Part shown: piece by piece, positions 1-46,386 of the stretch
Layout of the letters: every line of letters starts with the position of its first letter
Position numbering within the stretch: position 1 is the stretch's first letter
Source of the DNA: a virus
DNA length: 46,386 nt
Virus record (IMG/VR): IMGVR_UViG_3300035698_024756
Span: 1 to 46,386 of that record
Reading direction: 5' to 3' (one strand)
The notes under the pieces: model-generated
What the model saw: the letters and a program-made list of their open reading frames with translations, nothing else
Told to the model about the DNA's origin: nothing
The model's database searches: none
Position numbers and translations under genes: made by a program

Positions 1-127
1 CTATCTTCAAAAGCAATGATGCCACAAATTCCAAGGAACGTAATAGTAACTACAATGCTAACAATCATGATGGCTGTCTTGGCATCAGATGGGATGAAAA
101 CAAGTAGCATCAGGCAAGTAGCAAGGA
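1..127. repeat. Left copy of 127-bp exact terminal direct repeat
   Basis: Bases 1-127 are identical to 46260-46386. The length 127 equals a common maximum k-mer of de Bruijn assemblers, so the overlap is most simply an artefact of a circular contig and not a biological terminal repeat. The repeat lies inside a small gene (1-218) that only becomes complete when the ends are joined, which supports circularity. Confidence 0.93.
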
Positions 128-218
128 TTACAAACAGGAAGGCAGCAAAGTTCATCAACTTGTCAACCTTTGAATCTTTTTTTGTTTGTGCCTGGGTAGA
201 CGTTTTTGAAGTTTTCAT
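1..218 (-). CDS. Small two-helix membrane protein, 5' part (continues at right end)
   Basis: The ATG at 218-216 opens a minus-strand frame that reaches base 1 without a stop and continues in the right-end copy to a TGA at 46247-46249. The whole product is 76 residues. It has a polar, Lys/Thr-rich N-terminus of about 20 residues, two hydrophobic segments (about residues 23-42 and 48-70) and a short charged tail ending in EDRRGA. A terminator follows it at 46138-46175 and a structured leader precedes it, so it looks like a single-gene transcription unit. The function is unknown; two-helix proteins of this size in phages can be holin-like or superinfection-exclusion proteins, but nothing here proves either. 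Confidence 0.72.
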   Translation of the reverse strand, partial: MKTSKTSTQAQTKKDSKVDKLMNFAAFLFVILATCLMLLVFIPSDAKTAIMIVSIVVTITFLGICGIIAFED

Positions 219-299
219 AATGTAAAAATTTAGGTGAATGTTTACTTGAATTGTTCAGAAGTGATGTTGATCTCACCTCTTGATTTCGCACTCTTAGCG

Positions 300-600
300 T
301 ATGGATTGGATAAGTGTCAATGGGTCGGGTCATTTCAACTTTGAAATGACAGACCCGAAGGCAGATCCATCGGAGATGGATCGATGCCATTGACCGTTCC
401 ACCGGAGAGCAACTATGTTGCTCTCCATCCAGAAGCTATTTTAGTGAAATCATAGAGAGAGAGATACTAACGCATCGTCATATAGATTTCACCTCTTTAG
501 TGAAATCGGAAGCCGGAACGGGGCTTCAATGATCTGAGATGCGAAGATCATACACTTACTTTGCTACTATCAGTATCTATCTTGAAAGCTGAAAACGAGC
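300..600 (-). promoter_or_regulatory. Structured leader A (divergent copy of the three-way-junction element)
   Basis: This is most of the gene-free stretch 219-651. The outer stem GTCAATGG (316-323) pairs with CCATTGAC (387-394). It encloses arm 1 (322-356: GGGTC, internal loop, TCATTTCAA pairing with TTGAAATGA, GACCC) and arm 2 (364-382: GATCCATC pairing with GATGGATC). Downstream on the plus strand come a perfect 10-bp hairpin at 414-436, an AGCTA...TTAGTGA...GAGAGA block at 434-463, and hairpins at 485-507, 509-528 and 531-549. The same order of parts occurs at 1206-1400 and 5806-6000. It sits after the ssb terminator and before the small membrane gene, so it is probably a promoter-leader region on the minus strand. 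Confidence 0.6.
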
Positions 601-630
601 AAAAAAAAGGGGAGCCGAATGGCTCCCCTT
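601..630 (-). terminator. Intrinsic terminator of the ssb unit
   Basis: On the minus strand a perfect 10-bp stem (AAGGGGAGCC pairing with GGCTCCCCTT, loop of 4) is followed directly by eight U residues. It lies 22 bases beyond the ssb stop codon. Confidence 0.9.
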
Positions 631-651
631 GGGCTGATTTAACCGATGATG

Positions 652-1035
652 CTAGAATGGCAGATCATCTTGACCGGTACCAACTGCTGCTGGCTCCATT
701 GTATCGGAACCGTTATCGCCGGAAGGTTTCTTATCCAGCATAAACATTTCATCGGCAAGGATCTCGGTAACGTAAACCATCACCTTATCCTTATTTTCAT
801 ATTTCCGGTTTGAAATACGTCCAAGGATAGTAACATGAGATCCTTTGTGTAGAAAATCGCCGGCAATCTTTGCCAGACCATTCCAGCAAACTACGTTGTG
901 CCAGGTAGTAACGGTAGCTTTATCGGCTAAACGTTGAGAAGTGGCAAGTGAAAAGATGGTCTTAGTTTTTCCGGAATCAAACGTGTTTAAAACAGGATCT
1001 TTACCAAGGAAACCAGTTAAGAATACTTTATTCAT
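652..1035 (-). CDS. ssb: Single-stranded DNA-binding protein
   Basis: 127 residues. The N-terminal 105 or so residues form an OB-fold of the bacterial SSB type (opening MNKVFLTGFLGKDP, with the conserved WHNVVCW strand near residues 45-51). A short linker leads to the acidic tail DDLPF (residues 123-127), which recruits partner replication and repair proteins. It coats single-stranded DNA during phage replication. It is the only gene between a structured leader (1036-1598) and a strong terminator (601-630), so it is transcribed alone. The ATG at 1035 follows a hairpin-containing leader shared with the ardC-like gene. The linker is short compared with cellular SSBs, as is usual for phage versions. 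Confidence 0.93.
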   Translation of the reverse strand: MNKVFLTGFLGKDPVLNTFDSGKTKTIFSLATSQRLADKATVTTWHNVVCWNGLAKIAGDFLHKGSHVTILGRISNRKYENKDKVMVYVTEILADEMFMLDKKPSGDNGSDTMEPAAVGTGQDDLPF

Positions 1036-1090
1036 AATGTAACGCCGTTTGCCTAACGGACTTATTCAGGGGCATCAGGCACGCCCAATG
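1036..1090 (-). promoter_or_regulatory. ssb 5' leader, shared with the ardC-like gene
   Basis: About 55 bases directly upstream of the ssb ATG match 4921-4975 upstream of the ardC-like ATG at roughly three of every four positions. The shared order is GGGCG-GCC-GATG-CC, then AATAAGTCCG, then a small CCG...CGG hairpin about 10 bases before the ATG. In the ssb copy the hairpin is CCGTT-AGGCA-AACGG. A translational control element or protein-binding site in the mRNA leader is likely; autoregulation by SSB is one possibility. Confidence 0.55.
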
Positions 1091-1151
1091 TCCGGTGTTC
1101 TATAAAACCCAGACGTGAAAACAAGAGAATTTTTCTCTCGTTGTATGTCCT

Positions 1152-1378
1152 AAAAGGGAAGGAGATCCGGCAAGGATCGACTGACCAGCGGATCGATTGG
1201 AATAAGTCAAGGGGCAAGGTCATTTTGTTTTCAAAATGAATTGCCCGAAAGCGGCTTTCGACCAGGGGGAGAGAAAGCCAGCCCTTGACTTTTTCCAAAT
1301 TGGCAGGATCGGGGATCAGGACCGGGGCTTTTTTAGCCCCTGTCCTGATTTCCTGCCAATGGATCGATGTAGCTAACT
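1152..1378 (-). repeat. Structured leader B (three-way-junction element, near-identical to 5752-5977)
   Basis: This 227-base stretch matches 5752-5977 with only about a dozen differences. The plus-strand reading shows the outer stem GTCAAGGG (1206-1213) pairing with CCCTTGAC (1282-1289). Inside it, arm 1 is GGCAA...TTGCC with TCATTTTG pairing with CAAAATGA, and arm 2 is GGCTTTC pairing with GAAAGCC. A long nested hairpin at 1300-1359 (TTGGCAGGA with TCCTGCCAA, ATCAGGAC with GTCCTGAT, GGGGCT with AGCCCC) follows. It is non-coding and lies between the terminator at 1640-1669 and ssb. The apparent small reading frame here is discounted. Confidence 0.85.
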
Positions 1379-1437
1379 TTTAAGGGCAACGAGAGAAAAG
1401 ACAACACTAATTCAGAAGTTTCGATGGTTTCTTTTTG

Positions 1438-1476
1438 GTTCTTTTTCTTTGCCACTATTGATCAAAGAAAAAGAAC
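1438..1476. repeat. 14-bp perfect inverted repeat (GTTCTTTTTCTTTG)
   Basis: GTTCTTTTTCTTTG at 1438-1451 is the exact reverse complement of 1463-1476, with an 11-base loop. A 10-bp version stands at the equivalent place in leader C (6050-6077), and a related A/T-tract hairpin stands at 45709-45734. It may be an operator or a transcript hairpin of the leader module. Confidence 0.65.
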
Positions 1477-1575
1477 ATGAATCAACTTACTTTTAGGTTT
1501 CGCATTTATTTGATTGCTCATCTAATGTTCCTGAATTCATACAAATTGATCCAAAGGATTAATGGATGAATTTTT

Positions 1576-1598
1576 GATCCCCAATGGGATCTATATCG
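1576..1598 (-). promoter_or_regulatory. Conserved box plus hairpin at the head of leader B
   Basis: On the minus strand the block CACGTTTACGATATAG is followed by the 6-bp hairpin GATCCC-ATTG-GGGATC. Leader C has CACATTGCCGATATAG followed by a different hairpin, CTCCTT-TT-AAGGAG, at 6126-6139. The box is conserved while the stem has changed on both sides, which suggests a functional transcript hairpin near the start of the unit. No clean TAnnTTTG promoter was found here. Confidence 0.45.
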
Positions 1599-1639
1599 TA
1601 AACGTGAGAATATGATGCATTTTAGAAAATAGTTCGATC

Positions 1640-1669
1640 AAAAAAAGGAACCGGATTTTCACCGGCTCC
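1640..1669 (-). terminator. Intrinsic terminator of the radC-methyltransferase unit
   Basis: The minus-strand stem GGAGCCGG pairs with CCGGTTCC (one G-U pair, 7-base loop) and is followed by a run of seven T. It lies 11 bases after the stop of the last gene of the unit. Confidence 0.85.
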
Positions 1670-1679
1670 AATTGAAATG

Positions 1680-1910
1680 TTAATAGAGATACATATTGAT
1701 CCAATTTATGAAAGCTTCTTCTGTGGTGCAGTTACCATGAATCCATATCTGGTGTATCTCGGAAATGAATTCAGAAGCATCCTGACCCTGAAAGAACCAA
1801 TCATCACCAACTGCAATGTAACTGTACATTGTATTGATTTCGCATGATAAGCCGGCAATATTGTATTTACCGTGAAGCCAGCTATCGTTTAAGATCTCAG
1901 AATCAATCAT
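1680..1910 (-). CDS. Hypothetical protein, 76 residues
   Basis: Small acidic protein (starts MIDSEILNDSWLHG) rich in aromatic residues, with no motif I recognise. The start at 1910 is chosen because its ATG overlaps the upstream stop as ATGA, the coupling pattern used throughout this genome; a GTG or ATG further upstream would add nine residues. It is the last gene of the radC-ardC-methyltransferase unit and lies 11 bases before the terminator. The neighbours suggest an early, accessory role such as help in host takeover or anti-restriction, but this is only inference from position. Confidence 0.6.
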   Translation of the reverse strand: MIDSEILNDSWLHGKYNIAGLSCEINTMYSYIAVGDDWFFQGQDASEFISEIHQIWIHGNCTTEEAFINWINMYLY

Positions 1911-2260
1911 TGTGAACCTCCTTCCTCTGACATACACAATTCACGATATCTTTTATCAATTGTCTTTTGAAGCAGACGGGTAGGTGAATAATCAATCTGG
2001 ATCCTGCGGAAGATGGAAAATGGAGGTTGACCAATTTCCGGAAGCCTGGTAATAATGCACCATTTCAATACTGGCTTGCCGGTGATAGCATCCTGTTTGT
2101 ATGTAGGTTCGATTCGCATTAATTCAATCCCATTTTGCCAATACTTTAGAACGGCACCAAAATTATAATTACGACCTTCGAAGGGAAGTTGAATCTTCTT
2201 GAATCCGCGCTGATACAGTTCAGTCCATACGGATGTTTGTGTAATATCTAATCTGTTCAT
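1907..2260 (-). CDS. Hypothetical protein, 117 residues
   Basis: Basic, aromatic-rich soluble protein (MNRLDITQTSVWTELY...) with no recognised domain, signal peptide or membrane segment. Its ATG overlaps the previous stop (TTATGA) and its own stop overlaps the next start as ATGA, so it is translationally coupled on both sides. It belongs to the three-gene small-protein tail of the antirestriction and methyltransferase unit. Confidence 0.65.
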   Translation of the reverse strand: MNRLDITQTSVWTELYQRGFKKIQLPFEGRNYNFGAVLKYWQNGIELMRIEPTYKQDAITGKPVLKWCIITRLPEIGQPPFSIFRRIQIDYSPTRLLQKTIDKRYRELCMSEEGGSQ

Positions 2261-2478
2261 AATGATCCTCCCCCCTGTCTATTATTTTCGTGATAATGAA
2301 CATTGAAAGCAATGGGATCATGTTTTCGTAAAGCCTTTCCATATTTACCTCTGAAATACTTGAAGCGGTTTTTACCACCGATGATCCATTGATCCGAATC
2401 TTCAGGTGGGGAATAGTCATTTAGATGTTCTTCAACATCCTGTTTTGTTATTGCGTATGTTTTCATGGTGAAACTCAT
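2257..2478 (-). CDS. Hypothetical protein, 73 residues
   Basis: Starts MSFTMKTYAITKQD; the second Met (2466) is an equally possible start. The middle contains a pattern of the kind KYGKALRKHDPIAFNVHYHE, which I associate with small uncharacterised proteins on Bacteroidota mobile elements, though the family has no function known to me. It ends in a Gly-rich tail. It starts one base before the methyltransferase stop and overlaps the next gene by four bases, so it is an operon member. Confidence 0.6.
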   Translation of the reverse strand: MSFTMKTYAITKQDVEEHLNDYSPPEDSDQWIIGGKNRFKYFRGKYGKALRKHDPIAFNVHYHENNRQGGGSL

Positions 2479-2479
2479 T

Positions 2480-3949
2480 TCAATTAAGTGAATCGACTGA
2501 CTGTTTGATCAACCACTCCATTACGGGTGGGGTAACTGCGTTTCCAAGTTGTTTCACTTGTTTGCGCGAATCACCCAGAACGACATAATCAGAATCGAAA
2601 GCCATTGCCAGCTTTACTTCCTGTGGTTTGAGCATTCGGTAGTAACATTCCTCAACAGTTGGTTGTTGAAAATTGATCATTGAACACCGGTCTTTGGTTG
2701 TTACGGTACCAATGGGATCTGAAATGTGAGATGCCTGTGATGTGCCGTAATAGTAGGATATGAATGAATTCCATGAATCGTTGGAAACAATACCATATTT
2801 ACCAACAGTCATTTGTGTGCCGATAGGCTTTGTAATCTCTCTGGTTTTAGAGGTTTTGAATAGTTCCACAATAAATGGTTGTGATATTAAACCCATTGAT
2901 TGTCGTGTAGTTTGAGTTTGAAGCGGATCCATAAGATCGCGTACATTAGTAATGCAGGAGTGTTCAGACTTGGTAATAAAGTGAGGAACCACCAATCCCA
3001 TTGTTTGACGGGTTGCCTGTGTTTGAAGGGCTTCGAAAGTACTGCGAACCATGGGACCAACACGGGTGTGTTCAGCCAATGTGATAAAAGGGATCACTGA
3101 GAGATCTTTGTACTTATCCAATCCATATTGGATACGCCTTATGGTGTTATCAGCAAGTTTTATTTTGCGATCCCCTATTCTGGTACCTATATCATTCCAA
3201 TTAATACAATTGAAAGCTGCGTTGTAGTAAGGTTTAACGGTAGAAAAGCAGGAGGGGCAAGTATAGATATATTGGGTTTTGTATTTGCCTGATCGTTTTT
3301 CATTTTTCCATGTTTGTCTTGCATCGATATCCTTTTGACAGGAATTGCAGAAAGCCTTGGGTGTATATTCAAGATCAGGAGAATGATTGCCTTTTTTCCA
3401 GAATACGATATACAACCGATCTCTTGATTGTGGTGTTGGATGGAAGAACATGGAATTTGCAAACACTTTTTTGTGATTGTAACCAAGCAGATCCATTGCC
3501 TGTAGCCATGCAGGAAACATTGACCATTTAAGAGCATCTACTACATTTTCAACAATGATGATACGGTATTTGTGATATTCGGCGAACCTGGGAACATCCC
3601 ACATGGTTGCCCTTGATCTCTCGGCTTCTTCTGCCGGAGTTGTAAACATATTCATCTGAGGTGAAACATCAGATCTGCTTTTTGCAAGGGAATGATTGGT
3701 ACATTCCGGAGATGTAATCAGGATATCGGTAGAATGATAACGTCGTGGATCTACGCTGCTGATATCAGCACAATCGTGATCTGTTTCAGGAAAATTGGTG
3801 CTGTGAGTATCAATAGCCAATTTCCAATGGTTCATGGCTAATTTGACTTCAACTCCACCACCAATGGAGTTTGAATATTTGCGAACGCCCAGGGATGAAC
3901 CACCGGCTCCACAAAATTGATCTGTAACTGTGATGTACGATTTTTTCAT
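2480..3949 (-). CDS. DNA (cytosine-5) methyltransferase
   Basis: 489 residues from the ATG at 3949; a TTG three codons upstream is less likely. It transfers a methyl group from SAM to cytosine in DNA. Motif I is DQFCGAGGSSLGV (residues 10-22), the catalytic Cys lies in SPEC (80-83) instead of the usual PPCQ, ENV is at 134-136, SRDR at about 175-178 and the motif X-like GNAVTPPV near the end. A zinc-ribbon-like insert has CNSC (201-204) and CPSC (231-234). The target-recognition part contains two or three repeats of about 40 residues built on LQTQ-TRQ-MGL. It sits behind an ardC-like gene, so it probably protects phage DNA from host restriction. No cognate nuclease is present. Confidence 0.92.
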   Translation of the reverse strand: MKKSYITVTDQFCGAGGSSLGVRKYSNSIGGGVEVKLAMNHWKLAIDTHSTNFPETDHDCADISSVDPRRYHSTDILITSPECTNHSLAKSRSDVSPQMNMFTTPAEEAERSRATMWDVPRFAEYHKYRIIIVENVVDALKWSMFPAWLQAMDLLGYNHKKVFANSMFFHPTPQSRDRLYIVFWKKGNHSPDLEYTPKAFCNSCQKDIDARQTWKNEKRSGKYKTQYIYTCPSCFSTVKPYYNAAFNCINWNDIGTRIGDRKIKLADNTIRRIQYGLDKYKDLSVIPFITLAEHTRVGPMVRSTFEALQTQATRQTMGLVVPHFITKSEHSCITNVRDLMDPLQTQTTRQSMGLISQPFIVELFKTSKTREITKPIGTQMTVGKYGIVSNDSWNSFISYYYGTSQASHISDPIGTVTTKDRCSMINFQQPTVEECYYRMLKPQEVKLAMAFDSDYVVLGDSRKQVKQLGNAVTPPVMEWLIKQSVDSLN

Positions 3950-3992
3950 AGGTGACAAATATTAAGTTTGTGATATTAAAATTATAACTGAA

Positions 3993-4017
3993 ACGGGGCA
4001 TCCAAAGGACACCCCGT
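3993..4017 (-). terminator. Hairpin between the ardC-like gene and the methyltransferase
   Basis: The minus-strand stem ACGGGGTGTCC pairs with GGATGCCCCGT (11 bp with two G-U pairs, loop TTT) just after the ardC-like stop. The following tract is only moderately T-rich, so it may be a partial terminator, attenuator or mRNA-end stabiliser instead of a full stop. Confidence 0.6.
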
Positions 4018-4023
4018 CATGAT

Positions 4024-4920
4024 TTAAGCGGCAACGCTGGTTGATTCTTCGGTAACTGAAACAGCTTCCTCTTTAATATCGAGGATGTGATTTGCAGCTT
4101 TTTCAGCTCTTGAAGCAGCCCAAATAATCCATTGCTTGTTATCACGCAATTTACGTGACCAGCCGGTAATGTAGGAAGCAGAATTACGCTGGTTCCAATT
4201 ACATCCTGCAATGACTGTAAGGAATGAGGATCCAAGCTCGGCAACCAATTCTTCTTTGGAGTATTCCATGCTTCCGAAATAATCACCGGCACCTGTGAAT
4301 CTGTTCAACCTTTTGGAATGACCGGTTGAATGTGTTAATTCATGGAAAAGTACTTGGTAGTAGAAATCAGATGAATCAAACCATTTCATATCAGGCATGT
4401 GAACTAAATCCTGTGAGGGGGAATAGTAAGCACGATCATCGGTTGAAGTATTGACGATCTGTGGTGGTGAGGGCATTGCTTTGATAATATCTTCAGCTTC
4501 TTGATGACGTTGGAGATGCTTATTGGAAACCTCTTTGTTGAGATTGGCAATTTTCACATTGCCTGGATCATCGAAATCAGCCTGTTCAGAATTGAAAACA
4601 GTATAATATAGAAGGAAGAACTGCTTGGTAATCTTACCGGTATCAATATTTTCTTTTTCAGAAAACTTCCAGAAAACAACCGTGGTCCCTTTTTCACCTT
4701 TGCGGATCTGTCCACCGTTCTCACGGATTTGTTTGTATGTCGCAAATACTCTGGAAGTGTAAGGAGCCGAAGAGAGAATCAGGGTATTGATCCCGTTATA
4801 GAATCTACCTGTGATATTTACAGGTGATGGTACTTGCCAAAGTTTTTGCCATGATCCGGCAGTTTCCAAATTGGCAATGATTTTTTCAGTAATTGATGAA
4901 TAAATGTCGTTCATTTTCAT
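4024..4920 (-). CDS. ArdC-like antirestriction protein (ssDNA-binding domain plus zincin metallopeptidase)
   Basis: 298 residues from the ATG at 4920. The open frame extends to 4959, but that part is the conserved non-coding leader shared with ssb. Residues 1-115 match the ArdC N-terminal single-stranded DNA-binding domain (NDIYSSITEKII, the GINTLIL segment, GEKGTTVVFWK). Residues 160-240 form the metallopeptidase-like domain with HELTH (193-197) and downstream Glu residues in KEELVAELGS as the third zinc ligand. ArdC proteins of plasmids and phages bind incoming single-stranded DNA and counter type I restriction. The order radC - ardC - methyltransferase makes this unit look dedicated to establishing phage DNA in the cell. 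Confidence 0.88.
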   Translation of the reverse strand: MKMNDIYSSITEKIIANLETAGSWQKLWQVPSPVNITGRFYNGINTLILSSAPYTSRVFATYKQIRENGGQIRKGEKGTTVVFWKFSEKENIDTGKITKQFFLLYYTVFNSEQADFDDPGNVKIANLNKEVSNKHLQRHQEAEDIIKAMPSPPQIVNTSTDDRAYYSPSQDLVHMPDMKWFDSSDFYYQVLFHELTHSTGHSKRLNRFTGAGDYFGSMEYSKEELVAELGSSFLTVIAGCNWNQRNSASYITGWSRKLRDNKQWIIWAASRAEKAANHILDIKEEAVSVTEESTSVAA

Positions 4921-4975
4921 AGTAAAATGCCGTTGCCCTGCGGACTTATTAAGGAGCATCTGGCTCGCCCAGTTT
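4921..4975 (-). promoter_or_regulatory. 5' leader of the ardC-like gene, shared with ssb
   Basis: This stretch aligns with 1036-1090 in front of ssb, sharing AATAAGTCCG, a CCG...CGG hairpin and the flanking GGGCG-GCC-GATG-CC block. It overlaps the region between the radC stop and the ardC-like ATG, so it acts in the middle of an operon and is more likely a translational or processing signal than a promoter. Confidence 0.5.
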
Positions 4976-4986
4976 GTAAATTAATA

Positions 4987-5679
4987 TTACATTTTGCCTT
5001 CATCGGCAAAAGAGAAATAGTTATTATCTGTAATAATCAAATGATCCAGGACTGATATTTCAAGCAATAAACCAGCATCTTTTAATTTATTGGTAATATG
5101 AATATCAGATTCACTGGGAATGGTGTTACCGCTTGGATGATTATGGGATAAAATGATGCCGGCGGCATAGTTTTCAAGTGCAATCTTAAAAACCTTTTTA
5201 GGATTGACAACTGTTCCAGAAAGCCCACCTTCACTTATTTTATGAATTGAAATAACTTTGTTGGAACGAGTGAGAAGGATAACATAAAATTGCTCATATG
5301 GTTGATCGGTCAGGTATTTTTTTAGGATAGTGGCAGCTTCGCTGGACTGGGAAATTTTAGTGGTTAAATCAGAATCAGCAAATGAAATCCTTCTTGTTAA
5401 CTCAAAAGATGACATGAGTGAAAGCGCTTTAAATTTTCCAATACCAGGAAATTTAGAAAGATCGGAAAGACTGGCTTTGGAAAGCTTAATAAGGGAGTTG
5501 TCAAAAGCAGAGAAAAGGTTGCGAATAGAATCAATTGGACAATTACGTCCGATAATAATTGAAATCAATTCAACATTAGATAGAGAATGTTTGCCTTGGA
5601 GCAATAATTTCTCGGATGGTTGATCATCTTCAGCCCACCTACTGATAGGCAATGTTTTAAAATAATTGTTTGTTTTCAT
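4987..5679 (-). CDS. radC: RadC-family JAB/MPN domain protein
   Basis: 230 residues from the ATG at 5679; eleven further in-frame codons lie upstream but overlap a TTTTGC-TTC-GCAAAA hairpin just before this ATG. Residues 70-90 form a helix-hairpin-helix-like segment (FPGIGKFKA). The C-terminal half is the RadC/JAB metal-binding fold with His179, His181 (HNHPSG) and Asp192. RadC proteins are frequent on phages and conjugative elements, where they travel with antirestriction genes; the biochemical role is not settled. It is the first gene after leader C. Length and motifs are typical of the family. Confidence 0.92.
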   Translation of the reverse strand: MKTNNYFKTLPISRWAEDDQPSEKLLLQGKHSLSNVELISIIIGRNCPIDSIRNLFSAFDNSLIKLSKASLSDLSKFPGIGKFKALSLMSSFELTRRISFADSDLTTKISQSSEAATILKKYLTDQPYEQFYVILLTRSNKVISIHKISEGGLSGTVVNPKKVFKIALENYAAGIILSHNHPSGNTIPSESDIHITNKLKDAGLLLEISVLDHLIITDNNYFSFADEGKM

Positions 5680-5751
5680 AGAGTAATTGTTTTGCGAAGC
5701 AAAAAGCTCCAATGAAAATCAAAAGGCTTTTCCTCTCGATTATGAAAACAA

Positions 5752-5977
5752 AAAAGGGAAGGAGATCCGGCAAGGATCGACTGACCAGCGGATCGATTGG
5801 AATAAGTCAAGGGGCAAGGTCATTTTGATATCAAAATGAATTGCCCGAAAGCGGATTTCGACCTGGGGGGGAGAAAGCCAGCCCTTGACTTTTTCCAAAT
5901 TGGCAGGATCGGGGATCAGGGCCGGGGCCTTTATGCCCCTGTCCTGATTTCCTGCCAATGAATCGATGTAGCTAACT
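5752..5977 (-). repeat. Structured leader C (near-identical to leader B at 1152-1378)
   Basis: Same three-way-junction plan as leader B: outer stem GTCAAGGG (5806-5813) pairing with CCCTTGAC (5882-5889), arm 1 with the palindrome CATTTTGATATCAAAATG, arm 2 GGATTTC/GAAAGCC (one mismatch), and a nested hairpin at 5900-5958. It fills most of the gene-free stretch 5680-6240, between the terminator at 6168-6197 and radC. The two copies are 4.6 kb apart in the same orientation, so recombination between them could delete the radC-methyltransferase unit. Confidence 0.85.
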
Positions 5978-6049
5978 TAGTGAGAAATCGAGAGAAAAGT
6001 ATAGACTACCCTTGAATTATCTACCACTTAATGGTTTCTTTTTGCGTGG

Positions 6050-6077
6050 TTTTTCTTTGCCATTAATCAAAGAAAAA
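6050..6077. repeat. Inverted repeat in leader C (TTTTTCTTTG/CAAAGAAAAA)
   Basis: A 10-bp stem with an 8-base loop, standing where leader B has its 14-bp version (1438-1476). The flanking GTTTCTTTTTG and AGAACAT bases are also conserved between the two leaders. Confidence 0.6.
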
Positions 6078-6125
6078 GAACATAGACCTTCATTGAATGA
6101 AACACTTGTTGAAGCAATGAAGAAT

Positions 6126-6147
6126 CTCCTTAAAAGGAGCTATATCG
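6126..6147 (-). promoter_or_regulatory. Conserved box plus hairpin at the head of leader C
   Basis: On the minus strand CACATTGCCGATATAG precedes the 6-bp hairpin CTCCTT-TT-AAGGAG. It corresponds to 1576-1598 in leader B. It lies about 20 bases after the late-unit terminator, a suitable place for a promoter or the first bases of a new transcript. Confidence 0.45.
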
Positions 6148-6167
6148 GCAATGTGAAAATATGCTGG

Positions 6168-6197
6168 AAAAAAAAACCCTGCCGGTTGGGGCAGGGC
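6168..6197 (-). terminator. Intrinsic terminator after the capsid-gene unit
   Basis: The minus-strand stem CCCTGCC pairs with GGCAGGG, followed by nine T. It lies about 45 bases beyond the stop of the last virion-type gene (6241). Confidence 0.9.
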
Positions 6198-6240
6198 TTT
6201 TCACGAACAAAACACCTATGAAGAACACGGACAAAGTATC

Positions 6241-6942
6241 TTACCAGGATGCGGATGTTGGGTTATATGCAATTACTCCTTCATAAAAGGCCATGGGAGC
6301 AGATTGTTTGCATTTGAAGGTGAATTTCGATCCTTTGTCTTTATCGATTTCCTCTCCCCAGACGGTATCAATATCTTCAATTATAACCAGGTTGCAAGGC
6401 TCCCCTAACAGATATTTTGTGTTAGTGCTACAATTTTGGATGATCAGGATTCCTTTGAATCCGATACCGAATTGGGCGATCCATTGTTGAACCGCTTGCT
6501 CAATCCCAGGATAGAAACCTTCAACCGAAATCTCGAAACCGCCACAATCCTGATTGGATCCTTTGAGTTTTTTCTGATTTGGCTTGATGGTTCCCTGTGT
6601 CATGTAGAACCGTTGCATATACTTATCGGTTTTCATTACTACATTACCTGCAATGGTTACTCCATCTGCGGCTCGTGTGGGGAATTGTGTCCAGTCGATA
6701 TCGGCTTCCTGTATCAGGATAATTTCCGATTTAATTCCACCACCTCCCCCTGGGTTCGTTGTTGTGGGTTTGGCGAGATCAAAAAGGATAAAGTTTGCTA
6801 TTCCGACCTGGCCGGGGATCACAAACGAAAAGAGCATCAAGGCACCCATAAATATCAAGGGGTGAACCCCTGTTGCATAGCTGAGAATTGAAGCCGAAAA
6901 GGCAGCAATCATTAATGTGATTAAGAATCTTAGAATTTTCAT
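6241..6942 (-). CDS. Putative virion protein with two N-terminal membrane segments
   Basis: 233 residues. Residues 1-56 hold two strongly hydrophobic helices, followed by a short Pro/Thr linker and a run of five Gly (about 66-70). The rest is a soluble beta-rich domain (starts SEIILIQEADIDWTQFP) that I do not recognise. The gene follows the major capsid gene directly and ends the unit before a terminator, which suggests a head-associated or tail-tube-like structural protein. The membrane segments are odd for that role: either the N-terminal part is a fusion that anchors the domain, or the protein acts at the host membrane. Confidence 0.7.
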   Translation of the reverse strand: MKILRFLITLMIAAFSASILSYATGVHPLIFMGALMLFSFVIPGQVGIANFILFDLAKPTTTNPGGGGGIKSEIILIQEADIDWTQFPTRAADGVTIAGNVVMKTDKYMQRFYMTQGTIKPNQKKLKGSNQDCGGFEISVEGFYPGIEQAVQQWIAQFGIGFKGILIIQNCSTNTKYLLGEPCNLVIIEDIDTVWGEEIDKDKGSKFTFKCKQSAPMAFYEGVIAYNPTSASW

Positions 6943-6981
6943 TGTTACTTATCTCCTATTTTTGGTTTGTGATTGGATGAA

Positions 6982-7944
6982 TTATGCAGATGCCGAAGCC
7001 TCTGTTGGAACATAAGCAAAAATGGCTTCTTCGATAGCAAAACCTACCGATTCGTGCCAATCAGCATAAATCTTGATCAGTCGATCAATATTTTCAACGG
7101 CGATATTTGAAGCGCCTTTGTTCCGGTTGATTAAGCGGATGAAGTTTGCTTTGGGGGTGCAGAACATGATGTTCTTTCCGTACATAGATGGCAGTGGTGT
7201 AAGTTTGAGGTTTGATCCCTCAACCATATCCCTTTGGCCATCATAATTGGTATCCAAACCATGAAGGTCACGACGTTTGCGATGGTATGCAGCATACCAT
7301 GGGCGTGAGAGGTAAAGATTCAATGACATACCCTGATAGAGTTCGGCAATTGCATCTGCAAAAGCTTCCACCTGGTCAAAGATGTTAGTGGTGGTGAGAT
7401 CCGAAAGGGAGATGAAATTGACATTTGATGTACCGGCGGCTTTCAGATCTTCGAGGATCGTGCAAAAGCCATCCATTGACAGTCCGAGTGCCTGAGCAGT
7501 TCCGGCTACTGGGGCTGTATAGTTACCGTTGGCAATAAGGTTTAACTCGCGGTTATCCTCAATCTTTGGTAAAACCAACTGTTGGAGAATAAATTTGGTG
7601 ATAGGCCATTCTTTGCGGTTTTTGGATTCATCTGTGAGAAAGCCTAACCAGCTCTCAAAGATATCATCCGGATAAAACTCCATGTCAAACTTATGCCGAC
7701 GTTGCGGAATAGAAATCGGAGTGAAGGTTGCGGCTCCTTTGGGTGTCCAAGCTTTTTGGAATCCCTGAACCAGATCGTCAATGATTGCCTTGGAAGCCCG
7801 ATACTCAAGATCGGCACTTGCCTTGGTGGTCATGAATTTCTGCGACGCGGTAGGTTGCGTCAAAAGCCGTAGAATATCTTTCTGAGAGGTTCCAATGTAG
7901 GTTCTAAAGGCAGATACTAATTCGGCTACTGTGATTGCTGACAT
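6982..7944 (-). CDS. Major capsid protein (HK97-fold type)
   Basis: 320 residues. The sequence resembles major capsid proteins of Bacteroidota phages: an N-terminal helical arm, a central stretch with PDDIFESWLGFL and RELNLIANGNY (about residues 95-145), and a C-terminal domain ending with the VAVENIDRLIKIYADWHESVGF-like strand typical of the fold. It assembles the icosahedral shell. It lies directly downstream of an S49-type protease/scaffold gene, the classic head order. There is no separate delta domain beyond the short N-terminal arm. The start ATG at 7944 is the only sensible one. Confidence 0.85.
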   Translation of the reverse strand: MSAITVAELVSAFRTYIGTSQKDILRLLTQPTASQKFMTTKASADLEYRASKAIIDDLVQGFQKAWTPKGAATFTPISIPQRRHKFDMEFYPDDIFESWLGFLTDESKNRKEWPITKFILQQLVLPKIEDNRELNLIANGNYTAPVAGTAQALGLSMDGFCTILEDLKAAGTSNVNFISLSDLTTTNIFDQVEAFADAIAELYQGMSLNLYLSRPWYAAYHRKRRDLHGLDTNYDGQRDMVEGSNLKLTPLPSMYGKNIMFCTPKANFIRLINRNKGASNIAVENIDRLIKIYADWHESVGFAIEEAIFAYVPTEASASA

Positions 7945-7980
7945 AATAGATTAGTATTTTTGGTGAATAAATTAGTTTAG

Positions 7981-9231
7981 TTATTCCAGGAATTCATCCG
8001 CTTCCTTATCGAAAGCATATTCCGTTTTACTGGCACCGGAATCGATTTTGTCCTGTTCCTTTTTGGCGGCGGCTTCTGAGGCTGCATCTTCACCTTGGAG
8101 GGTTTCAAGTGCGGTGGTTGTTTCGGCGTGTGCTGTTACTTCAGCATCAAGGGATGCCTGGGCGGTTGCGGTTTCAGCCTGAGAAGCGGTAAGCTGGCTC
8201 GTTAGACTATCATTGCTTGCACGAAGGGTTTCCAACTCGGTATTGAGTTCGCCCATTCTTTCTGCGGTCAATTCTTCGGCTTCGGCCTGATCTTCACCGA
8301 TAGAGAAAAACGACAGGATGGCTTTCCAGCCTTTGTTAAATTTCATGGTTTCTGAATTTGTTGATTTATCATTTATGGATTGTGAATTCTCTTGACAGGA
8401 AGTGAGGGCAAATTCGAAGGTTCCAATGGAATCAATAAGGCCCAGATTGATCGCTTCTTCGGCGAAATACATCTTGCCGGTTAACGTGGATTCGTCCAAA
8501 TTTGCCCTGTTAGCCTTGACATCAGAATGAAACTTGCTGTTTATCTTGTCAAGGGTGGATTTCCTGTAAGAATCGTAGTTACCTTTAAGGATCTCATTGA
8601 AATCTTTATTCTTATCTACTGATTTGGAAGCATAGATCTCATGAAACTTCACTCCTTCTTTTTCATAGTATGGTTTCAGATCTGCAAAAAACAGCATGGT
8701 ACCGATGGAACCAACGCGATCCAGTGTAGATGAAGCGATTATTTGATCAGAAGCAGAGGCGATCCAATAGGCAGCAGAAGCGGCAACACCTTCGACGAAA
8801 GCGGTAACATGGGTTTCAGTATTCTTGATGGCATCCACAAGCAGATCTGTTCCACTCACCATTCCCCCGGGAGAATCAATAACAAGCAGAATGCTTTCTA
8901 TATTGGGATTGGAATCGGCTTGCTTAACATCATTCATGATCGATTGGGATCCTCTTGGTCCACAAAATTGATCATGCTTCATAATTTCACCACGGATTGG
9001 AATGACTGCGGTACTTCCTTTTGGAATGTCCGGATCTTTAAAACCTTTCCATGTGGAAGTAACAGCTCCGGCATTAATGTATGGTTTGGATTTATCCCTG
9101 GCTTGTGAATAATCAATATCAGCAATGGGATCCCCCTTCAATAGAGAAAAGAGCATTGCCGCATAAACATCGGAACGCTCATTATCAATAAGCCATACAG
9201 AGGATAGAATTTCAATAAGGACAGGATTCAT
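7981..9231 (-). CDS. S49 (SppA-like) head maturation protease with C-terminal scaffold domain
   Basis: 416 residues. Residues 70-275 are a ClpP/crotonase-fold S49 peptidase: the oxyanion region DSPGGMVSG (119-127), nucleophile Ser152 in AASAAY and the probable base Lys203 in ASKS. After about residue 296 the protein becomes a long Ala/Glu/Thr-rich coiled coil (310-400), the composition of a capsid scaffold. An in-frame ATG at 8346 (Met296) could start a separate scaffold product, as in phage lambda C and Nu3. It cuts the scaffold and capsid arm during head maturation and lies just upstream of the capsid gene. Confidence 0.9.
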   Translation of the reverse strand: MNPVLIEILSSVWLIDNERSDVYAAMLFSLLKGDPIADIDYSQARDKSKPYINAGAVTSTWKGFKDPDIPKGSTAVIPIRGEIMKHDQFCGPRGSQSIMNDVKQADSNPNIESILLVIDSPGGMVSGTDLLVDAIKNTETHVTAFVEGVAASAAYWIASASDQIIASSTLDRVGSIGTMLFFADLKPYYEKEGVKFHEIYASKSVDKNKDFNEILKGNYDSYRKSTLDKINSKFHSDVKANRANLDESTLTGKMYFAEEAINLGLIDSIGTFEFALTSCQENSQSINDKSTNSETMKFNKGWKAILSFFSIGEDQAEAEELTAERMGELNTELETLRASNDSLTSQLTASQAETATAQASLDAEVTAHAETTTALETLQGEDAASEAAAKKEQDKIDSGASKTEYAFDKEADEFLE

Positions 9232-9316
9232 TACATTGTACCTTGAATTACTGTTAAGAGTAATAGAGGCTACAATGATACCTTCCTATTAATGGTAAAT
9301 AAAGGACTGACCCATA

Positions 9317-9844
9317 CTAGAGGTTCGGTGGTGGATCAATATCGATCTCACCAATGGGAGTGACATTTTGCTGAGTTAAAGCATAGCCAGCAGGAACATC
9401 GAATTCACCCGTAAACACTACTTCCCAGCCATTAAAGCTTTTATAATCATTTGGTTTGGATAGTTTACTGAGAATCTTCATTGGATTTGTTGGAAAGCCA
9501 AAAATCCGAACAGTGCCATTGCGGTCAAGCACCTTGAGAATCACCCCGCGGTTGATCAGGTTGTGAAGAATCAACTGAACACCGGATCGATCTTTGGGAA
9601 TCAAGCCTTTGATTGTATAGATGTACTTTGTGCCGGCCGGCTCAATCTTTTCCTTGGTTTCAATGCTGATTGTGTCGGGGGTGCAGTACAGATAATTCCA
9701 TGATTTGCCAACTTTGGGATTGACAACATAAAGCAAACTATTCTTGTGATAGTTGATATTTAGAACATCATCGATAAAGAGCCACATTATTTGGTGAACA
9801 CCACCGAGGTTTCCATTTTCATGTTGAGAGATTATGTTACTCAT
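9317..9844 (-). CDS. Hypothetical virion-associated protein
   Basis: 175 residues, starting MSNIISQHENGNLGG. It appears beta-rich and soluble, with a segment on ligand-like repeats (GVILKVLDRNGTVRIFGFPTNPM) and a Pro-rich tail. I recognise no domain. The start codon follows the upstream stop by one base, and the gene precedes the head protease after an 85-base gap. Its place next to the protease and capsid genes suggests a structural protein, for example a tail-tube or head-completion component, at low certainty. Confidence 0.6.
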   Translation of the reverse strand: MSNIISQHENGNLGGVHQIMWLFIDDVLNINYHKNSLLYVVNPKVGKSWNYLYCTPDTISIETKEKIEPAGTKYIYTIKGLIPKDRSGVQLILHNLINRGVILKVLDRNGTVRIFGFPTNPMKILSKLSKPNDYKSFNGWEVVFTGEFDVPAGYALTQQNVTPIGEIDIDPPPNL

Positions 9845-9845
9845 A

Positions 9846-10481
9846 TTATTGACTTGTTTGAATGGTTGCTAAATTGGATTCTACTTCGAAATCAAAACCG
9901 GAATCATCGGGAATTATTTCGGGGACATCTTGGGGACAATGAGGGGACACATCGGGGACATAAAGGGGACCGGACAGGGACATGCCAGGGACAAAAAGTG
10001 AGAAACTATTTTCAGGGTTCTTTTTATGTATTTCGGGTAATGATTTCCTTCTACGGTAATAATCTTTTTTGAGCATTTCAAAATTGATGTAGGCGAAGGT
10101 GAAGCGTTTATCAACACAAAACTGGATGATTACGGCTTTGAAAGACCTGAAATACCTGACTTTATCATCCATGTAGTCATAAAAAACGCTTTTGAAATGG
10201 TACATCAGGATTTCTTCAATGATCTTTTGGTTCTCCGGAGAGATCCAGAGATTGCACCTGGTATCAAGATCCTTGTACTTTGGCAGGATGAAAGATATAT
10301 AATTGATGTCCTTTCTAATTTCCGGTTTAACATCTGGTGGCCGTAGTTCAATGAATGTCTTGATTAGCTTGCCGATCATAACTTTCTTGGATGCAATAGG
10401 ACTATCAAGCTGGCTTAACACATATTCCTGTAAATACGGTTTGAGTTTAATGGTAACAGTACGGGAAGGTTTATCATCCAT
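9846..10481 (-). CDS. Hypothetical protein whose 3' part contains seven 11-bp iterons; possible replication initiator
   Basis: 211 residues, basic (Lys/Arg-rich) over residues 1-150 and therefore a plausible nucleic-acid binder, with no recognised domain. Residues 160-190 are the translation of a 77-base iteron array (9921-9997), which gives a Pro/Val/Ser-rich segment because the 11-bp unit changes frame each time. An initiator gene that carries its own origin repeats is known from phage lambda O, so replication initiation is an attractive but unproved idea. It follows two small membrane-protein genes and precedes virion genes. Confidence 0.65.
   Translation of the reverse strand: MDDKPSRTVTIKLKPYLQEYVLSQLDSPIASKKVMIGKLIKTFIELRPPDVKPEIRKDINYISFILPKYKDLDTRCNLWISPENQKIIEEILMYHFKSVFYDYMDDKVRYFRSFKAVIIQFCVDKRFTFAYINFEMLKKDYYRRRKSLPEIHKKNPENSFSLFVPGMSLSGPLYVPDVSPHCPQDVPEIIPDDSGFDFEVESNLATIQTSQ
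9921..9997. repeat. Seven 11-bp iterons (GGGGACA + 4)
   Basis: GGGGAC or AGGGAC recurs at 9921, 9932, 9943, 9954, 9965, 9976 and 9987, an exact 11-base period with variable last four bases. The spacing is about one helical turn, so all copies face the same side of the DNA. The period is not a multiple of three, so selection acts on DNA and not on the protein. Likely a protein-binding array such as a replication origin. Confidence 0.85.
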
Positions 10482-10525
10482 AGGTCAAAGATATATTTAG
10501 AAGGTTTTTAAAGAAAGGTCATGTT

Positions 10526-10624
10526 TTATTTGGGTGGCGGTGCCTTGGTTATTATCATATAGGTTAATATGCACACATACAAAACAGCTCCTATTATTAT
10601 AACGGTAATTTGAAATTCAGCCAT
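10526..10624 (-). CDS. Small single-span membrane protein, 32 residues
   Basis: ATG at 10624, stop TAA at 10526. The product starts MAEFQITVIIIGAVL and has one hydrophobic helix (about residues 5-24), then a short TKAPPPK tail. It begins 12 bases after the upstream stop, so it fits the operon. Such tiny proteins are easily missed; a gene this short is supported by its composition, spacing and the second small membrane gene nearby (11139-11300). Confidence 0.55.
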   Translation of the reverse strand: MAEFQITVIIIGAVLYVCILTYMIITKAPPPK

Positions 10625-10636
10625 AATTGGTTTGGT

Positions 10637-11104
10637 TTAAGTTAAATAAGCTTTGTATATATCAATGAATTGTATTGCTACGTAATTAGATAGCTCTTGG
10701 GTAGGAAAGCAAAGGCGAGAACCGACAGCCGTACCCGCGCTCGTACAGAGGTAATCCGAACCCGAAAAACCGAACCCGGAAGACAAAGAAAACCAGGGAT
10801 ACCATTTCTTCTGGTTGTTATCGTCCCAGTCTGGCGTCCAACCTTGGTTGATAACCCTTGCTATCAATTTGAGCTTTTTATAAGCTCTTTCATCCTTCGT
10901 GTCTGTTTCACAGAATACAATTTTTGGTGCGATATTATTATTTCTGTAAAATTCTTTGACATTTTGAAATGTTTTGATCCGATCTGTTATCTTCTCGGAA
11001 AAACATTGTTCTCCGAAGGTGTCGACCAACACCTCTTTGAATTCAGGCGAAGCTTTCTTGAAAAGCTTTTGGGCCTTTTCTTCACTTAATTGTAGTGTTT
11101 TCAT
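10637..11104 (-). CDS. Conserved Bacteroidota phage protein with GSRLCF motif, function unknown
   Basis: 155 residues. The order of landmarks (a helical N-terminus, then NQGWTPDWDD, KKWYPWF, a Gly/Ser-rich stretch, GSRLCF and finally QFIDIYKAYL) is one I recognise from uncharacterised proteins of Bacteroidota phages and mobile elements. The function is unknown. The part coding for the Gly/Ser stretch (about 10700-10790) is strikingly CG-rich against AT-rich surroundings, as if that segment diversified or was exchanged. No reverse transcriptase is present in the window, so a local diversity-generating retroelement is not supported. Confidence 0.7.
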   Translation of the reverse strand: MKTLQLSEEKAQKLFKKASPEFKEVLVDTFGEQCFSEKITDRIKTFQNVKEFYRNNNIAPKIVFCETDTKDERAYKKLKLIARVINQGWTPDWDDNNQKKWYPWFSLSSGFGFSGSDYLCTSAGTAVGSRLCFPTQELSNYVAIQFIDIYKAYLT

Positions 11105-11138
11105 TTAATTGATTTTGAGGTTAATAGTGGTTAATTAA

Positions 11139-11300
11139 TTATTTTTTATTTATAAGAACTTCATTGAATCCATTGACAATACGGGCAAAAGCATGACCGA
11201 TATGCTCAGGATAGTAAATAATGATGATTACAATTGACAGGTAAACACCGATGATGAATCCAGCCATTACCCAATCCAGAAATGATGATCTGTTATTCAT
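11139..11300 (-). CDS. Small single-span membrane protein, 53 residues
   Basis: ATG at 11300, stop TAA at 11139. The product starts MNNRSSFLDW and has one strong transmembrane helix (about residues 11-30, with IVIIIIYY), followed by an amphipathic, Asn/Lys-containing tail. It fills an otherwise empty gap between 11354 and 11104 in the replication-side operon. The function is unknown; it is too short to be a typical holin. Confidence 0.6.
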   Translation of the reverse strand: MNNRSSFLDWVMAGFIIGVYLSIVIIIIYYPEHIGHAFARIVNGFNEVLINKK

Positions 11301-11353
11301 GGTATAAAGGTTTTATTTTTATAAGGTTTAATAGGCATAGTAAAAATTTAACA

Positions 11354-11638
11354 TTAACCTTGAAAATAATCCGGATGGGTTTTCCAGAGAGTACAATAAC
11401 CACTATGACAATGATTCATTAGATACGTGGTTACACCAGCCTTAGAAATAATACTTCTCTCATGTGCTAATCGCATCACAATACCCCAGGCACGAAGGTC
11501 TGTTGCGGGAGGTAGTTCATGTTGAATAGCGATTCTGAGTTGTTCACAAGTAAAAGCCTTGTTTTTTTTAGCATATTCGACTAATAGATCATATGCTTCT
11601 TCAACCCAAAATGAAGTGATGAAGGATCCTTCTTTCAT
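11354..11638 (-). CDS. Small winged-helix-like phage protein
   Basis: 94 residues from the ATG at 11638, which overlaps the upstream stop as ATGA; three more codons to 11647 are possible. The pattern FTCEQLR...PPATDLRAWGIVMRLAHERSI...followed by HSGYCTLWK resembles a widespread family of short phage proteins found in replication modules, which I think adopt a winged-helix fold. No function is established. Confidence 0.65.
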   Translation of the reverse strand: MKEGSFITSFWVEEAYDLLVEYAKKNKAFTCEQLRIAIQHELPPATDLRAWGIVMRLAHERSIISKAGVTTYLMNHCHSGYCTLWKTHPDYFQG

Positions 11639-11919
11639 TTTAAACATAATGGTTTGGTTTTGATGAATACTCGTTCCTGTTTTATAAACGGAAGTAAAAA
11701 TTCAGCGGTCAATGAATCGGATACAAAACAGACTTGATAATAATCCTTATCAGCCCATTTTATAAGAAAAATCATCCCGAATCTCTTCCGGCCCTGGTGG
11801 TGGAAATCATCGATAAAAGCCAGCCGGAAATTGCATGGCAAAATGTCATAGTATTTCCATCCATGGGAATCAATCAGAAATTCCTCTGTTTCCTGTGTAA
11901 GTGTTTTACTTAGTTCCAT
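11635..11919 (-). CDS. Hypothetical protein, 94 residues
   Basis: Soluble, aromatic-rich protein (starts MELSKTLTQETEEFLIDSHG) without recognised motifs. It is the first gene after the iteron-bearing gap that follows the helicase gene, and its stop is coupled by ATGA to the winged-helix-like gene. The position suggests a replication accessory role, without direct evidence. Confidence 0.6.
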   Translation of the reverse strand: MELSKTLTQETEEFLIDSHGWKYYDILPCNFRLAFIDDFHHQGRKRFGMIFLIKWADKDYYQVCFVSDSLTAEFLLPFIKQERVFIKTKPLCLK

Positions 11920-11997
11920 CTCCGTGTTTTACTTAGTTTTTGTAAGTATATTTCAATAAAAAAAATGCAAAAGCGTGTTCGCCAACCATGAAAACCG

Positions 11998-12102
11998 ATC
12001 CCTACATCCCTACATCCCTACATTAAACTACGCATCCATACGCATCCCTACACTTAATAAATTGATATTTAACATTATAAGTCTTTGTAGGGATGTAGGG
12101 AT
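11998..12102. repeat. ATCCCTAC iterons in direct and inverted orientation; candidate replication origin
   Basis: ATCCCTAC occurs at 11998, 12006, 12014 and 12044, with a variant at 12034. The inverted form GTAGGGAT stands at 12087 and 12095. Between the two arms is AT-rich sequence (12052-12080). The arms can pair as an 17-bp stem. The cluster occupies the gap downstream of the helicase gene, a common place for an origin or an operator. Confidence 0.75.
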
Positions 12103-12182
12103 GACTTTTCCAAAATCCCTGAGATTCCGTGATTTTTTTTTTTTTTATTTTGATGATTTCATGACGTTTTGGCAGTAAATGA

Positions 12183-14297
12183 TTAAAAAGGATGATCATC
12201 ACTCGTTGGATTTGCCTCCGGAACATTCTGTTCAAGAGATAATCTTTCAAGGTTTATATTCAAAAGTGAGTAGGAGAAACAATAACAACTACTGACTGAA
12301 TTATCAAACCGAAATGAGTTCATATATCCAATATATCCTCTATGATGTTTGATGTAGTGCATAAGGCTCACCAGATCCACACCGTTTTTACCAAACTGCT
12401 TGCGGTGGGCTTCCATATACATCGGATGGATCTTGGAAAAGCGTATGAATAAAACATCCTTAGGATCTGGAAACGAAAGCTTCTCACGGGTTCCCTTTGG
12501 ATTGACACAATCAATCTCAGTAACACTTTTGATTTTAAAGTCTTTCCCGGCTTCAACGGAACCTTGATCCAATAGGTATTCAACCATGGCCCAAAAGTTT
12601 GCAAGGCTCTCGCTGGATGATATCTGAGCAGACAGATCAGGAATTTTATCCATTGTCTGAGAGTAAACATCATCATAGGTGAAACCGAAATCGATTCCAT
12701 CAATAATCTTAATCATTGTAAGAAGGCAACAAAAATTCCTGACCAGGCGTTCATCGAATGCTTTTCTTTGTTGAGTAAGTTCATCCTTGACCTGATCCAT
12801 GATCTCGGAAAACACAATGCCAAATTTCTTATCAATCTGATCTCTATATGGAAGCAGATCTCCCAATATGGAACTTAATCCTTCAAGCTCGTATTCTTTG
12901 AGTTTTTCGTAATCAGCGGTTTGCTCAGAATTATAGGTTTGTTTCTGGAATGAAAGAAGAATGGATCGGGTAAACAGTGCGTTATCATCTCTGGTGGGTA
13001 GGTACTGACCAGAGATAACCAATGCTGAGTTTACTTTGGTGATCTCGGTTCGTGAATCCTTTGACATCTTCCCTTTCTCATGGCCCATGCCATCATACGC
13101 ACTTTTCAATGATTGAAAACGCTTTTCTTCAATGTCGTTGGTATATTCATCAGTCCAGACAATGGCATTCTTTACACGGGAAAACCTACGAAAAAAACCT
13201 ACCTGGGTGCCTGAATTGAGGTTGAAAGCCGGTAGGTTGTTAAAGAATACGTTGGATAGTGACCATGCCAATTGAGATTTACCGGACTGCTTCTCACCGA
13301 AAAGGAAAAGGTGGGGGAAGATTTTGTACTTCTCATAGATCAGATCTCTGAAAAGTGAAGCAATGAGGTAGGGAATGGCAATGATGGCTTTATCGCCATA
13401 TACCTTTAACATCAGCTTTGACCATTGGGAGAAATTGATTTTTGATTTCTGCCAGATGAAGTACCGGTCATTTTCGTATTCATCATCATCTTCTCGTACA
13501 TCACTATAAACAACGCTGAAGGAGGGCGAAAAAAAGCTTTTCTTTTTGTGGGTGACAATGCCGTAATGATCCACCGGTTGAAACTCTTTATCGAACATCC
13601 CATTGGCAAATGCATAGAATCCTTCTCTCTGCCAGCCAAGGGTACGAAGTTCATTACAAACCGGAAATTCACCGGAGATGTGTTCCAGAATCTTGAAGAA
13701 ATGCGTTTTGGATCCCATGAACAGAAAGTTTCCTTCAGCATATACGGCGGCGGTGAATTGTTCAACGGAGATCAGGGATTTGGAAGGTATATCGGTGATC
13801 TTAGTCAATCCGAATGAATTGGTGATCTCCACAAGTCGTTTGTTATCTGATTTGGAATAGACATGGAAAAGGGGTTTAACTACGAAATTGGATCCCTTAA
13901 CTGCACCATCTTTAGAGATGAAGTAATAACAGTTTTTGTGTTCGAAGAATCCAAATGTACGGGCGAAATCTTCATCAATGTCTTTGAATTTAGAAAGATT
14001 AACAACCTCAAGCTGATCATCCGCAACCCTGGAAGAATCATCCAATGCTTTGTATCTATCCTGAATTACTTTTTTCGGGATATTGAACCGCTTGGAAAAG
14101 GTGGCAATGTATAGATTTGCTTTTACTGAATCCTTGAGATCCACAAGCATCTGGCAGATTGTATTGATGGCATCTCCCCTTCTATCAATATTATCACCGG
14201 CCTCTGCCAGTATCTTATCCGCTGATACGACAAGGATTTCTTCATTTACAATCTGAACATCAATCAGATCAATTTCATTGGAATCATCAAAACTCAT
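12183..14297 (-). CDS. Phage primase/helicase-like ATPase
   Basis: 704 residues. Residues 25-85 resemble the helical helicase-binding domain found at the C-terminus of DnaG primases (KANLYIATFSKRFNIPKKV). A middle region (120-300) of DUF927-like character is followed by an AAA-type ATPase: Walker A GEKQSGKS (334-341) and Walker B-like IVWTDEY (379-385). The C-terminal part may be a winged helix. I see no toprim primase motifs, so unwinding is the likelier activity. It starts by ATGA overlap with the upstream gene and is followed by the iteron cluster, which supports a role in replication initiation. Confidence 0.82.
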   Translation of the reverse strand: MSFDDSNEIDLIDVQIVNEEILVVSADKILAEAGDNIDRRGDAINTICQMLVDLKDSVKANLYIATFSKRFNIPKKVIQDRYKALDDSSRVADDQLEVVNLSKFKDIDEDFARTFGFFEHKNCYYFISKDGAVKGSNFVVKPLFHVYSKSDNKRLVEITNSFGLTKITDIPSKSLISVEQFTAAVYAEGNFLFMGSKTHFFKILEHISGEFPVCNELRTLGWQREGFYAFANGMFDKEFQPVDHYGIVTHKKKSFFSPSFSVVYSDVREDDDEYENDRYFIWQKSKINFSQWSKLMLKVYGDKAIIAIPYLIASLFRDLIYEKYKIFPHLFLFGEKQSGKSQLAWSLSNVFFNNLPAFNLNSGTQVGFFRRFSRVKNAIVWTDEYTNDIEEKRFQSLKSAYDGMGHEKGKMSKDSRTEITKVNSALVISGQYLPTRDDNALFTRSILLSFQKQTYNSEQTADYEKLKEYELEGLSSILGDLLPYRDQIDKKFGIVFSEIMDQVKDELTQQRKAFDERLVRNFCCLLTMIKIIDGIDFGFTYDDVYSQTMDKIPDLSAQISSSESLANFWAMVEYLLDQGSVEAGKDFKIKSVTEIDCVNPKGTREKLSFPDPKDVLFIRFSKIHPMYMEAHRKQFGKNGVDLVSLMHYIKHHRGYIGYMNSFRFDNSVSSCYCFSYSLLNINLERLSLEQNVPEANPTSDDHPF

Positions 14298-14713
14298 TGG
14301 GAATCTCCTGTTTCTTCAATCATGTCTATATCAGAAGCTTTACCATCGATGGATGGATTATCTGCAATAAATTTATCCACCAGGTCAACCATATCGTCAA
14401 AGGATCCATCCAGCCTGGCTTCACGGAAGGATTCATATGCGGAAAGCCGTGTGTTGAGTTCTCCCGCCCATGTTTTAAGGAATAGGTTTTCTGCTTCAAG
14501 CATATGGCTACGCCTGATCAGCCAATCGAAATCCATCATATATGACAGGCTGAATTTCATTGTAGATGAAATACGTTTAAAGAACTGAGAGGTGGCAGTA
14601 GATCCCTTGGTTGATTCTGATTTTTTGATCATATCATCCAATTCCTTGATTCTGTTAATTAGCAGATCAGGAGCCTTGGCATATGCGGAGATGTATGTTC
14701 GTGTTTTCTTCAT
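14294..14713 (-). CDS. Hypothetical protein, 139 residues
   Basis: Mostly alpha-helical, charged protein starting MKKTRTYISAYAKAPDLL, with an acidic C-terminus. No recognised domain. It is coupled to the helicase gene by an ATGA overlap and overlaps the upstream gene by 47 bases. It could be a helicase loader or replication cofactor by position only. Confidence 0.65.
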   Translation of the reverse strand: MKKTRTYISAYAKAPDLLINRIKELDDMIKKSESTKGSTATSQFFKRISSTMKFSLSYMMDFDWLIRRSHMLEAENLFLKTWAGELNTRLSAYESFREARLDGSFDDMVDLVDKFIADNPSIDGKASDIDMIEETGDSQ

Positions 14714-14894
14714 CTATTTTTTTTGGTTTGGCGAATGTCCTATAAATCATAAAGCCACTCTTTTGCATTTTATGGTGCAATTGAATGGCCAGTAGTTCCA
14801 TATCTTTAATGGATAGATGGATACCCCGAAAATCAGGATCCAATGATGTCGTACACAATGCTTCAAATATTAATTCTTCAGCTGAGTTCAACAT
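14667..14894 (-). CDS. Hypothetical protein, 75 residues
   Basis: Starts MLNSAEELIFEALCTTS inside the end of the previous gene, in another frame. The first 60 residues look like a compact helical protein; the 3' end overlaps the next gene by 47 bases, which is long for this genome, so a shorter true end cannot be assumed but a spurious call is possible. Confidence 0.5.
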   Translation of the reverse strand: MLNSAEELIFEALCTTSLDPDFRGIHLSIKDMELLAIQLHHKMQKSGFMIYRTFAKPKKIDEENTNIHLRICQGS

Positions 14895-15066
14895 CGAGGG
14901 CTTGGATTAGAAGTTCGGTTCGTTCGATCTTTTGTTTGAGAAGTGGGATATCTGTGGCAGGAGTTTCGGGCTTGGCCAGATAGCATTTGATCTTGGCTAT
15001 ATAATATAGGTATGCTTCCTTGGTGAGAAGCAGGTCTGGATTTCCCATCATGCTAAATGTTTTCAT
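14878..15066 (-). CDS. Hypothetical protein, 62 residues
   Basis: Short helical protein with a possible coiled coil near its C-terminus (LLKQKIERTELLIQAL). The start at 15066 overlaps the end of the upstream gene by 14 bases. It lies in the operon leading to the helicase gene. Confidence 0.55.
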   Translation of the reverse strand: MKTFSMMGNPDLLLTKEAYLYYIAKIKCYLAKPETPATDIPLLKQKIERTELLIQALDVELS

Positions 15067-15316
15067 ATTCAAGCACTTTTTTAATTCGTTCCTTTTGAAT
15101 TGATCTTAGTCTTATTTGTTCTTCAACGAAACGAATTGCTTCTTCGATGATCAAATCATTGTGTTTATCGGGATTGTTAGGATCTAGTACCCGATATATA
15201 TATGAGATGCCATATAGTCTATTATGCTTTTTTTTGATTCTTGATTGAATTGTCTGAGCGTAGCCTAATGGTAATGACCTACGGAGGTTTATGGAAAGAG
15301 ATTTTTCAATTTTCAT
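15053..15316 (-). CDS. Small putative DNA-binding protein, paralogue of 15981-16244
   Basis: 87 residues from the ATG at 15316; a longer frame to 15376 exists, but this start makes it exactly the length of its paralogue. The two proteins share LR-LP-GY--T---R at residues 10-30, a YI--VL recognition-like segment in the middle and a helical end beginning A--F/Y-E. This is the pattern of small Bacteroidota phage regulators. The basic character suggests DNA binding. It is part of the left-going early operon behind the antirepressor. Confidence 0.65.
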   Translation of the reverse strand: MKIEKSLSINLRRSLPLGYAQTIQSRIKKKHNRLYGISYIYRVLDPNNPDKHNDLIIEEAIRFVEEQIRLRSIQKERIKKVLEYENI

Positions 15317-15400
15317 AAATAGATAGTCTAAAAAGTTAAGATTTGATCTTTGTTGCCTAAGAAATGGTTTGTTCAATTATATTTAACTGAGCAAGACAGC

Positions 15401-15949
15401 CTAGTCTATAATCCCGACGCTTGTAAACAGGTCCTGGGCTTCTTTGAGCTGCTGCTCATCATTACGCTTCAATGAGATTCCAATTCGGGCTTCATGGGCT
15501 TGGAGGGATTGCCAGCGCTTGAAGGATATGCCTTCAGCAAGCTCTCTCTCCAATTGTTTTCGTTCAGCCTGGACTTGGGCTTTTTCACGGAAGAGATTCT
15601 TGCGGGAAGTGATGGTACCATGAAAGAAGTTGAAGAGGAGCTGGTAGCACTCTCTTTTATATTCGAGTAATTCAGGAGAATCACTTTTAATGGAAAAGAG
15701 CCAGCCATAGACAAACATTTCCGGGAGGCAGGACATGTTTCTTACCTGGTCACCCGGTACCTGCATTTGCTGTATAGCAAACGCAGGTCCTAAAATAGGA
15801 TCCTCTTTTACGTTTTGAAATTGCCTGTTATAATTGACATTAATTGCCTCACATACAGGCTTTATGGCAATCCAGTAGGTGCCATTTTTAGAGAGAAAAA
15901 GCAAGTTTTTGCCTTTGAACTCCAAAAAATTTACAATTCGCTTATTCAT
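15401..15949 (-). CDS. Phage antirepressor (P22 Ant N-terminal domain type)
   Basis: 182 residues. Residues 1-115 match the antirepressor N-terminal domain: an early FKGKNLLFL strand, WIAIKPVCEAINVNYNRQ, then a conserved LPEMFVYGWLF block. The rest is a charged coiled coil (about 120-160). Antirepressors of this type interfere with the prophage repressor to trigger lytic growth. It is the second gene on the leftward side of the divergent switch, facing the XRE-like repressor. Confidence 0.85.
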   Translation of the reverse strand: MNKRIVNFLEFKGKNLLFLSKNGTYWIAIKPVCEAINVNYNRQFQNVKEDPILGPAFAIQQMQVPGDQVRNMSCLPEMFVYGWLFSIKSDSPELLEYKRECYQLLFNFFHGTITSRKNLFREKAQVQAERKQLERELAEGISFKRWQSLQAHEARIGISLKRNDEQQLKEAQDLFTSVGIID

Positions 15950-15980
15950 AATAAGTTATAATTTAAGTGTGCAACGCAGG

Positions 15981-16244
15981 TTAATTGGCAAGTTCGAGAA
16001 TTCTTTCCTCCTTTTTGAGGCGATCCTTTTTAAGACATTCCAGATATAGCAAAGCTTCATCCATGATTGCTTCATTATAATTAGGATAGTTTTCATTCAG
16101 GACTTTATGGATATAAGGTTCTGAGAACTCAACACCTTTCGCCGCTAATCTGGTTTTTAAAACAGACCCATATCCATCCGGCAGGGTCTCGCGAAGGCGC
16201 TTAAGCACTTCTGGTCTGGGCTTCAATGATTTATTTTTCTTCAT
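15981..16244 (-). CDS. Small putative DNA-binding regulator, first gene left of the switch
   Basis: 87 residues, basic, paralogous to the gene at 15053-15316 (shared LRETLPDGYG, EPYIHKVLNE and terminal helix). It is the first gene read leftward from the divergent promoter region, the place of Cro in lambdoid phages. A Cro-like function is inferred from position and size; no helix-turn-helix was demonstrated beyond the pattern. Confidence 0.65.
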   Translation of the reverse strand: MKKNKSLKPRPEVLKRLRETLPDGYGSVLKTRLAAKGVEFSEPYIHKVLNENYPNYNEAIMDEALLYLECLKKDRLKKEERILELAN

Positions 16245-16258
16245 AGTGTATAAAAGGT

Positions 16259-16290
16259 ATTGAAAAAGGAAGTAAAAAAGATTATATTTG
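16259..16290 (+). promoter_or_regulatory. Bacteroidota-type promoter for the repressor gene
   Basis: A TATTG -33-like element (16258-16262) lies 20 bases before TATATTTG (16283-16290), a full match to the Bacteroidota -7 consensus TAnnTTTG. Transcription would start about 16297 and reach the XRE-like gene at 16386. Confidence 0.65.
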
Positions 16291-16305
16291 TAATGAAAAG
16301 AGAAA

Positions 16306-16333
16306 CAAATATAAGATGTCTTTCAGTGTAAAG
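16306..16333 (-). promoter_or_regulatory. Opposing promoter for the leftward early operon
   Basis: TATATTTG is found on the minus strand at 16313-16306. The -33 element is weaker (TTTA at about 16329-16332, spacing about 16). It would drive the regulator, antirepressor and replication genes. The two -7 boxes lie 15 bases apart and face away from each other in transcription, giving an overlapping divergent switch. Confidence 0.5.
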
Positions 16334-16337
16334 CATA

Positions 16338-16365
16338 TCTATTTTCATATGTCTATAAAAATAGA
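16338..16365. promoter_or_regulatory. Candidate repressor operator (TCTATTTT inverted repeat)
   Basis: TCTATTTT at 16338-16345 and AAAATAGA at 16358-16365 form a perfect 8-bp inverted repeat with a 12-base spacer. It lies between the divergent early promoter and the repressor start, so it is a plausible repressor-binding site. Confidence 0.5.
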
Positions 16366-16385
16366 AACATTCTAAATATATAAAG

Positions 16386-16739
16386 TTGAATTACAGTAAG
16401 ATAAAAAAAGAAATTAAAAGGCAGAAATATCTGATTAATGAATTTGTATCTGACAAAGTGGGAATGTCAGTCCAAGGATTTAATCAGGCACTTTCACGCG
16501 AAACACTAAAAGTGAGGGACCTAGAAATTATCTCAAGGGAACTTGGGATAGTAATGTCTTATTGGTGGGAGGAGGGAGATGAAACTAGCATAAGTGAACC
16601 GTATGGTGAACACAATATCACTTTGGGAGAGCGGAAAATATACCTGGATACGATCGCAAACTTACATCACCAGGTCAAAGAGTTGGAGGAGAAACTGGAT
16701 CAAAGAATCCATAGAAAGAGAGAAGGTACCTCAGGGTAA
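16386..16739 (+). CDS. XRE-like helix-turn-helix transcriptional regulator (putative prophage repressor)
   Basis: 117 residues. Residues 8-60 fit a helix-turn-helix of the XRE class (NEFVSDKVGMSVQGFNQALS, then LEIISRELG), and the C-terminus is a coiled coil (about 80-110) suited to dimerisation. No LexA-type protease domain is present, so induction would depend on the antirepressor. In the ORF as reported the start is ATG at 16386; the start and promoter at 16259-16290 agree. It is divergent from the leftward early genes, the arrangement of a lysogeny switch. Confidence 0.75.
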   Translation: MNYSKIKKEIKRQKYLINEFVSDKVGMSVQGFNQALSRETLKVRDLEIISRELGIVMSYWWEEGDETSISEPYGEHNITLGERKIYLDTIANLHHQVKELEEKLDQRIHRKREGTSG

Positions 16740-16810
16740 TATATAGGGCCCCTACCCCCCTAACAGTGAGGTAACATATTTAACGGAACAATAACTTAAA
16801 TCGTATTTAT

Positions 16811-17155
16811 ATGGCTACATATTTAAGCAATTTAAATTTCAGGAAGTATTTCATGCTGGGGTCTTTCTTAGAGCGCACTTATGATGTTGATTCATATCAT
16901 CAATTAAGAAATGAGGTAAATCAATTTGATTTTGAAAACGATAAACTTACACCTATTGAGTATCGCAAAAAGTTTATAGAACGATTTGGAGATCTCATAT
17001 TAAATCAGAGGCTTTTCCTTATAAATAAAAATATGACAACTATTAAGATTATTCTAATAGTGTTTTTGGTCATGGCTATAATAGGAATAATCCTAGGTAT
17101 TTTAGGATGGGTTGAGAGTCAAGCAACAATGGATAGTATAAAGTATCGTCTATAA
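16811..17155 (+). CDS. Hypothetical protein with one C-terminal membrane helix
   Basis: 114 residues. The first 75 are soluble and helical; a single strong transmembrane helix follows (about 77-98, with ILIVFLVMAIIGIILGILG), then a short tail. It is downstream of the repressor on the plus strand and may be expressed from the prophage. Such genes often act in superinfection exclusion, but there is no direct evidence here. Confidence 0.65.
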   Translation: MATYLSNLNFRKYFMLGSFLERTYDVDSYHQLRNEVNQFDFENDKLTPIEYRKKFIERFGDLILNQRLFLINKNMTTIKIILIVFLVMAIIGIILGILGWVESQATMDSIKYRL

Positions 17156-17536
17156 TAGGGTTTAATCGAAAATCCCGCAAAGTCAGAAATCTAGATATTT
17201 AGCAAACGAGACAATGATATATGAATTAATGAAAACCCAGGAATAAAGGAAATAACATTCGATTTCACTCAATCCTGGTTAAATTAATATAGAACTGAGA
17301 CAGGTAAAAAGCAAAACAGTTTTGAAACTTGCTTATTAATTTGTAACAACATATGAATCAATATGCTATAAATACGGGAGGGAGCCAGTAGTAAGGATTC
17401 TTCTTTGTTTTAGGAAAGCCCTTATTCATAAACACTTAATCTTTTTAATAATATTAATTATAGGACAAATTTAGAAAGTCGGTATATTGAGAATCAGGTG
17501 TTTATGAAATAAAAAGCATCGAGAAACAACACTAGC
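17156..17536. other. 381-bp AT-rich intergenic region with an 11-bp inverted repeat
   Basis: No gene was found. TTCATAAACAC (17425-17435) and its reverse complement GTGTTTATGAA (17498-17508) enclose an AT-rich 62-base stretch. It could be an operator, a hairpin in the mRNA of the following gene, or an element for an unknown site-specific event. Confidence 0.45.
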
Positions 17537-18121
17537 ATGAAACGGATCTGTATCAATTCAATGGAACTGCCCGATAAGACTTCGATTAGAACGAAGCAAA
17601 GGACTTATGGTATTTTCCTTGGAAATTCACAAAATTTTCATTTTAGGGATCGTAAAAAAGCACACAAATTCCTAGCCGATGTCAATTCAGAATTGAATCA
17701 AACCTTGGTGACAATGAACGAGATATATATCGATGTTTTTACTCATTATCGGCGATGCTGGTACTACTTCTCAGCAACGCAACGAAGGAAAAATTCAGAG
17801 GTAGAAATATTATCGGACTTTCGGGCCATTGATAAATGGTTTGAAATGATATGTCAACGATCTACCTGGGCGAATGGAAATTATTTCACAATCAAAAAAA
17901 CTCTTGATATCAATGTGTACTTGAATCGGATCATAAAGGAATTACAGATATTACAAAAAGAACGCAACAATTTCGCTGATATTAAGATTTTGAATGTGCT
18001 GAGTGACAGATTGGAATTTGAGAGATCTAAGATAAAAAATCTTGGAATGAAGGTGTATGATCAGATCATGAGTAAAAGTCCAATTGGAGGCGGCTCTGAG
18101 AGCCAAAAAAAAGGGGAATGA
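17537..18121 (+). CDS. Hypothetical protein, plus strand, 194 residues
   Basis: Basic protein starting MKRICINSMELPDKTSIR. The first 80 residues appear as a compact alpha/beta domain; residues 120-180 form a helical, coiled-coil-like segment. It has no motif I recognise. It is one of only three plus-strand genes, in the accessory position next to the repressor, and its 3' end meets the leftward late operon at a hairpin that could stop both. A prophage-expressed accessory function is plausible. Confidence 0.65.
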   Translation: MKRICINSMELPDKTSIRTKQRTYGIFLGNSQNFHFRDRKKAHKFLADVNSELNQTLVTMNEIYIDVFTHYRRCWYYFSATQRRKNSEVEILSDFRAIDKWFEMICQRSTWANGNYFTIKKTLDINVYLNRIIKELQILQKERNNFADIKILNVLSDRLEFERSKIKNLGMKVYDQIMSKSPIGGGSESQKKGE

Positions 18122-18141
18122 CTCATGACTCCACTCCCCTT
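18105..18141 (-). terminator. Terminator of the late tail operon
   Basis: The minus-strand stem AAGGGGA pairs with TCCCCTT and is followed by a run of T; a short ATGA/TCAT pairing lies inside the 17-base loop. It lies 20 bases after the stop of the last tail-side gene (18161) and overlaps the end of the converging plus-strand gene. Confidence 0.75.
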
Positions 18142-18160
18142 CTGCTATGGAACACTTTTA

Positions 18161-19135
18161 CTATGAAATCATCTCACCAAGCAAGTCTATTTGAATACCG
18201 GAAAAATCTTCCGGAATCACTTCAAAGGGAATTGGCATTAAATGAATCTCTGATTTAAGGGTAAGAAACCTTTCATATTTGGAAGTAACCTCCTGCATGC
18301 TGTCTGTAAGAATCTTCATTGGTTTATCGAAACCACTCCCCTGTTGTATTGAAAAATCAAATGAATTACCATTAGGGATCATAACCGGAACGCCATGGGG
18401 CGTTTTGTCAGAATATTCTTCACACAATTTGATTCGAGCATCTTCATAATTCTCATTGAAATCAATAACTATTTTTGAGAGTTGAAGTTCTTGATAATAG
18501 AAATACAGGATCCGCAGGTTCTCAAGCATGGCAAGGAGAAAATCACGGGAGACAACATTTGCAAAAGCACTAAGAAATTTAGTCGGGAAATTAAGAAGAA
18601 TATCATGGGTGTGTGTTAATCCAACAAGCTTTCCAATTTTCTTTTCTTTTATCAGAGGTAGAATGACAAAAGCATTACCAACCGATATATCATCAGGGAG
18701 TAACTCTATGTCAATTGTGAAAGCTTCGATAGAAATATTTTGTTTCAGCAGATCCCTGTATTCGATCATTTGTTTCTCTCTCTCGGAAATGGCTTTGGAG
18801 AATTTTTTCTTCAAGCCATTGTGTTTGCCAATGAAATTTATAGAATGTTCCGGAATGATCTTAATATAAAGCTCTCCATTGTACATATCATAGAGAGGTT
18901 CACCATTTTCTGTTTTCTCAGCAAATGGAGCCGCAAGTGCCTCTTTTGCCAAGTAATATTCTTGGTAAGAAGGTTTCATGCTGGCGGCATCCTCAAGGGA
19001 TTCAACCAGGGGATCGATAGATCTCAAAGTACGGGAAACAGCATAGCCAAATTTGGCTCCTTTGAGATGTTTAACGGCTTGCAATTCCCGATTAAACTGA
19101 ATTAATTCATTGTTTGTGAGTGTGATTTTGTCCAT
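18161..19135 (-). CDS. Hypothetical protein at the end of the tail operon
   Basis: 324 residues. The N-terminal half (starts MDKITLTNNELIQFNRELQAV) with a conserved NGE motif and a final LLP segment recalls the DUF1617 family of phage proteins; this is a weak match judged by eye. The C-terminal half is mixed alpha/beta and unrecognised. Located after the adhesin genes and before the terminator, so it is probably late-expressed. Confidence 0.6.
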   Translation of the reverse strand: MDKITLTNNELIQFNRELQAVKHLKGAKFGYAVSRTLRSIDPLVESLEDAASMKPSYQEYYLAKEALAAPFAEKTENGEPLYDMYNGELYIKIIPEHSINFIGKHNGLKKKFSKAISEREKQMIEYRDLLKQNISIEAFTIDIELLPDDISVGNAFVILPLIKEKKIGKLVGLTHTHDILLNFPTKFLSAFANVVSRDFLLAMLENLRILYFYYQELQLSKIVIDFNENYEDARIKLCEEYSDKTPHGVPVMIPNGNSFDFSIQQGSGFDKPMKILTDSMQEVTSKYERFLTLKSEIHLMPIPFEVIPEDFSGIQIDLLGEMIS

Positions 19136-19159
19136 GTGATAGATGTTTTAAGATTTATT

Positions 19160-19900
19160 TTAAGGTACTAATTGCCAGAGTGCAGGAACGTTTGGTGGGA
19201 TCCATGCAGCGTTTGAGGTATGTGCCTGAATACATTTATAAGTTAATCCATTGGGTTCATAAATGGTTTCTTCATCAATTGCATAAGCGACAGGATAAGT
19301 CCAAAATACAGTTTGTCCAGGCAAAAGATTCCATAAACTGGGGGTGGAAGGTGGTTCCCATCCAGTTTGGGTCTGATGAGATTGGATGCAAGAATACATC
19401 AAGTCATTATAGGCTCTAATCCAATTCAACTCAATGGCTTCACCAGCGATCCAACAGAGACTAAACCCAAAACGAATTATTGAGAATAAAGCAGGAATAA
19501 TGCGTGGATTGTGTTCAGTTCTATTGTGGGCTTGAACTACTTCAACAATGATTTCACCGGATTCATCTGTGAATTTCCATGCTGATCCTAATTCTAGAGG
19601 CGTACCTATTTCCGGTAGGTCATAGAAATCCCACAAACCGGTTGTTGGAACAACATAAGCAGAAGGATGGTTTTGAGGTGGAATGAACCCATTCAGTACT
19701 GGATCATAGGTGAAGCCAACTCCTGCATAGTTTAATCTTAATGGCGTACTTCCCCCAATGTGAACTCCACCACACGTATAATAGTCTGTTTCTATAAAAC
19801 TCGAAGGATCACCTGCCGCACCGCTATTGATAAAATTCTGATCTGCTACAATAACCTGCAATACAGTATTGACTTCATCTATTTCTGCAAAATATGCCAT
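19160..19900 (-). CDS. Tail adhesin with two carbohydrate-binding (CBM5/12-like) modules
   Basis: 246 residues. The N-terminus (MAYFAEIDEVNTVLQVIVAD) matches a short motif at the start of many phage structural proteins. The C-terminal part has two copies of a chitin/cellulose-binding-like module: residues 165-193 (YSCIQSHQT...WEPPSTPSLW) and 224-246 (YKCIQAHTS...WIPPNVPALW). It is the last of the fibre and adhesin genes and probably contacts host surface sugar. The start overlaps the upstream stop as TAATG. Confidence 0.75.
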   Translation of the reverse strand: MAYFAEIDEVNTVLQVIVADQNFINSGAAGDPSSFIETDYYTCGGVHIGGSTPLRLNYAGVGFTYDPVLNGFIPPQNHPSAYVVPTTGLWDFYDLPEIGTPLELGSAWKFTDESGEIIVEVVQAHNRTEHNPRIIPALFSIIRFGFSLCWIAGEAIELNWIRAYNDLMYSCIQSHQTQTGWEPPSTPSLWNLLPGQTVFWTYPVAYAIDEETIYEPNGLTYKCIQAHTSNAAWIPPNVPALWQLVP

Positions 19901-20772
19901 TATTGATATTGATATCTTACTATAACTACTCCGGCATTTCCATTGGCACTATTGATCCCAAATGTTCCACCTTTACCATAAGTTCCAAGACCTGGATCAC
20001 CAGCATTTCTATATACTGGGCTATCATGGTAACAATCTCCTCCTCCTCCTCCTGCATAGTAAACAGAACTTCCAGTTATTGAATTAGCAATGCCAACCCC
20101 TCCATTGCCACCTTTATCTGTACATGCCGGCTGTAGACCTACTGCACCGGCACCTCCACCACCACCAGCCAAATAATTTCTATCACAATAGGGTCTACTC
20201 GATCCACCAGCATATCCCTGTCCGGATGGAGATGCGGCACCGCCTGTATTAGTTTCACTATATTCAGCACCTCCGCCTCCACCACTTCCTCCTGGAAGCC
20301 CATTTGTTGCGTTATTCCAAGCAAGGCATTGTCCGCCACCACCACCGCCAGCGGATGTAATTGAACCGAAAGTACTGCCTGTTCCAGTTGTATTGTCTGT
20401 TGCACCGGCACCAATAGTAACTGTGACATTCGATGAAACAGCGTAAGAAGCACTTGTCCTGTATCCACCAGCACCACCACCACCACCAAATGAACCACCA
20501 CCACCACCACCGGCAACGACAAGCAATTCAACATTACCAGCATTTAAGACAGTTAAAGTTCCCGATGATGAAAATGTATGAATGCGGTAATCGCCATCAT
20601 AGGTAATAGTACCACCAGTACAGTTAACAAAAGTTTCGGCTGTATAGAACTGCTTCCATACATCCCCAATATTAATCCAACCAGCGGCAACATTTTTCCA
20701 TGAATCTGCAATATTAATTTTCATTGCAGCCATGTTTTTCCATGTATCAGTAATATTTATTTTTACTGCCAT
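19900..20772 (-). CDS. Glycine-rich tail tip adhesin
   Basis: 290 residues. Three tandem copies of a K(W)INI-D-WK motif of about 15 residues open the protein (residues 3-44); then a beta-type segment leads to a Gly-rich domain (about 85-275) with many runs of five or six Gly. This composition is that of the polyglycine-helix adhesins, such as the gp38-type tip of phage S16 and the Gly_rich_2 family. It is likely a receptor-binding tip. It ends with a conserved VVIVRYQY strand, typical of the Gly_rich domain end. Confidence 0.82.
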   Translation of the reverse strand: MAVKINITDTWKNMAAMKINIADSWKNVAAGWINIGDVWKQFYTAETFVNCTGGTITYDGDYRIHTFSSSGTLTVLNAGNVELLVVAGGGGGGSFGGGGGAGGYRTSASYAVSSNVTVTIGAGATDNTTGTGSTFGSITSAGGGGGGQCLAWNNATNGLPGGSGGGGGAEYSETNTGGAASPSGQGYAGGSSRPYCDRNYLAGGGGGAGAVGLQPACTDKGGNGGVGIANSITGSSVYYAGGGGGDCYHDSPVYRNAGDPGLGTYGKGGTFGINSANGNAGVVIVRYQYQ

Positions 20773-22014
20773 CTATGCTGTATATTGAATATATATAGTT
20801 CCGATGGTTGTATCAGTTGCAGTTGGCGGTGTAGCCGATGTTCCATAACACACATTTATGATCTCATCAGTAGCGGCAGTTCCATGATCGGCAGCAACAC
20901 AACCACTTGCTAATGATGTATGAGAGTGTGATGCTGTTGCATAGGATCCAGCAACTTGATTTCTTGCATCTCTTGTAGTTGGTGCAGGGTGAGTAGTTGT
21001 ATGAGCTGAACCCAGATATCCGGCTGAAGCGTGGTTGCCCCAACCGTGTGCGGTATTCCAATTGGTACTTGATCCGCTATCTCCTGTTGTTAGAACTCCG
21101 GCAGCAGTAAGTGTCATTCTATCAGCAGCACTTGCAAGCCATCGTAATTCAGTACCGGTAACATAATTAAGCCAAAAAATAGAAGTGTTTGCTAATGAAA
21201 GACCGGCATTTGTTGTACCCTTGATTGCCTGACCAAAAACACTTGCAAGGTAATTAGCAGGAACAGTTGTACCAACACCAACTAATCCGGAATTAACAAT
21301 CAAACCAACGGTACCAGTACCGGAAACATCAAACCATCCCCCTGTTGCACCACCAATACCCATTACACCAACACCAGTAGAACCGGATGCGACGCCTTTT
21401 ATACCATAACCTATATCTGCTGTTGCTAATCCATAAACACCAATTGTATTTGAATAATTCGTTTCTCCATAAATACCATGTCGGGCAACAGAATTGCCAA
21501 CAACTGAAAGTCTTGCACTTTCTGTTTCTGTTCCAATACAAACTCTATTGGTTGTTGTTGTTCGCATGGTTTCAAGCAAGGATGATCCTGTCCAATTGAA
21601 AAACTTTAAGGCATAGGTATCTTCATTAATCCTTGCTCTGCCACCTCCCCAATCAAGATTGTTTCCTGATGTGATTTGAATATGACCATGAACCTTTACT
21701 ATATATCCGGATTCAACTGCACCACCAATGCCTATTTTGGCACTATCATCTTGAATGACAGAATTTCCTAATGTAACGGATCCGCCGGTTCCTATGAATC
21801 TTGAAACAAACCCACCCGTACCGGATCCTTTAATTGTACCTACACCACATTGAATCCAGCCAGATCCATTATAATAGTATAGAGAATGAAATGCAGTCGA
21901 ATGAAAGATTTGCCCCTCAACCGGACTGGTTGGAAAACTTCCAAGGGGATGAACCACGGCATTAAGTAATGAATTCTGTTGAAGGTCAATAGAAGAATGA
22001 AATGGTTTTGACAT
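20773..22014 (-). CDS. Tail fibre protein
   Basis: 413 residues. The first 50 residues are paralogous to the next upstream fibre (MSKPF...IDL--N-L-NAV----G--P--P--GQ), so both probably attach to the same tail site. The rest is Gly/Thr/Ser/Val-rich beta material (GIGGA, GVGTT, GLYG-type repeats), typical of trimeric fibres, followed by a His-rich segment (HTTTHP, SHSHTS). It may be an alternative or accessory fibre. Confidence 0.8.
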   Translation of the reverse strand: MSKPFHSSIDLQQNSLLNAVVHPLGSFPTSPVEGQIFHSTAFHSLYYYNGSGWIQCGVGTIKGSGTGGFVSRFIGTGGSVTLGNSVIQDDSAKIGIGGAVESGYIVKVHGHIQITSGNNLDWGGGRARINEDTYALKFFNWTGSSLLETMRTTTTNRVCIGTETESARLSVVGNSVARHGIYGETNYSNTIGVYGLATADIGYGIKGVASGSTGVGVMGIGGATGGWFDVSGTGTVGLIVNSGLVGVGTTVPANYLASVFGQAIKGTTNAGLSLANTSIFWLNYVTGTELRWLASAADRMTLTAAGVLTTGDSGSSTNWNTAHGWGNHASAGYLGSAHTTTHPAPTTRDARNQVAGSYATASHSHTSLASGCVAADHGTAATDEIINVCYGTSATPPTATDTTIGTIYIQYTA

Positions 22015-22024
22015 AACTTAAGGT

Positions 22025-23521
22025 TTAGCCGGTAATTACAATTTCTCCTGTGATTGTTGAAGTAGTACTCCAAATAACATCTCCGGCTGCATTGATACTG
22101 ATATCACATTCGATCATTGTACGGGTACCGGTCAAAGTAGTAAACACCTGAACTGTGCAGGAAGTTCCGCAACCATGTGTTGCAACCACAACTGTTCCTC
22201 CGGCTGAAATGGTGATTGTTCCAACGTATTTGTTGGCGAAACCGGAAACAGCGTTGTCGGTATATGTTTTGCAAGCCAGAGATGAACCAATGGTTGTGTT
22301 GGAAGCACCGGTGGCAATATTTGTGAGAAGCACACCGGCTTTCAGGTTGTCCAGCTCAATGTTGGTAATTGTGTTGTTGTCAACATTGATGGTTTTGTTT
22401 GTCAATGTCTGGGTAGAAGCCAGTTTGACAAGATCGGCACTTTCTGTATTATCAACACCATCGAACATTCCAGCCGTTGGAGTTGCACTATCCTGATTGG
22501 CAATAACGCTATCTCCAATTGCCAATGAAGTGCCTGAGGATGGTGTTGTAATGCCTGTGGCAGTTCCGGCAACTGAAACTTTCCAGAACCAACCTTTTGT
22601 GATCGTGGTGATCCCCTGTACTGCAAGCGTTTGGTTTCCGATCAGGCTTCCTTTGTAGATCAATCCACCGGCGATCAAAGTATTGATGGAAGAAATTTGA
22701 CCATCAACATAAGCTTTGGTAGCTTGCTGAGAGGCAACTTTTGTGTCTGAATTGGCCGCCAGAGTATCATCAATATCCAGATAACTCATTGGAAGCTGGT
22801 TCACATTGGCAACATTGCCAAGTGATACCTGGGTCTTGGTGACAGAGTGCGGATTGGAAGTATTTCCGGTGTGTGAAGAAAGGTTGCCGCTTAATGTACT
22901 GACGGTTGAAGAGAGGGCATCAACGTAGGCTTTGGTAGCTTTCTGAGAAGCAACCTTGGAATCAGAATTGGCAGTTAATGTTGTATCAATATCAAGGTAC
23001 GAGAGAGGCATTTGAGCCACGTTGGTAACGGCACTTAATCCAACCTGAGCTTTGGTTACACTATGCGGATTGGAAGTGTTACCTGTATGGGATCCAAGGG
23101 ATGTGGTGATTGCATCAGCATAGGTTTTTGTAGCTTTCTGAGAAGCAACTTTGATATCTGAATTCTCAGCCAGGGTGGATGAAGTCGAAAGGTACGTCAT
23201 TGGGATCTGCTGAACATTGTCAACGCTTCCAAGTGAAACCTGGGCTTTGGTGACTGAGTGCGGATTGGATGTACTCGCTAAATGGCTATCGATCTGGGCG
23301 TGGGTATTGGTTCCGATATTTGAGAGAGCCGTGTGATCAGTTGTACCGGCATCGAGGGCAACCCACGCTGTATCATTCCAGTAATACAGCTTATTATTGC
23401 CAGTATTGTAATAGGTTTGACCTTTAATGGGGGTTCCAGGTGCGGAAGCAAGATTCTGAATAACGGCATTCTGCAGCTCGTTTTTATTCAGATCAATTGG
23501 GGTATAAAATGGTTTTGACAT
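22025..23521 (-). CDS. Tail fibre protein with repeated NPHSVTKAQVSLG modules
   Basis: 498 residues. The N-terminus is paralogous to the neighbouring fibre. Three repeats of about 65-70 residues follow, each with SNPHSVTK-QV-LG-V-NV followed by SD-KVASQ-ATK-Y-D. These modules are typical of elongated phage fibres. The C-terminal 230 residues carry other beta-rich repeats. It is the main candidate for a long tail fibre. Confidence 0.88.
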   Translation of the reverse strand: MSKPFYTPIDLNKNELQNAVIQNLASAPGTPIKGQTYYNTGNNKLYYWNDTAWVALDAGTTDHTALSNIGTNTHAQIDSHLASTSNPHSVTKAQVSLGSVDNVQQIPMTYLSTSSTLAENSDIKVASQKATKTYADAITTSLGSHTGNTSNPHSVTKAQVGLSAVTNVAQMPLSYLDIDTTLTANSDSKVASQKATKAYVDALSSTVSTLSGNLSSHTGNTSNPHSVTKTQVSLGNVANVNQLPMSYLDIDDTLAANSDTKVASQQATKAYVDGQISSINTLIAGGLIYKGSLIGNQTLAVQGITTITKGWFWKVSVAGTATGITTPSSGTSLAIGDSVIANQDSATPTAGMFDGVDNTESADLVKLASTQTLTNKTINVDNNTITNIELDNLKAGVLLTNIATGASNTTIGSSLACKTYTDNAVSGFANKYVGTITISAGGTVVVATHGCGTSCTVQVFTTLTGTRTMIECDISINAAGDVIWSTTSTITGEIVITG

Positions 23522-23534
23522 AATAAATGGGTTT

Positions 23535-23942
23535 TTAATTTAATGTAACTGTTCCGCTGATTGCTGTGGATATGTTAATGGTACATTGATTGACTGTATT
23601 GTGAATAATTTCGGCTTCAATTTCCTCTCCCGATGAATCTTTGACAGTTACGGCAGGATATTTGTCGAAATTGTGATCGATCACCACCTGGGTAGCATTT
23701 GTGAATGGAACTTCCATATTTTTATCTGTTCCGGTGGGATTGACATAGTTGTACCAGACTGCGGCACCAACTGTATTATCAACACATTTCCAAACAGAGT
23801 TGTTTGTATAATTTGTCCACTCATCCCCTGCTGCATAATTCTGTGTTGAATCATCATTAACAGTAGGGTCGACTGCTTTGAGAAATGTATCAAAGGGAAT
23901 TAAGTCAAAATTCTGCGTAAATGGATTCAGCTTTTTCTTCAT
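23535..23942 (-). CDS. Short tail fibre/attachment protein
   Basis: 135 residues. It has a KKLNPFTQNFDLIP start and a C-terminal beta module (FTNATQVVIDHNFDKYPAVTV) seen in phage fibre and collar proteins. It lies between the baseplate-like 614-residue protein and the long fibre, so it probably links them. Confidence 0.7.
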   Translation of the reverse strand: MKKKLNPFTQNFDLIPFDTFLKAVDPTVNDDSTQNYAAGDEWTNYTNNSVWKCVDNTVGAAVWYNYVNPTGTDKNMEVPFTNATQVVIDHNFDKYPAVTVKDSSGEEIEAEIIHNTVNQCTINISTAISGTVTLN

Positions 23943-23945
23943 AAT

Positions 23946-25790
23946 TTAGGATGCTAGGAATGAATAGGACAAAGCTTCGCAATTGGAGAAAATGTTATCA
24001 TATTCTAAATTTCCATTCGCCCACGTGACAACGTGTTTGATTTTGCCGGAAACGATCGTTTTTTCAATCTTCTTGATTCTCCATGTAGCATTGGATTCAG
24101 AAGTCGTACCGGCTAATGGATAACCGAAATATGTGATATAATCGGTTGCTTCTAATATTACACCTACCCCTTGGGTAAGATCTTCTGTTGTAATCATGTT
24201 TGCTGGTTTGAAGGTTGCAGTATAGAATTGATCATCATAGGCACGATCATACTCAATATCAATATCGTATATGTAAACGCCATCTTTTTTGTAGCCTTTT
24301 ACATTCTTATTTGTAATGACAACGGGGAAAAGAAGATCATCCAGTATTTCATAAATCTCTGTGGAAAGAAGCAGATCACGGAAGCTATCAAGCTGTTGCT
24401 CTGGGATCCAGCCGGAGTTGGTTTTCTTTTTCTGTACTTCCCATGCCTCATAAGTCTTGTTTGGGGGCTTGGTGAACCCGGAGGCTTCATATTCCAAAAC
24501 AGAAAGTGAAGTGCGTTTGGCCTGAAGGATAGTTTCACTTTCCCCGGTAAACCGGGCTATATCGTACACTCCGAAACTGTTCAAAAAAATAAATGTACGT
24601 TCATACTCTCTTGGGATCAGATCGATGGTGAAGGTTCTGTATTCAGAAATAACCTGACCATTCACATCTTCCAACCAGATATCATACCGGTCAACAATTT
24701 TCCCTGGGCTAACACTCGCGATGGCTAACCGTGTATATCCGACCATCAGTTCCAGAACGCATCGTTTGTCAGCGGCAAAGGAGATAGTAGGATAGAACGA
24801 AGTATTGGTTGCATCGGTAAAATGAACCTTTGCAGCAAGGCGGTAGGTATTTGGAAGAAAGCCGCTTTCAAAGTAAAAATACAATTTCTCAGGAGTAAAG
24901 ATACCGGTTGTTTTGTTGGTGGGGGAAGTGGATAAAAAGCGGAGTTTATTATCAGCATCAGCGAAATAGTTGGATTCAATGCTATTGTAATAATTGAGGG
25001 CATCCCTTGACAATCCACCGTTTAAGCAATAACGGGTCTGATCAAAGATGTACTTACGTTCTACACCCTCCCAACGCGCGGCGAATCCGGTTTTGTATGC
25101 AAAGACAAAATCAGGATGTTCAACCATAAATATGCTTCCTTCATCCGGAAAGTGAAATCTTGGAACTGTATCTGCTGCCATGAGTGAAATGAACTTTGCC
25201 TTGAGGTAATCTGAGAGGTCAAAGATAGCCTTGCCATCAAGTTCAACACTTTTAAGATCCTCTCCTATTACGTTTTGAGAGATATCATAGAGTGTAGCAA
25301 CAATTTTGAAATTATCACGAAAAACCTTGTCAACACCATCAACCTGAATCGGGCAAGTCATACCCACCAGGGTAAGATCCTTGGGGTAGATTGTCCATTG
25401 ATACGATCTGACTTTTGCGGTGATGGTGATTGTGCGTGTCGTGGGATCTTCAGCACCAAGGGAGATATAATAGTGTTGCCTGAGATCATAATTCACAAAG
25501 AGGCAATTGTAGATTTCAAGGGCATAGCGGTTGTGATCCCATCCACCCGATGCCGCTGGTATTTGATATCCCGAACTTGATGGGGTATGATTAACGGTGG
25601 TAAAAAAGTGATCAAGATAATTGTAAAAGAGGTTAAAACCATGATCATTATCCGGATCAGTATCGCTAAAATTCAGTTGTGTCCAGCCGGCTGTACCATA
25701 TTCGGTAGCGAAATCAAAGGATTCAACCTGATAAAGCACCGGATTTTTGGCAAATGAATGAAATGCCGGTGTATTATTGATGGTAACCAT
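23946..25790 (-). CDS. Large tail protein (baseplate or tail tip type)
   Basis: 614 residues, mostly beta-rich and aromatic, with no catalytic motif. By order (tape measure, distal tail, this gene, fibres) it is the tail-tip or receptor-linked protein of a siphophage. The first ten or so residues are uncertain in role. It is preceded by a TTTGTCC-T-tract element (25815-25835). Confidence 0.75.
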   Translation of the reverse strand: MVTINNTPAFHSFAKNPVLYQVESFDFATEYGTAGWTQLNFSDTDPDNDHGFNLFYNYLDHFFTTVNHTPSSSGYQIPAASGGWDHNRYALEIYNCLFVNYDLRQHYYISLGAEDPTTRTITITAKVRSYQWTIYPKDLTLVGMTCPIQVDGVDKVFRDNFKIVATLYDISQNVIGEDLKSVELDGKAIFDLSDYLKAKFISLMAADTVPRFHFPDEGSIFMVEHPDFVFAYKTGFAARWEGVERKYIFDQTRYCLNGGLSRDALNYYNSIESNYFADADNKLRFLSTSPTNKTTGIFTPEKLYFYFESGFLPNTYRLAAKVHFTDATNTSFYPTISFAADKRCVLELMVGYTRLAIASVSPGKIVDRYDIWLEDVNGQVISEYRTFTIDLIPREYERTFIFLNSFGVYDIARFTGESETILQAKRTSLSVLEYEASGFTKPPNKTYEAWEVQKKKTNSGWIPEQQLDSFRDLLLSTEIYEILDDLLFPVVITNKNVKGYKKDGVYIYDIDIEYDRAYDDQFYTATFKPANMITTEDLTQGVGVILEATDYITYFGYPLAGTTSESNATWRIKKIEKTIVSGKIKHVVTWANGNLEYDNIFSNCEALSYSFLAS

Positions 25791-25814
25791 AATGCAATTA
25801 TATATTGAGAGTAG

Positions 25815-25835
25815 CCAAAAAAAAAGGACAAACTA
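25815..25835 (-). promoter_or_regulatory. TTTGTCC-T-tract element, copy 1
   Basis: On the minus strand, TAGTTTGTCC, nine T and GGCT stand right after the stop of the 542-residue tail gene, about 25 bases before the next ATG. The bases up to the ATG (CAATATATAATTGCATTATG) are almost the same as at copy 36876-36895. It may be a late promoter or a translation signal. Confidence 0.6.
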
Positions 25836-27464
25836 TCATGGAGCTGAATAGGCTTTGATATTTGCAGTAGAAATGGAATTCATCCTGAAAACAACCTGAA
25901 GTTCTGAGGCAAGGTACCTGGTGCCGTCAATCATCAGTTTGCGTGTAAAATCAAAATCCTTGATTTCTACATGGTTCAACTGCCGCGAGAATGAAACCTT
26001 CACCCGATCAAACAGAAGCCAGTCACACCATTGCTTCCAGTACATAGCGAACAGTCCGGTTACACCACCCCAAAAGAGGGAGTTATTATCTGAATAACTC
26101 ATTGCGTAAGTATGGGTGATGGCTTCGCCAAAAAGATGGATACGTCGAATGAAGAACAATCTGGGCTTTATCTTTCTGAAATCATCAGAGAGGTTTCCGC
26201 ACGTAGAAGTATAGCCTTTTGCGATCAAGGTGGATAGTCCTGTTTCAATTTGGTTATCTCCAACAGCATTTTTATAATAATAATTTGTAATTATCATTTC
26301 AGACATATCAATGATTCTCCAACCCATCTCATAGTCCACGACATTGTAGTGATACCACTGATCTTCATCAATCACGTAACGGATATCTCCTAGTTGTCCA
26401 ACAGGCATCATGGGCAGATCATCGAAACTGTCAACTGCACCACGAATGGATTCAAGGGTATCCTTTTGTTCATCAAGTTTAACTTCCATTGTTTCATCTC
26501 CATCATCTGTCTCCATTGTAAGCATGATGCCTACTTTTGGAGCTTCTGGTTCTATGGTGAAAGCTATGACATTGGAAGAATAATCAATAGCAGTCATATC
26601 AAGCAGTTTCTCTTTTTTTGAAACTATGCGGATCACCTTCTTTTTGGTATTGACTAAAAAGCAGATATTGAACATATTTTCCAGATCCTTGATAAGCTTA
26701 GAGATCTTAACATCTGGAACCATCAGATTAAAATGAAGCTCTTGAATAAACCAGAACCGGAAATTGATTGAGTAGGAAGAATAGAAGGCTAATCGGGAGA
26801 GATCATCAGTAAGAAGGAAAAATTCATCTTCAATCGTATATCCATAATGTTCGCCTATTTTTTCAAGTACATATTTAAGATAAACACATGGAACCAGAAG
26901 GGATTTGTTCTGTGCCGGTGTCAATAGTTTGAGAAGTCCGTCATACCTGTTTGCATAGTTATACCACCATTGGCCCGAATCTTCCGATGGTGGGTCGAAA
27001 TAGAGATCATTATAGATTTCAGGACAAGCAATGGGGTGTTTGGGATATAAATTATCAAGGGTGGAGTTAAGATAATCAAGCACATCTTCTTCAGAATCAA
27101 AAGTCAACTTGCCAAGGTCAACATCCATCAACATTTTATCTTTTATCTCCCAATTAAAGTTCCCCTTTTCAATAAACAATGCACCTTCATAAATCTTTGC
27201 TCCGGCTTTTATGAACCGGATACTACCTTCAAACATAGTTTCATCGTTGTAGTTTAATTTACCGGCTATATAGTGATACTTATCACGCTTGGCTTCAATG
27301 CGGTGAGTGAAGTTCAGCAGACCCATGTTCTTTGGTGTGACAGGGATTCTGAAGGGGAATGAATAATCTCCAATGGTATTAAGCAATGGTGATTTGAGAT
27401 TAACAGTAATAGAAAAATCACTTGGGAGATCCAAGGGGATCCCTCCTACTTCAATGGTGAGCAT
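25836..27464 (-). CDS. Distal tail/baseplate-like protein
   Basis: 542 residues. The N-terminus (MLTIEVGGIPLDLPSDFSITV) and the FRIPVTPKN strand are familiar from proteins that follow the tape measure gene in Bacteroidota siphophages. The fold appears beta-rich with no enzyme motif. Position right after the tape measure gene supports a distal tail or hub role. Confidence 0.78.
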   Translation of the reverse strand: MLTIEVGGIPLDLPSDFSITVNLKSPLLNTIGDYSFPFRIPVTPKNMGLLNFTHRIEAKRDKYHYIAGKLNYNDETMFEGSIRFIKAGAKIYEGALFIEKGNFNWEIKDKMLMDVDLGKLTFDSEEDVLDYLNSTLDNLYPKHPIACPEIYNDLYFDPPSEDSGQWWYNYANRYDGLLKLLTPAQNKSLLVPCVYLKYVLEKIGEHYGYTIEDEFFLLTDDLSRLAFYSSYSINFRFWFIQELHFNLMVPDVKISKLIKDLENMFNICFLVNTKKKVIRIVSKKEKLLDMTAIDYSSNVIAFTIEPEAPKVGIMLTMETDDGDETMEVKLDEQKDTLESIRGAVDSFDDLPMMPVGQLGDIRYVIDEDQWYHYNVVDYEMGWRIIDMSEMIITNYYYKNAVGDNQIETGLSTLIAKGYTSTCGNLSDDFRKIKPRLFFIRRIHLFGEAITHTYAMSYSDNNSLFWGGVTGLFAMYWKQWCDWLLFDRVKVSFSRQLNHVEIKDFDFTRKLMIDGTRYLASELQVVFRMNSISTANIKAYSAP

Positions 27465-27475
27465 AATGGTTGTAT

Positions 27476-30400
27476 TTAATCATTTGAAACACTATTTTCG
27501 ATATCATTCATGGTTTCATTTACTTGTTGCAGGTGATCATACGAGATGTAAGCAACTATGCCTTTTTCAACATTTTCATTGAACTTCTTCATTGTGGAAG
27601 TGAACTCAGGATCCATAAACATATCACGTTCTGTAATCTGTGTGGTGGTAGCTTCTGAATACCGACCTTCGGCTGCCTGGGGAACCCTTGCGTATTGAAT
27701 TGCCTTTATTACCTGCGGATAATTCATCTTCAGATTTTTGGTAGTTTGTGGATCGATGATCAGTTCTTCACCGGTTTCACCGATCAATAGCGGAGAAGAA
27801 ACAAACTTGGTTCCAGGCTTTTCATCAACGGGAACATTTTTAAATGTCTTTCCACTTTGTTCACCGATTACATCATATCGACCTGCCGCTGCTTCCGGAA
27901 TCTTTGTGGCTAAGATGTAACCGATTTGGATTGCCCCAAGTGCGGCTGTCAGGGCTGCTAATATTATCCCTGTGACGGGGCCAGCGGTAAAGGCTACGGC
28001 AACTGCCTGAGCTACGCTAATGACTGCCTGTACCAACGCAAGTTCCTTATTACGTACTGCCTGATCATGTTGAAGCTTTCGTTTCTTGGCATCCATCTCG
28101 GCATCCATTTTGGTAATGCCTTTATCATACTGCTTCTGGTTAATAATACCGGCATCCAGTCTGGATTTCATGGCTGCTTTTTTCTTATCATTGGCAGATT
28201 TATCAGCATTAACCAATAAACTCTCATATTGGTTGATTGTGCTGACCAGGGAACCAAATGCCATTGAAACTCCACCCATAAAATCAACCAATTCACGCTT
28301 CATGTCCTCATGGGCCGCCTTGACTGCTTCTGCTTGAAGCATGGCAGCTTCTTCAGTCATCTGGGTAACTATCTCATTGGTCTTTGCTTCATCAACTATA
28401 TACTCTGCCAGGATACTTCTGTATTTTTCATGGGTTTCATGCCAGATACGAAGTTTTTCATTTTTAAGATCTTCTTCTGATTGAAGTTTCATGGATGCCA
28501 GTTTATTGTCGAAATCCATGTTATAATCATCTATATTATCTTGATGATCATCTTCTTCGGTAGTTTTCTTTATCTCATGGGCTTCCCAGATCCGATCAAC
28601 CTGTTCTTTGGTATATTTAGCGGAATTAATCGTGTGTTCGGTTTCAAGGCGAAGCAATTCAAGGACTAGCTTTAAATATTCATCACTATATTCATCAGCC
28701 ATTTTGATTCTGGCAACCAGAATTTCCTTTTGGCTTTTGAACTCAAGTTCTTCCTCTCTTTTCTTATAATTCTCATTGATTTCATCAATTTTAACAATCG
28801 ATGCCTTGCGTAATTCAACACGTAATTCTTCTTCAATGGGGAGTGTACCCTTGATTTTGGAGAGTTCTTCTTCTAAATTAGCTTCAACCAATGCAATTTC
28901 CCGATCCTTGGTATCTTCAATGGCCTTGGCTTTGGCTTCCTGAAGTTCATTGTATATCTTCAACAGATAAGCTTTCTGTTTCTCGGCTTCTCGTTTGGCT
29001 TTATCAATCTCAGCCTGTGTTGGCGGGTTAGTAATATCAACTACTTTAGGTGGGGTTTGAGTTGTGTTCTTTCCTGCACCCGGATCAATATCATCCTGAG
29101 CAATGTTAAGCTCTTTCATCAGGGCTTGTTTCTCTTCAAGGAGTGTATTTGTATTAGCCAATGCTTCGCTTTCTTCCCTTGTAAAGCGAACCAGGCCGTT
29201 GTATGCACGTGAGAGTTTAATGGTATGGCCATAAGCGGCAGTAAGCATGGCAATATCATCAATTTTCTCTTGAGTGGTTAATAGGGGATCAACTGATATT
29301 TCACGGAGGGTTTTGGCAATTGGTAATTGTTTTTCCTCCAATTCAGTTATTACATTAAGAATGTGTTGTTTCATCTCCGCTTCATACTTTAAGCGTGATC
29401 CTCTTTTATCCGTCCATTCTTTAATTGCTTCATCAAGTTCATCTTGTTTTTTAGTAATGATGATCTTGTTGACCATCTGTTCATTGTAGGCTTTGAGATT
29501 TGTAGTTAGCATCTGAATTGAGAGGGCTTCAGCATCGATGCCCTTGACCAGATCCGGATTGATAGATCTAAGTTCATTAATCAGTCTGATGCGTTCTGCC
29601 GTACTGGTATTCACATCGCCGATCTTCATAAAAAGCATGTTCACTTTCATTGATTCTTCTTCCAATACCTTACTGATTGGAATTTCAACCCAATCGGAAA
29701 ACAATTGAATCATCCTGGCAATGCCGCTCATAATCGTAGAATTGATAAAAAGCCTGTACAACCATTTGTAAACCTTTTCTAGATTACCGGCAAGGTTATT
29801 GTTTTTGATATTGTATTCTTCGGTGAGAGAAGTACCTTCTGCAAATGACTGATTTGATAAATTTTGTGAGTCCTTAAGAATTTCTACATTGTTTGCTAAT
29901 GCACCAATAACGCCAATAGCCCTGCTCCCATCTATGCCAAGTTTATCGAATTTATTTGCTAATTCCAGCAAACCACCTTGATTTTCCTGTAAGCCTTCAA
30001 GGAACATGATCAACGCTTCGTTGGCATCTGTACGAAGCATTTCTGTGAACTCTTTGACATCGATATTCGCTATCTTAGCATATTCGGCGGTATCTGTAAA
30101 CATCCTGACAAGTAACTGCCCGACTGCCGTACCCGATCTCTCAACCTTTTGTCCAAGTTGATCCAACGTGGCTCCCAGGCCAAGTACATTTTCAATGGAT
30201 ATGCCAGCTTGTGGGGCAATACCTGCCAGGCGGTTTGTGAATTCAATGATATTTGTTTCATTGGCGGTTGAAGCTGCACCAAGTTCATTGATTGCGGATC
30301 CTGTTTTGAGAATGGCAGCTTCAATACCAAACTCCTGCTTGATCTTGAATGTATCCATGATCTTACCAAGCTTTTTGGCTGCTTCTTCGATGTTTCCACC

Positions 30401-30958
30401 AATATCTTTTGAGAGGGCAACAGATACCTGGTTCATTGCCTTGACGAATCCAAGGATATCAGCTTTGGATTTAACTCCAAGCTTACCGGCTATGTAAGCC
30501 AGTTCAAGCAATTCCTTTTTGGCAGTACGGGTATTGATATTCTTTATCTCATGGCTCAGGGCTTTGACTTCTGCAAGTGCTAATCCACTTGTTTTCTGAA
30601 TGTCTGAAAAAGCATCAGAAAGCCTGGCACTTCCCTCAACCAATGATTTCATTGCCTGGAATGTTCCGACAATGGCTGCGGTAAGGACAATGAAAACATC
30701 AAAATACCGGTTTACCTCATTGGCGAAACTCTGCATAGAGGATTTGGTACTATGGACTTCATTTTTAATGGAAGTCATTCGTTTTTTTACCTGGTCATAT
30801 TCTTTGGATTTTTGAGTGAATTCATCAGAGTTTACAGGCAATTTTCGTAATTCAGCATTCAAGGCTCTTGCAGCCCCTTCAATCTCTTTCAACGTGGACT
30901 TTGCTTGTGTACCATTCAGAATAATGGTAGCTGTTGAGGTTTCATTATTTTTTGACAT
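27476..30958 (-). CDS. Tail tape measure protein
   Basis: 1,160 residues from the ATG at 30958 (an upstream Met adds eight residues). A TP901-type N-terminal region (about 80-330) with SDIQKTSGL, NTRTAKKELLELAYIAGKLG and the NATIEFTNRLAGIAP-like segment is followed by a membrane-like central part, long coiled coils (about 640-880) and an Ala-rich hydrophobic stretch (about 985-1025). The length predicts a tail of about 170 nm by the usual 1.5 angstrom per residue rule. The start overlaps the upstream gene by 14 bases. It sets tail length and helps DNA entry. Confidence 0.95.
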   Translation of the reverse strand: MSKNNETSTATIILNGTQAKSTLKEIEGAARALNAELRKLPVNSDEFTQKSKEYDQVKKRMTSIKNEVHSTKSSMQSFANEVNRYFDVFIVLTAAIVGTFQAMKSLVEGSARLSDAFSDIQKTSGLALAEVKALSHEIKNINTRTAKKELLELAYIAGKLGVKSKADILGFVKAMNQVSVALSKDIGGNIEEAAKKLGKIMDTFKIKQEFGIEAAILKTGSAINELGAASTANETNIIEFTNRLAGIAPQAGISIENVLGLGATLDQLGQKVERSGTAVGQLLVRMFTDTAEYAKIANIDVKEFTEMLRTDANEALIMFLEGLQENQGGLLELANKFDKLGIDGSRAIGVIGALANNVEILKDSQNLSNQSFAEGTSLTEEYNIKNNNLAGNLEKVYKWLYRLFINSTIMSGIARMIQLFSDWVEIPISKVLEEESMKVNMLFMKIGDVNTSTAERIRLINELRSINPDLVKGIDAEALSIQMLTTNLKAYNEQMVNKIIITKKQDELDEAIKEWTDKRGSRLKYEAEMKQHILNVITELEEKQLPIAKTLREISVDPLLTTQEKIDDIAMLTAAYGHTIKLSRAYNGLVRFTREESEALANTNTLLEEKQALMKELNIAQDDIDPGAGKNTTQTPPKVVDITNPPTQAEIDKAKREAEKQKAYLLKIYNELQEAKAKAIEDTKDREIALVEANLEEELSKIKGTLPIEEELRVELRKASIVKIDEINENYKKREEELEFKSQKEILVARIKMADEYSDEYLKLVLELLRLETEHTINSAKYTKEQVDRIWEAHEIKKTTEEDDHQDNIDDYNMDFDNKLASMKLQSEEDLKNEKLRIWHETHEKYRSILAEYIVDEAKTNEIVTQMTEEAAMLQAEAVKAAHEDMKRELVDFMGGVSMAFGSLVSTINQYESLLVNADKSANDKKKAAMKSRLDAGIINQKQYDKGITKMDAEMDAKKRKLQHDQAVRNKELALVQAVISVAQAVAVAFTAGPVTGIILAALTAALGAIQIGYILATKIPEAAAGRYDVIGEQSGKTFKNVPVDEKPGTKFVSSPLLIGETGEELIIDPQTTKNLKMNYPQVIKAIQYARVPQAAEGRYSEATTTQITERDMFMDPEFTSTMKKFNENVEKGIVAYISYDHLQQVNETMNDIENSVSND

Positions 30959-31403
30959 TGAATTTTTTCTTTGGGGAATCATCGTCTATGTTTTCCCAGA
31001 TTGTATAAATACCTTCAATTCCATATTTCTCAGCCATGATCTCTTTGAGCCTCATGGATTCAGCAAACAGGGTTTTGGAATACCATTTTTTGGGCCGGCG
31101 GCGGTTTCCCAGCATCTCACCTTCAAGGAATCGAGCGGTACGGCTTTCAGCAACCCCTCCAATTGGAGTACCCTTGCCAACGCCCATGTCAACGAATCTG
31201 CCATAAAACCTGAACATTAAAATGATCCTGGTAACTCGTTGACCTTTCGAACTGGTTACCTGTTTGGCAAAGGAATCTTCCAATCTGCCGCTATAACCAA
31301 CTTTCATGGTAAGTAGCTTCTTTTGCCATCTCTTGATGGTAATCTTCGCCCATGCGTTTGCAATGGCCGCTTCAGTATATACTTTACCGTCTTTGAGTTT
31401 CAC
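30945..31403 (-). CDS. Phage morphogenesis protein (gp10/virion morphogenesis type)
   Basis: 152 residues from a GTG start at 31403. The motif YGRFVDMGVGKG (about residues 67-78) followed by GNRRRPKKWYSK is familiar from virion morphogenesis proteins next to tail genes in Bacteroidota phages; it may be a tail completion or head-tail joining protein. It is preceded by copy 3 of the TTTGTCC-T-tract element. The C-terminus overlaps the tape measure gene. Confidence 0.72.
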   Translation of the reverse strand: MKLKDGKVYTEAAIANAWAKITIKRWQKKLLTMKVGYSGRLEDSFAKQVTSSKGQRVTRIILMFRFYGRFVDMGVGKGTPIGGVAESRTARFLEGEMLGNRRRPKKWYSKTLFAESMRLKEIMAEKYGIEGIYTIWENIDDDSPKKKFNVKK

Positions 31404-31428
31404 GATGTAAAGAAAACACCCAGGGGTG

Positions 31429-31451
31429 CCAAAAAAAAGGACAAAAAAGTA
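31429..31451 (-). promoter_or_regulatory. TTTGTCC-T-tract element, copy 3
   Basis: TACTTTTTTGTCC, a run of eight T and GGC lie right after the stop of the 171-residue gene, about 25 bases before the GTG of the next gene. The part past the tract differs from copies 1 and 2. Confidence 0.5.
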
Positions 31452-31967
31452 TCAGAATCCGGACATACCGGTTTTCGGGGTGTCCAGCCAGAAGGAAGGA
31501 TCGTGATTAAGATCCATGATCTGGTGATCAAGGTTCATTGTGAAAAGGAAACCGAAATCATTATCGAACAAAGAATCGATCATCTCATAGCTGATTGTAT
31601 CAACATCAAGCCCCTTGATTGGACAATCATCCTCACATAGATCTGCAATGATCTTGGAGATGATCTGCTGACCAATATTGAAAGTATTGTTAAGAATAAC
31701 AACTTCTCCAACGTAATTACTCACCTGATCCAGGTGATCTATGATCAGAAAACCACCTTTGACGGTATTGAGGACATTATCTCGATTGGACTGAAGGGAA
31801 GGGAATCCGGTGACAGAGTTAAGGATCATGGCAGGATATTGGATATCCAACCTCAGCCCTTCCAGAACTGCATTGATATCCATGATATAAAATCCATTGA
31901 TGGATTTGTGAAGTCCTGCCAATAGTTTCCAATACTGGATGTAGCTATCTACTGTGAAGTTTTTCAT
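31452..31967 (-). CDS. Probable tail protein
   Basis: 171 residues, unrecognised by motif. Its place (two genes before the tape measure) fits tail terminator or completion proteins. The start overlaps the upstream stop by four bases. The central strand GGFLIIDHLDQVSNYVGEVV suggests an alpha/beta fold. Confidence 0.65.
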   Translation of the reverse strand: MKNFTVDSYIQYWKLLAGLHKSINGFYIMDINAVLEGLRLDIQYPAMILNSVTGFPSLQSNRDNVLNTVKGGFLIIDHLDQVSNYVGEVVILNNTFNIGQQIISKIIADLCEDDCPIKGLDVDTISYEMIDSLFDNDFGFLFTMNLDHQIMDLNHDPSFWLDTPKTGMSGF

Positions 31968-32761
31968 TCCTGTGCTATTTTATCAAGGTAATTAAAGTAC
32001 TCGATGGATTTCTGTTCCAGACCAAGGAACACATTGTATAGATTGCTCTCGACAATGAGATCAAGGCTTTTATTGTCTGTCTTGCCATCTGCCAGGGAGA
32101 TGATCAATGAGATCCAGCCATTCATGGATGATTGAACTTCTTCATGCCTACGGAAAAGGTTCGGGAAGTGCCTGGGGAAGGTGTTCAAACAACCAAAAAC
32201 GAAAAGGAATACGGAATACTTGACCATGTGATCAACCTTGTTGAACTTGCGGATCCTGCGTTTCAATGGTCGGATCTTCAGGCTTACCCGTGGATCCTGT
32301 TTCTCGGTGAAATGTTTACGAACGAACCAGCCAAACTTTCTTGGTCGGTACATGATTGCCAGGATCTCGGTCAGAAAGGATTTATCATTGGATTCAACAT
32401 AATTCTCAAAAGCGGTTTGTACCTGGGTGAACTCGCCAAAGGTGCAATGAAGCATCCCATCATGTGTGCCGTAATACTTCCTTCCTCTCTTTCGGATCGA
32501 AGGGATCAGGTTCTTTGTCAGGGTTACTTCAGCCAGGATGAAGTCAATTGTTTTGGTAAGGAAATACACATCTTCGGCATCGATCCGTTTCAGTACCTTG
32601 GTTTTTAATTGAAGGAATTTAGCCAGGGTTTTAACCTTGAATTCTGCAATAGTAATGCCTTGATGAAACTTTCGGGTAACAAACAAAAGCTGCTCCTTTG
32701 TCAGTTCATTCCACTCAGAGGGAAGCTCACGTTTGATATCATCTATTTCAACGGTGTTCAA
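31964..32761 (-). CDS. Hypothetical protein in tail region (possible tail assembly chaperone)
   Basis: 265 residues, basic, helical; contains a segment RPRKFGWFVRKHFTEKQDPR and two weakly hydrophobic stretches. It appears in the place where tail assembly chaperones stand (before the tape measure), but with other genes in between, so this is only a suggestion. It overlaps the upstream and downstream genes by four bases. Confidence 0.6.
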   Translation of the reverse strand: MNTVEIDDIKRELPSEWNELTKEQLLFVTRKFHQGITIAEFKVKTLAKFLQLKTKVLKRIDAEDVYFLTKTIDFILAEVTLTKNLIPSIRKRGRKYYGTHDGMLHCTFGEFTQVQTAFENYVESNDKSFLTEILAIMYRPRKFGWFVRKHFTEKQDPRVSLKIRPLKRRIRKFNKVDHMVKYSVFLFVFGCLNTFPRHFPNLFRRHEEVQSSMNGWISLIISLADGKTDNKSLDLIVESNLYNVFLGLEQKSIEYFNYLDKIAQE

Positions 32762-33252
32762 AACAATCCCCCTGAAACAGCTTTCTTAATGATTGTCACT
32801 GCAAGTTTGATAACTAGCAGTGACCAAAAGATAATTCCGGAGTAGATCAAAAACCACTGGAAGCCTTTGACGTAATTCACTCGTTCAATCACTGTGATCA
32901 CCTTTTCTTCTTTTACCGTTACCACCTTCTCATTCCACGAAGCGACCATTGAAGCGGTGTCTACCACTGAGGCAACAGTCAGAATATTCTCAATGATCCT
33001 GACCTGTTGTTTGATCTTAATCCCCTCCCTGAGGGAATCAATTTGTTTTATATGTGCGAATCCCAGGCTATCACATTCCACCAGGGCTTCAAGCAGACAA
33101 CTATCAGAAGGGAAAATGATTGTTGTATCTCTGGGAAACCAAGCTGTATCATATTGGATCTTGAAGAATGTCAATCCTGCCGTTGGTGTTGTTTTCTTGC
33201 AACATCCACTGAGAAGCAGACTGGCGAACAGTAGTATAAAGAGGTATTTCAT
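32758..33252 (-). CDS. Unimolecular-spanin-like lipoprotein
   Basis: 164 residues. The N-terminus has a signal peptide with lipobox LLSGC (Cys17), so it is anchored to the outer membrane after processing. The middle is periplasmic and charged, and a transmembrane helix lies at about 131-155 (FLIYSGIIFWSLLVIKLAV). An outer membrane lipid plus an inner membrane helix in one chain is the definition of a u-spanin, which fuses the two membranes at lysis. It follows the holin and DUF5675 genes, which supports the role. Confidence 0.75.
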   Translation of the reverse strand: MKYLFILLFASLLLSGCCKKTTPTAGLTFFKIQYDTAWFPRDTTIIFPSDSCLLEALVECDSLGFAHIKQIDSLREGIKIKQQVRIIENILTVASVVDTASMVASWNEKVVTVKEEKVITVIERVNYVKGFQWFLIYSGIIFWSLLVIKLAVTIIKKAVSGGLF

Positions 33253-33254
33253 CG

Positions 33255-33689
33255 TTATATAATTCTGATTTGGATAGGAATTCCCCGCTGATCAGCTTTC
33301 ACCAGTACTTTCATCAGCTTTTCGAAAGTGACTTTTGAATTTGTCACCATGCCTTTGACATTGTTATCTCCGACCAAAATGCAGCCCAATGTATCAGCTT
33401 TTGTATTGCCCGGATGGATACGGATACCGGAGAAATGCGGAACATCCACCAATAGCGGAAGGATCTTCTTGAAGTGATTGGAATATGTAAGGATCACCTT
33501 GTAGGTGCCGAAAGGAATTGCGGTATCTCCATAAACCTTTCCTTCTCCCGGATCATCCAGATCGCCATCTTTATTGTGATCCCTTGATTGATCTTCAAGT
33601 GTATTGCAGAAGAATTCAGAATTGACATCCAGATTTCCGATGGTGTATGTATCGCCCAGGTATTTGCGAACTAATAATAAATGTAGCAT
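33255..33689 (-). CDS. DUF5675-like protein, probable lysis-associated enzyme
   Basis: 144 residues. The conserved core GTYKVILT...GIRIHPGNTKADTLGCILVG resembles DUF5675 and, more distantly, the His...Cys active site layout of L,D-transpeptidase-fold proteins (His at about 92, Cys at about 103). In this phage it lies between holin and u-spanin genes and no other endolysin is present, so it may be the wall-degrading enzyme. The chemistry has not been shown for this family, as far as I know. Confidence 0.78.
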   Translation of the reverse strand: MLHLLLVRKYLGDTYTIGNLDVNSEFFCNTLEDQSRDHNKDGDLDDPGEGKVYGDTAIPFGTYKVILTYSNHFKKILPLLVDVPHFSGIRIHPGNTKADTLGCILVGDNNVKGMVTNSKVTFEKLMKVLVKADQRGIPIQIRII

Positions 33690-34163
33690 TTATATACTGT
33701 TTTGTGAATTAGTTGGATTCATTGGTTTATCAAGATCATCCAGATTTCCCATGGTTTGGGATCCTTTCTTTTTGATCATCTCATATATTCTGAGAAAGAC
33801 AGGCTCACCGGTGATGATTGTTATATTTTCGAAAATGCTTTTCAGTTCAATTAAACAGATAAACCCTCCGACAAAGCCGGTAAGGTGTGACCAATGCAAG
33901 TTGAACGTTTTTTCCATCATAAAGCAAAGCATCAGGGCAACTGTGTACCAGATAAACTTCGTAAGGGTTTTCCGCAATCTGATTGACCGGATCTTAATGC
34001 CATTTTTATAAGAGGCCCACATACCAGAGAGCAGGTCGCCCATGATAAAAATCAGCAATACATGAATAATATCTTTGACAGGCGAGAAATATGCAGCAAC
34101 CAGAAAAGTGAGTTTAGTGATGAAATCAGCGAAACTAGGGGCCTGATAGAGAAAACGATTCAT
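33690..34163 (-). CDS. Holin (phage_holin_4 family type)
   Basis: 157 residues with three or four membrane helices (about 17-44, 66-84, 91-110). The IMGDLLSGMWASYKNG and IRSIRLRKTLTKF segments are typical of the family, whose members form pores at lysis. It begins the lysis cassette, followed at once by DUF5675 and u-spanin genes. Confidence 0.85.
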   Translation of the reverse strand: MNRFLYQAPSFADFITKLTFLVAAYFSPVKDIIHVLLIFIMGDLLSGMWASYKNGIKIRSIRLRKTLTKFIWYTVALMLCFMMEKTFNLHWSHLTGFVGGFICLIELKSIFENITIITGEPVFLRIYEMIKKKGSQTMGNLDDLDKPMNPTNSQNSI

Positions 34164-34176
34164 TGGCTAAGTGGAG

Positions 34177-35163
34177 TTAAGGTACGAATATGGCTTTGTC
34201 CGTAGTGTTCTCGAATTCTAACCTGGTGGTTGCTGTGGCCGCTCCGACATACCGATCCGAAGTAAAGTATTCCGGATACAATACAGCGGTTGCGTTGGTG
34301 TCAAGGAACTCTTGCAACTCCCTTAATTCAGCTTCACCATCTTTCTGATTGGCTTCGATCATCGAAGAAATACGCTCTTTGTTGGAAGCCTGTTTGTTTG
34401 ATATTGATGTGAAGGTGCTTGAGGCATTGGAAAAGATGCCCCAATCGAGTATTTCAATGGAGATCTCCTGCAATGCCCGGGCTATGGTCAAATGTGCCAG
34501 GGCTGGTTGAATCAGATCCATTACATTCTGGTCATCAGCAGAGATGTCGGATGAACCCTGTACAGCTTCTTTTAAAACGTCAAAATAAGCTGGTGAGAGC
34601 GTATGCCGGATATATTTCTTCTCAACCGATGCAATGGTGGCTTTTAAAGCAATGAATACCCGCCTGGATGAACGGATATTCACGAATTTGTTGAAATCGG
34701 TGGTATTTGTGATGAATAGATCCGGATCCTGTGGGGAAAAGGAAGGAAAATCGGATTTATTGGCTTCAATGTGCAACAATGCCAGATCTAACAGCGTGTG
34801 TGCTCGTCTTAACCACGTTTCCTTGAGGTTTTGGATCATGTACTGGGGTGCGGTCTTGTGTGTGTCGCTCTGAAGGACTTGAATACCCTGATTCGACACG
34901 TTTACGGCAAATTCATCGATTCCAAGGTATAAAGCATACAGGGCAAGTGGTTTGCGTAGCAATGTAATTGCTTCCAGGAAAGGAGATACGAGATCTCCAG
35001 CTAGAATTTTGCCACCTAACAAGGTAAGCAAGTCAGTTCCGATTGTCGGAGAGATGAACGATTGTTCAGCTTCATCGAGGTAAGGTTGCCATGCAGTCAA
35101 TGTATTGCTGACATTGATACTGCTGGCTGAACGTACTTGGGAAATATCATTTATTAGGCTCAT
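34177..35163 (-). CDS. Head-tail adaptor-like protein (DUF6712 type)
   Basis: 328 residues, mostly helical. It follows the portal directly with a TAATG stop/start overlap. The N-terminal part (LTAWQPYLDEAEQSFISPTIG) matches the DUF6712 pattern of Bacteroidota phages, which occurs between portal and tail genes. It likely helps join head and tail. Confidence 0.75.
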   Translation of the reverse strand: MSLINDISQVRSASSINVSNTLTAWQPYLDEAEQSFISPTIGTDLLTLLGGKILAGDLVSPFLEAITLLRKPLALYALYLGIDEFAVNVSNQGIQVLQSDTHKTAPQYMIQNLKETWLRRAHTLLDLALLHIEANKSDFPSFSPQDPDLFITNTTDFNKFVNIRSSRRVFIALKATIASVEKKYIRHTLSPAYFDVLKEAVQGSSDISADDQNVMDLIQPALAHLTIARALQEISIEILDWGIFSNASSTFTSISNKQASNKERISSMIEANQKDGEAELRELQEFLDTNATAVLYPEYFTSDRYVGAATATTRLEFENTTDKAIFVP

Positions 35164-36503
35164 TATTCTTGATTTTGATCGATTCGCTTATTAATCTTCG
35201 AAGGGTGTTGATCCTGTGTTTGGGAAGTATCAACCATCACATAATCAAATTGAATGTTGGGATCCCAACCATTGAAATCACGAATGAAGTAAAGAGGTTC
35301 AAGGGAGATCTGCCTGTACGCTCCCATCTCAGCATTGAGCATCCAGAAAGCCTCACGCTTGTCGGATCCTGAACCAGCACCAAGTTTTCCACCAGGGATA
35401 CCGGCTCCGATCAAGCAGGGATCTACGCCCAGGGCGAACAGGATCTCCGAATTGGCAGCTTGTGAATCCGGCAGATAGGCATCATCTTTTAATTTATTGT
35501 CGATCACATTGATCTTCCATCCTGATATGTATTCCTGCTTGAATTTATTGTAGAACGTGAAGGTGATGAATGATTTGCCGCTGTTCTCTACATCGGATAG
35601 AAAGTCATTCATGTTGTTTAATACGGTCAATTTTTTGGCTTCACGCTCCTCTTTGGTAAAATCAGGAGTAGGATATCGGTTGTTAAAATAATCATCAGGG
35701 ATCTCTATGTGATATTTGATGGTCATCTGGTTCTGCATAATGGCTTTCTTCAGTTCCGGAACCATGTTTGCGATTGCCATCCATCCACCTGTACGGAGGC
35801 CATTCCATACACTTAGATGGTAGTAACTCTTATTGAATGACCGGTAAAAGATCGGATAGGCGAATTTGGGATCTCTGTACCGAGTTCCATCATACCTGTC
35901 CGGATTGAACATCGGGATCTTGACCAGGGTGCCGTCTTTCTCATTGGGATTACCTTCATCCCATTGTGCTGAATAATATAGGTAAGGGATCCGTGGGGAG
36001 TTTGCCTCCATCTTCGCGTTGCGTGAATAGGCAGGATCCTTGACATAAACCTTATTGATCTTATCCCTGCCTTTGTTGGTGATGAACTCCAACCAGCCGT
36101 TGGCAAAGATTTCAAGGGATCCGATAAGATCGATCCATTGCAGATTCATTCGGTTTATCTTGAAGAATTCCAATACCTCCGGATCAGTAACCTTTTCACG
36201 GGTCGGGTTCTGAGGATCCTTTTCATTTGGTTTCTCCTTGTATGCCATGATTCCACGCCCGAAATGAACTGTTTTGCGTTTCTCCAAAGCTCTGAGGGCG
36301 ATAGAATTCTTCTCAAGATCGGTCAATACATTTTGCGGAAACAGATTATCATCACCCCAAACTGAATATGGTTCGGATGAATAATCCGCTGGCTTAACAA
36401 CCTTTGTTTTAGCTGCATCATCCGTCTTTACGTTTGTTGCAATAGCTCCGGCCCCTGGCAGGATGGCAAACTCATTCTTTATAATTACAGGCTTTTTTTT
36501 CAT
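35163..36503 (-). CDS. Portal protein
   Basis: 446 residues. The C-terminal block GSDKREAFWMLNAEMGAY together with SVWGDDNLFPQNV (about residues 47-59) is the signature of portals in Bacteroidota phages. The protein forms the ring through which DNA enters the head. It lies between the GH16-like gene and the adaptor. The start overlaps the upstream stop by one base (TAATG). Confidence 0.85.
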   Translation of the reverse strand: MKKKPVIIKNEFAILPGAGAIATNVKTDDAAKTKVVKPADYSSEPYSVWGDDNLFPQNVLTDLEKNSIALRALEKRKTVHFGRGIMAYKEKPNEKDPQNPTREKVTDPEVLEFFKINRMNLQWIDLIGSLEIFANGWLEFITNKGRDKINKVYVKDPAYSRNAKMEANSPRIPYLYYSAQWDEGNPNEKDGTLVKIPMFNPDRYDGTRYRDPKFAYPIFYRSFNKSYYHLSVWNGLRTGGWMAIANMVPELKKAIMQNQMTIKYHIEIPDDYFNNRYPTPDFTKEEREAKKLTVLNNMNDFLSDVENSGKSFITFTFYNKFKQEYISGWKINVIDNKLKDDAYLPDSQAANSEILFALGVDPCLIGAGIPGGKLGAGSGSDKREAFWMLNAEMGAYRQISLEPLYFIRDFNGWDPNIQFDYVMVDTSQTQDQHPSKINKRIDQNQE

Positions 36504-36850
36504 TAATAGCAGACTTTACGGTGATTAACTTCCAAAATGAGCCGGATATGTATCTTCCGGAACTGTCCGTTAGGCAACAAAAGGTTTCTGGTCTGGTTCA
36601 CCCAATGAAGGGGATCCCGGCTATCAACAATACCATGGCTGGGCTGTTTTTCTCGCTGATCAAATACGGGTTTTCCATTGCGTACTCCGGAACACTTACG
36701 TGCATTGGGTATTTCAATGATCTCTCCACCTGTTTGTTTAATCCGGTTTGCGGTGACAAATTTGATCTGAAACGGAACAGGCTTACCCTGATCATCCATT
36801 TGATCCATTATTTCCAGCGCTTCGCCTAATCGGATGTAATTAGAAACCAT
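36503..36850 (-). CDS. Hypothetical protein upstream of the portal
   Basis: 115 residues, basic; contains NARKCSGVRNGKPVFDQREKQPSHG and ends in a DPLHWVNQTRNLLLPNG-like region. I do not recognise it. It is preceded by copy 2 of the TTTGTCC-T-tract element, so it may head a sub-operon with the portal. Confidence 0.65.
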   Translation of the reverse strand: MVSNYIRLGEALEIMDQMDDQGKPVPFQIKFVTANRIKQTGGEIIEIPNARKCSGVRNGKPVFDQREKQPSHGIVDSRDPLHWVNQTRNLLLPNGQFRKIHIRLILEVNHRKVCY

Positions 36851-36875
36851 AAGGCAATGATATATTGGAATGAAG

Positions 36876-36895
36876 CCAAAAAAAAGGACAAACTA
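36876..36895 (-). promoter_or_regulatory. TTTGTCC-T-tract element, copy 2
   Basis: TAGTTTGTCC, eight T and GGCT begin in the stop codon of the GH16-like gene. The next 25 bases (CCAATATATCATTGCCTTATG) up to the ATG nearly match copy 1, so the whole 45 bases are conserved. Confidence 0.6.
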
Positions 36896-37687
36896 TTGCA
36901 ACTGCCATACTCCATAATCCTTAACCTGTATATAGCCTGGTTTCAGGGATCTATATTCCACTGGGTGATCAATATGTCCACCGGTGCCAATGATCACTTG
37001 CATAAAGATATCCGGAACATGATCGGTAGTCTTATAAATGGGGCAGCCATTGATTGAGAAAACAAGCTTATCCTTTGTCCAGTCAATAGAATAGACCAAT
37101 ATTTTGTTTGAAAGTCTATTGCCCCACCTGCGAACAGACTTAGAATGACAATCATCGATGTAATTGGATCCCCAGTACACTCCGGGAGATGTCTTTCTCA
37201 TAGTGTTCTTATTGTACCAGAAGAATTCAAAATCGATCTCGGCAATTTTCTCCTTACCGCCATCATTAGGCTTGAAATATCCTGCTAACCAGAAAGCCCA
37301 CCACATTCCAATCATATTGGAGCATGAGCCAAGCATGGCGATCCTGCCATATTTGATGTGTTGTTGGAATTGGATCATGCCGGAGGTGTATTCCTTTGTC
37401 ATGTAGGTATTCTCCCAATTATTCTTCGGGTCGGCAAAAAATCCTTCAGCTCTCTCTTTACGGAATACCAGGACATAATCTCCCTTGGGACCTTTTATTG
37501 CATTATCTTCTTTGATAACATGGTTCCATTGCGTGGATGTATTACCCCAGTTGAAACAGAAATCCTTTGGGGAAGAAAGGGATTGGAGCCTTTTACCTTT
37601 TTCAAATTCTGTCCAGACTTTCATTGTTCTGTTGAACAGTCCGAAATATGACCAGAAGAAATAGTTGATTTGATACCAGAGGTTCAT
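36893..37687 (-). CDS. GH16-like glycoside hydrolase
   Basis: 264 residues. A concanavalin-like fold is suggested by YGRIAMLGSC...GMWWAFWLAG (about residues 113-136), then EIDFE (150-154), the catalytic EXDXE motif of family GH16 (Glu150 nucleophile, Glu154 acid/base), and a late GTGGH strand. GH16 enzymes cut beta-glucans, agar, carrageenan and similar polymers. No clear signal peptide is seen. The gene is between large terminase and portal, an unexpected place for an enzyme, so it may be packaged or attached to the virion. Confidence 0.8.
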   Translation of the reverse strand: MNLWYQINYFFWSYFGLFNRTMKVWTEFEKGKRLQSLSSPKDFCFNWGNTSTQWNHVIKEDNAIKGPKGDYVLVFRKERAEGFFADPKNNWENTYMTKEYTSGMIQFQQHIKYGRIAMLGSCSNMIGMWWAFWLAGYFKPNDGGKEKIAEIDFEFFWYNKNTMRKTSPGVYWGSNYIDDCHSKSVRRWGNRLSNKILVYSIDWTKDKLVFSINGCPIYKTTDHVPDIFMQVIIGTGGHIDHPVEYRSLKPGYIQVKDYGVWQLQ

Positions 37688-37712
37688 AACAATTGGTTTT
37701 AATGGTTTGTAA

Positions 37713-39203
37713 CTATCGTAAAAAGATCATTTCGCTGGATGGCACCATGTCTGTGATCATAGGTGACAGAATCCAATAATAGAGGTTATCGACTGCATCG
37801 GACAGGTCTGTTGCTTTCCACCTGGGCTGTGTTTTGTCTTTCTCGGATGATTTGTCTTTTTTGAACTCCTGTGGGTTGACCGGAGCATTATTCATGGAAA
37901 CAAAGGTTTCCATTGCATTATTCATGTTTATCTTGAACTTAGGTACGTTTGGATAATCACCGGAAAGGATCTTAGTCCAGAAAATGTACTTATCTGCGTG
38001 GTGGATCTCGTACAGTTCAGCTCTCAGAAGAACATCCCAACCGGCAGAAGTAAGTTGATCCCTTACATCATCGAAATAGGTGTTCCTGCTGGCGGCATCG
38101 TTCTTACGGTTGCCATCGGATCCACCATATACAAAAACGGTCTTGTTTGAATGCAGTTCGTAATACTCGATGAACATCTTGATCAGAACTTTGAGGGTTT
38201 CGTTTTCAACGTAAAAGTTCTTAATGATGGGGAATTCGCCTGAAGATTTGTGCCATTGGGAAACTGTCACACAGTTCTGTGTAGATCCGAAATCAAAGGA
38301 GATGTAAAGCGGTTCGGATTTGTGGCAATCCTTGTCAAACTTACAATTCAGAGATACAACTGTTGCAGGATCTTCGATTATCTTATCAGCATGGGAGTAA
38401 TCGTATGAATTGGTGTAGCAGTGCTGTTCGCCCAGGGAAGGGTAAAACCCATCGACATTTCTTTTACGGCGAATATTCTCCACTTCCAGGTCATAGACAA
38501 TCGAGGGGAGGATCCTTTTGAGATCACGAAAATATTTCTCTCCCAGTATAGCGACATTGTGCCTGGCAGAAGCTTCCATAAAGAAATATTCATCTGGATA
38601 CTGCTCCATCAGCTTTTGATAATCGAACACCCAATCACCATCAGGGGTTATGGGTTGTGTTCCAAGGAACAACGTACCATGGTGAAACCTTAGATGCCCG
38701 AACCTATCATTGTTTCCACGATTTGCAGGAAGCACATCAGCATCGATGGCTTCTTTCTTGAGTTTGGTTGTTTCATCAAAGATCATCCCGTCATAGGAGC
38801 CGGATCTTGCCATCTCAGGGCGGTCAAATGAATTGAACTCCACCACGAAGCCATTCATGAAGTGTATGCAATTGGTATAGTCCAACGGTGGCTGAAATGG
38901 CTCATCCCAACCAAGTTTCTTTGGTGCTTTGTGACCAATGAAGTAATGGATTCCACGATATAGCTTTCTGCGTTCCAGGTGGTCAATGATCGGAGGCATG
39001 GATTTGGTACGGATATGGAAATAGGTCAACCCATTGAATGAGATCTTGCCCCGATCCATATTTGCCATGTACTGAATGAATTCATCAGCAATGATGGTTG
39101 TTTTGCCCATACCCCTTCCAGCAATAACCATTTTATGTGGTCTGGTGGAGAACTTGATCGCATACTGCGGTTCATTGTAATATGGTGCATTAATCACTTC
39201 CAT
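37713..39203 (-). CDS. terL: Terminase large subunit
   Basis: 496 residues. The ATPase domain has Walker A AGRGMGKT (28-35) and Walker B IFDE (141-144), with the coupling motif near LGTQP. The nuclease domain shows an acidic first site in ISFDFGS (about 294-300) and the C-terminal DLSDAVDNLYYW segment. It cuts and pumps DNA into the head. The start overlaps the upstream gene by 14 bases. Confidence 0.95.
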   Translation of the reverse strand: MEVINAPYYNEPQYAIKFSTRPHKMVIAGRGMGKTTIIADEFIQYMANMDRGKISFNGLTYFHIRTKSMPPIIDHLERRKLYRGIHYFIGHKAPKKLGWDEPFQPPLDYTNCIHFMNGFVVEFNSFDRPEMARSGSYDGMIFDETTKLKKEAIDADVLPANRGNNDRFGHLRFHHGTLFLGTQPITPDGDWVFDYQKLMEQYPDEYFFMEASARHNVAILGEKYFRDLKRILPSIVYDLEVENIRRKRNVDGFYPSLGEQHCYTNSYDYSHADKIIEDPATVVSLNCKFDKDCHKSEPLYISFDFGSTQNCVTVSQWHKSSGEFPIIKNFYVENETLKVLIKMFIEYYELHSNKTVFVYGGSDGNRKNDAASRNTYFDDVRDQLTSAGWDVLLRAELYEIHHADKYIFWTKILSGDYPNVPKFKINMNNAMETFVSMNNAPVNPQEFKKDKSSEKDKTQPRWKATDLSDAVDNLYYWILSPMITDMVPSSEMIFLR

Positions 39204-39834
39204 CTGTAATCTCTGTATGTGGGATATCCTGTACTTTATAAATGTCCAGGTAGTCTTTTATGGTTGAGGCTTGAATGATTTCTTCCACCTTGGCAACTAC
39301 TTTGAGAATTTCATCCTGTGCCTTTTGATCAATCAGGTGGAAGAATTCAGATTTCACAAAGCTGAAAGAGAGTTGGAGAAGCTGAATCGGTGGCTGGATC
39401 TTCGATGGATCCGGATAGTCTTGATCCTCTTTGTCCAGGTTGTTTGCCTTGGTGATTCTCTCAAGAGCCTTCTCCATACCACGGAAATCTTTTTTGGTGA
39501 GAGCCAGCTTGTACAGTTCAACGCTCCATTGCGTTACCATATACCGAAGGGCTTCTTTGTCTGATCTGCGAACATCTCCAAATAGCTTTTTGGCGTTTAC
39601 GATATCAACGTATGCTTGAGATTCAGAGATGCCGAATTGTTTGATCATCAGCTTGGCACAATCCCGATCACTACCTGCCTGATCCAATGATATTGCAAAT
39701 GCAGCCGACCAGCGTAGGCGAACTCGTTCATCCTGTTCAGACAGTTCAGCCGCGGCCAGGTAGTGCCGTTTGATCCGATCATAGATCGTTTCGTGTGGCA
39801 TTGTGTGTTTAGATACTAGCTGTATTTGTGTCAT
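39190..39834 (-). CDS. Putative terminase small subunit-associated protein
   Basis: 214 residues, helical. It includes an HTH-like region (AKLMIKQFGISESQAYVDI, about residues 62-80) and lies right before terL, so it may be a small terminase or a partner. The start overlaps the upstream stop by four bases (ATGA). Confidence 0.7.
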   Translation of the reverse strand: MTQIQLVSKHTMPHETIYDRIKRHYLAAAELSEQDERVRLRWSAAFAISLDQAGSDRDCAKLMIKQFGISESQAYVDIVNAKKLFGDVRRSDKEALRYMVTQWSVELYKLALTKKDFRGMEKALERITKANNLDKEDQDYPDPSKIQPPIQLLQLSFSFVKSEFFHLIDQKAQDEILKVVAKVEEIIQASTIKDYLDIYKVQDIPHTEITDGSD

Positions 39835-40106
39835 ACATCATCCATCTTTGCGTTTTCGATCAATTTAAGTGCTGACAACTGGGCTGGCGAAGAACCGTTC
39901 TTTGCCAGATTAAAAATCGATGTCCTCACTTCTGCTTCTCTTTGAAGCCTACCCTTTTGAAATGCTTTGAAGAAATCTGTATCCGGATCCTCAATCACAT
40001 CTTTCAGCTCGGCAGGATTCACTTCCAGAATGATTGCTATTTCTGCCACGGTGAACATCAGGGAAGAAAATTCCTCTAATTGTTCAAGTATTTCTGGTTC
40101 AATCAT
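39831..40106 (-). CDS. Small HTH protein, probable terminase small subunit component
   Basis: 91 residues. A helix-turn-helix at about 18-40 (FTVAEIAIILEVNPAELKDVI) is followed by a KGRLQREAEVRTSIFNLAKNGS segment, the pattern of small terminases that bind pac/cos. The next gene overlaps it by four bases. Which of the two genes recognises DNA is not certain. Confidence 0.75.
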   Translation of the reverse strand: MIEPEILEQLEEFSSLMFTVAEIAIILEVNPAELKDVIEDPDTDFFKAFQKGRLQREAEVRTSIFNLAKNGSSPAQLSALKLIENAKMDDV

Positions 40107-40689
40107 TTTCTAAATCTGATATGTCGTTTAATTCATTCACAATCCAACTGCGGTGAAAATCTGAAACATTCCTCCATGTGGAGATCACTCCGGCTTCAAT
40201 TCGTGGATTCCGTGTCATATTTGCGGATCCAACGATGGAGATGCCCCAATCATCATTTTCTATTACACATACTTTTGCATGGATCTTGGCAGCTTTTATT
40301 TCAGAGGTAAACTTTCTAAGGAACTCAAGTTCTCCTGTCTTGTGGGTGCCGTTTCTGTAATCGTATATACCTTTAAGATCTATGATCATCCCTGATTCGA
40401 CCAATGAATGAAGCTGCCGGATAGCAAACTCACTTATCGCCCAGGTCGTGAAGAAAACATTTGCGGATCCTGTGATATTCAATAGGTAAAACAACAGATC
40501 ATGGGCAGACCAATCTCCAAGGGAGGCATAATTAATAGTTATGTCTGGCAGGATCTCCGGCATTACATCTTTGAGCTTTTGATTTGCTCTGCAAGTAAAT
40601 GCAGTAGTCAGCCCACCGCAAACAACGGTACCACCCTTGGAGGTTGAAACAACCTTCTCCTGTGGCTTTGGTATGTCAAACAGGCTCAT
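40099..40689 (-). CDS. Phospholipase D-like domain protein
   Basis: 196 residues. The motif IHAKVCVIEND followed by GISIVGSANMT (about 137-160) is that of the PLD superfamily with one HKD-like motif, as found in Nuc-type nucleases. Two subunits may build one active site. It sits just upstream of the terminase genes, where a nuclease could process DNA during packaging or degrade host DNA. Confidence 0.78.
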   Translation of the reverse strand: MSLFDIPKPQEKVVSTSKGGTVVCGGLTTAFTCRANQKLKDVMPEILPDITINYASLGDWSAHDLLFYLLNITGSANVFFTTWAISEFAIRQLHSLVESGMIIDLKGIYDYRNGTHKTGELEFLRKFTSEIKAAKIHAKVCVIENDDWGISIVGSANMTRNPRIEAGVISTWRNVSDFHRSWIVNELNDISDLEND

Positions 40690-41356
40690 GGATCATCTTG
40701 TTTACTTTATCAAGTTCTTCTGTGTGCTTATCCAACAATTTGCCGTAATGCTCAACCAGCTCCAATGACTTCGCATTTTTGGAAAGTCGTTTGAATTTTG
40801 ATACATAGGAACGAAGTGTCTGTTGGCGTTTAGAAAGTTCATACGGATTGAACTGCTCAACTTCAATTTGGAGAGTATCTGCAACTGGTGGAAGGATCCC
40901 ATGGGTGTTGAAGTGTTCAAGTGCGTAGTAGCCATCTTGAATCTTATCTGAGAGATCCAAGATCTGCAAAGCGGATCTGCATCTGGCTTCCTGCGGCTGA
41001 TCCATCGAAAGGGTAGCATGGAGATGATCACGCACCTTCAACATGGAAATGATATCCTTTTTGAAATGATCTACTTCCGAGGTATTTTCACGACGAATCA
41101 CAACATCGACTTTCTGCACCAATGGAGGTGGAGAAGGTGCTTTTTTCTTTGGTGGAGGTAGAGCAATCTCAACCCCATCAGGCATTGTCCTGGCGATCTT
41201 ACCAAGCTCATACTTGAGGGTTTCGATGTTGGATGGGGTTTCACCCTGCATCCTCAGTAATCGCTTGAGGGAATGACTTACTCCAAAGCGTTCATAAAGT
41301 GAAACTCCGGTGTGGTAGTCAAGGGATCCCTCTAGGTATTGTTTGATTTCATTCAT
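40676..41356 (-). CDS. Hypothetical protein with Pro-rich linker and coiled coil
   Basis: 226 residues. An N-terminal helical part is followed by a Pro/Lys-rich linker (about 66-78, with PPPKKK and SPPP) and a C-terminal coiled coil (about 165-220). No known domain. It stands at the boundary between the sugar-transfer island and the packaging genes, overlapping both neighbours by 8-14 bases. Confidence 0.65.
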   Translation of the reverse strand: MNEIKQYLEGSLDYHTGVSLYERFGVSHSLKRLLRMQGETPSNIETLKYELGKIARTMPDGVEIALPPPKKKAPSPPPLVQKVDVVIRRENTSEVDHFKKDIISMLKVRDHLHATLSMDQPQEARCRSALQILDLSDKIQDGYYALEHFNTHGILPPVADTLQIEVEQFNPYELSKRQQTLRSYVSKFKRLSKNAKSLELVEHYGKLLDKHTEELDKVNKMIHEPV

Positions 41357-42065
41357 CTTTAAGAGAGTGTTTTTGATCAGACAGGAATTTCAACCACCGT
41401 TGGCTTCTGCGGTTCTGGTGGTTCTTTGGTGTCCAGACTACACGGTATTCCAACAGAACTTCAGGCTGATTATAGATCACATATCCGGCTTTGAGAAACT
41501 TGATCCAGAGAGCATAATCTTCCGCAAAGTGTGCCGGTGTATCTCCATAACCTCCAATTTCCAGAACTGTCTTTTTAAGGTATGCAACGCCAGGATGGTT
41601 TAAGAACCAATAGCCGTTTGAATTGTAAGCGTGGTACTTTGTGACAATCTTCGGATGGTTGGAATACCACTCTCTTGCATCAGAAAACAACATGATCTGA
41701 ACTCCGCAAATGTGAGCCGTTGGATTGTTTCTAAAAAATTCAACTTGCTTGGCAACCAGATTCGGATAGGCAATATCATCTGAATCCATCCGGACAATGA
41801 GATCTCCGGTGGCATACTCCAATCCGTAGTCCAGGGTGGAAGCCAGCCCGTTGTTTTCCTTCTTCCGGACTACATCAACACAACATAGACCATCAAAATT
41901 AGAATAGAGATAATCTCTCAATTCTCCATCCGGATTGTTATCATCGATGATCAGGAATTGGAACTTCTCATAGGTTTGTGTCAGAATTGAATCAACGGCA
42001 AGGCGAAGGAATTCCATCGGTGTATTGTACACCGGCATCAGGACTGTTACGCTCAGATCATTCAT
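41349..42065 (-). CDS. Family 2 glycosyltransferase
   Basis: 238 residues. A GT-A fold: VLMPVYNTP opening, the IIDDNN nucleotide-binding strand (39-44), DSD (94-96) for metal and the EDYALWIK acid motif near residue 195. It transfers a sugar from a nucleotide-sugar donor. It belongs to the sugar-transfer island at the head of the late operon. No membrane segment. Confidence 0.9.
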   Translation of the reverse strand: MNDLSVTVLMPVYNTPMEFLRLAVDSILTQTYEKFQFLIIDDNNPDGELRDYLYSNFDGLCCVDVVRKKENNGLASTLDYGLEYATGDLIVRMDSDDIAYPNLVAKQVEFFRNNPTAHICGVQIMLFSDAREWYSNHPKIVTKYHAYNSNGYWFLNHPGVAYLKKTVLEIGGYGDTPAHFAEDYALWIKFLKAGYVIYNQPEVLLEYRVVWTPKNHQNRRSQRWLKFLSDQKHSLKDE

Positions 42066-42097
42066 ATTCAGCTCGGTTATTTGCTATAATTATCTAT

Positions 42098-42556
42098 TTA
42101 AAATGAATACTCTGCTCTTCGGGGAGGCATAATCACTACCCCATTTGTGTAATTCACATTAACAGGGATGTATGGATGTTCGATCACCTCATTAATGGGT
42201 ACAAATGTAAGTGGACATGATCCCCATTGAATGAAAAACATAGTTATTAACTTCCCTGATAACACGCTCTTTGGAGTTAAAGAATACCAAGCGAACCTGA
42301 GAACCCCGTTGTCGTTATTATAGACCATATTGGCTGTGAAGTCCGGATGGAAACCGCAACCCACATGCTCCAACTGAGTCTGATCAAATTCGATGCTCAT
42401 TGTCACAGCCTCAATCTCGTTCCAATCGGTGACAAGTACCGGAACGGCAATTAACTGTCCCCAACCACAAGAAGCTGATCCGATCGTCGCTGTTTGGCTG
42501 TAAGCTGATCCGATCAATAAGAACGTGATCAGCAGTAATGATAATTTCTTCATCAT
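42098..42556 (-). CDS. Secreted cohesin-like domain protein
   Basis: 152 residues. A signal peptide (about 1-21, cleaved after AYS) leads to a single beta-sandwich resembling cohesin domains (the pattern IAVPVLVTDWNEIEAVTMSIEFDQTQLEHVG, then FAWYS, then SGKLITMFF). Cohesins bind dockerins in cellulosomes but occur also in non-cellulosomal surface proteins. A phage-encoded exported cohesin-like protein is unusual. It lies between a glycosyltransferase and a methyltransferase. The assignment is by pattern only. Confidence 0.68.
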   Translation of the reverse strand: MMKKLSLLLITFLLIGSAYSQTATIGSASCGWGQLIAVPVLVTDWNEIEAVTMSIEFDQTQLEHVGCGFHPDFTANMVYNNDNGVLRFAWYSLTPKSVLSGKLITMFFIQWGSCPLTFVPINEVIEHPYIPVNVNYTNGVVIMPPRRAEYSF

Positions 42557-42571
42557 TTTGGTTTTTGATTA

Positions 42572-43093
42572 TTAAAAATTAGACCAGAGTACATATTGCT
42601 CACTTGGTGGGCAACTATAACCCATGATCTTGTGACTTCTTGAAATCGGTTTGAACTTGGGATCCCACGAAAAGACCCGTTTTAAATATTTGTCTGTGAA
42701 GCTAAGCGGCTCGGTAACGGTAGCTGGATGGTAGTGTATCTGCATACGCATCAATCCATCAGGTTTCAATACCCGTTGGATCTCTTTTGAAACCAAGTCA
42801 ATATCATCAACGTGATCGATGGCATTAACTGAAATGACTACATCAAAAAAATCATCAGGATATGGCATTTTTTCTGCAAAGCCAGTATCTTGTCTTGGGC
42901 GATAAATAGGAAACCCAATAGCTCCATAAACCTCATTTAAAGGATCAAGACCTATCATGTGCGAATTATAGAAACAATCACCACTCATGATAGGTCCTGA
43001 TCCGACATCAAGCACGACCATATCATCAAAAGCAGACGGATGGAGATCCAGATATTTGAGATATTTCGGCATCTGGTGTAGCTTCTTCCACAA
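42572..43093 (-). CDS. SAM-dependent methyltransferase (class I), without ordinary start
   Basis: 173 residues from a TTG at 43093. Motif I VVLDVGSGP and the NAIDHVDD and VLKPDG segments fit methyltransferase type 11. The same frame stays open upstream to 43321 with no ATG, GTG or TTG and encodes a family-like part (KYQEEVKFWSQELLNYV), overlapping the end of the upstream glycosyltransferase in the -1 frame. The real protein therefore probably starts earlier, by frameshift fusion, a rare start, or a sequence error. It may modify the sugar made by the neighbouring transferases. Confidence 0.82.
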   Translation of the reverse strand: MWKKLHQMPKYLKYLDLHPSAFDDMVVLDVGSGPIMSGDCFYNSHMIGLDPLNEVYGAIGFPIYRPRQDTGFAEKMPYPDDFFDVVISVNAIDHVDDIDLVSKEIQRVLKPDGLMRMQIHYHPATVTEPLSFTDKYLKRVFSWDPKFKPISRSHKIMGYSCPPSEQYVLWSNF

Positions 43094-43224
43094 AATAATG
43101 GCGGTATCTGCTTGCGATTTATGAAAAACGATCTGATCAGGCTTCGGAGATGGCGTACCATAGTGAGAGGGTAACTCACCTCTCAGCCATGATACATAAT
43201 TCAGAAGCTCTTGTGACCAGAACT

Positions 43225-44091
43225 TTACTTCTTCTTGGTATTTCTTTTGGTTTTCGATGGCGGTTTCTTTTTGGTTGTTGGTTTTGTTTTTGGCGGCTGC
43301 TTCAAGGAATCGGTGAGAGCTTCATACTTCTTCTTCAATGCCTGAAATCGTTTTTCATCAGCAGAATCATCCTGGTAATCTTCGAAAGGACTTTGCACCC
43401 TCACATCATCACGCCAGATCACTCTCAGGTATTCATTTTTATACTGATTGTCGGGGAACACATCAGGAGTAACTTTCGCCAACCGGCAAACCACCGGAAA
43501 CGAAAGCTGATCCTGAAAGGTGTACTTGATCTGCTCCCACCACCAGGAACCCATCAGGGATTTGATTCTGGCGTTTGTACGGCGAACCATCACGCCACAA
43601 GCGTACAATCCAAAACCTGTTGGCATGAATCGATGATAATCAGCCATCTGCTGATTGATATCCTCCTTCTCATACTTTTTGATATTAATAGAAGCATCGG
43701 CTTCCTGAAAGATGCAGGTGCGGTTGGGATGTTTGAACAGGCAAATGTCGTTTCTCAGGTGCTTGATGCAATACTCCACAAAACGCTCATTGAACACTTC
43801 AATGGATCCATCAATATAGATGGTCACATCATAACTACTTAATTCAGGTTGTTCCCACGGAAACATCTTGAAGAATTTGGCACGCAATCTGGGTACCAGA
43901 TCCCATCGGGGAATATTGCATTTAAGGACTGTCACCTGAACGGACTTGGCAGGATCCAAATGATCCTTTGACATTTCCAGTTTGTCCGGATCATCTGTGA
44001 TACAGAAGAAATCGGCTTGCATTGTTTGGGGTGGGATCACTCTCAGGGGAGCATAACCACCAAAAATAGTTGTGTAAACGGCAATTTTCAT
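43225..44091 (-). CDS. Glycosyltransferase of the TOD1/MUCI70 (DUF616) type
   Basis: 288 residues. Recognised from AVYTTIFGGYAPLR, FFCITDD, IYIDGSI and the GLYACGVMVRR strand, which follow the order of the family. The C-terminal 45 residues are a Lys/Pro/Thr-rich tail with several KKK runs, low in complexity and probably disordered. The methyltransferase frame overlaps this tail in -1. A role in glycan transfer is likely. Confidence 0.82.
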   Translation of the reverse strand: MKIAVYTTIFGGYAPLRVIPPQTMQADFFCITDDPDKLEMSKDHLDPAKSVQVTVLKCNIPRWDLVPRLRAKFFKMFPWEQPELSSYDVTIYIDGSIEVFNERFVEYCIKHLRNDICLFKHPNRTCIFQEADASINIKKYEKEDINQQMADYHRFMPTGFGLYACGVMVRRTNARIKSLMGSWWWEQIKYTFQDQLSFPVVCRLAKVTPDVFPDNQYKNEYLRVIWRDDVRVQSPFEDYQDDSADEKRFQALKKKYEALTDSLKQPPKTKPTTKKKPPSKTKRNTKKK

Positions 44092-44093
44092 AT

Positions 44094-44798
44094 CTATACG
44101 ATTTTAAGGTTTAAAGCGGTGAAGTTTCTTTTCCAATCTCCACCATATTTCTCTCTCATTCCATTGCGTAGTTCTTCGATGGCAAGATTCCCGTAATCAT
44201 CGATTCCAATATCTTTGTTGATTGACTGTTGTCCTAAATGATGAAAGCTGGATCCATCATCACAATACAACTGGAAGCCGGCTGCTTTCATGCGGATCGC
44301 GAAATCAAACTCAACGCCATAACCCAGCTTGAACCGTTCATCGAAATACCCGATTGAATCGAATACATCACATCGGATCACCGGTGCTGTGAATTCAATG
44401 TTTGTGACTGGGCGAAAATCTCCGGTGCCAAGATTGTTACAATGTCGCATCCAGCAATTGTAACTGGGCGTAATCATTGGGATGTCATGCAGATCCATCA
44501 GGTGTTCAATTCTTCTGACGAATCTCATAGGGATCTGGATATCTGAATTCATCAGCCAGAAGGCATCAAATTGATCTGGATAGTTTTCCCGAATATATTT
44601 GATGGCTCGATTCCAATTCGGGGTGAATCCCAGATTATCGGGGAACCGGATCCTGCGGTTTGGAAAATCTTCCGGGAAGCCATTTCCATTGGTCGGGGTG
44701 CTTCCATTGTCAATGATGATTGAATCGGGAATCGACCTGGCTAGATCCATTGTCAATTCAAATGTGTTGTAGTGAAGAATAAGCTTGGCGATTCTCAT
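44094..44798 (-). CDS. Family 2 glycosyltransferase
   Basis: 234 residues. Typical GT2 pattern: IIDNGST (27-33), a DNLGFTPNWNRAI segment and the NSD metal motif (about 89-91), then GYFDERFKLGYGVEFDF. It is one of four transferases in the island. The start overlaps the upstream stop by four bases (ATGA). Confidence 0.88.
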   Translation of the reverse strand: MRIAKLILHYNTFELTMDLARSIPDSIIIDNGSTPTNGNGFPEDFPNRRIRFPDNLGFTPNWNRAIKYIRENYPDQFDAFWLMNSDIQIPMRFVRRIEHLMDLHDIPMITPSYNCWMRHCNNLGTGDFRPVTNIEFTAPVIRCDVFDSIGYFDERFKLGYGVEFDFAIRMKAAGFQLYCDDGSSFHHLGQQSINKDIGIDDYGNLAIEELRNGMREKYGGDWKRNFTALNLKIV

Positions 44799-45550
44799 TT
44801 TTCGAAACGTGATTTGTTTGCAAATTTGTTTTCCAGGAAGGATTTTAGATTATTGTTCAACCCACCATTGTTGTGAACCAGATATTTAATCCCTTCACAT
44901 TTGGCTTTTAGATCTCCTTCGCTTGAGGTATAATACTTCGTGTCTTGGTTGTTGAAGAACTGGATTCCGTAATCTCCTTTTTCGAAAACCAGCAATTCAT
45001 CATCTGAGTAAAAAGTATTGAAATAGAGGCTTGATGTGAGATACCTGTTTTCCAAAGCATTGTAGATATCAATGACAGTAAGCATCAGGTTCTTATGGAA
45101 TAATTCAGGGAAGTGGCTTTCTGAATTGAAACCAGGGTACTTGAATTTGCGAACGGCTTCCAGGGTTCTGATCAACTGTTGGTACCAGGTGTCATAGTTG
45201 TGGTGGTTCACTCCATCCCAATGATACATTATTTTGGTGCGGTCAATCTCACTTGCCGTGACCGGTTCAAGCAAATAGATATCATCATACATCCGAATAA
45301 ACAGTTTGTTTGTTTCAGGGTGTTCACAAAAAAGGATCAGCTTGGATATGGCATCATAGGTTTGATTCTGTTTCATTCCTTCGCACCTGGTATGTGGAAT
45401 GTGGTTCACTCCGGTGATCCAATCGGGGAGATCTCCAACAATCCATACCCGAAATTCTTCCATCAGGTTTGCTTCCAGAGATCTGAGAGAGTACCGAAGC
45501 TCCTGCCATCTGGAAGCCTGATCGAAATACGGATAATAGACATCAATCAT
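44795..45550 (-). CDS. Stealth-like glycosyltransferase, first gene of the late operon
   Basis: 251 residues. It begins MIDVYYPYFDQASRWQELRYS and carries RCEGMKQNQTYDAISKL and an FIRMYDDIYLL segment, which recall Stealth-type sugar-phosphate transferases and related GTs; the match is by pattern. It is the first gene after the hairpin-dense region and is preceded by a TTTGTCC element (45577-45596). Confidence 0.72.
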   Translation of the reverse strand: MIDVYYPYFDQASRWQELRYSLRSLEANLMEEFRVWIVGDLPDWITGVNHIPHTRCEGMKQNQTYDAISKLILFCEHPETNKLFIRMYDDIYLLEPVTASEIDRTKIMYHWDGVNHHNYDTWYQQLIRTLEAVRKFKYPGFNSESHFPELFHKNLMLTVIDIYNALENRYLTSSLYFNTFYSDDELLVFEKGDYGIQFFNNQDTKYYTSSEGDLKAKCEGIKYLVHNNGGLNNNLKSFLENKFANKSRFEK

Positions 45551-45576
45551 TCACCGAAAGTAGAAATGCAATTGCT

Positions 45577-45596
45577 CCATAAAAAGGACAAACTCG
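45577..45596 (-). promoter_or_regulatory. TTTGTCC-T-tract element, copy 4
   Basis: GAGTTTGTCC, five T and ATGGAGC lie about 27 bases before the ATG of the first late gene, and no gene lies directly upstream. This makes a promoter or leader role more plausible than an effect linked to upstream stops. Confidence 0.55.
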
Positions 45597-45659
45597 GTTT
45601 TGGAGCTGGATCTCTGGATCTTAGACAATTGACCTTGAGAATCAATTGATTTACTTTCT

Positions 45660-46050
45660 GTTTTTATTTCCTGACTGGTTCAGGAAATTCTGTCTGAGTT
45701 TTTTTTGATTCTTTTTTTTTGCGAAAAAAAAGAACCGATGCCGAGCTGGTTTCCAGCGAGAAAGAGGGGAAGCTTCACGGAGCGAAAGAAGTAGGCTTGA
45801 CCAAGCCCTACTTCTTTCCATCCGTGTATGCGTACACCACGCCCCGCCCTGTCGAAAAAAACAATTGTCCTTTCATATCGCATTATGGATATATGAAACA
45901 GGGTTGAATATATGGGCGGTGGTGAGGCGATTTGCTCCCCTATCACATCGGCGAAGCCGATACCGATAATGGAGGGGAGGTTGCTCCCCTGTTGCTTTTT
46001 GTTTAGTAGGGTTTTATACGGGTTGGTTCCAACCCGTATAAAACCCGTAT
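45660..46050. other. Hairpin-dense non-coding region upstream of the late operon
   Basis: This covers most of the gene-free stretch 45551-46246. At least eight inverted repeats follow each other: 45667-45687, 45709-45734 (T/A tracts), 45745-45757, 45776-45826 (a long stem around GAAAGAAGTAGG), 45871-45898, 45947-45961, 45973-45990 and 46009-46046. It lies between a terminator and the first late gene, as leaders A-C do for their genes. I see no sequence match to the three-way junction. Confidence 0.7.
46009..46046. repeat. Perfect 18-bp inverted repeat
   Basis: GGGTTTTATACGGGTTGG (46009-46026) is the exact reverse complement of 46029-46046, with a 2-base centre. No T-run follows, so it is not a standard terminator; it may be a protein site, a cruciform or a packaging or replication signal. 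Confidence 0.85.
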
Positions 46051-46137
46051 TGGATATTGTGTGTTGGTAGTGGTTTGTTAATCAGGCGGCATTACGCGGC
46101 ATTTTACGCGAGTACTCATGTTGCCTGGTGAGCGATC

Positions 46138-46175
46138 AAAAAAAAGGAGAGCCGCCACTTGGCGGATCTCCTTTT
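46138..46175 (-). terminator. Terminator of the small membrane gene
   Basis: On the minus strand AAAAGGAGATCCGCC pairs with GGCGGCTCTCCTTTT (one mismatch, loop of 4), followed by a T-run. It could also act on plus-strand transcripts. Confidence 0.85.
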
Positions 46176-46246
46176 GCATTTGCTTAGTGGAACAAAGCCA
46201 GATAGAATTGGTACATGGTTTCCATATATGTCAATGGTTTGTTGAA

Positions 46247-46386
46247 TCATGCTCCCCTCCTATCTTCAAAAGCAATGATGCCACAAATTCCAAGGAACGT
46301 AATAGTAACTACAATGCTAACAATCATGATGGCTGTCTTGGCATCAGATGGGATGAAAACAAGTAGCATCAGGCAAGTAGCAAGGA
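46247..46386 (-). CDS. Small two-helix membrane protein, 3' part (wraps to left end)
   Basis: This is the right-end copy of the gene that starts at base 218. It is open from the edge of the window to a TGA at 46247-46249, adding the codons for RRGA after the repeat boundary. Only this copy carries the stop codon, so the complete gene exists only on the circular molecule. It is followed about 70 bases downstream by a hairpin and T-run terminator. It is a real gene and not a shadow because the protein has a clean membrane topology and fits the spacing from leader to gene to terminator seen for the neighbouring units. Confidence 0.7.
   Translation of the reverse strand, partial: LATCLMLLVFIPSDAKTAIMIVSIVVTITFLGICGIIAFEDRRGA
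46260..46386. repeat. Right copy of 127-bp exact terminal direct repeat
   Basis: Exact duplicate of bases 1-127. Joining the two ends gives a circle of 46,259 bp. A circularly permuted headful-packaged genome or a true circular molecule would both produce this pattern; a real 127-bp terminal redundancy is less likely but not excluded. Confidence 0.93.

Follow-up and report, generated by a model that had tools for sequence, protein, structure and literature searches.

The put RNAs of the lambdoid phage HK022 are short two-hairpin RNAs that start early transcripts and occur in more than one copy per genome, and the leader of T4 gene 32 contains a pseudoknot, a compact RNA fold just before the SSB start codon. 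The radC RNA motif (RF01754) is a structured candidate cis-regulatory RNA associated with radC and listed for Proteobacteria (PMC2864571). STAXI (RF01728), from Enterobacteriales, lies near ssb, antirestriction, integrase and topoisomerase genes and is made of pseudoknots in tandem repeats, for which its authors also considered a single-stranded DNA role (PMC2864571). Frpo/ssi are folded single-stranded DNA promoters of the leading regions of conjugative plasmids, where several copies in one orientation stand upstream of ssb and anti-defence genes, with RNA polymerase boxes in the stem and in a setting of single-stranded DNA transfer (PMC11541004). The phage element described here forms a new family within an established type, the structured candidate cis-regulatory elements found on mobile DNA. 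Its regulatory function is putative.

The window (the whole stretch of DNA analysed) is the 46,386-base IMG/VR virus record IMGVR_UViG_3300035698_024756. It carries a 127-base direct terminal repeat, so the contig is probably complete and circular. It belongs to a tailed phage, with recognisable terminase, head protease and tape-measure proteins encoded together with tail genes, and its terminase has approximately 30% identity to a Polaribacter phage terminase and 23-31% to those of Flavobacterium phages. At one end of the window the minus strand encodes ssb, a C5 DNA methylase, an ArdC-like anti-restriction protein and a radC-like gene, and the candidate leader is therefore the minus strand. 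No relative was found when the window ArdC was used as a protein query. The features of this region, including three element copies delimited by the stems P0 and P1 of the fold described below and two copies of a separate motif (motif II), are as follows:

268..472, minus strand: element copy A, from P0 to P0; core from P1 to P1 at 293-442; cmsearch 104.6 bits (in the training set)
607..630, minus strand: terminator-like hairpin after ssb and upstream of copy A (terminator scan)
652..1035, minus strand: ssb, behind copy B; Pfam SSB, 1.1e-24
1044..1086, minus strand: motif II before ssb, 8 nt before the start codon
1126..1404, minus strand: element copy B, upstream of ssb; core at 1184-1379; 136.1 bits (in the training set)
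1647..1669, minus strand: terminator-like hairpin upstream of copy B (terminator scan)
2480..3958, minus strand: C5 cytosine DNA methylase (domain match)
4024..4920, minus strand: ArdC-like anti-restriction protein (ArdcN plus zincin MPTase-PolyVal, domain match)
4929..4970, minus strand: motif II before ardC, whose ATG is at 4920
4987..5679, minus strand: radC-like gene (JAB domain), behind copy C; Pfam RadC, 2.9e-41; its start is the ATG read in the sequence
5726..6002, minus strand: element copy C; core at 5784-5978; 135.3 bits (in the training set)
approximately 6165..6205, minus strand: GC hairpin followed by T9, upstream of copy C (read in the sequence)

All three copies of the original prediction were recovered at their sites. 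The 8-bp stem pairs GTCAATGG at 316 with CCATTGAC at 387 in copy A, and GTCAAGGG at 1206 and 5806 with CCCTTGAC at 1282 and 5882 in copies B and C. B and C are near-identical, as had been reported (88% identity across 339 bases, flanks included), and the change of letters with kept pairing that had been described holds between copies A and B. Folding of the coding strand was far above that of shuffled sequences for A, B and C (z of -7.9, -6.4 and -6.5, respectively). Downstream of copy A lies a small membrane-protein gene that spans the contig ends, and copy C is followed by the radC, ardC and C5 methylase genes. A terminator had been placed before every copy; terminator-like sites were detected by the scan for A and B, and the hairpin before C was unlisted. 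No Bacteroidetes-type promoter was identified upstream of the element; promoter boxes in Bacteroidetes differ from those of sigma-70. Conserved translation of these bases, named from the start as the observation that would speak against a structured element, was looked for and the element was rejected as coding sequence: few copies have any frame open throughout, no frame is held in common and the region is non-coding.

The original observation is real, and the element is larger and more widespread than first described. In coding orientation its plan is P0 [ P1 [ P2; P3 [ P5; P4 ] ]; P6 ], a single nested branched fold in which P3, the 8-bp stem, is nested in P1 (TTAGC-x-ATCG / CGAT-CC-GCTAA) and P1 is nested in P0, which comprises 13 bp in copy B (TTTTCTCTCGTTG/CAACGAGAGAAAA) and reads TGATTTC/GAAATCA in copy A. 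The pairing first proposed was retained, and its boundary was moved outwards to P0 and P1, which enclose the 8-bp stem and were seen via the nearest relatives. The strings AGCTA and GAGAGA, initially listed after the hairpins, are halves of P1 and P0 and not single-stranded. Arm 2 (P5) and the strong hairpin (P2) had both been drawn as parts of the plan; P2, P5 and the small hairpin P6 are variable or absent among copies, with P2 optional, P5 dispensable in the family and the shortest relatives devoid of both.

Relatives were found in viruses and in cellular genomes. A virus that shares 81% terminase identity with the window phage (IMGVR_UViG_3300009127_000111) has two copies, before ssb and radC, and IMGVR_UViG_3300022555_003155 has further copies before a 56-aa ORF and radC. 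When reference genomes were scanned once with an exact pattern, three copies appeared in two Bacteroidetes MAGs, one of which adjoins a terminase and belongs to a prophage of the same kind as the window phage. A covariance model (R1) was built from ten copies, and its search of those records gave 16 confident copies, six of them new. Of 295 genomes from the same order, R1 matched 9 (one already known), and a second model matched 1 of 395 genomes in a phylum-wide sample (one already known), rates that are lower bounds, with thresholds and filters unlike those of the single-record searches. Including flanking records, the total reached 44 copies at E up to 0.012, from three IMG/VR phages and Bacteroidales genomes. 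Where the organism is named, the copies belong to Bacteroidetes/Bacteroidales MAGs, and the other carrier genomes are from the same order, with three to five copies apiece in prophages with good coverage. That prophages and satellite-like islands also carry the element goes beyond the scope of the original prediction. A BLASTN search for the element in phage and plasmid collections returned no copy, the short matches falling on the T-rich hairpin flank or being due to chance. An early DNA pattern, GTCAADGGNNNRRGTCATTT, matched 36 viral contigs and on inspection none was a relative.

Base pairing in the element has been kept by evolution although the letters change. The covariance model, the search of relatives and the covariation statistics, all suggested together with the original prediction, bore out the conserved structure. 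In a MAFFT alignment of ten copies, 35 double-change cells were still paired compared to 13.7 in shuffled alignments and at most 8 with slid partners. Across the 44 copies there were 235 double-change cells (shuffled mean 80, slid partners at most 61) with a covariation score of 0.408 (0.139 shuffled, at most 0.097 slid), and the later-found contigs gave 205 cells compared to 64 shuffled and 71 slid, both of these alignments being fitted to the model and hence biased towards it. RNAalifold recovered P1, P3 and P4 with no structure supplied. P0 provides the cleanest pairing test because it was never part of the model: in 30 new full-length copies, pairing with the copy's own flank scored 22.4 compared to 17.2 with the flanks of others, a difference reached in 0 of 20000 permutations. 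The sequences are related, so the covariation and P0 figures are not formal probabilities.

The copies in the window had been described as preceding minus-strand genes, and this arrangement extends to the family. A same-strand ATG-started ORF of at least 50 codons began within 260 nt of 50 of 53 copies, mostly 34-79 nt away. Random positions have such an ORF within 260 nt at a rate of 0.57, and the tight 34-79 nt spacing is therefore a stronger argument than the presence of the ORF. Among the downstream genes are radC-like, ArdC-like and ssb genes, together with genes for families of 56-aa (IYYPGF/Y) and 150-aa proteins. Several genomes place the element beside genes for a VapE-like or DUF5906 primase, an HTH_17 protein and AbiE, and the same neighbourhoods also encode a protein related to one encoded beside the terminase in these phages; these neighbourhoods may represent satellite-like islands. 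Many copies are preceded by terminator-like hairpins, so that a copy with its gene resembles a self-contained cassette. A recombination or cassette-exchange site, or a cruciform with no role in expression, might be suspected from the near-identity of B and C before different genes and from cassettes that differ between phages. We consider this very unlikely, as copies before radC are alike across prophages, as are copies before the 56-aa protein, and the spacing to the start codon would be hard to explain.

A second conserved motif, absent from the original prediction, was found directly before start codons. Motif II is 42 nt long and consists of two hairpins with complementary loops (consensus GGCGWGCCAGATGCC-N-AAAYAAGTC-YNC-AGGGCA-GNRGC). 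In relatives it precedes radC, ardC and other start codons, a few nucleotides away. Its second hairpin covaries, and the whole motif has 26 cells compared to 6.5 shuffled. GCC of loop 1 is complementary to GGC of loop 2 in 26 of 26 copies; because the loops are invariant, this predicted loop-loop contact is suggestive and not proven. Motif II is comparable with the T4 gene 32 pseudoknot in its placement, although ardC, radC and unrelated genes follow it as well. It is singly placed and sometimes occurs without the large element. A search of viral contigs by motif II alone returned 24 contigs, 23 of them new, and the element was present in 13 (E<=0.001), in several directly upstream of motif II. 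This tandem arrangement also bears on whether the element is instead a trans-acting small RNA or processed transcript of its own, whose place before these genes is incidental. Such an RNA would suit a self-contained fold closed by P0, but the constant orientation, the short distance to the start codon, the several copies per genome and the tandem motif II make it highly improbable.

All-Rfam scans of the window and 11 loci of relatives, with gathering and loose E-values, returned chance-like matches only. Neither the element nor motif II matched any family of Rfam 15, in line with the early judgement that the element fits no described class. No description of the element was found in the open-access literature; the large microbiome RNA candidate lists (PMC8040213) lie outside this comparison. 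The element resembles the radC RNA in standing upstream of radC-type genes, but that motif is proteobacterial whereas the element copies are from Bacteroidetes/Bacteroidales, and the RF01754 model gave no match over the cut-off in 10 phage and genome records and none whatever in the window. STAXI occupies a similar niche, near ssb and antirestriction genes, but consists of tandem pseudoknots where we found a nested branched element and a motif II that occurs singly; no match to RF01728 was returned by the Rfam scans of the window and the 11 loci. With neither model matching, the element belongs to neither family.

The put RNAs share with the element a multi-copy fold, but they are far shorter and the element is present in most cassettes. 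A put-like RNA acting in cis to modify RNA polymerase, leading to read-through of the terminators between cassettes, would agree with an element that heads units after terminators in several copies per genome, and with in-helix sequence conservation (GUCAA/UUGAC) that exceeds the needs of pairing. However, most cassettes have a copy of their own and many have their own terminator, where a single upstream copy would do, which leaves antitermination improbable.

Frpo/ssi offers a parallel at the DNA level, since the element is also multi-copy, folded, in one orientation and before ssb and anti-defence genes; its carriers, however, are phages, prophages and VapE-primase islands and not the leading region of a conjugative plasmid. 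The template strand folded better in 31 of the first 40 copies. Shuffled sequences reproduced -4.2 of the -5.9 kcal/mol strand difference, which is largely, not wholly, compositional. A strand-symmetric count in Watson-Crick helices gave 8 G.T compared to 21 A.C on the coding strand, near the shuffled ratio, and in P0 the coding strand had 46 A.C compared to 14 G.T (null ratio 1.7). The later-found copies, aligned to the model, showed 68 G.U compared to 13 A.C, a count biased by a model that favours G.U. A tRNA control for the wobble counts was discounted because ARAGORN omits mismatches. A template strand that folds as single-stranded DNA to form a promoter or priming site would account for the better template folding and the A.C excess in P0 and, as in Frpo, multiple copies lead ssb, DNA methylase and anti-restriction genes (PMC11541004). 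Against such a site, the element is carried by tailed phages and satellite-like islands, with no relaxase among the genes examined, the strand asymmetry is mostly compositional and the later copies favour coding-strand G.U in the biased count. Tailed phages moreover inject double-stranded DNA, and motif II near start codons points to mRNA.

The position of the element and motif II argue for the mRNA level, with wobble counts that point both ways, and on this balance we regard a leader RNA as probable and a DNA promoter, like antitermination, as unlikely. The element is probably a new cis-acting leader RNA of phage and satellite cassettes that acts with motif II on expression, its RNA nature being suggested by its position. 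The original prediction of a structured leader or cruciform over several phage units holds for a conserved, covarying structure before several transcription units, with extent and arm 2 revised. Each copy would form the structured 5' leader of a cassette mRNA, in the order terminator, short upstream stretch, element and gene, and would be transcribed as such. The fold would pair the front end of the transcript beside the translation start, with the start codon approximately 34-79 nt downstream and often abutted by motif II. Action in cis would then come after transcription start, on translation or mRNA stability, probably via a phage or host RNA-binding factor and with motif II as a start-codon switch; this regulatory step is one we infer. 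Classical ribosome-binding sites are weak in Bacteroidales. The outcome may be that anti-restriction and establishment genes are expressed at set times. A bolder reading, which we hold to be doubtful, is a phage counterpart of plasmid leading-region control, in which a shared element would jointly control anti-restriction and establishment genes, possibly through single-stranded DNA promoters in double-stranded DNA phages.

The covarying element family and the start-codon motif are both new to Rfam 15 and come from a phage branch whose regulation has barely been studied. The element marks co-controlled genes, among them anti-restriction genes, ssb, radC and small unknown proteins, and can therefore guide searches for unknown counter-defence genes. 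With it, the way in which phages adjust anti-restriction gene expression in Bacteroidales becomes accessible to experiment.

Some start codons in the window and its relatives are abutted by motif II, a small, covarying motif of two hairpins with complementary loops, which had no match in Rfam and also occurs without the large element. The window holds two copies:

1044-1086, (-) strand, motif II
4929-4970, (-) strand, motif II

Many element copies are themselves preceded by a recurrent hairpin, CTTTTTCTTTG...CAAAGAAAAAG, followed by CAAAAAGAAA and located ~50-100 nt upstream, which is possibly part of the promoter region. In the window it was found at:

1438-1478, hairpin plus CAAAAAGAAA
6031-6081, hairpin plus CAAAAAGAAA

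The window contig is probably circular and complete, as indicated by its direct terminal repeat, and the gene behind copy A would therefore span both ends.

1-127 and 46260-46386, direct terminal repeat, 127 bases

The first gene to follow an element copy repeatedly encodes a member of a conserved ~56-aa protein family (IYYPGF/Y), including in three related records; the single member tested had no match in Pfam.

L266:3966-4136, (-) strand, ~56-aa protein
L264:2018-2188, (+) strand, ~56-aa protein
L268:2402-2635, (+) strand, ~56-aa protein

Four related records (L266, L267, L269, L277) appear to be satellite-like islands with the same leader and radC, encoding a VapE/DUF5906 primase and HTH_17, with a relative of the terminase-neighbour protein in some and AbiE genes in L266 and L267. 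One family of large proteins, possibly defence genes, is encoded near element copies in L277 and another relative, L271:

L277:6764-10030, (+) strand, large protein with PLD-like, SNF2 and helicase domains
L271:1334-4723, (-) strand, large protein of the same family
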